Assembly (NCBI GenBank): GCA_902509695.1
Contig: CABWYP010000009.1
Span: 1-32,205, forward strand
DNA from: an uncultured Alphaproteobacteria bacterium
GTDB taxonomy: Bacteria; Pseudomonadota; Alphaproteobacteria; HIMB59
Direction: 5' to 3'
Length of the DNA: 32,205 nucleotides
Position 1 is the stretch's first letter. Each line of letters begins with the position of its first letter. Under the pieces are notes generated by a model. It ran no database searches, was not told the origin of the DNA, and was given only the letters and a program-made list of their open reading frames with translations. A program made the translations under genes and the position numbers. This document shows, piece by piece, positions 1 through 32,205 of the stretch.

Positions 1-577
1 GAATTTTCTTCAAAAGTAAATTATATAATAAGAATTGAAGCATGTTTGATATCAGAAAAACTAAAACTAAATTATTAATATTTTTTGAATAGTCTAGTGT
101 TACAAGAATTATCAAGAATAACAATGGTATAACACAAATAATATTAGATAATTTATATTTATTCATAGAAATAAGTTGTTTTGCAAAAAAATAATTTAAA
201 ACAACAAAAGGAAAGCTTAAAAATAACATTTGTAGTAAGGTAGAAATATTTTTAATGTTTTCTAAAGTTGAAGAATATAGGAAAATATCTAATAACCATT
301 CAAAATTAATTATCATTAAGGTAGTAAATATAACAAGACATAAACTGATAAGTTCAATAAATTTTGACAAAGGTTTTAAATTATTTTGATCAGAGTTTAC
401 TTTATTTAAATATGGCGAAATGATAAAATTAAATAAAACAATTAATATACCTAAAAAATATAAATAAAATCTCAGTGCTACAATTAAATTATTATCGTCT
501 AATGTATTAAGATATATGAGGATAAGTATAAAAATAACCATACTATTCAATAAGATATATGAAAAATAATTATTCAA
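1..577 (-). CDS. Polysaccharide flippase (Wzx/MurJ-like), partial at window edge and apparently lacking its N-terminal half
   Basis: The minus strand is open without a stop from about 679 to base 1, too long for chance at this AT content. Translation gives at least six hydrophobic segments with short charged loops. The order (membrane segment, FYLYFLGILIVLF-type segment, ISPYL, then a long loop with a Lys/Asp/Asn cluster, then four more segments) resembles the second half of MOP-superfamily lipid-linked oligosaccharide flippases. There is no ATG before 541; the first plausible start is TTG at 577. Upstream codons to 679 still read like the charged linker between the two flippase halves (Lys/Phe/Asp rich). 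I therefore suspect the N-terminal half is gone rather than that the gene starts here. The gene runs off the left edge, so its C-terminus is unseen. It sits head to head with the glycosyltransferase at 613. Flippase-like membrane protein is fairly sure; truncation is inference. Confidence 0.6.
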   Translation of the reverse strand, partial: MNNYFSYILLNSMVIFILILIYLNTLDDNNLIVALRFYLYFLGILIVLFNFIISPYLNKVNSDQNNLKPLSKFIELISLCLVIFTTLMIINFEWLLDIFLYSSTLENIKNISTLLQMLFLSFPFVVLNYFFAKQLISMNKYKLSNIICVIPLLFLIILVTLDYSKNINNLVLVFLISNMLQFLLYNLLLKKI

Positions 578-612
578 AAAATTTAATAAGTCTTTTTTAT
601 CGAATTTTTTAA

Positions 613-1751
613 ATGAAAATTTTATTAGGATTTTTTTTAAGTTAGGTTTAATTAATAAAAAAGTTATAGATGTATTTCTTTATAACCATATTTTAAAACT
701 TAAACAAAAGTATCAAATAAGTTTTATTTCATCAACAAATTCGAGAAGTATAATCATTGATGATACTCAATATCATAATGATTATGTAAACCTCAAAAGG
801 TCCTTTGATTTATTAAATCTTTTATTAAATTCTTTTACAATATTAAAAATAATACTTAAGAACAAACCAGATTTAATCATTTCCATTCATCCAAAAAATG
901 GATTGATACTCTCATTTCTAAAGTTTTTTAATAAATTTAAATTTTTGCACATTATTACTGGTCAAATTTGGGCTGATAAAAAAGGTTTTAAAAGATTTCT
1001 ATTAAAATTAATAGATAAAATAATATTTATGAAAAGTAATTTTTTGTTATCAGATAGTCAAAATCAAATTAAATTTTTATATAATCAGGGTTTTTACAAG
1101 TATAATATTGATTGTCTACATAATGGTTCTATTTCTGGTGTAAATACTGGTTCATTTAATAAATCTATAAAAGATAAAAAAAACTTTCTAAAAAAAAATC
1201 TTTTTTCTCCAAATACCAAAATTATTTTATATGTAGGTAGAATAAATTATTCTAAGGGAATTTTATTACTCACTGAAGCATTAAAAGTTTTAAATAGAGA
1301 TTTTAATTATAATTGTAAATTACTATTAATTGGTGATGATGAGATTAATTTTAATGAGATTTTAAATAATAAATATAGTGATTATAAAAATGACATTATT
1401 CTTAAAAGTTACACTACTAATGTAAAATTTTATTACTCTATTTCTGATATATTCTGTTTACCAAGTTACAGGGAAGGCTTTGGTTTGTCTGTCATTGAAG
1501 CTAGTTCTTCTGAATTGCCAGTTATAATTTCAGATATCTATGGTTTAAATGACTCGATAGTTAATATGAAAACTGGCATTAAATTTAAGTCTGGTAATTA
1601 TGAAGATTTATTTTTAAAAATAAAATATCTTTTAGATAATCCAGATAAAATGTCAGAACTTGGCAGAAATGGAAGAAATTTTGTAAAAAATAATTACGAG
1701 TCAAAAGAAGTAACAAAATTTTTGTTTAATTATATTTCTAAATTAATTTGA
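613..1751 (+). CDS. Family-4 (GT-B) glycosyltransferase, one-base frameshift near the start
   Basis: The long reading frame to 1751 encodes a GT4 glycosyltransferase that adds a sugar to a lipid-linked glycan on the cytoplasmic face of the membrane. Signs are an N-terminal Rossmann-like half, KPDLIISIHPKNG near 870-900, TKIILYVGRINYSKG at the start of the donor half, and the EGFGLSVIEA nucleotide-sugar motif near 1471-1500. The only in-frame conventional start is TTG at 903, which would remove about 100 residues that clearly belong to the protein. The frame is open back to 570 but has no ATG, GTG or TTG. An ATG at 613 opens with MKILLGFF in another frame. Adding one T to the T8 run at 631-638 joins the two frames into about 379 residues, the usual family length. 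The 3' end overlaps the convergent HAD gene by 14 bases. Function class is confident; acceptor and sugar are unknown. Confidence 0.8.
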
Positions 1752-2427
1752 GAATATCTTTAACTTTTATATTTCCAAAATTTTCATAAATTAAATTTAT
1801 TTTTCTCGTAAAAGAATTCTTTAACTCCATTTTATGTATCCTATATTTTGAATTTTTTATAAAAATCGTCTTAAACCCCATTTTTATTGGCGTAATTAGG
1901 TCTACATTTAAATTATCACCAATAAATATTAAAATGTGCTTATCATATTTTTTTTCAATAAGCTTATAAATTTGAATATCTGGTTTTCTAAGACCAGTTT
2001 CCTCTGAAATATAAATATCATTAAAAAATTTATTTAAATTCAACTTATTAATTTTATTTCTTTGAGTAATCGACCTGCCGTTCGTAATTAAAATCAAATT
2101 TTTAAATCTTTTTTTAATTATTTCCAATTTATACATAACATTTTTGGTAGTTTTGATCTCTGGTGCGTGATTTCTGATAAATTTTAAAACAAAATCTTTA
2201 CGGATTTTATTTATCTTATTTTTCTTTATAAATTCTTGAATATGATTATCTATGTTATTGAGTATATCATTTTTGGTAAGTTTATATTTAATATCAATAT
2301 TGTGGGATTTTTTAAGGTGCTTTATAAGATATTTATAACCTGATTGCACAAAGTCGACTTCTTTAAAGAGAGTATCATCAAGATCTATGCAAATACAAAA
2401 TTCTTTAGGCGATAAAATCTTTGTCAT
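1738..2427 (-). CDS. HAD-superfamily hydrolase (phosphatase)
   Basis: This is a 229-residue HAD-like phosphohydrolase. Motif I is DLDDTL with nucleophile Asp15 and Asp17, motif II is ITNGR, the motif III Lys is in GLRKPD, and motif IV is IGDNLNVD, so all catalytic positions are present. The frame extends upstream to 2484, but the ATG at 2427 puts motif I at the usual distance from the N-terminus and overlaps the upstream ATP-grasp gene by only 23 bases; I take it as the start. The gene is cotranscribed with that ATP-grasp gene and lies in a polysaccharide locus, so a sugar-phosphate or nucleotide-linked substrate is likely. Its exact substrate cannot be read from the sequence. Confidence 0.85.
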   Translation of the reverse strand: MTKILSPKEFCICIDLDDTLFKEVDFVQSGYKYLIKHLKKSHNIDIKYKLTKNDILNNIDNHIQEFIKKNKINKIRKDFVLKFIRNHAPEIKTTKNVMYKLEIIKKRFKNLILITNGRSITQRNKINKLNLNKFFNDIYISEETGLRKPDIQIYKLIEKKYDKHILIFIGDNLNVDLITPIKMGFKTIFIKNSKYRIHKMELKNSFTRKINLIYENFGNIKVKDILKLI

Positions 2428-3349
2428 ATCTAAGCAATAATAATTTATCTTTGTGTTGATACATATTTCGAATAGCCTTGCCAAAAATATATTCGTTTAT
2501 TATGTTTTTAGCAAAATTATACCCTGCTTTATAACTTAGAGTACATCCTCCACCCAATCTAGGATTAATCTCAATACCATATATATTCATACTCTTTGTA
2601 TTGATTAATACTTGAACAGTTATGGGGCCTAATGCACCATGTATCTTTTTAAATTTTTTTAATAAAAACTTTGAAACTTTATAGTTTGTTACCGATTTTA
2701 TAACTTCGCCATTCCTTACATCTACTCTTTCCCTCGCGATTAGGTTTTTAAGTACGTGTTTTTTATCGTAATACATATCTACAGTAAATTCTTTATAGCC
2801 TGATATAAATTTAGAAAAAAAGTTTTTTTTGTTATCAATTAATTTAATAGATAAATAATTATAATTTTTTAAAACAGTAATATCTTTTGATCCTGATCCT
2901 AATATAGGTTTATTAATACATGGAAATCTTAGGTTATCTGCATCGTATATTTTTGGATATTTGATCTTTAATAAATCAAAAATTTCTTTTGTTAATATTT
3001 TGTTGTTAGTTTTTTTAATAAAATCATAATTAGAAATAATTATATCAATACCTAATTGGCTAAAAATTTTTCTTGATTTAGATAAAATTTCAAGCTCTGT
3101 ATCTATTGTAGGTATAATTAATTTGATATCATTTATAATTGATTCATTCTTCAATTTTTTTATGTAACTTTTACTATTACAATTTGGTAATTTAATAATA
3201 TTCTTATTTAGCCTGCATGTTGGAGCAAGACTTGGCTTACTATCCGCAAGATAGATATTAATATATTTGATCTTATTGGTTTCTTTTTTGAAAATATTTA
3301 TTAATTCTATCCTTCTTCCAGCTGATAAAATAAGTATATTTTTATACAT
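2405..3349 (-). CDS. ATP-grasp enzyme, carbamoyl-phosphate-synthase-like
   Basis: A 314-residue ATP-grasp ligase. The N-terminal pre-ATP-grasp fold begins ILILSAGRR. The central nucleotide-binding part has PCINKPILGSGS near residues 143-154, and the metal-binding strand carries GIEINPRLGGG at 258-268, where Glu260, Asn262 and Arg264 are the classic Mg-ATP ligands. ATP-grasp enzymes couple ATP hydrolysis to amide or thioester bond formation through an acyl phosphate. The gene is the first of a two-gene minus-strand unit with the HAD phosphatase and is divergent, with 19 bases between, from the PglC-like gene. Its placement in an amino-sugar locus suggests that it joins an acyl or amino-acyl group to a sugar amine. 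That role is inference; the fold is confident. Confidence 0.8.
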   Translation of the reverse strand: MYKNILILSAGRRIELINIFKKETNKIKYINIYLADSKPSLAPTCRLNKNIIKLPNCNSKSYIKKLKNESIINDIKLIIPTIDTELEILSKSRKIFSQLGIDIIISNYDFIKKTNNKILTKEIFDLLKIKYPKIYDADNLRFPCINKPILGSGSKDITVLKNYNYLSIKLIDNKKNFFSKFISGYKEFTVDMYYDKKHVLKNLIARERVDVRNGEVIKSVTNYKVSKFLLKKFKKIHGALGPITVQVLINTKSMNIYGIEINPRLGGGCTLSYKAGYNFAKNIINEYIFGKAIRNMYQHKDKLLLLRYDKDFIA

Positions 3350-3368
3350 AATATATAATAGAATTCTA

Positions 3369-3941
3369 ATGCCAAATCATAGTTACATTAAACAAAAAAA
3401 AATATTAGACTTTATTTTTGCAACTATATCTTTATTAATTTTATTAATACCATTAATTTGTATATTTATCTCAATTATTTTTTTAGATAGGATTAATCCT
3501 ATCTTTATTCAAGAAAGATCAGGTTTTAGTAAAATTAATTTCAAATTGATAAAATTTAAAACTTTTAAAAATGGCAAAATTACAAAACTTGGTGGTTTTC
3601 TTAGAAAATATAAAATTGATGAGTTGCCGCAAATAATAAATATCCTTAAAGGTAATTTATCATTTATTGGACCTAGGCCATTACTACCTGAATACAATGA
3701 CCATTACAGCAAAGATCAAAGTTTTAGATTTAATGTTATGCCTGGTATAACTGGTTTATCTCAGATTAAAATCAAAAGAACTAATAATTGGAATCAAAAA
3801 TTTACTTATGATACCTTTTACGCTAAAAATATATGTCTTAAATTAGATTTATTAATTATATATTTAACTTTTAAGTATTTAATTGAAATCATTATCGGAA
3901 AAAAAAAAGTAATTGAAGACCATACACCTTTTGTGAAATGA
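3369..3941 (+). CDS. PglC-like initiating phospho-sugar transferase
   Basis: A 190-residue monotopic phosphoglycosyl transferase, the short PglC-type form without the large WbaP/WcaJ N-terminal membrane domain. It transfers a phospho-sugar from a UDP-sugar to undecaprenyl phosphate and so starts glycan synthesis. Visible are one re-entrant hydrophobic segment (about residues 13-39), RSGFSKINFKLIKFKTF, the catalytic Asp84-Glu85 in KIDELPQ, FIGPRPLLPEY at 99-109, and the C-terminal PGITGLSQI with a downstream W..KF..D..Y pattern. The frame extends upstream to 3267, but that part is antisense to the ATP-grasp gene and shows no domain; the ATG at 3369 places the hydrophobic segment correctly. The stop overlaps the next start by four bases (ATGA), so it is translationally coupled to the aminotransferase. 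Confidence 0.9.
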   Translation: MPNHSYIKQKKILDFIFATISLLILLIPLICIFISIIFLDRINPIFIQERSGFSKINFKLIKFKTFKNGKITKLGGFLRKYKIDELPQIINILKGNLSFIGPRPLLPEYNDHYSKDQSFRFNVMPGITGLSQIKIKRTNNWNQKFTYDTFYAKNICLKLDLLIIYLTFKYLIEIIIGKKKVIEDHTPFVK

Positions 3942-5095
3942 GTTTACCCTATTCTAATTGGCCTAATTACGATCATACCTTAATTAAAAATATTTCAAAT
4001 ATAATTGCAAAAGGTGACGTTAACTATTTATTTGGTAAATTTGGAAAAAAATTTGAAAATGCTTTTTCAAAATATCATAATACTAAATATTCTGTAGCTG
4101 TGTCTAATGGAACAGTTGGATTAGAATTAGCTTTAGCGTCTTTTGAATTCAAAAGAGGTGATGAAGTTCTTGTAACCCCAAGAAGTTATTATTCATCAGC
4201 CTCATGTATTATTAGAAATAATTTAAAACCAGTATTTGTAGATATAGATCCTATAACACAAAACATATGTGTCAAAGATTTGAAAAAAAAAATTAATAAA
4301 AATTCAAAGTGTATTATTTGTGTTCATTTAGGTGGCTTACCTTGTGAAATGAATAAAATTATTCCTTTAGCTAGAAAAAATGATGTCAGAGTAATTGAAG
4401 ATTGTTCGCAGGCACACGGTGCTAAAATTAATAAAAAAATTGTAGGTAGTTTTGGAGATATAGGTGTTTGGAGTTTTTGTAATGATAAAATTATCAGCAC
4501 TTTGGGAGAGGGTGGAATGATTTCTACTAACAATAAAAAAACTTATGAGAAGCTATGGTCTTTAAAAGATATTGGAAAAAATTATAAAAAATTTTATAGC
4601 AACAATAATGGCTTTAATTTTAGATGGCTGCATGATTCTATTGGTACAAATGCCAGACTTACTGAAATCCAATCATATGCTGGTCTTTATCAATTAAAAA
4701 AATTAAATCAAATTGTCCATCAAAGGCAGCAAAATGCTAAATTACTTCATAAACAATTAAATGATATTCCTTGTCTTAAATTATCAATTATTCCAAAAAA
4801 CTATAGTCATGCTTTTTACAGATTTAACTTTTTATTTGATAGTAATTATAATTCAAAAACTCTTTCAAGAGATATATTGCTCAAAGACTTAAGTGATAAA
4901 ATAAATATAAGAGAGGGTTCCTGTCCAGAGATTTACAATGAAAAATTTTTTAAAGAAAACTTCACTTTTAAATGCCCTAATGCAGAGTTTGTTGGTAAAA
5001 ATTCGTTGTCAATACAAGTAGATCAGACTATATCTAAAAGTAATCTTCTTAGAACAGCAAATATCTTGAAGAAATATTTCAATAATAAATTATGA
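3938..5095 (+). CDS. DegT/DnrJ/EryC1/StrS-family sugar aminotransferase
   Basis: A 385-residue fold-type I PLP enzyme of the sugar aminotransferase family. It converts a keto-sugar nucleotide to an amino sugar, usually with glutamate as donor. Visible are SNGTVGLELAL (57-67, phosphate binding), EDCSQAHGA (154-162, the Asp that contacts the PLP ring nitrogen), and the internal-aldimine Lys184 in NDKIISTLGEGGM. Its ATG overlaps the PglC-like stop and its stop overlaps the dehydratase start, each as ATGA. With the PglF-like dehydratase immediately downstream, the likely substrate is a UDP-4-keto-6-deoxy-hexosamine, as for PglE; whether it is exactly that sugar is inference. Confidence 0.9.
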   Translation: MSLPYSNWPNYDHTLIKNISNIIAKGDVNYLFGKFGKKFENAFSKYHNTKYSVAVSNGTVGLELALASFEFKRGDEVLVTPRSYYSSASCIIRNNLKPVFVDIDPITQNICVKDLKKKINKNSKCIICVHLGGLPCEMNKIIPLARKNDVRVIEDCSQAHGAKINKKIVGSFGDIGVWSFCNDKIISTLGEGGMISTNNKKTYEKLWSLKDIGKNYKKFYSNNNGFNFRWLHDSIGTNARLTEIQSYAGLYQLKKLNQIVHQRQQNAKLLHKQLNDIPCLKLSIIPKNYSHAFYRFNFLFDSNYNSKTLSRDILLKDLSDKINIREGSCPEIYNEKFFKENFTFKCPNAEFVGKNSLSIQVDQTISKSNLLRTANILKKYFNNKL

Positions 5096-6876
5096 ATAAA
5101 AACTTAAGAACATTTATAATCCTTTTTTTTGATATTTTTTTAATTTTACTCTCAGCTAATATTGCATATTTTTTACGATTAGAGAATTTAGATTTAGATA
5201 TTTTAAATAATAAATATTTATTATTTTATTTAACAATTTATCTACTTGTATTTTTTTTATTTAAACTTAAAGAATTATCTCATAGATATTTTTCTTTAGG
5301 CCACACTAAACAATTATTTATACCATTATTAATATTATCTTTAATTTGGAGCTCTTTTCCAATTTTTGTTCAAATAGATGGATATCCACGATCTTTGGGC
5401 ATACTTACTTTTATACTATTCTTTATATTTTATATTTTTTCCAGAGTTGCAATTTCAAAATTACTAAATTATAAAAATGATAAAAAAAATATAATTTTTA
5501 TTGGCTTCAATGAAAATATCTATGATTTAATTTCTGCTTATACTAAAAGATATAAAGTTTCTTCTATATTTATATCTGAGAATGAGACATTAAATTATAA
5601 AAATATTTTAGGTATTCCTATTAGAAAGCTAGATAGACTTTTAAATTTTTTGAACGATAACAATATTGATCAAATAATCATTGATCAAAACTTTTTCAAA
5701 AATTCAATAATTAAAAACTTATTATTAAATTTAGATCAATATAGAGCAAAAATTTTATCTATTAACTCTGATAGTCAATTAAGCGTTGCTGATGTTCAAC
5801 AAGTTGAAATTGATGATATTATATTTAGAGGTATCACTGATTTAAAATTTTCTGGAAGTTTTGAAAAAAAAGATATTATACTTATTTCGGGTGGGGCGGG
5901 CAGCATCGGTTCGTCTATAATCAAGCAAATTTTAAATCAATTTAATGTTAAAAAGATTATTTGTATCGATATGTCTGAAAATAATATTTATAAAATTCAA
6001 CAGGACATAAATAATGAAAACATCGAATATGTAGTTGGTGACATAAATGACAAGAAATTAATAACTTATATTTTCAATAAATATAATATTACTACAATTT
6101 TTCATACAGCGGCATATAAACATGTACCAATAATGGAATATAACCTCTATCAATCATTTAAAAATAATTGTTTAGGTACTTTGAGTTTAGTGGAGGAATC
6201 AGTTAAACATAATATTGAAAAGTTTATCTTTGTATCTTCTGACAAAGCAGTTAGACCTACGAATGTTATGGGTCTATCAAAAAGATTATCTGAGTCTATA
6301 ATTGATCATTATCAACAAAAATTTAGAGAAAATAAGATAAATACAAAGTTTTCTATTGTGAGGTTTGGAAATGTCTTAGAGTCATCTGGTTCTTTGATTC
6401 CATTACTCAGGTCACAGATCCTCAAAGGGGGGCCAGTAACTATTACACATAAAGATGTAATAAGATATTTTATGACATTATCAGAGGCTGCTCACTTAGT
6501 CATTGAGTCATCCTTTATGACTACAGGATCTGAAATTTATTTATTTGATATGGGTGAGCCTATAAGAATCATTGATTTGGCAAGAAGAATGGTCAATTTA
6601 TATGGACGACAAATAAAAACTGATACAAATAAGGAGGGTATTGATATTGAGTATATTGGTTTAAGGCCTGGCGAAAAACTTTATGAAGAATTACTAGTTG
6701 ATCATAAATCACTCAAAACTAAAAACGATAACATATACATATCGCAAGAAAAAAGAGTATCTTCACCAAATTATGATAAATATATTAAGTTTTTAAATAG
6801 TGATTTAACAAAAATAACACACTCCGATTTAATTGATATATTTAAAGATGATTATGCTAAATATTTTAAAAAATAA
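5092..6876 (+). CDS. Membrane-bound UDP-sugar 4,6-dehydratase (PglF/FlaA1/CapD-like)
   Basis: A 594-residue enzyme with the full architecture of the large NDP-sugar dehydratases. Four N-terminal membrane helices (about 7-28, 42-58, 74-94, 101-122) are followed by a CoA-binding-like Rossmann domain (about 132-235) and a catalytic short-chain dehydrogenase domain from about 258. GGAGSIG (267-273) binds NAD. SSDKAVRPTNVMGLSKR (382-398) carries the active-site Asp-Lys pair and the Met that replaces the usual Tyr in this family. It makes UDP-4-keto-6-deoxy sugars from UDP-GlcNAc or a relative. It is coupled by ATGA to the aminotransferase, giving a dehydratase-aminotransferase pair, and it overlaps the next gene. 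Full length is typical of the family; retaining versus inverting chemistry cannot be decided by eye. Confidence 0.9.
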   Translation: MNKNLRTFIILFFDIFLILLSANIAYFLRLENLDLDILNNKYLLFYLTIYLLVFFLFKLKELSHRYFSLGHTKQLFIPLLILSLIWSSFPIFVQIDGYPRSLGILTFILFFIFYIFSRVAISKLLNYKNDKKNIIFIGFNENIYDLISAYTKRYKVSSIFISENETLNYKNILGIPIRKLDRLLNFLNDNNIDQIIIDQNFFKNSIIKNLLLNLDQYRAKILSINSDSQLSVADVQQVEIDDIIFRGITDLKFSGSFEKKDIILISGGAGSIGSSIIKQILNQFNVKKIICIDMSENNIYKIQQDINNENIEYVVGDINDKKLITYIFNKYNITTIFHTAAYKHVPIMEYNLYQSFKNNCLGTLSLVEESVKHNIEKFIFVSSDKAVRPTNVMGLSKRLSESIIDHYQQKFRENKINTKFSIVRFGNVLESSGSLIPLLRSQILKGGPVTITHKDVIRYFMTLSEAAHLVIESSFMTTGSEIYLFDMGEPIRIIDLARRMVNLYGRQIKTDTNKEGIDIEYIGLRPGEKLYEELLVDHKSLKTKNDNIYISQEKRVSSPNYDKYIKFLNSDLTKITHSDLIDIFKDDYAKYFKK

Positions 6877-8092
6877 TTTTTCTTTATCTAATTTAAGAAT
6901 AATTAATTTTGTAATATTTTTATTATTTTTATTCCCAATATCAATTATTAGTGGTCCTTTTTTACCTGATTTAATTTTATCAGTAATTGCTTTTATAGGT
7001 TTAATTCTATATTTAAAAAAAGAAATAAAAATACCATTTTATAATGGAATAATTTTTTTATGGATTTTTTATTTCTTTGCAATTATTTCCTCTCTGTTAT
7101 CTAATGATATAATCTATTCATTAGATTATTCTTTATTTTATTTTAGATTTATAATTTTTTCTCATTTTTTTGTTTTTTTATTAATAGAGTATCCAAAGAT
7201 CAAATTTTTATTTTTAAAAGGTATAATAACTTCATTATTTATTATGATTATTTATTCATCAATAGAGTTAATCATATACTTTAATATGGATGAAATAGAT
7301 GGCATCAGGAGATTACATTTAATTTTTTCAGATGAGGAAGTGGTTGGTAGATTTTTTGTAAGTATGTTACCCATATTAATATTTTTTGTTTATGTAAATA
7401 AGAATAATATCAAGTCAAAATTTTTCAAATATTTTTTAACAATGATTTTTGTCTTGTCATGTTTTTTAATTATTTACTCGGGTGAAAGAGCTGCTTTATT
7501 ATCACTGATAATATTAATTTGTTTATATTTTTTAATTTTTATAAAGTTCAACAAAAATTTATCTATTATTTTTTTCGTTGGATCTGTGATTTTCTTATTA
7601 CTTAATATTTATACCAATCAAAGTATTTTAAATAGAACTTTACAAGATTTAGATCGAAATATTTCTCTTAATCCAGAAATTAATCCTTATTTCAATTATT
7701 CTTTAGTGTCATTAGAAATGTTCAAAGATAATCCAATTATTGGTAAGGGCCCTAAGATGTTCAGGATTTTTTGTCCAGATAATCATTACAATAATTATGT
7801 AGATATTTGTAATTTACATCCACATAGTATGTATGCTCAACTTCTTGGGGAAATGGGTGCAATTGGTCTAATTTTATTACTTATAGGTTTTGTTTATGTT
7901 AAGTTAAGTTATATCAAAAATATATTTATAAATAATCCAAACAAGTTATACTTATTTTCATCAGTTGGCCTAATAATCAATTTTTTCCCACTCATTCCTT
8001 CAACAAATTTTTTTAATAACTGGATTAACAGTTTGTACTATCTGTCAATAATAGTTATCATTTATTCTTTAAATAGAAATATTAAATTTTAA
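6848..8092 (+). CDS. O-antigen ligase / polymerase (Wzy_C-type) membrane protein
   Basis: About 414 residues, nearly all hydrophobic, with roughly a dozen membrane segments. The diagnostic part is the periplasmic loop: YSGERAALLSLI, then a stretch ending NPIIGKGPKMF and NLHPHSMYAQLLGEMGAIG, which is the Wzy_C/WaaL pattern with its conserved Arg and His. Such proteins polymerise lipid-linked repeat units or ligate the finished glycan to lipid A core; the sequence does not separate the two. A TTG at 6833 also opens the frame, but ATG 6848 or ATG 6854 is more likely. The gene overlaps the dehydratase by 23 to 29 bases and is clearly part of the same transcript. Confidence 0.85.
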   Translation: MIMLNILKNNFSLSNLRIINFVIFLLFLFPISIISGPFLPDLILSVIAFIGLILYLKKEIKIPFYNGIIFLWIFYFFAIISSLLSNDIIYSLDYSLFYFRFIIFSHFFVFLLIEYPKIKFLFLKGIITSLFIMIIYSSIELIIYFNMDEIDGIRRLHLIFSDEEVVGRFFVSMLPILIFFVYVNKNNIKSKFFKYFLTMIFVLSCFLIIYSGERAALLSLIILICLYFLIFIKFNKNLSIIFFVGSVIFLLLNIYTNQSILNRTLQDLDRNISLNPEINPYFNYSLVSLEMFKDNPIIGKGPKMFRIFCPDNHYNNYVDICNLHPHSMYAQLLGEMGAIGLILLLIGFVYVKLSYIKNIFINNPNKLYLFSSVGLIINFFPLIPSTNFFNNWINSLYYLSIIVIIYSLNRNIKF

Positions 8093-8102
8093 CAAATATT
8101 AA

Positions 8103-9197
8103 ATGGAATTTTTAAAAATTATAAATCAAAATTTCCTTGGTGTAGAATTAAGTCAATATTTATTTTTCTTTCTCTTAATATTATTCGCCATACTTTTTAA
8201 TAGTTTTATTGCTAATTTTATTGTTAATAGATTAAAAGTTTTTGTGAAAAAAACAGGTAATAAAATTGATGATAGCTTATTTAATGCTTTAATTCCCCCA
8301 TGTAAATTGCTTCCTTTGGTGATTGTTTTTTTCATGATATCTTTAGCTTTTGACAAGAATTCAAATCTTGGTTTTTATTTTGTAAAAATTAATAATTCAT
8401 TTGCCACAATCTTTGTTTTTTGGTTTATGCATCGATTGCTAATACCCTTTTCAATTTTTTTTGTTAAACTAGAAAATACCTTATCAAAGGCATTAGTGGC
8501 GTGGATTATTAATGCTATTAAATATCTTATTATCTTTCTTGGTGTGGCGGCTCTTTTAGAGACATGGGGTATCAAAGTAGGTCCAGTCATTGCTGGTCTT
8601 GGATTACTAGGCGTAGCTGTTGCTCTGGGTGCTCAAGACTTATTTAAAAATTTAATATCAGGTATCATGATTTTGATGGAAAAACGATTTCAAATTGGAG
8701 ATGTTATAAAAGTTCCAGGACATACAGAGGGAACTGTTGAACAAATTGGTTTTAGATCAACACTTATAAGAACTTTTGACTCAACACCAATTACATTGCC
8801 TAATTATATTTTTGCTGAGGCTCCAATATTAAATTTTTCAAAAAGAGAATTCAGAAGAATAAATTGGCTTATTGGCTTAGAATACAACTCAAAACTTGAT
8901 CAAATTAAAAATTTTACAAATTCTTTAAGTCAGTATATTGAAAATAGTAAAGATTTTACGGTAAATGATAATTTTAAATCATTTATACGATTAGATAAAT
9001 TTAATGATAGTTCAATTGATATACTTGTCTATTGTTTTACCTCTACAAATGATTGGGAAGAATATTTATTTATAAAAGAAAAATTAGCAATTTTTATAAA
9101 AGAAAAAGTTGAAGAAACTAATTTAAATTTTGCTTTTCCTAGTCAATCTGTTTACATAGAAAATTTTGAAAATAAAATAAATGAAAAAACTTCTTAA
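8103..9197 (+). CDS. Small-conductance mechanosensitive channel (MscS family)
   Basis: A 364-residue MscS-family channel that releases solutes upon hypo-osmotic shock. Several N-terminal membrane helices precede the pore-lining TM3, seen as AGLGLLGVAVALGAQDLFKN followed by the amphipathic NLISGIMILME. After that come the beta domain (FQIGDVIKVPG, GTVEQIGFRSTLIRT, LPNYIFAEAPILN) and the alpha-beta C-terminal domain. It starts 10 bases after the O-antigen gene and overlaps argF by 17 bases, so it is probably on the polysaccharide transcript although unrelated in function. Start ATG is at the natural position. The family assignment is sure; ion selectivity is not readable. Confidence 0.93.
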   Translation: MEFLKIINQNFLGVELSQYLFFFLLILFAILFNSFIANFIVNRLKVFVKKTGNKIDDSLFNALIPPCKLLPLVIVFFMISLAFDKNSNLGFYFVKINNSFATIFVFWFMHRLLIPFSIFFVKLENTLSKALVAWIINAIKYLIIFLGVAALLETWGIKVGPVIAGLGLLGVAVALGAQDLFKNLISGIMILMEKRFQIGDVIKVPGHTEGTVEQIGFRSTLIRTFDSTPITLPNYIFAEAPILNFSKREFRRINWLIGLEYNSKLDQIKNFTNSLSQYIENSKDFTVNDNFKSFIRLDKFNDSSIDILVYCFTSTNDWEEYLFIKEKLAIFIKEKVEETNLNFAFPSQSVYIENFENKINEKTS

Positions 9198-10059
9198 TAT
9201 ATCTGATTTAAACAAAGATGATTTTTTCTCTATATTAGCTTATGCAGAAGAACTAAATAATAATTTAGACAAATGTTTAAGCAACAAGCACATTGGTTTA
9301 ATATTTGAAAAAAACTCAACTAGAACTAGGCTATCTTTTCAAGTAGGAATAAAGCAACTTAATGGTAATTACATAGATATTAAATTAGATGAGCTAAACC
9401 TTCAAAGACTCGAGTCATTTGAGGATACATTTGAGGTCATGTCATGTTACTTAGACTGCTTGGTATTTAGAACGAATGATCATCAAAAATTAGAAACCGC
9501 ATTTAAATTTTTTAAAAAACCACTAATTAATGCTTTATCGGATCAGTCTCATCCTTGCCAAGCTATTTCTGACCTATTCACACTAAAAGAGCATTTTGGA
9601 TCTTTGAATAATATTAAAATAATATGGATGGGAGATATTAATAACGTTTTATTTAGTCTAGCCCAAGCAATGAATTTCTTAAATGACTCACGAATTGATG
9701 TTTTTACGGATAAAAAAATTTTTGAAAGACATTGTAAAAATTATCAAAATTTTAGAAATATTAACTTTCATTTTAAGATTGATGAGTCAATCTTTAGGTT
9801 AGCTAATTGTATAATGACAGATGTGTTTAATTCAATGAATGATAAAGAGGATAAAGAGTCCATTCTTAAGAATTTTCAGGTAAACAGTAAAGTAATGTCT
9901 AAATTACCGGAAACAGCAGTATTTATGCACTGCCTTCCAGCAAAAATAGGGTCTGAAGTTACAAAAGATGTCATTAAAGGAAGTCAATCAATTGTTATCC
10001 AACAAGCAAAAAACAGAATGGTTGCTCAAAGAGGGATTTTAAAATGGTTAGATATTTAA
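9181..10059 (+). CDS. argF: Ornithine carbamoyltransferase, divergent and short
   Basis: It carbamoylates ornithine to citrulline in arginine synthesis, in the cytoplasm. The carbamoyl-phosphate motif STRTR is at residues 46-50, HPCQ at 124-127, the ornithine-binding HCLP at 250-253, and the C-terminal QQAKNRMVAQRG pattern is typical. At 292 residues it is a little shorter than most OTCs. Two places are unusual. The segment that normally reads GES..DTA reads LESFEDTF here, and the SMG loop reads SMN (218-220). These are probably tolerated, but a related transcarbamylase with a changed amino-acid substrate cannot be excluded. It overlaps mscS by 17 bases and the following lipoprotein gene by 16. 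Confidence 0.85.
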   Translation: MKKLLNISDLNKDDFFSILAYAEELNNNLDKCLSNKHIGLIFEKNSTRTRLSFQVGIKQLNGNYIDIKLDELNLQRLESFEDTFEVMSCYLDCLVFRTNDHQKLETAFKFFKKPLINALSDQSHPCQAISDLFTLKEHFGSLNNIKIIWMGDINNVLFSLAQAMNFLNDSRIDVFTDKKIFERHCKNYQNFRNINFHFKIDESIFRLANCIMTDVFNSMNDKEDKESILKNFQVNSKVMSKLPETAVFMHCLPAKIGSEVTKDVIKGSQSIVIQQAKNRMVAQRGILKWLDI

Positions 10060-10529
10060 TAATTTTATTCTTTTTTATTTTCTATGGATGCGAAATGAAT
10101 GGAAAACAGATAATAAAACCTGAAAAACTAAAATTTGAAAATTTAATATTTGATGTTGTTTCAAAAAATTTAATTAATAATTTATCGACTGACAGTAAAA
10201 ACCATCAAAAAATTAGTCAAATAATTGATTATTGGTTTGATAATAAAGTTAAATCAAATGGTTTTGATGGCAGCTTGGAGGTTTTTGTTAAAAAAATTGA
10301 TTTAAATGAAATAAAAAAACAAGATTATTTTAAATTTAGTATTAATTTGGAGTTGGAATTAATTGAAAAGTCAGCTAACTCAAAAATAAATAAAACATAT
10401 AAAGTAAGTTCAAGCGAATATGGGGAAATTTCAGGTAGCTTTTCAATTAAAGATCAAGAAAGCCTTACATTAAATATAATGCATCAAAGTCTCAATAGCA
10501 TTAGTAAAAAACTTATAGATTTAATCTAA
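10044..10529 (+). CDS. Small predicted lipoprotein, function unknown
   Basis: A 161-residue protein that begins with a lipoprotein signal: short basic start, hydrophobic LIILFFFIF, and lipobox FYGC with the modified Cys at about residue 16. The mature part is hydrophilic, Lys/Ser/Asn rich, with alternating strand-like segments (LEVFVKKIDL, FKFSINLELEL) and an amphipathic C-terminal helix. I do not recognise a family. It is the last gene of the plus-strand run that starts at 3369, and its stop overlaps the convergent trkH stop by four bases. Confidence 0.7.
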   Translation: MVRYLIILFFFIFYGCEMNGKQIIKPEKLKFENLIFDVVSKNLINNLSTDSKNHQKISQIIDYWFDNKVKSNGFDGSLEVFVKKIDLNEIKKQDYFKFSINLELELIEKSANSKINKTYKVSSSEYGEISGSFSIKDQESLTLNIMHQSLNSISKKLIDLI

Positions 10530-11974
10530 TTTTTCCAAAATGACGGAATAAATAATACTAAAATTGTAAGCATTTCTAATCTTCCTAAAAACATAGTAAA
10601 AATTAGTACTAGCTTAGAATAGTTAGTCAGCAAACTGTAGTCTCCCTCAGGGCCAATAATTTCACCTAAACCAGGACCCACATTCGATATTGCTGACGCT
10701 GCTGCAGAAAAACATGTTAAAAAATCAAGACCACTAAAAGACAAGAGTAAGGCAGAAATTGCAAATGTAAGTATATATATAAAGAAAAAACTCATAACAG
10801 AATCGTATGTTGAGTCTTGAATTTTTCGTTCATTAAAATGACTAACAATAACAGCATGAGGTTGAAGCATTTTTTTAAGATGTATAGAAATAAACTTAAA
10901 TAAAATTTGAAATCTAAAGATCTTAAGCCCCCCTGTTGTAGATCCTGCACAACCACCTATAAACATTAAAATTAAGAACAAAATAGAGGCATAGTTTCCC
11001 CAATTTTCATAATTTTCACTAACAAATCCAGTTCCTGAAATAATGGAAATTGTATTAAAAGATATTGATATAATTTTTTTAATACTTGATCCTATTAAGT
11101 ATTCTTGAGCAAAAAAATAAATTAAAAAAATTGATACAAATAAAACTAATAGAAATATTCTTACTTGATGATCTTTTAACGCTGCGAGGGGATTATTGAT
11201 ACTTGTTTGTGCTATTACTAAAAATGGAAAACTTCCTAAAATCATAAAAATTATCGCAATTGATAAAATTGAATGGTTATTGAAATACCCAAACGACTTA
11301 TCATGTGTTGAAAAACCACCTGTGGAGATTGTTGTAAAACTGTGAGCAATAGAGTCAAATAAAGACATCCCATTTATGTAGTAGAGTATCAATAATATTA
11401 GAGTAAGACCTATGTATATTAGAACTATTTTAGATACTACTGAGGATATTTTTGGCAAAAATTTGTCGTAAGGGTCATCCCCTTCTAAGTGAAATAATTG
11501 CATTCCACCAATTCTTAGGAAAGGTAAAATAAATAAAGCAATTACTACTATTCCAATTCCTCCCAGCCATTGCAATAAAGCTCTCCAAATAAGAATTCCT
11601 TTAGGTAAATTATCTAAGCCATTTAATATAGTTGCACCTGTAGTTGTAATTCCACTCATCGACTCAAATATTGCATCAACTACATTTAATTTGGTCTCAG
11701 TGTATATGAAAGGTACTGAGCATAATAAAGCCAACAATAGCCATGAAAGTACTGTAATAACAAAAGCTTCTTTTATAGAAATTTTTAATTCAACATTTCT
11801 GTTTGTTATAACTAATGATCCTCCAACAATTAAATACAATAAAATAGGCACTGCATAGGATTGCCATGACTCAGTTTGATAAATAAGTTCTGTTATTAAA
11901 GGTATAAATAATAAAAAACCCACTGCACAGACAACTGTGCCACCTACCAGAGCAATTGGTTTTAAATTAAACAT
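10526..11974 (-). CDS. trkH: Potassium uptake protein TrkH/KtrB family
   Basis: A 482-residue integral membrane protein with the four-fold M1-P-M2 plan of Trk/Ktr/HKT transporters. The four selectivity-filter segments are visible: SMSGITTTGATIL (106-117), TTISTGGFST, IISGTGFVS and AISNVGPGLG. Each carries the filter Gly. It imports K+ at the inner membrane, usually gated by the cytoplasmic TrkA protein, which is not in this window. Length fits the family. It lies 12 bases downstream of apaG on the same strand and is probably in the fhs-apaG-trkH run. Confidence 0.93.
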   Translation of the reverse strand: MFNLKPIALVGGTVVCAVGFLLFIPLITELIYQTESWQSYAVPILLYLIVGGSLVITNRNVELKISIKEAFVITVLSWLLLALLCSVPFIYTETKLNVVDAIFESMSGITTTGATILNGLDNLPKGILIWRALLQWLGGIGIVVIALFILPFLRIGGMQLFHLEGDDPYDKFLPKISSVVSKIVLIYIGLTLILLILYYINGMSLFDSIAHSFTTISTGGFSTHDKSFGYFNNHSILSIAIIFMILGSFPFLVIAQTSINNPLAALKDHQVRIFLLVLFVSIFLIYFFAQEYLIGSSIKKIISISFNTISIISGTGFVSENYENWGNYASILFLILMFIGGCAGSTTGGLKIFRFQILFKFISIHLKKMLQPHAVIVSHFNERKIQDSTYDSVMSFFFIYILTFAISALLLSFSGLDFLTCFSAAASAISNVGPGLGEIIGPEGDYSLLTNYSKLVLIFTMFLGRLEMLTILVLFIPSFWKN

Positions 11975-11986
11975 TTTATATATTTT

Positions 11987-12379
11987 TTAATGATATTTTT
12001 TTTTGTTATAAGGGCTATCCAAAGAAAAAGCTGGAATATCTATCTTTAGTGACTCTCCATTATCTTGAGACATAAGATAAAAACCTTGCATTATTCCATT
12101 AGTAGTTTTAAGAGGAGTTCCACTTGTGTATTCAAAACTTTCACCTGGTTGAAGAGTCGGAAACTCCCCAACGACTCCCTCACCTTGAACATTCATAATT
12201 TTACCATTAGCGTCAATTATAACCCAATTTCTGTGATTTAGTTTCATTGTAGTTTCACTAGAATTTTTTATGTTAACTTGATAAGCCCAAACATAATGAC
12301 TCTCCTGAGGGGAAGATTGGTCATCTAGGAAATAAGGAGTTACAGTTACTGTAATACCTTTAGTTGTCTTAGAATACAT
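11987..12379 (-). CDS. apaG: ApaG (DUF525) protein
   Basis: A 130-residue all-beta protein. It shows the ApaG pattern: an early TVTPYFLDDQS strand, YQVNIKNSS, L.HRNWVIIDANG, VQGEGVVGEFPTLQPGESFEYTSG split over two strands, and GIMQGFYLM. The GxGxxG-like turn (GEGVVGE) and the PGE turn are the family's best markers. Its biochemical role is not settled; E. coli ApaG is linked to cobalt/magnesium tolerance. It starts about 50 bases after fhs ends, across a hairpin, and is followed by trkH 12 bases later. Confidence 0.93.
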   Translation of the reverse strand: MYSKTTKGITVTVTPYFLDDQSSPQESHYVWAYQVNIKNSSETTMKLNHRNWVIIDANGKIMNVQGEGVVGEFPTLQPGESFEYTSGTPLKTTNGIMQGFYLMSQDNGESLKIDIPAFSLDSPYNKKKYH

Positions 12380-12387
12380 AAGATTAA

Positions 12388-12411
12388 CTATACCCCATAA
12401 AAGGGGTATAG
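12388..12411 (-). terminator. Hairpin between fhs and apaG
   Basis: A perfect 9-bp inverted repeat, CTATACCCC (12388-12396) and GGGGTATAG (12403-12411), with a 6-base loop. It lies 17 bases after the fhs stop, in the direction of transcription, and before apaG. The tract that follows on the minus strand is only weakly T-rich, so it may be a partial terminator, an RNA stabiliser for the fhs 3' end, or an attenuator for apaG-trkH. Confidence 0.6.
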
Positions 12412-12428
12412 AGAATAATTTTGATTAT

Positions 12429-14099
12429 TTAGAACAGACCCTGTATTAAGCCGTTTTCATCTAACATTATTGAATTTGCACTAGGCACCCTTGGCAAACC
12501 GGGCATAGTCATTATTGCGCCAGTAACAACAACAATAAACCCTGCACCGGCAGAAAGTCTTACTTCTCTTACAGGTACAGTGAAACCTGTAGGAGCCCCT
12601 CTTAGAGCTGGATTAGTTGAGAAACTATACTGTGTTTTAGCAATACATATTGGAAGCTCGCCGTAACCACTTTCTTCAAAACCTTTTAGTTGATCGCTAA
12701 TAGATTTATCTATGACAATATCATCTGCTCTGTATATCTTCTGAGCAACAGCTCTAATTTTATCTTCAAGTGGGATATTATCTTCATAAGTGAAAGTAAA
12801 TTTAGAAGTGTCACTTGACTCTGCAACTTTAACAACTTCTTCTGCAAGTAATTTAGTACCCTTGCTACCATTGGCCCAGTGGGAGCAAAGAACAGATTTA
12901 ACTCCTAATTTTTCACACCCGTCACTAATTACTTTACCTTCAGCCTCAGTATCTAATGTAAAACTATTGATAGCCACTATAGGCTGAAGTCCGAATGTTT
13001 GAATATTTTCAATATGACGCTGTAGGTTTTCAAATCCTTTTTCAACAGCTGCTACATTTTCTGAATTAAGATCAGCTTTTTCTACACCACCGTGTGATTT
13101 TAAAGCTCTAACTGTTGCTACAATAACAACGGCATTAGGCTTTAAACCTGCCTTACGACATTTGATATCTAAGAATTTTTCTGCTCCAAGATCAGCCCCA
13201 AAACCTGCCTCTGTAACAACATAATCAGCTAGTTTCAAACCGGCTTGTGTCGCAATAACAGTATTACATCCATGGGCAATATTTGCAAAAGGTCCACCAT
13301 GGATAATTGCAGGATTATTTTCTAATGTTTGTACTAGGTTAGGCATCAATGCATTTTTAAGTAAAACTGTCATTGGGCCATCGGCTTTGACGTCTCTAGC
13401 AAAAATAGGAGATTTATCTCTTTTATAAGCAATAATTATGTTACCAATTCTAGTTTGTAAATCTTTAATACTAGTTGCAAGACAAAAAATAGCCATAATT
13501 TCACTAGCAACAGTAATGTCAAATTTATCTTCTCGTGGAAATCCATTAGAGATACCTCCCAAGTTAACATTAACTTTTCTTAAGGCACGATCACCTAGAT
13601 CAACTACACGACCCCAAGTAATTCTTCTTTGATCAATTTCAAGATCATTTCCCCAATAAATATGGTTATCAATGAGAGACGAAAGAAGATTATGAGCAGA
13701 TGTAATTGCGTGAAAATCTCCGGTGAAATGTAAGTTAATTTCTTCCATTGGTACAACTTGAGCATAACCACCGCCTGCAGCTCCACCCTTCATGCCAAAG
13801 TTAGGACCTAAACTAGGCTCCCGTAGACAAACTATTGATTTTTTTCCAATAGAGTTAAGACCATCATTTAAACCAACAGATGTTGTTGTTTTACCCTCGC
13901 CAGCAGGAGTAGGGCTTATAGCAGTAACAAGAATTAATTTACCATCAGGGTTAGATTGATTTTTTTCAATGAAATCAAAGTTTATTTTAGCGATATCATG
14001 GCCATAAGGAATTAAGCTTTCCTCTGGAATATTTATTTTTGATGCTACATCTCGGATGTGAATTTTTTTGGCGGCTCTAGCTATTTCTATGTCTGACAT
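12429..14099 (-). CDS. fhs: Formate-tetrahydrofolate ligase
   Basis: It makes 10-formyl-THF from formate, THF and ATP, feeding purine synthesis and one-carbon metabolism, in the cytoplasm. The P-loop [29 protein letters not shown], and the C-terminal [11 protein letters not shown] are all characteristic. The frame can be extended to 14138, but ATG 14099 begins [10 protein letters not shown], gives 556 residues (family norm) and has an AAAGGA ribosome site 11 bases upstream; I use it. Fhs in marine bacteria often supports oxidation of methylated compounds and glycine. The gene is followed by apaG and trkH and is divergent from the PheC-like gene. Confidence 0.96.
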
Positions 14100-14129
14100 T
14101 AAATTAAGGTTCCTTTCGCAAAGTCTTGT

Positions 14130-14144
14130 GGTATACAATATACC
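14130..14144. promoter_or_regulatory. Perfect inverted repeat upstream of fhs
   Basis: GGTATA (14130-14135), CAA, TATACC (14139-14144): a 6-3-6 perfect palindrome about 30 bases upstream of the fhs start in the 180-base divergent region shared with the gene at 14280. It could be an operator for a dimeric repressor or overlap the fhs -10 region. It is short, so chance is possible in AT-rich DNA, although the GG/CC ends make that less likely. The rest of the divergent region holds the AAAGGAGA ribosome site (14267-14274) of the next gene and nothing else I can name. Confidence 0.35.
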
Positions 14145-14279
14145 AGATACTTCTTAAAAATATAGGCTATTTAAAAGTAAATTAATAAATTTTCTCTATT
14201 TTTTTTTAGCCCATGTGTCGCATTCTGACATCTATATTTTAGGAAGAATGTATTAATATATAAGACAAAGGAGATTGTA

Positions 14280-15053
14280 ATGTTTAAAAAATTAATTGTT
14301 TTTATCAGTTTTTTAGCCTTATCTGGATTTGCTAATGCTGAATCAAGACTCCAACAAATCCAAGATTCAGGAAAGCTACGAGTAGGTACGACTGGTGATT
14401 GGAACCCGATGTCAATGAAGGATCCATCAAATAATTCTTATGTTGGATTTGACATTGATGTTGTTACCCAGTTAGCTCAAGATATGGGTGTAGAATTAGA
14501 ATTAGTTCCTACTGACTGGAAATCTATTGTTGCTGGAATAACAGCTAACAAATATGATATTTCAACCAGTGCCTCTCTAAGTCCTAAAAGAGCTCTTGTT
14601 GCAGGCTACTCTAATTCCTATTTTAAATTAGCAACTGTTCCATTAACTCTTAAAAAAAACTTAACTAAATTTAAAAGTTGGGACGATATTAATCAAGATA
14701 ACGTCGTTGTAGCAGTTACTTTAGGTACTACCCAAGAAATGCAGGCTAAGAACTATTTTCCGAATGCTCAAATTAAATCAATTGAATCTCCTGCCAGAGA
14801 TTTTCAAGAGGTTTTAGCGGGAAGAGCAGATGCACATATTACATCTAACGTTGAAGCTGCCACATTGGTGGAAACTTATCCAGAACTGGCAATTGTCCCA
14901 GTTGAGGAACCTAAGTCTCCAACTCCATTAGCTTGGTTAATAGATCAAAACGATCAAGTTTGGATTAATTATATCAATCATTGGATAGAGCTTAAAGAAG
15001 CCCAAGGTTACTTTCAGCAATTAATGGAAAAGTGGAATCTTAAAAGCTTATAA
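14280..15053 (+). CDS. Periplasmic solute-binding protein, family 3, cyclohexadienyl-dehydratase-like (PheC-like)
   Basis: A 257-residue secreted protein. Its signal peptide is residues 1-20 (cleavage after ANA). The mature part is a two-lobe family-3 binding protein: ESRLQQIQDSGKLRVGTTGD, FDIDVVTQLAQDMG, LVPTDW, then GTTQEMQA and ITSNVEAATL. The start of the mature protein and the RVGTTGDW motif resemble Pseudomonas PheC, a periplasmic cyclohexadienyl dehydratase that evolved from binding proteins. By eye, Glu192 in NVEAA aligns with the PheC catalytic Glu, where transport proteins usually lack Glu. No permease or ATPase adjoins it. It may make phenylpyruvate or phenylalanine in the periplasm, or be an orphan amino-acid receptor. 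It has a good ribosome site (AAAGGAGA) and its own terminator. Confidence 0.75.
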   Translation: MFKKLIVFISFLALSGFANAESRLQQIQDSGKLRVGTTGDWNPMSMKDPSNNSYVGFDIDVVTQLAQDMGVELELVPTDWKSIVAGITANKYDISTSASLSPKRALVAGYSNSYFKLATVPLTLKKNLTKFKSWDDINQDNVVVAVTLGTTQEMQAKNYFPNAQIKSIESPARDFQEVLAGRADAHITSNVEAATLVETYPELAIVPVEEPKSPTPLAWLIDQNDQVWINYINHWIELKEAQGYFQQLMEKWNLKSL

Positions 15054-15068
15054 GAATAAACGATTTTA

Positions 15069-15093
15069 AACTAGGGATCTTTGATCCCTAGTT
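15069..15093 (+). terminator. Hairpin terminator after the PheC-like gene
   Basis: An 11-bp perfect stem, AACTAGGGATC (15069-15079) with GATCCCTAGTT (15083-15093), and a 3-base loop, 16 bases after the stop at 15053. The following bases are A-rich rather than a clean T tract, but the stem is strong and isolated. It ends the single-gene unit at 14280-15053. About 70 bases then separate it from the next gene. Confidence 0.65.
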
Positions 15094-15164
15094 AAATAAA
15101 TAAAAGTCTAATTATCCCATAAAAAAGCGTTGTCGATTAATATAATTGTAATATTTTAATATTA

Positions 15165-16328
15165 TTGAAAATTTTAGTTATTGGTCTCGGTTATGTTGGT
15201 ACAGCAAACTCTGTTCTTCTTGCAAAAAACAACGAAGTCGTATGTTTTGATATAAATGCTGACAAAGTTAATAAAATTAATAAAAAAATTTCACCAATTA
15301 AGGATTATGAGTTAAGCCAATATCTTTTAAAAGAAAGTTTAAACATAAGTGCGGTATCTGATTTTCCTAAAAATGAAGATTTTGATTTTGTAGTTATCGC
15401 AACTCCTACCAATTATGACTCAGAGAGTAATTATTTTGATACTTCTTCAGTTGTATCTTGCATTGAAGAAATTAATAAAAATCATAGCAATTCAACAATA
15501 GTTATTCGATCAACCCTGCCAGTTGGGTTTATTGAAAAAACCCAAAAAAAATATAATAGAAACGAGATCATTTTTATCCCAGAATTCTTAAGAGAGGGCA
15601 GAGCACTATATGACTCTTTATATCCTTCAAGAATAGTTGTTGGCTCGCACTCAAAAAATGCAAAAATTTTTACAAACTTATTATTAGATAGTTCAATCAA
15701 TAAAGATATTAGCGTTCTTTACACTAAGCCTACTGAAGCCGAGTCATCTAAACTTTTCTCTAACGCATTTTTGGCACTTAGAGTTACTTTCTTTAATGAA
15801 CTTGACTCTTTCGCAATGTCTAAAGATTTAGATACAGAAGAAATAATTAAAGCAGTAAGCTCAGACCCACGTATTGGTGATTATTATAATAATCCCTCTT
15901 TTGGATATGGAGGATATTGCCTTCCAAAAGATACAAAACAACTCCTAAGTAATTTTAATAAAGTTCCCCAAAAAATTATGGAGTCCATTATCAATTCTAA
16001 TTCAACAAGAAAAGATTTTATCAGCGATGAAATAGTAAAATTAAAACCAAAGACATTAGGTGTCTATAAACTAGCTATGAAAGAAGGATCAGATAATATT
16101 AGAGAGTCAAGCGTGTTAGGTATAATTGAGAGAATTAAAGCTAAAGGAATTAATGCAATTATATATGAGCCAATCCTCAATGAAGAACAATTCTTAGGCT
16201 CAAAAGTTTATAAAGATTTAAAGCTCTTTAAGAAAGACTCTGACATTATAATTTGCAATCGTAATAATTCAGACCTAGATGACGTCAAGAATAAAGTCTT
16301 TACAAGAGACTTATTTCATCAAGATTAG
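15165..16328 (+). CDS. ugd: UDP-glucose 6-dehydrogenase
   Basis: Two successive oxidations convert UDP-glucose to UDP-glucuronate with NAD+. The protein begins MKILVIGLGYVGTANSVLLA, the NAD Rossmann motif; STLPVGF and FIPEFLREG follow, then the catalytic Cys in GYGGYCLPKD. Length is 387 residues, typical of the short bacterial form. The start is TTG at 15165, chosen because the Rossmann strand must begin here; no ribosome-binding site is visible. It supplies uronic acid for surface glycans, so it belongs functionally with the 1-8 kb locus although 7 kb away. Monocistronic, as far as I can see. Confidence 0.92.
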   Translation: MKILVIGLGYVGTANSVLLAKNNEVVCFDINADKVNKINKKISPIKDYELSQYLLKESLNISAVSDFPKNEDFDFVVIATPTNYDSESNYFDTSSVVSCIEEINKNHSNSTIVIRSTLPVGFIEKTQKKYNRNEIIFIPEFLREGRALYDSLYPSRIVVGSHSKNAKIFTNLLLDSSINKDISVLYTKPTEAESSKLFSNAFLALRVTFFNELDSFAMSKDLDTEEIIKAVSSDPRIGDYYNNPSFGYGGYCLPKDTKQLLSNFNKVPQKIMESIINSNSTRKDFISDEIVKLKPKTLGVYKLAMKEGSDNIRESSVLGIIERIKAKGINAIIYEPILNEEQFLGSKVYKDLKLFKKDSDIIICNRNNSDLDDVKNKVFTRDLFHQD

Positions 16329-16440
16329 TAAATATCAACTTAATCAGAAGAAAAAAACAAAAATAAGTCATATTTTACAGTCATAATTTAGACTTTTTCT
16401 TCATGGAAGATATGTCTATACTGCTCAAGCTTATTATAAT

Positions 16441-16447
16441 AAGGAGG
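16441..16447 (+). promoter_or_regulatory. Strong Shine-Dalgarno of aapJ
   Basis: AAGGAGG, five bases before the aapJ ATG at 16453, is one of the best ribosome sites in the window, where most genes have none. It fits the high expression expected for an abundant periplasmic binding protein. A possible -10 element TATACT lies at 16417-16422, with no convincing -35. The 124 bases between ugd and aapJ otherwise show nothing that I can name. Confidence 0.7.
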
Positions 16448-16452
16448 AAATA

Positions 16453-17496
16453 ATGACAAAAATAAAGTCTTTATTTATGGCTCTTATTTTATCACTTGGT
16501 GTCTCTTCAGCTTTTGCTGATGGTCATGGAAGTACACTTGATGTGGTAAAAGAAAGAGGATTTTTAAAATGCGGATCAAATACTGGTCTTGCAGGTTTTG
16601 GTCTTCCAAATGACGCTGGTGTCTGGGAAGGTATCGATGTAGACGTATGTCGAGCAGTAGCAGCAGCAGTTTTTGGTGATGCTTCTAAAGTTGAATACGT
16701 ACCTACAACATCAAAAGTTAGATTCACAGTTTTACAATCTGGTGAAGTAGATATGTTATCAAGAAACACAACATGGACTCTTCAAAGAGACGTTGAGCTT
16801 GGTTTAGAATTCGTTGGTGTAAACTACTATGATGGTCAGGGCTTTATGGTTCCTGCATCTCTAGGTGTTTCAAGTGCAACTGAATTAGATGGTGCTTCTG
16901 TTTGTATTCAAGTTGGTACTACTACAGAAATGAACTTAGCAGATTTCTTCTCAGCTAATGGTATGAGCTACGAAGCTGTTCCTGTTGAGACTAACTCTGA
17001 AGCAGATGCAGCATACACAGCTGGTCGTTGTGATGTTTATACAACTGACGCTTCTGGTTTATATGCAAGTAGAGCTGGTTACCCAGATCCTTCAGCACAC
17101 GTAGTGTTACCTGAAATAGTATCTAAAGAGCCTTTAGGGCCTTCAGTGAGACACGGTGATAGCGCATGGGCTGATATCGTAAGATGGTCTTTAAATGCTA
17201 TGATCATTGGTGAAGAAAAAGGTATCACTTCAGCTAATGTTGATGAAATGAAAAACTCAAATGACCCAGAAGTTTTAAGACTTCTAGGTGTAAATCAAGT
17301 GGGAGATACTGGTGCTGGTTACGGTCAGTGGTTAAATCTTTCAGATGATTGGGCTTATAACATTCTTCAGCAAGTAGGTAACTACTCTGAAAGCTTTGAA
17401 AGACATATTGGACCTAATACTCCAATTAATATTCAAAGAGGCCTAAACGCTTTATACAAAGATGGTGGTATTTTATACGCACCTCCATTTAGATAA
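16453..17496 (+). CDS. aapJ: General L-amino acid ABC transporter, periplasmic binding protein
   Basis: A 347-residue binding protein that captures polar amino acids in the periplasm and delivers them to AapQM. Signal peptide 1-22 (SSAFA, then DGHG). The mature protein shows LKCGSNTGLAGFGLPN, the family-3 lobe pattern FTVLQSGEVDMLSRNTTWTL, VCIQVGTTTEMNLADFF, and the AapJ-specific C-terminus with GYGQWLNLSDDWAYNIL and GGILYAPPFR. It is the first gene of aapJQMP. Codon use is less AT-extreme than that of its neighbours, as expected for a highly expressed gene. A strong hairpin separates it from aapQ. Confidence 0.96.
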   Translation: MTKIKSLFMALILSLGVSSAFADGHGSTLDVVKERGFLKCGSNTGLAGFGLPNDAGVWEGIDVDVCRAVAAAVFGDASKVEYVPTTSKVRFTVLQSGEVDMLSRNTTWTLQRDVELGLEFVGVNYYDGQGFMVPASLGVSSATELDGASVCIQVGTTTEMNLADFFSANGMSYEAVPVETNSEADAAYTAGRCDVYTTDASGLYASRAGYPDPSAHVVLPEIVSKEPLGPSVRHGDSAWADIVRWSLNAMIIGEEKGITSANVDEMKNSNDPEVLRLLGVNQVGDTGAGYGQWLNLSDDWAYNILQQVGNYSESFERHIGPNTPINIQRGLNALYKDGGILYAPPFR

Positions 17497-17504
17497 AAAC
17501 ATCA

Positions 17505-17536
17505 TTTGGGCCAATGGTTAGTACCATTGGCCCAAA
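17505..17536 (+). terminator. Strong hairpin between aapJ and aapQ (attenuator or 3'-end stabiliser)
   Basis: TTTGGGCCAATGG (17505-17517) pairs with CCATTGGCCCAAA (17524-17536); one more T-A pair extends the stem to 14 bp with a 4-base loop. It starts 8 bases after the aapJ stop and lies 18 bases before the aapQ start. The tail is not T-rich. Intercistronic hairpins after binding-protein genes commonly stabilise the upstream message and reduce read-through, giving more binding protein than permease. Confidence 0.8.
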
Positions 17537-17554
17537 CAATAATCTAACTCCTTT

Positions 17555-18725
17555 ATGACTAGTAACCCTCTAAGAAAACTCATATTTGATGAGAAAATTA
17601 GATCCGTATGGATTCAGGCGCTAGTTATAGGATTATTTGCATTTTTAGTTTACACCGTTTCTCAAACCACTGCTTATAACTTAGAAAAAAGGGGAATTGG
17701 TACTGGTTTCGAATTTCTTCATATGTCTGCAGGTTATGACATTAGTTTCTCTCTAATAGATTTCACCAGTAAAGATACACACCTAAAAGCTTATTTTGTT
17801 GGTGTTCTTAATACATTATTGGTTTCGATATCTGGTATTTTTTTGGCAACCATTTTAGGATTTCTTGTTGGAGTAATACGTCTTTCTTCAAATTGGTTAT
17901 TTAGAAATATTGCATATGTATATGTAGAATTTACAAGGAATGTTCCTGTGCTACTTCAAATAATTCTTTGGTACAGTATCTTAATTCACTTACCTAAGGT
18001 AAAACAAGCTGTTCAATTTTTAGAATTTTTCTATTTAACAAATAGAGGTCTGTATTCTCCCTCTCCAATTTTTCTTCAAGGGTTTGGATTTGTATTATGG
18101 AGCTTTATATTTGCCTTAGTTTTTACATTTTTCCTAAAAAGATATTTAAAGAAGAAACAAGAAACTACTGGTAAGCAGTACCCAATTTTTTATATTAACT
18201 CAGCTATAATTATTTTCACTCCTATTTTAATGTTTTACATCATGGGTATGCCTATCGAGTTTAGTCACCCAGTCATTAAAGGATTTAACTTTCAAGGAGG
18301 AATGGTGCTTAGACCTGAGTTTATGGGAATGTTACTAGGTTTATCTATCTATACTGCTGCTTTTATATCTGAAACAGTAAGATCTGGAATAATGGCAGTA
18401 TCTAAAGGACAGCGTGAAGCATCCCAAGCCCTAGGTTTGAAAAATAATTTTATTATGCGATTAATTATAATTCCTCAAGCATTGAGGGTTATTATTCCTC
18501 CTTTGACATCTCAGTATTTGAATTTAACAAAAAAACTCATCATTAGGAATAGCAATCGGTTATTCAGATTTAGTTCATGGCTTTGGTGGTATTTCTTTAA
18601 ATCAAACTGGTAAAGCTATTGAAATAATGTTGATCGTTATGGTGACATATTTAATTATGAGTTTAACAATTTCTCTATTTATGAATTTTTATAATCGTAT
18701 GGTTCAGTTTAAGGGTAACGCTTAA
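17555..18725 (+). CDS. aapQ: General L-amino acid ABC transporter permease AapQ, one-base frameshift near the 3' end
   Basis: Inner-membrane permease of the AapJQMP system. The N-terminal part, large loop and the EAA motif (SETVRSGIMAVSKGQREASQALGL) are intact. In the sequence as given, the frame ends at 18613 with an unrelated tail. One base fewer in the A7 run at 18529-18535 restores the conserved continuation (TKNSSLAIAIGYSDL, then HGFGGISLNQTG, then a last membrane helix) and moves the stop to 18723-18725, directly before the aapM ATG. The restored protein has about 389 residues, right for AapQ. The intact remainder strongly suggests a sequencing error or a very recent mutation. It should be read as one gene. 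Confidence 0.9.
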
Positions 18726-19844
18726 ATGTCCTCTGCAGTTATTAATAATCCTTTATTGAGATCAAAAACAGGAATATGGCTTAAAAAAAATCTTTTCTCT
18801 AGCTGGCTTAACACTTTTATAACTCTCGTCTCCATATATTTTATTTGGCAAGTAGGTTCATTTTTTCTAAGTTGGGCGATTTTTGATGCTGACTTCCTAG
18901 TTAATTTCCGAGGTGAGGTAATTTTAGATAGAACTTATTGTTCCAAAAATATTGAACCCGGCCTACATGGTGCTTGTTGGGCAATTATTGATGCTAGATT
19001 TTATCAATTTATGTATGGTTTCTACCCTGCAGAAGAAGTTTGGAGAGTAAATTTAACTTTTTTACTTTTACCCTTAGCTTTAATTGGAATATTTTTTGAT
19101 AAACTTCCATATCGAAAATTTTTTATCTATTTTACTTTTATCTTTCCTTTCATTGCTTACTACCTTCTTTATGGTGGGCCTACTCTTAGCCAAGTAGGTA
19201 CCAATAAATGGGGAGGGCTGTTGGTAACCTTATTTTTAGGTGTAACAGGAATAGGATTAGCATTTCCTCTTAGTATTTTATTAGCCTTGGGCAGAAGATC
19301 TCAAATGCCAATTATAAGCTCCATGTGTGTTATATTTATTGAGTTTATCAGAGGAGTGCCTTTGATTACACTGCTCTTTACTGCTAACGTAATGCTGCCG
19401 TTATTTTTACCTGATGGCATTAGTCCTGATAATTTGTTACGAGCGCTTGTTGCAGTTACTCTTTTTCAATCAGCATATATGGCTGAAGCTATTCGTGGGG
19501 GACTACAAGCCATTCCTAGAGGTCAAGTGGAAGCTGCAAGATCAATGGGATTAACTTATTGGCAAAGCACTAGAAAGATCATTTTACCCCAAGCACTAAG
19601 AATATCCATTCCACCAATAGTAAATACTTCTATCGGGTTATTTAAAGATACGTCTTTAGTCTTAATTATTGGATTATTTGACCTCTTGGGAATAGGAAGA
19701 GCTGCGCTTGCTGATATGTCATGGATAAAGCTATATTATGAGGTTTATGTTTTTGTATCGTTGGTATTTTTTATTTTTTGTTTTGCAATGTCTCGGTATA
19801 GTCTATACCTTGAGAAAAAACTTAAGACGGATAATAGTCAGTAA
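18726..19844 (+). CDS. aapM: General L-amino acid ABC transporter permease AapM
   Basis: The second permease, 372 residues, pairs with AapQ in the inner membrane. It has an N-terminal helix, an extended loop with two Cys-bearing stretches (RTYCSKNIEPGLHGACWAII) that is typical of AapM, then the binding-protein-dependent transport domain with EAA motif GQVEAARSMGLTYWQSTRK and the following ILPQALRISIPPIVN. Start ATG follows the restored aapQ stop with no gap, and the stop is immediately followed by the aapP ATG. It is intact. Confidence 0.95.
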   Translation: MSSAVINNPLLRSKTGIWLKKNLFSSWLNTFITLVSIYFIWQVGSFFLSWAIFDADFLVNFRGEVILDRTYCSKNIEPGLHGACWAIIDARFYQFMYGFYPAEEVWRVNLTFLLLPLALIGIFFDKLPYRKFFIYFTFIFPFIAYYLLYGGPTLSQVGTNKWGGLLVTLFLGVTGIGLAFPLSILLALGRRSQMPIISSMCVIFIEFIRGVPLITLLFTANVMLPLFLPDGISPDNLLRALVAVTLFQSAYMAEAIRGGLQAIPRGQVEAARSMGLTYWQSTRKIILPQALRISIPPIVNTSIGLFKDTSLVLIIGLFDLLGIGRAALADMSWIKLYYEVYVFVSLVFFIFCFAMSRYSLYLEKKLKTDNSQ

Positions 19845-20585
19845 ATGAGCGAAATAGTAATTTCTTTAGAAAAAGTTAATAAATGGTACGATGACTTCCA
19901 TGTGCTTAAGGATATTGATTTATCTGTAGTCAAAGGACAAAAGATTGTCATCTGTGGTCCTAGTGGATCAGGCAAATCAACAATGATAAGATGTATAAAT
20001 AGACTTGAGGCTCATCAAGAAGGTAAAATTGTTGTACATAATACTGAATTAACTAATGATTTAAAAAATATTGATATCATTAGAAAAAATGTCGGGATGG
20101 TTTTTCAACAATTTAATTTATTCCCACACTTATCAGTTTTAGATAACATTTCATTAGCACCTATATGGGTAAAAAAAATGCCAAAAAAAGATGCAGAAGA
20201 AGTAGCAATGTCTTATTTAGAAAAGGTTAAAATTCCGGAGCAAGCACAAAAGTTCCCTGGTCAACTATCTGGTGGCCAACAACAAAGGGTCGCTATAGCA
20301 AGATCTTTGGCTATGAATCCTGATATCATGCTATTTGATGAACCCACTTCTGCTCTAGACCCAGAAATGATTAAAGAGGTCTTAGATGTGATGGTGCAAT
20401 TAGCTGAAGAAGGTATGACTATGTTGGTGGTAACCCACGAAATGGGTTTTGCTAAAACTGTAGCTGATCAAATGATTTTTATGGATGAAGGAAGGATTGT
20501 AGAACAAGCAATACCTGACGATTTCTTCAATAATCCAAAAAGTGATCGAACAAAACTTTTCCTTAGTCAAATTCTCAATCATTAA
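19845..20585 (+). CDS. aapP: General L-amino acid ABC transporter ATPase AapP
   Basis: A 246-residue ABC ATPase that drives AapQM. Walker A is GPSGSGKST, the Q-loop is [10 protein letters not shown], the signature is [15 protein letters not shown], Walker B is [14 protein letters not shown], and the switch His is in VVTHEMGFA. These are the polar amino-acid uptake class features. The gene begins right after aapM and ends 13 bases before a LysE-type exporter. Confidence 0.97.
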
Positions 20586-20598
20586 ATATCAAAACTAA

Positions 20599-21226
20599 AT
20601 GTACGATGTCTTTATGGCCTTACTATCAGGTTGGATAGTTTTTTATTTTGCAGTTTTCCTACCTGGGCCTAATACTTTCTTTGTTGCTTCAGTTGGCATG
20701 AGTGGCAATAAACATCAAATTTGGGGGGGCGGCTATAGGAACTGCCATTGGGTCTTTTACGTGGTGCCTGCTTGCAACTACAGGTATTTCTTTCCTAATT
20801 TCTAATCTTATAGGTTGGGGTTTTACATTTTTAAAAATCCTTGCTAGTCTTTATATGCTATATTTGGCATATCAAATTGGTAAACAATATTTTACTAGTG
20901 AAAATCAACTAATAAGATCATCCAATGAAAAAAATTTTTTTTATAGTCTGAGAAAAGCTATTTTTGTTGCATACACAAATCCTAAGGCATTTGCATTTTG
21001 GTCTGCTTTGGCAACTATTAAGTTTAGTGAAAATTTAACACTAAGTATTGCTTTTATTTTTGCCTCAGGTTCTTTTTTTATTTCAGCAATGAATTACTCA
21101 ATAATTGGACATTTTTTTGGAATTAAGAAATTTTCCAATTATTTCAATCGTCCTAAAAATTTAGTTAATTTAATTTTTGCAGGGTTATTTATCTTTGTTG
21201 CGGTAGAAATATGGCTATTAAGCTAG
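20599..21226 (+). CDS. LysE/RhtB-family amino acid exporter, one-base frameshift
   Basis: Two overlapping frames together make one RhtB-type exporter of about 208 residues. The first part has the family N-terminus MYDVFMALLSGWIVFYFAVF with LPGPNTF. The second part begins ...GAAIGTAIGSFTW and holds the remaining helices and NPKAFAFW. The join lies at the G7 run, 20723-20729; six Gs would connect them in frame. It exports amino acids or derivatives across the inner membrane by proton exchange. It follows aapP by 13 bases, pairing uptake with export. Sequencing error is the likely cause of the break. Confidence 0.85.
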
Positions 21227-21229
21227 ACC

Positions 21230-21254
21230 AAAGGCCCTTTTTAAAGGGCGCTTT
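21230..21254. terminator. Bidirectional hairpin terminator between convergent genes
   Basis: AAAG plus GCCCTT (21230-21239) pairs with AAGGGC, one bulged G, and CTTT (21244-21254), with loop TTTA. It begins 4 bases after the LysE stop, and its right arm includes two bases of the stop codon of the convergent DUF3563 gene. The stem is followed by ATAATTTTCT on the plus strand. It is well placed to end both transcripts. Confidence 0.75.
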
Positions 21255-21417
21255 ATAATTTTCTAATAAATCGAGAGTCAATTTCTTTTTGCCTTCGCTC
21301 TAAATCAAGTAAGTCAGTAGATTGAGCTAAATACTGCTCATCTCTTTTAGGAATCAAATGAGGTTTAATTTTAGTAACCTTAATAACTTTTTTTAGAGTT
21401 TTAAATAAAGAGCCCAT
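21253..21417 (-). CDS. DUF3563-like small protein
   Basis: A 54-residue gene. The start ATG at 21417 overlaps the stop of the preceding small gene by one base (TAATG), so it is translationally coupled. The protein is basic at the N-terminus and then carries DEQYLAQSTDLLDLERRQKE, which matches the DUF3563 signature of short proteins common in alpha- and betaproteobacteria (YLAQS.DL.DLE.R..E). Function is unknown. Its stop codon lies in the terminator hairpin shared with the LysE gene. Confidence 0.8.
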   Translation of the reverse strand: MGSLFKTLKKVIKVTKIKPHLIPKRDEQYLAQSTDLLDLERRQKEIDSRFIRKL

Positions 21418-21599
21418 TAAGCAGCCTGCTTTAGCGCTGATGGGAATGATTTATTCTTTTGGTAATGAGTATATGCCCACTGCCAGTCATTTCCATACTC
21501 CACTCTACAAAAATTTTCAATTCCGTCTTCTTTTGCAAAATTGAAAAAGCCAAGCCAGAAGTTAAGTGACTTTCCAGTAAATCCGTAAATTTTATTCAT
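21417..21599 (-). CDS. Small conserved-looking protein of unknown function
   Basis: 60 residues, with an AAAGGAAA ribosome site at 21608-21615, eight bases before the ATG, which is rare in this window and supports real translation. The sequence is rich in aromatic residues (NFWLGFFNF, YGNDWQWAYTHYQ). There is no membrane segment and no signal peptide, and I recognise no family. It is the first gene of a two-gene unit with the DUF3563 gene; the two are coupled by TAATG. Its leader is structured, see 21619-21712. Confidence 0.65.
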   Translation of the reverse strand: MNKIYGFTGKSLNFWLGFFNFAKEDGIENFCRVEYGNDWQWAYTHYQKNKSFPSALKQAA

Positions 21600-21618
21600 G
21601 ATTAGTATTTCCTTTCGT

Positions 21619-21634
21619 AAGCATTTATATGCTT
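21619..21634 (-). promoter_or_regulatory. Leader hairpin directly before the ribosome site
   Basis: AAGCAT and ATGCTT form a perfect 6-bp stem with a 4-base loop; on the minus strand it ends three bases before the AAAGGAAA ribosome site of the small gene at 21417-21599. A hairpin this close could influence ribosome access. It follows the branched structure at 21656-21712. Confidence 0.45.
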
Positions 21635-21655
21635 TTAAATAAAATTTACTTTTGC

Positions 21656-21712
21656 AATATCAAGACATCTAATGTCTATAAATGAGACCACAGTCTTTAT
21701 AGTTTTGATATT
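21656..21712 (-). ncRNA. Predicted three-way-junction RNA structure between exporter and small-protein operon
   Basis: Read on the minus strand, AATATCAA (21712-21705) pairs with TTGATATT (21663-21656), a closing stem of 8 bp. Inside it, CTATAA...TTATAG encloses AGAC/GTCT with a TGTG loop (21702-21676). ACAT/ATGT with a TAG loop (21675-21665) is the second arm. The stems abut almost without unpaired bases. The element starts one base inside the stop codon of the upstream exporter gene and ends about 57 bases before the small-gene ATG. It could be the exporter's 3' end, a leader element or an independent RNA. The plus strand can fold likewise. Folding is read by eye only. Confidence 0.5.
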
Positions 21713-22322
21713 AGCTAGATAACAAAAATAAGCCAACAATAACCATTATTGAGCCAGTGAATTTATTTAAATTTTGAACAGAAGAGGGATTAGTTACCCA
21801 AGATTTAATACGACTACCTGCAATACACACAACTATAAGAGAGGTAAACACACTTAAATAGACAGTCATGACCACTTGAATTCCTGAGATTAAATTTATA
21901 TTTGATAAATCTAAAAATAAGGGAATAAAGGAAAGATAAAAAATTATGACTTTTGGATTTGTTCCACCTATAAGAAATCCAAGAAATAAATATTTTATTA
22001 AACTCTTTGATCTGTGAGATTTAGACTCAAATTCTAAATTTTTTAATCTAAATTGTGTTATGCCCAAAAATATTAAATACCCAGCCCCTATCCATCTCAC
22101 AAAAATCATAACAGGTTCTAAATAATTAGCTAAATAACCTAAAGACAAGATAGCTATAGAGAGATAAACAACATCACCAACTGCCTCTCCAGCTCCCAAA
22201 ATTAAACCAGATTTAAGACCTTGTGATGTTGAAACAGATAATGCAGCTAAGGTACCAGGACCAGGAGAGATGCCAAAAATGAATGCCGCTATTGAAAGGG
22301 AAATAAAAGTTTCTAAATCCAT
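21711..22322 (-). CDS. LysE/RhtB-family exporter
   Basis: A 203-residue membrane exporter with about six helices. The N-terminal FGISPGPGTL is the LysE/RhtB hallmark; GTNPKVIIFYLSFIPLF in the middle is the second conserved element. An ATG at 22340 adds six residues; its AGGGGA is too close to serve that codon, and MDLETFISLS at 22322 matches the usual family start, so I choose it. Substrate cannot be read. It is divergent from the M19 dipeptidase, with about 60 bases between. Confidence 0.9.
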   Translation of the reverse strand: MDLETFISLSIAAFIFGISPGPGTLAALSVSTSQGLKSGLILGAGEAVGDVVYLSIAILSLGYLANYLEPVMIFVRWIGAGYLIFLGITQFRLKNLEFESKSHRSKSLIKYLFLGFLIGGTNPKVIIFYLSFIPLFLDLSNINLISGIQVVMTVYLSVFTSLIVVCIAGSRIKSWVTNPSSVQNLNKFTGSIMVIVGLFLLSS

Positions 22323-22383
22323 CGCTCGAACAATAAACATTTCCCCTATGTCAACAATAACAAAATGCTATGATCATTGGCCT

Positions 22384-23460
22384 ATGGGTAAATACAAAAT
22401 ATTTGATGGACACAATGATGTTCTTTTTCGTTTATATTTAAAAAACCATAACCTTGCTTATGAAGATTTCATTAAAGGCGATAATGAAGGTCATCTGGAC
22501 TTACCAAGAATGAAAAAAGTTGGTTTTAAGGGTGGTTTTTTTGCAATATATGTTCCTTCACCAGAAGCAGCTGTAACTGACAGTGATAAACCCATTCGAT
22601 ATGATGATATGGAAAACGATGAATATTCTCTTCCTCTGCCTGATCTAATTGGAAGTGATATTGCTCTCCCAATAGTTATGAGAAAAATTTCTTTACTATC
22701 TCAAATTGAAAAATATTCCCAAGGTGAAGCTAAAATTTGTTTAAGTGGCTTTGACCTTGAACAAAGTTTTAACAAAAGATCCCTTTCTATGATTATGCAT
22801 ATTGAAGGAGCAGAATGTATTGATAAGAATTTCTATAATTTAGAGGCTCTTTATCGAGCTGGTTTGAGATCTTTAGGCCTAGTATGGTCTAGACCAACAA
22901 TTTTTGGAGAAGGTGTGCCTTTTTCTTTTCCACACTCGCCTGATACTGGAAATGGATTAACAGATATTGGGATTGAACTTATTAAAAATTGTAATTCTCT
23001 AAACATGATTGTAGATACATCACACCTTAACGAAAAAGGTTTTTGGGATATTGCTAAAAACACCATTCATCCTTTGGTTGCTACGCATAGTAATGCTCAT
23101 TCAATCTGCCCACATACTCGTAATCTTACAAACAAACAGTTAGATGCCATAAAAGAGACAAAAGGCATGGTAGGAGTGAATTTCGCTCCCGCATTTTTAA
23201 GAAAAGATGGGAAGATGCTAGCAGATACTGATATCCAAACAATTGCAGATCATTTTAAATACCTAATTGATCATCTAGGAGAAAACCATGTTGGATTTGG
23301 ATCCGATTTTGATGGTGCTATGATGCCTAAAGATTTAAGTAGTGTTTTAGGTATATCAAAACTAACGGAGTTATTATCTAAGCAGGGATTTGATGAAATT
23401 CTTATGAACAAACTATGTCATCAAAATTGGATAGAATTAATAAAGAAAATCTTGAAATAA
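22384..23460 (+). CDS. Membrane dipeptidase (peptidase family M19)
   Basis: A 358-residue zinc dipeptidase related to renal dipeptidase, splitting dipeptides, in some relatives with a D-residue. The zinc ligands are visible: His-x-Asp in FDGHND, the bridging Glu in MHIEGAE, and the two His in VATHSNAHS; GFGSDFDGA supplies the catalytic-loop Asp. The frame reaches back to 22270, but that part is antisense to the exporter. ATG 22384 gives MGKYKIFDGHND, which fits the family; ATG 22348 is the alternative. No signal peptide is seen, so it is likely cytoplasmic. The location next to an amino acid exporter suggests peptide breakdown with release of surplus amino acids. Confidence 0.92.
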   Translation: MGKYKIFDGHNDVLFRLYLKNHNLAYEDFIKGDNEGHLDLPRMKKVGFKGGFFAIYVPSPEAAVTDSDKPIRYDDMENDEYSLPLPDLIGSDIALPIVMRKISLLSQIEKYSQGEAKICLSGFDLEQSFNKRSLSMIMHIEGAECIDKNFYNLEALYRAGLRSLGLVWSRPTIFGEGVPFSFPHSPDTGNGLTDIGIELIKNCNSLNMIVDTSHLNEKGFWDIAKNTIHPLVATHSNAHSICPHTRNLTNKQLDAIKETKGMVGVNFAPAFLRKDGKMLADTDIQTIADHFKYLIDHLGENHVGFGSDFDGAMMPKDLSSVLGISKLTELLSKQGFDEILMNKLCHQNWIELIKKILK

Positions 23461-23514
23461 TTCTTTCTATCATAAAAAAAACTAGAGGAAACTTTTGTCT
23501 GATAAATTTTATGC

Positions 23515-23520
23515 TATAAT
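23515..23520 (+). promoter_or_regulatory. -10 element TATAAT next to the start codon
   Basis: A consensus TATAAT ends five bases before the ATG at 23526, with TTTTGTCT about 15 to 20 bases further upstream as a poor -35. A transcript started from it would begin at or near the ATG, so the small gene may be leaderless. No ribosome site is seen, which agrees. Confidence 0.4.
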
Positions 23521-23525
23521 AAGTT

Positions 23526-23711
23526 ATGGGACTTCACTTTGACTATAAATCTAAAGCAGGTGAGCGTGCTATGGAAAAAGAGCGTAAAAGACAAGAAAAA
23601 CTTGCAGCAAAAAAAGCCAAACGAGAGGCTAAACGTGAAGAAGAAGAATTAGCTGAGTTAGAGCGCTTAACAAATCCAAACGCTACACCAGAAGATAATC
23701 AGGAAAAATAA
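23526..23711 (+). CDS. Small highly charged coiled-coil-like protein
   Basis: 61 residues. After MGLHFDYKSKAGERAME the protein is almost all Lys, Arg, Glu and Ala (KERKRQEKLAAKKAKREAK), a long charged helix, and it ends in an acidic Asn/Pro-rich tail. There is no membrane segment. I do not recognise a family; charged helices of this kind can be RNA- or ribosome-associated, but that is not shown here. It lies 65 bases after the dipeptidase with its own apparent promoter and a hairpin at its end, so it is probably a one-gene unit. Confidence 0.65.
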   Translation: MGLHFDYKSKAGERAMEKERKRQEKLAAKKAKREAKREEEELAELERLTNPNATPEDNQEK

Positions 23712-23724
23712 AGCTCTGATTATC
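23694..23724 (+). terminator. Hairpin around the stop codon of the small gene
   Basis: GATAATCAG (23694-23702) pairs with CTGATTATC (23716-23724), a perfect 9-bp stem extendable by a G-U pair. The stop codon (23709-23711) lies in the loop, so the left arm is coding sequence. A T6 run follows some 16 bases later. It is probably the transcript end, opposing the convergent gene at 23769. Confidence 0.6.
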
Positions 23725-23768
23725 GCTCACTACAATAATTTTTTCGATCAGTAGTATCGACACTGGTA

Positions 23769-24476
23769 TTATTTTAACTTGTATCTTTTTTGTTCATCTG
23801 ACATTGACTCTTTTTGGTTTTGATACCATTTCTTAAAGTCTTTAGTCGTATCTTTAAATAAAATTACTTTTTTTCTTATTAAAAAAACTCCTATGTCTTG
23901 ATCTGGAATGCCAATGAAAGTTTGTCTTTCGGTATGCATTACTTTTGTTTGTGGATCCAAAGGTTCCAGCTCAGATAACAAATAGCCGTAGTGCTCACCC
24001 CAAACATATCTAATTATTGGTGTAGTTGCATCTACCATCATTTGAACATACTTATCTTCATTTTTTAAGAAAGTTTCCATTCCAGGAACAGGTTTATGAA
24101 CATCTGCAAAGCTGAGGCCTATTTTTTGTTTAGGTATCCAAACTGATGGAAAGGATACATGAAGAGCAATTAGTTTATTGCTTCTATGAAAAACAGCTAA
24201 ATCCTCCTGCAAGCAATATCCCAACTCAGTAAAGTTATTAAAATTTAAATTTTTCTTAGGATATTCTTTTTTTATGATCGAATTAAACTTTTTACAAATA
24301 GCTTTATCGTGGCTTTGTGAATATAAATTATCAAAGAAAATATTTTCTTTTGATTTTTTTTTAAGACTTAAATATCTAATTTCCTGATCATCAAACTCTA
24401 CAATGGGCAAAGTTCCTATCTTCTTGATACCAGGGGAAACAGTATAAATAGGCCCGTATGATTTCCAGTCAATCAT
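23769..24476 (-). CDS. DUF3445 / HODM-alpha-like heme protein
   Basis: 235 residues. The pattern YCLQEDLAVFHRSN, ALHVSFPSVWIPKQKIG, ADVHKPVPGMETFL, and MHTERQTFIGIP matches the DUF3445 family, which includes heme-dependent oxidative N-demethylases and the dimethylamine monooxygenase subunit. Those enzymes remove methyl groups from small secondary amines. At this length it is somewhat shorter than many members. It is coupled by an ATGA overlap to the TauE permease upstream, so substrate transport and oxidation may be linked. The family is fairly sure; activity and substrate are inference. No ferredoxin or reductase subunit is adjacent. Confidence 0.75.
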   Translation of the reverse strand: MIDWKSYGPIYTVSPGIKKIGTLPIVEFDDQEIRYLSLKKKSKENIFFDNLYSQSHDKAICKKFNSIIKKEYPKKNLNFNNFTELGYCLQEDLAVFHRSNKLIALHVSFPSVWIPKQKIGLSFADVHKPVPGMETFLKNEDKYVQMMVDATTPIIRYVWGEHYGYLLSELEPLDPQTKVMHTERQTFIGIPDQDIGVFLIRKKVILFKDTTKDFKKWYQNQKESMSDEQKRYKLK

Positions 24477-25201
24477 TTTGTTAATAAAATCAATACGCCA
24501 ATTAATGTGATTGCTATGATGATTAACTTTCTAAATAAAATTTCAGGTATCTTTTTATGAATAAAATATCCTAACCAAACACTGACCATGACTAAAATTG
24601 CTATTGGATAATATGAAAAGATAATATCAACATAGCTTTCTCCTAACATCATAAAAAAAATAGCTCTTATTGAATTGATTGTAAAAAAGTAACCAGCCAT
24701 TGTTGACCTTAGTTCCTGTTTTGATGAAAAGTTATCTTTATATCCCATCAAAACAAAAGGGCCTCCAATCGTATAAATTCCTTGAATAATACCCCCTAAT
24801 ATCAAAAGACCTCTTTTTAAATAATTAGGAATAATTAAATTTGGAAAAAAAAGGTTAAAACACCCATATATAATTAAAATTAATGCAAAAAATTTAATAA
24901 GTAAATCTGATGAAAAAAAAGTTATTAAATAAGTCCCAAATATTGCTCCTGGAATTGTATAAATGAGTATTTGCATAAGATGTTTCCATGAAAGGTGTTT
25001 ATATGACTGAATTAGAACTGCTAGACCCGAGGCAAGAGCCACAATCATAGCCAATTTAAGCAGAGAATTGAAATCATAAAACAATCCACTAATTCCCAAA
25101 AAGATTATTGTTCCACCAAAACCAAAAATGCTTTCTATGGCATAGGCAATACTGGCAATAAAAGCTATAACTGAAAAATTAATCATCGATAAATTATTCA
25201 C
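24473..25201 (-). CDS. TauE/SafE-family permease
   Basis: A 242-residue membrane protein with about eight helices. An early IESIFGFGGTIIF motif and a later GIIQGIYTIGGPFVLMG repeat it in the second half, the two-repeat arrangement of TauE/SafE (DUF81) proteins. These export or import small organic or sulfur anions such as sulfite, sulfoacetate or related compounds. It is first in a two-gene unit with the DUF3445 gene (four-base overlap) and divergent from the TAXI-like gene, 33 bases apart, so they may share a control region. Substrate not readable. Confidence 0.88.
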   Translation of the reverse strand: MNNLSMINFSVIAFIASIAYAIESIFGFGGTIIFLGISGLFYDFNSLLKLAMIVALASGLAVLIQSYKHLSWKHLMQILIYTIPGAIFGTYLITFFSSDLLIKFFALILIIYGCFNLFFPNLIIPNYLKRGLLILGGIIQGIYTIGGPFVLMGYKDNFSSKQELRSTMAGYFFTINSIRAIFFMMLGESYVDIIFSYYPIAILVMVSVWLGYFIHKKIPEILFRKLIIIAITLIGVLILLTK

Positions 25202-25234
25202 TTAATGTAAAGATTTTTATGTTAAAAGTAATCT

Positions 25235-25816
25235 ATGTATTTCAAGTGGCTTTTATCATTATTGCTTATATGTATGTTGAAACTTAATTCAGCCCTAGCT
25301 CTGACTCAGGATATTTCTTTAACAATTATGGTAAAATCTTCATTGGAGATGGAGTATGTAATAGCTAAAAGCATATGTAAGCTCTTAGATAGAGAACTCA
25401 GAATATCTCATACATTTGGTGGCTCTAATACTTTAGAATGCAATGTTCGTTTTGATGAAAGCGTTGATGAGATAATAACTAAAATAGAACAAAATCAATT
25501 TCAATATGCAATTGTAAAAAGAGATGAATTATTTAAAAGACCCTCTAACCTAGCCATTCGATCTGTCATGTATTTTTCAACAGAAAAAAATTACATTTTC
25601 ATAACTAATCAAAATGTCGACCCCGAAATTATTAAAGAAATTAACTATGGTATCTTGAATCATTTATTGGAATTTCAATATTTACACTCTTCTTTTAAAG
25701 GTTTTGATGAAGATAATTTAATTGTTAAACAAAAAATACCTTTGCATATGGGTACTTTAAAGTTCAGTGATGAATGGAAAAATGAGAAAAAAAGAAGATT
25801 TACAGAGGTAGACTAA
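25235..25816 (+). CDS. Short TAXI-type periplasmic binding protein (TRAP receptor-like)
   Basis: 193 residues with a signal peptide (about 1-22, ending SALA). The mature N-terminus (AKSICKLLDRELRISHTFGGSNTLECNVRF) with IEQNQFQYAIVKRDELF resembles the start of TAXI-type TRAP solute receptors. The end (LLEFQYLHSSFKGFDEDNL, then IPLHMGTLKF) resembles the TAXI C-terminus. The central 120 to 150 residues of a usual TAXI protein are missing, with no frameshift needed. It may be a degenerate or repurposed binding protein that no longer forms two full lobes. No TRAP membrane subunit adjoins it. The assignment rests on eye alignment. Confidence 0.6.
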   Translation: MYFKWLLSLLLICMLKLNSALALTQDISLTIMVKSSLEMEYVIAKSICKLLDRELRISHTFGGSNTLECNVRFDESVDEIITKIEQNQFQYAIVKRDELFKRPSNLAIRSVMYFSTEKNYIFITNQNVDPEIIKEINYGILNHLLEFQYLHSSFKGFDEDNLIVKQKIPLHMGTLKFSDEWKNEKKRRFTEVD

Positions 25817-25948
25817 TTTTCGTAAAACCTTCAGTAACAACGTATATAAATAAAACTGCAAAAAAAAATGGCACCAATGAAAATTTTCATATAAGAAACT
25901 TACTAAATAGATTTTAGGAGTAAAGAATATAAACTGTGCAAAATTGTC

Positions 25949-26566
25949 ATGAATGAATTTATTTTTGGATTTACAACTGGTTTGAGCTTTATTCTTGCCA
26001 TTGGGGCCCAAAATTTATTTGTAATAGAACAAGGATTAAAAAAGAATCATATTTTTCTTGTCACAACAATTTGCGCAATAAGTGATTTTTTACTTATTTT
26101 CTTGGGTATTTTAATCTTTTATTCAATACAAAATTTTTTGACAGATACACTTACGCTCATTTTAAATATCTTACTAATCTTATTTTTAATTTATTTTATT
26201 TGGGGAAAAATTAAATCTTTTAAAGATCCTTTAGAGATGTCTGTTCAAAATACAAATTCTAAATTTACAATTATTTCACTAACTCTAGGTTTTACCTTTT
26301 TGAATCCTCACGTCTATTCTGATACGGTATTTATACTTGGTAACTTATCCAAATCTTACAAATTAGTTGAACAAAAGATTTATTTTGGTTTAGGTGCTAG
26401 TCTAGCCTCTTTTATATTTTTTTATTTTATTGGCTATGGTGCATATTTTTTAAGATCTTATTTCCTTAATAAAAAAATTTGGAATATAACAAATGTAGTC
26501 ATCATTTCTTATTTATTAGGTTTGGTATCTTACCTTTTCTATAACGAAATAATTAAGATAATTTAA
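25949..26566 (+). CDS. LysE/ArgO-type amino acid exporter
   Basis: A 205-residue membrane protein closer to LysE/ArgO than to RhtB. It has ILAIGAQNLFVIEQGLKKNH near the N-terminus, TICAISDFLLI, and FLNPHVYSDTVFILGNLS, all hallmarks of arginine/lysine exporters. About six helices are visible. The likely role is release of surplus basic amino acids or of toxic analogues. About 130 bases precede it without a convincing gene; TAGGAG lies there but too far from the ATG to serve it. Confidence 0.9.
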   Translation: MNEFIFGFTTGLSFILAIGAQNLFVIEQGLKKNHIFLVTTICAISDFLLIFLGILIFYSIQNFLTDTLTLILNILLILFLIYFIWGKIKSFKDPLEMSVQNTNSKFTIISLTLGFTFLNPHVYSDTVFILGNLSKSYKLVEQKIYFGLGASLASFIFFYFIGYGAYFLRSYFLNKKIWNITNVVIISYLLGLVSYLFYNEIIKII

Positions 26567-26655
26567 GATTTATCTAGGTATTGCTCAGTTGCATATTAAT
26601 TGTGCAAACATTGCAATTCTTTTTCTTATGTAAAATAGTTAATATTCGAACATTA

Positions 26656-26740
26656 GAAGAGTGGTCATAAGATTATTTCTATCCTCCTAGTTAGAATTTC
26701 TAATTAAAACCACACTATTTTTTTTAATTGATCACTCTTC
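26656..26740 (+). promoter_or_regulatory. Long-range stem in the leader of the DUF2721 gene
   Basis: GAAGAGTGGTC (26656-26666) and GATCACTCTTC (26730-26740) pair over 11 positions, with one G-U wobble. They enclose about 63 bases with an inner TTAG/CTAA hairpin and a CCTCCT stretch. The stem ends 11 bases before the ATG at 26752. It may be a regulatory leader; folding is by eye. The rest of the 185-base gap between 26566 and 26752 shows nothing clear. Confidence 0.4.
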
Positions 26741-26751
26741 TTTATGAAATT

Positions 26752-27165
26752 ATGAATAATTTTTATACACTATATCCTGCTCTTTTATTCCCAGCCATAC
26801 CACTTATGATGATATCTTTTGGTAACAGATATACCTCATTGGCAGCTTTAATAAGAAAAATTCATGACTTAATAGTTGTAAACCATTTATCAAAGAAAAA
26901 TGCTAAACATTATTTAGATCAGATAAAAATTTTGACACAGCGTCTAAGTTTAGTTCGAGCTAGTCAAACTCTTTCAGGTATAAGTTTTATAATGAATTTA
27001 TTGAGCATTTTTTGTAGCTACATAAAAGAATATGAAATCGCCCTTAATCTTTTCGGTTTTGGAGTTGTGGTATTTGTAATAGCAATATTCACTTTTATTT
27101 ACGAAATACAGCTTTCTACAAGAGCACTCAGCAAACACCTTGAAGACCTTAAAGATTTAGCATAA
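26752..27165 (+). CDS. DUF2721 membrane protein
   Basis: 137 residues. The start ALLFPAIPLMMISFGNRYTSLAALIRKIH is the DUF2721 signature; an amphipathic segment (LDQIKILTQRL) and two further helices (about 80-97, 104-125) follow. Function is unknown. A TTG 24 bases upstream also opens the frame, but the ATG at 26752 matches the family start. It lies 45 bases before the amino-acid permease, so the two may share a transcript. Confidence 0.8.
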   Translation: MNNFYTLYPALLFPAIPLMMISFGNRYTSLAALIRKIHDLIVVNHLSKKNAKHYLDQIKILTQRLSLVRASQTLSGISFIMNLLSIFCSYIKEYEIALNLFGFGVVVFVIAIFTFIYEIQLSTRALSKHLEDLKDLA

Positions 27166-27210
27166 ATACTAGTTTTAAAAATCAGTTAGTTTATCTTAAA
27201 TAAATCAAAA

Positions 27211-27951
27211 ATGAAAAAATTACTCCTTTTCCTGATAGCAATAAATTTAACTGGATGCAGCGGTAATTACAATTTTGCATGGTTTTCTATAAATCCTTTT
27301 CATGCGCAAGGTTCTTCAAATATAGAATTTTTAATAGGTGGCTTATTTACGACAATTTCAGTTTCATTAATTAGTTTAATCTTAGCAGCTATATTAGGTT
27401 TGATAGTAACTCTTCCTAAACTAAGTTCAAAGAAGTCCATAAATTTTATAAATATCACTTACGTAGAAATCTTTCGATCTATTCCAGTTTTAGTTCTCTT
27501 ATTATGGATTTATTATGGTCTACCATCTATTTTTGGGGGGAGTCTCTCATTTAACCCTTTTGTGGCAGGTGTGATTACATTAGTTCTTCATGAGTCAGCA
27601 TTTATTTCTGAAATTTATAGATCAGGAATTCAAGCTATCAACAAAGGACAAGTTGAGGCGGCAAAAGCTCTAGGATTGAATAAAACATTGGTATTTTTTA
27701 AGATCGTATTACCACAGGCTATAAGAATTATTACTCCTGCTTTACTTAATCAAGGAATTTATATTTTAAAAATGAGTTCTTTAATTTCTGTCATAGGTTT
27801 AAGTGACTTAACTAGAAGAGCAAATGAACTAATAGTAACTACATATAGGCCTTTAGAAATCTATACATTTTTAGTATTAGAATATTTAGTTTTAGTTTTG
27901 ATAGCATCCTATTTTGTAAGAAAAGTTGAAACAAAATTCGAAATTAAATAG
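27211..27951 (+). CDS. Polar amino acid ABC permease with a lipoprotein-type N-terminus
   Basis: 246 residues. From about residue 40 it is a standard HisM/GlnP-type permease: membrane helices, FRSIPVLVLLLWIYYG, the EAA motif RSGIQAINKGQVEAAKALGL, then ILPQ-like VLPQAIRIITPALLN. Before it lies MKKLLLFLIAINLTGC, a proper lipoprotein signal with lipobox LTGC and Cys16. N-out topology of this permease class is compatible with a cleaved and lipidated N-terminus. No ATPase, partner permease or binding protein adjoins it. AapP or another ATPase elsewhere would have to serve it. The 3' end overlaps the convergent MATE gene by eight bases. Confidence 0.88.
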   Translation: MKKLLLFLIAINLTGCSGNYNFAWFSINPFHAQGSSNIEFLIGGLFTTISVSLISLILAAILGLIVTLPKLSSKKSINFINITYVEIFRSIPVLVLLLWIYYGLPSIFGGSLSFNPFVAGVITLVLHESAFISEIYRSGIQAINKGQVEAAKALGLNKTLVFFKIVLPQAIRIITPALLNQGIYILKMSSLISVIGLSDLTRRANELIVTTYRPLEIYTFLVLEYLVLVLIASYFVRKVETKFEIK

Positions 27952-29299
27952 CTGATGATTTTTTTGCAAAGCGTTCTTTTTTAATAAGATATCTCATATG
28001 AAAAAATATCAAAAATGCAGCAATAATATTACTACACAAAATTGCCCACCATATTCCTTCTAAACCCAAACCTAATGATTGAGAAAAAAAATAAAAAGTA
28101 AAAGGAGGGATTATAGCTAGCCTTAATAAAGTATAAAAAGCGTTTATTGTAGGTTTTTTCATACCCGATAGAACTGATCCGCTTTGATGAATAACTTGAT
28201 ATACAAAAGTTAGAAAAGCCGCCATAAATAAGTAGCTACCAGCTATTTCAATAACTTGAACATCTCTTGTAAATAGAAATGCCATTTTTTCACCAAGTGT
28301 AAAAAGTATTGCTGAGCCAAAAATCATTATAAATAGGGCTATTTTTAAGGATGTTGTAAAGGCTTCGTAAATTCTTTCAAAATTTTTAGCTCCATAATTC
28401 TGTCCTGTCATACTTAACATCGCTGTATTAAGTCCAATAGCTGGTAAAAGAATAATTTGTTCAATACGAAGTGCTATGCCATAACCAGCACTGGCATTTG
28501 CGCCATAGCCTGTTACATACTTTTGAATAATAAAAAAACCAACACCGATTAGAAGCATATTCATACTAGCAGGGAAGGATTGTTTAAAAATTTCTTTCAT
28601 AGTCTCAATTTTCAATTTGCAGTAACTAAATTTAAATTTTTTAGCTAGAGGAGATTTTAAAACATAGTAACCCAAAAAAATAACATTAAATATTTGACAA
28701 ATAATTGTAGCAATTGCTATGCCCATAGTGCCCAAAGCAGGAAAGGGACCAATTCCTAATGAGAGTATAGGGTTAAAAATTAGATTTATAAAAAAACCAA
28801 TAATAAGAGCATTTCTATTTTTCTTTGTATCACCTTTAGCATATAAAAATGAATTAATCACATTTGCAAAAACGAAAAAGGGTGCACCAAATGCCAAAGT
28901 ATGCATGTATCTTAAACCATTTTCCAGAAATAGATCAGTTGCACCAAAAAATACAAAAACTGGTTCAGAAACTTGATAAGTAAGATACCCAATTAAAATA
29001 GAAATAATTAAAGATATGGTTAATGATTGGATATAAGTGTAAACAGCTTCATCTTCCTTTTTAGCTCCAAGCAAATTAGAAACAAGCGCAGTCGACCCTT
29101 GTCCAAATCCAACAGCAAAAGCTAATAAAATAAAATAGACGGGAAAGGATATGGCTAAACCCGCAAGAGCCTCTGTGCTTATAAGACCAGCGTAGAATGT
29201 ATCAACAACATTGTATAGGGTGTAGAAAAGCATTCCAATTCCAGCTGGAACCGCCATGCTAATAAGTTGCTTCCTTATATTACCCTGAGTTAAATCCAT
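27944..29299 (-). CDS. MATE-family multidrug/toxin exporter
   Basis: A 451-residue protein with twelve helices in two related halves. The N-terminus reads ISMAVPAGIGMLFYTLYNVVDTFYAG, the MATE start, followed by GFGQGSTALVSNLLGAKK; the second half repeats the plan from about residue 235 (FPASMNMLLIG). It exports organic cations or metabolites by Na+ or H+ exchange. Length is normal and I see no break. Transcribed alone, as far as can be seen, with about 57 bases to the next gene. Confidence 0.93.
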   Translation of the reverse strand: MDLTQGNIRKQLISMAVPAGIGMLFYTLYNVVDTFYAGLISTEALAGLAISFPVYFILLAFAVGFGQGSTALVSNLLGAKKEDEAVYTYIQSLTISLIISILIGYLTYQVSEPVFVFFGATDLFLENGLRYMHTLAFGAPFFVFANVINSFLYAKGDTKKNRNALIIGFFINLIFNPILSLGIGPFPALGTMGIAIATIICQIFNVIFLGYYVLKSPLAKKFKFSYCKLKIETMKEIFKQSFPASMNMLLIGVGFFIIQKYVTGYGANASAGYGIALRIEQIILLPAIGLNTAMLSMTGQNYGAKNFERIYEAFTTSLKIALFIMIFGSAILFTLGEKMAFLFTRDVQVIEIAGSYLFMAAFLTFVYQVIHQSGSVLSGMKKPTINAFYTLLRLAIIPPFTFYFFSQSLGLGLEGIWWAILCSNIIAAFLIFFHMRYLIKKERFAKKSSAI

Positions 29300-29356
29300 T
29301 GAATAAGAGAGATATATCTCTTTATGTAAGATTTGTATTTAAAAATGTTGATTAAA

Positions 29357-29749
29357 TTAATTTGTTCTTTGTTTTCTTGCGTGAATAAAGGACTTAATGC
29401 ACAAATATGTAAAAAATAAACCTGTGATCATCATCATTAATTTAGATAAATCAGCCCAAAAATTATCAAACAAATTAGAGAAATTTCTAATAATATCCAA
29501 TCCTCCAATAAATATTATAAGACCAAAAGTAACAACTATATGCATAAAGAGTTTCTTTTTTGAAGATATAACAATAGCCAGTAAAGCAAATATTAATATA
29601 AAAACACCAAAAATTGAGGGGATATAAGATGTAAATGAGTCACTATTACTTATAGATGAAACTATAAGTCCCCATAAAATTAAAAAAAGACCGTATAAAG
29701 AGGATACTCTTTCCATATTCATTCCCATAAATTTATATTCTTGAGTCAT
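29357..29749 (-). CDS. Small membrane protein of unknown function
   Basis: 130 residues with four predicted helices (about 17-34, 40-61, 67-84, 100-117), short loops and a basic C-terminal tail (HARKQRTN). ATG 29749 is used, but starts at residues 8 or 10 or 12 (Met) are equally possible. I recognise no family. The plan resembles small integral membrane proteins with DoxX-like length, without their signature. It is divergent from hemG by 58 bases. Confidence 0.6.
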   Translation of the reverse strand: MTQEYKFMGMNMERVSSLYGLFLILWGLIVSSISNSDSFTSYIPSIFGVFILIFALLAIVISSKKKLFMHIVVTFGLIIFIGGLDIIRNFSNLFDNFWADLSKLMMMITGLFFTYLCIKSFIHARKQRTN

Positions 29750-29807
29750 ATTATTTAATTACACTAAATAATTGCTCTATTCAAATAACTTATGTAATAA
29801 AAACTAG

Positions 29808-30320
29808 ATGAATAAAATTTTTATTTACTCTTCAATAGATGGTCAAACTTTAAAAATTTGCCAGAAACTTAAAGGCAAATTTGATAATTCTCAAATAAGA
29901 AATCTTGATAATATGAAAGAGGGTGAATTAAAAAATTTTGATCAAATTATCATAGGTGCGGCAGTGAGATATGGTGATCACAATAAAAAAATTTATGATT
30001 TTATAAAAAAAAATAAAGCTATTTTAGAAATTAAAAAAACAGTTTTTTTTTCTGTTAATGCAACTGCTAGAAAAGAAGATAAAAACGACCCTCTAACAAA
30101 CCCCTATATTCAAAAATTTCTTAAAAAAACTAACTGGAAACCAAATAAAATAAATGTATTTGCAGGAAGAATTAATTTTCCTGAATATGGTTTCATAGAC
30201 AAGTATATAATTAAATTAATAATGTGGATTACAAATGGACCAACAGATACTACAAAAAGTCATGAGTTTACCAATTGGGAAATGGTAGAAGAATTTTCAA
30301 AAGAAATTGAAAGCTTTTAA
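29808..30320 (+). CDS. hemG: Menaquinone/ubiquinone-linked protoporphyrinogen IX dehydrogenase (HemG)
   Basis: A 170-residue flavodoxin-fold enzyme. It oxidises protoporphyrinogen IX to protoporphyrin IX, passing electrons to the quinone pool at the inner membrane. IFIYSSIDGQTLKICQKL is the FMN-binding start, IIGAAVRYGDHNK the second flavin loop, FSVNATARKEDKNDP with TNPYIQKFL the HemG-specific long insertion, and INFPEYGF..KYIIKLIMW the membrane-contacting helix. This insertion separates HemG from ordinary flavodoxins. It converges on hemF with a four-base overlap of stop codons, making a complete late heme set. Confidence 0.9.
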   Translation: MNKIFIYSSIDGQTLKICQKLKGKFDNSQIRNLDNMKEGELKNFDQIIIGAAVRYGDHNKKIYDFIKKNKAILEIKKTVFFSVNATARKEDKNDPLTNPYIQKFLKKTNWKPNKINVFAGRINFPEYGFIDKYIIKLIMWITNGPTDTTKSHEFTNWEMVEEFSKEIESF

Positions 30321-31135
30321 TCCCATTTTGCATTAGGGGGCATTGACATGAGTATAGCATCTATATTTCCGCCTGTTTTTAGTCCAAATAAAGTACCTCT
30401 GTCATAAAGCAAATTAAATTCTACATAACGTGACCTTTTTTTTGAAAGAGCTTCTAGGTCATCTTTGTTGAATTCAAAATCTTTTTTTCTTTTTACATTT
30501 TCAATCAAGAAATTAATAAAATACTGACCAGTATCTTTTATAAATGACAAATCTTTTGCAAAATTCTTATCAATATAATCAAAAAAAATTCCTCCAACAC
30601 CTCTCGGTTCTCCTCGGTGTTTTAAGAAAAAATAATCATCACATTGTTTTTTAAATTGAAAATAATAATTGTCATCGTGTTGATCACAGGTTCTTTTAAG
30701 TCCATCATGAAAATTATCTGTCTCTAATTGTTCAGGAATTGCTGGAGTTAAATCACACCCTCCACCAAACCATTGTTTCCCTTTTGTGGTGATATATCGT
30801 GTATTAAAATGGGCTGCAGCAATTCTGGGATTTTTCATATGGGCAACAACTGATATACCACTTGCCCAAAACCTTGAATCTTCCTCAGTCCCAGGCATAT
30901 TACCCCTGAACTCCTCACTAAATTCGCCATGAACAGTTGAGATATTCACTCCAACTTTTTCAAAAATATCACCCTTTAAAATTGACATGAGGCCACCACC
31001 TCCACCTGGTCGATTCCATTCTTCTTCTATAAAAGTAGAACCATCTAGCTTCTGAATAGCACCAACCATTTGATTTCGAAGTTCCCGAAACCATTTCTCA
31101 GCCTGATTTTGTTGATTTTTTATTTGATCACTCAT
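30317..31135 (-). CDS. hemF: Oxygen-dependent coproporphyrinogen III oxidase
   Basis: 272 residues; it makes protoporphyrinogen IX by two oxidative decarboxylations with O2. Visible are RPGGGGGLMSILKG, GVNISTVHGEF, FGGGCDLTPAIPE, RGVGGIFFDYID and YVEFNLLYDRGTLFGLKTGG, all hemF hallmarks. A GTG at 31141 could add two residues, but ATG 31135 overlaps the hemH stop as ATGA and is the natural coupled start. It uses O2, so it fits an aerobic cell. Length is in the hemF range, if slightly short. Confidence 0.96.
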   Translation of the reverse strand: MSDQIKNQQNQAEKWFRELRNQMVGAIQKLDGSTFIEEEWNRPGGGGGLMSILKGDIFEKVGVNISTVHGEFSEEFRGNMPGTEEDSRFWASGISVVAHMKNPRIAAAHFNTRYITTKGKQWFGGGCDLTPAIPEQLETDNFHDGLKRTCDQHDDNYYFQFKKQCDDYFFLKHRGEPRGVGGIFFDYIDKNFAKDLSFIKDTGQYFINFLIENVKRKKDFEFNKDDLEALSKKRSRYVEFNLLYDRGTLFGLKTGGNIDAILMSMPPNAKWD

Positions 31136-32154
31136 ACCCACCCATGTAATTCGTTTTCTAGTAACGAAGTGAGTAGAATTATATGATCTTCTCGATCATT
31201 AAGACAGGGTATATATCCAAATTTTTTACCGCCATTTTCCATGAAAATTTCTCTATTTTCTTCATTGAGCTCTTCTATTGTTTCGAGACAATCTGATGAA
31301 AATGCAGGACTTATAACATGGATATGATCAGTTCCATTTTTTGCTAAACTTTCGATAGTTTTGTCAGTGTAAGGTTGCAGCCATTCAGCTGGACCAAACC
31401 TTGACTGGAAAGTTGTCATGTAACTTTCCTCAGGAAGCCCCATCGCTTCTGCTACTAGTCTTGTAGTTCTCCTACAAAAACAATGGTATGGATCTCCTTT
31501 ATCTAAATATTTTTTGGGAATCCCATGATAACTAAAAATTAATTTTGTAGGCTTTTCTTTTTTACTCCAAAAATCCTCAATACTATTTTTTAAAGCTTGG
31601 ATATATAAAGGCTGATCGTAATAACTTCCTATAAATCTTAAAGACGGAACCCATCTCCATTTTTGAAGCTCTTGTGCTACAGCATCAAATGTTGAACCAG
31701 TTGTTGCTGCACAATATTGAGGATAGAGAGGAAGAACAATAATTCGATCACAATTTTGATTACGTAAATTATTTAATCCTTTTTCTATACTGGGGTTACC
31801 ATATCTCATACCTATATCAAAAACTAAATCAGAATATTTTTTATCTAAAAAATTTTGAATTAGCTCTTTTTGCTTTTGAGTATGAAGTAGCAGAGGTGAA
31901 CCTTCATCTGTCCATACCGATTGATAATTTTTAGCAGACTTAGATGGTCGGATATTTAAAATTATACCGTTTAATATAAGCCACCAAATTGCCTTAGGTG
32001 TTTCAATGACTCTACCATCAGATAGAAATTGTCTGAGATATGTTTTTAAAGATGGCGCAGTCGGTTCATCAGGTGTTCCTAAATTTGTTAAAAGAATTCC
32101 AGTTTTTAATTCAGACCCATGAATATAAAGATTGTTGCCCTTGAATGATGCCAT
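31132..32154 (-). CDS. hemH: Ferrochelatase
   Basis: 340 residues; it inserts Fe2+ into protoporphyrin IX, the last step of heme synthesis, at the membrane face. LTNLGTPDEPTAPSLKTYLR begins the fold; GSTFDAVAQEL, the catalytic His in FSYHGIPKKYL, GDPYHCFCRRT, and SDCLETIEEL with the second catalytic Glu are visible. Length fits the bacterial form. It is upstream of hemF on the same strand and overlaps it by four bases. Promoter signals would lie in the last 51 bases of the window, where nothing definite is seen. Confidence 0.96.
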   Translation of the reverse strand: MASFKGNNLYIHGSELKTGILLTNLGTPDEPTAPSLKTYLRQFLSDGRVIETPKAIWWLILNGIILNIRPSKSAKNYQSVWTDEGSPLLLHTQKQKELIQNFLDKKYSDLVFDIGMRYGNPSIEKGLNNLRNQNCDRIIVLPLYPQYCAATTGSTFDAVAQELQKWRWVPSLRFIGSYYDQPLYIQALKNSIEDFWSKKEKPTKLIFSYHGIPKKYLDKGDPYHCFCRRTTRLVAEAMGLPEESYMTTFQSRFGPAEWLQPYTDKTIESLAKNGTDHIHVISPAFSSDCLETIEELNEENREIFMENGGKKFGYIPCLNDREDHIILLTSLLENELHGWV

Positions 32155-32205
32155 TGAAAAATATACGTTTTTTAGGATAATTTAGTTCTTATTTGCTCTA
32201 TGAAA

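Follow-up and report, generated by a model that had tools for sequence, protein, structure and literature searches.

A probable split PglB2-type cassette for acylation of a UDP-4-amino sugar in an alphaproteobacterium of the HIMB59 lineage

Genes and encoded enzymes

The window (the whole 32,205-nucleotide stretch that was analysed, a contig of an uncultured alphaproteobacterium) comes from an assembly that is 65% complete and divided into 42 contigs, and carries at the contig end a block of five genes (positions 1738-6876), all open and intact as checked from their start codons and ends. Two of them lie on the minus strand: a HAD-IA phosphatase gene (1738-2427; Pfam HAD_2, 1.2e-15) and, overlapping its start by 23 nt, the gene of an ATP-grasp carboxylate-amine ligase with a PylC-like N-domain (2405-3349; Pfam PylC-like_N and ATP-grasp_3), which we propose to be the N-acylase of a UDP-4-amino sugar, with the phosphatase as its partner. 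Head-to-head with this pair, after a gap of 19 bp between the ATP-grasp start and the transferase start at 3369, three genes follow on the plus strand with successive overlaps of 4 nt and encode a PglC-type monotopic phosphoglycosyl transferase (3369-3941; Pfam Bac_transf, 9.3e-44), a DegT-family PLP aminotransferase of the bacillosamine-precursor type (3938-5095; Pfam DegT_DnrJ_EryC1) and a PglF-type membrane-anchored UDP-GlcNAc 4,6-dehydratase (5092-6876; Pfam Polysacc_synt_2, 2.5e-102). The pair is divergent from these three genes and does not form one operon with them. The original prediction, which placed a dehydratase, an aminotransferase and a PglC-like transferase beside a divergent ATP-grasp/HAD pair at the head, is thus confirmed; its span of 2405-6876 captured a real gene set but left out the body of the HAD gene (1738-2404).

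The HAD gene adjoins a GT4 glycosyltransferase gene (903-1751, plus strand; Glycos_transf_1, 8.8e-35), which is a kept neighbour in congeners and occupies the same place in one of them, G009. At the other end, the dehydratase gene is followed by that of a Wzy_C-family membrane protein (6863-8092, plus strand; Wzy_C, 9.4e-20), which could be an O-antigen polymerase, a ligase or an O-oligosaccharyltransferase and has a homologue directly after PglF in congener loci too. A UDP-glucose dehydrogenase gene is also present in the window, 8 kb from the locus.

The three core enzymes were compared with solved structures. The best PDB match of the aminotransferase, over its full length, is 7L7X (281 bits), the structure of Pcryo_0638, which makes UDP-2-acetamido-4-amino-2,4,6-trideoxy-D-glucose (PMC8040287); the same protein is 40% identical to the aminotransferase of N. 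gonorrhoeae. The dehydratase best matches C. jejuni PglF/WlaL (E 3e-72), and the transferase, encoded by the only Bac_transf gene found in the source genome, best matches 8G1N, the PglC diNAcBac-1-P transferase (E 1.9e-33). Because the closest solved enzymes are Pcryo_0638, PglF/WlaL and PglC, the bacillosamine-type reading of the three genes stands.

In an alignment of the ATP-grasp protein, the residues that bind ATP and metal (K117, K147, E187, E260, N262 and R264) proved to be conserved. The sole solved homologue covering the full protein is 2PN1 (profile E 3.8e-65), a structural genomics entry, presumably from Exiguobacterium, whose name, "carbamoylphosphate synthase large subunit", is generic. 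In the HAD protein, the motifs DxD, T, K and GDN are all present, and a Pfam match to Mab-21 (3.6e-05) was judged spurious. An AlphaFold2 model built from a two-sequence alignment reached a pLDDT of 51, and a scan of contigs with the same alignment, which gave poor peptide patterns, returned one locus, evidently that of G009.

PglD in the window, the genome and congeners

As the original prediction held, the window has no left-handed-helix (hexapeptide) acetyltransferase, a repeat scan of it being empty. Extending the search for PglD to the source genome (65% complete) gave only TIGR03570 matches far below the cut-off, which correspond to a CysE-like protein, to DapD and to a 442-aa protein of the size of GlmU. 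In the congener G009 the block recurs at the same site, flanked by argF and trkH, with its order and orientation unchanged and with about 44% identity between the proteins; the five-gene arrangement is therefore not due to chance. A search of this genome, which is 93% complete, found no NeuD/PglD-family gene at E<=1e-25. Such a gene was found at that threshold in five other genomes of 52, and the two that were inspected adjoin a NeuB gene. The G009 locus also contains an epimerase gene.

The transferase is present in 6 of the 52 congeners, and three of them (G003, G004 and G018) possess the transferase, DegT and PglF genes but lack both PglD and ATP-grasp. This lineage, in which acylation is not obligatory, must therefore allow for a free 4-amine or for an acylase encoded elsewhere. 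For this reason, we rejected the argument from the missing PglD alone: the absence from which the original prediction reasoned is real, but taken by itself it is weak evidence for another acylating enzyme.

Kinship with Neisseria, and exclusion of PglD

Some meningococci possess PglB2, a fusion of an ATP-grasp domain and a transferase whose product is glyceramido-acetamido-trideoxyhexose (GATDH) and not diacetylbacillosamine (PMC11130364, PMC6959607); GATDH was also found by mass spectrometry in the commensals N. oralis and N. mucosa (PMC6959607). In a set of 46 Neisseria-genus species, reached via a genome with 92% identity to the gonococcal pgl proteins (G631), 25 matched the ATP-grasp profile strongly, with the gene located directly after that of the transferase. 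The order of the pgl locus is transferase, ATP-grasp, HAD when present, aminotransferase and dehydratase, DegT and PglF being seen in the longer stretches read. The HAD gene directly follows the ATP-grasp gene in 23 of these 25 loci and may correspond to ORF8, the second gene, downstream of pglB2, but a formyltransferase gene is often found there too; since the other two loci lack it, HAD is not indispensable there. Transferase and ATP-grasp form one protein of 527 aa in a single species (G904) and are split in the other 24. From this architecture and the literature, we infer that the Neisseria genes read here are counterparts of PglB2.

Over 312 aa, the window ATP-grasp protein shows 40% identity to a Neisseria counterpart (E 1e-81), a value little below that for its congener G009 (44%). 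In a tree of 38 ATP-grasp proteins built by maximum likelihood, the window and G009 proteins fall together with those of Neisseria, Phocaeicola and Segatella into one clade (support 100/100), all members of which adjoin transferase and DegT genes. The window HAD is 31-33% identical to the Neisseria HADs and groups with these and with the HADs of Bacteroidota (support 95/92); as the two trees give the same grouping, both genes have travelled together.

At the locus, the ATP-grasp enzyme and PglD also exclude each other. The acetyltransferase domain of PglB was found in 24 of the 46 Neisseria-genus species, so distributed that 20 have only the ATP-grasp enzyme, 19 only the PglD domain, 5 both and 2 neither (Fisher P 1.5e-6); in the five, the two genes are far apart in the genome, and the two species with neither have incomplete genomes. 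A similar picture emerged when 54 pseudomonadotan loci whose aminotransferase is of the same type were surveyed: 48 have a transferase within 5 kb, and among these PglD is found in 40, ATP-grasp in 3 and both in none (hypergeometric P 0.003). One of the three (L113 in G797) is devoid of the usual metal-binding motif, which leaves two convincing ATP-grasp loci; the Neisseria result is independent of it. Within one gammaproteobacterial genus, two species show the order transferase-PglD-DegT-PglF, and a third (G699) has in the PglD slot an ornithine/DAP-decarboxylase-like PLP gene, an SDR gene and an ATP-grasp gene.

The ATP-grasp/HAD pair accompanies the PglC-DegT-PglF set in different genomes, and the checks on PglD and on co-occurrence raised with the original prediction came out in its favour: besides the 25 Neisseria-genus species (23 with HAD), it was found with all three genes in Phocaeicola, in Priestia and in the alphaproteobacterium G777. 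In Segatella, the pair lies with transferase and DegT genes, with no PglF in the stretch read, and on a Rickettsiales plasmid with gmd and an ArnB-like aminotransferase gene. Literature searches found no work joining ATP-grasp to bacillosamine or to a phosphoglycosyl transferase; the sfm cluster of Shewanella MR-1 was dropped as a candidate, ATP-grasp occurring there solely in a reference title.

Proposed pathway and alternative readings

We consider, with a probability of about 0.8, that the locus is a split initiation cassette of the PglB2 type, in which a UDP-2-acetamido-4-amino-sugar is N-acylated by the ATP-grasp enzyme. PglF would remove water from UDP-GlcNAc, and the aminotransferase would aminate C4 to give UDP-2-acetamido-4-amino-2,4,6-trideoxyhexose. 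Replacing PglD, the ATP-grasp enzyme would then activate a carboxylic acid with ATP as an acyl phosphate and pass the acyl group to the 4-amino group, after which the PglC-type transferase would transfer the acylated sugar phosphate to undecaprenyl phosphate, where it would form the first sugar of a Wzx/Wzy-type glycan. Kinship with the Neisseria GATDH makers makes glycerate the most likely acid, and the HAD probably takes a phosphate off the acyl donor (for example 3-phosphoglycerate) or off a phosphorylated (phosphoglyceryl) product. The acylation step is favoured because the pair co-occurs with PGT, DegT and PglF, excludes PglD and groups with the Neisseria clade; on these comparisons of sequences, the acylation of the 4-amino group put forward in the original prediction is supported in substance. 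Such a chemistry is not new, PglB2 and GATDH being a precedent (PMC11130364, PMC6959607).

The locus resembles that system by its homologous ATP-grasp, HAD, PglC-type transferase, aminotransferase and PglF-type dehydratase, and by the absence of PglD from the locus. It differs in that the ATP-grasp enzyme and the transferase are separate, so that no PglB2 protein in the strict sense exists here; they are encoded by divergent, unfused genes, the ATP-grasp/HAD pair pointing away from all the others. It also belongs to a marine alphaproteobacterium, whose glycan is likely of the Wzx/Wzy type. For the dehydratase, the aminotransferase and the transferase, the closest relatives belong to bacillosamine pathways of the PglD type (PglF-PglE-PglD-PglC of C. 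jejuni; 0612-0638-0637 of Psychrobacter, PMC8040287), from which the window departs by having the ATP-grasp enzyme instead of the acetyl-CoA-dependent left-handed-helix N-acetyltransferase.

The same system could also work with another acid, an amino acid or a different hydroxy acid being joined to the 4-amine, which we regard as possible but rather unlikely. The decarboxylase-like and SDR genes accompanying the ATP-grasp gene of G699 point in this direction, as do the alanine racemase and the adenylation protein of the Segatella locus and the presence of an ATP-grasp gene (CDR20291_0245) in the type B flagellin locus of C. difficile, where alanine, glycine and taurine cap a Fuc3N-containing glycan (PMC5207246, PMC5207245). 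However, no racemase, decarboxylase or adenylation gene was seen adjoining the window ATP-grasp gene, and the enzyme groups with the Neisseria GATDH clade, apart from that of G699.

FucNAc4N/AATGal initiation (WbgX/WcfR type) leaves the amine free and employs a PGT, an aminotransferase and a dehydratase without PglD. By the same scheme, the 4-amine could stay free here and the ATP-grasp/HAD pair act on another residue, for instance by amidation of a uronic acid, an improbable reading to which the loci of G003, G004 and G018 lend some weight, together with the UDP-glucose dehydrogenase gene of the window and the epimerase gene of G009. The pair is nevertheless the feature that sets the window apart from such systems; across its clade, ATP-grasp is co-located with PGT and DegT (PglF in most loci) and excludes PglD, and the window aminotransferase is nearest to the bacillosamine-type Pcryo_0638, which makes the gluco-type precursor. 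It is very improbable that a PglD gene exists in the 35% of the genome that is missing, or past the contig end, and that the pair is incidental: the fragmentation of the assembly and the position of the locus leave room for it, but the more complete genome of G009 has the same block and no such gene, and in 35 of the 43 intact loci surveyed in other genomes the PglD gene is linked to those of PGT and DegT.

Read as a split PglB2-type cassette, the locus would be a distant member of the known PglB2/GATDH system and not a new chemistry; what the analysis adds is that the HAD is a conserved partner, that the system extends beyond Neisseria and that PglD is replaced at one and the same locus. A "carbamoyl phosphate synthase-like" family and its HAD, present in polysaccharide loci of several phyla, would thereby be tied to one defined reaction, so far known solely from Neisseria genetics and mass spectrometry. 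With stand-alone enzymes in place of a membrane-bound fusion, the acid that is donated in GATDH synthesis and the part played by the HAD can be tested directly. Tentatively, the ATP-grasp/HAD pair may be a general, exchangeable module for N-acylation of UDP-4-amino sugars across phyla, replacing PglD and perhaps PseH, with an acid that varies by clade and comes from a phosphorylated precursor dephosphorylated by the HAD. In two loci of the pseudaminic-acid type (L021 of Acetoanaerobium and L050 of G879), ATP-grasp and HAD accompany homologues of PseB, PseC and PseI, and a scan of part of the open frames there revealed no obvious PseH. Finally, a formyltransferase gene often adjoins the ATP-grasp/HAD pair, both in Neisseria and on alphaproteobacterial plasmids.

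The PglD position and related loci

At one comparison locus (L084:5240-7433), the position held by PglD in two other species of that genus is occupied by genes for a PLP enzyme resembling ornithine/DAP decarboxylases, an SDR and then the ATP-grasp; the PLP enzyme and the SDR may produce the acid to be attached. In the congeners G003, G004 and G018 (loci L061, L062 and L064), the transferase, DegT and PglF are present at the same site with neither ATP-grasp nor PglD; the initiating sugar there possibly carries a free amine, or the acylase is encoded at an unlinked position.

The ATP-grasp and HAD genes were also found within pseudaminic-acid-type gene sets adjoining flagellin genes, in Acetoanaerobium (L021:5178-13593) and in genome G879 (L050:4927-12658). 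Among the reading frames scanned in these intervals, no obvious PseH acetyltransferase was recognized, and it is possible that these loci constitute a second pathway in which the pair substitutes for the acetyltransferase.

A formyltransferase-family gene near the pair

In Neisseria, a formyltransferase-family gene adjoins the ATP-grasp/HAD pair (L157:9696-10475, L158:6578-7375, L156:6862-7641 and L172:9731-10513), in many cases placed between HAD and DegT, and ORF8, located downstream of pglB2, could be this gene rather than the HAD. Outside Neisseria, such a gene lies close to the ATP-grasp on plasmids of Palleronia, Ensifer, Ruegeria and R. etli (L055:7063-7986, L058:7017-7928 and L059:4565-5521).

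Glycan destination and other genes of the window

Directly after PglF, the window encodes a Wzy_C-family protein (6863-8092) which could act as polymerase, ligase or O-oligosaccharyltransferase; with these three candidate roles, the glycan may be destined either for a polysaccharide or for a protein. At a distance of 8 kb from the glycan locus, a UDP-glucose dehydrogenase gene (15165-16328) is surrounded by transport genes; it may provide a uronic acid for this glycan. Finally, an ABC-type amino-acid transporter permease (17555-18613) apparently loses its reading frame at the 3' end, where the tail is of low complexity, possibly through a frameshift or an assembly error.
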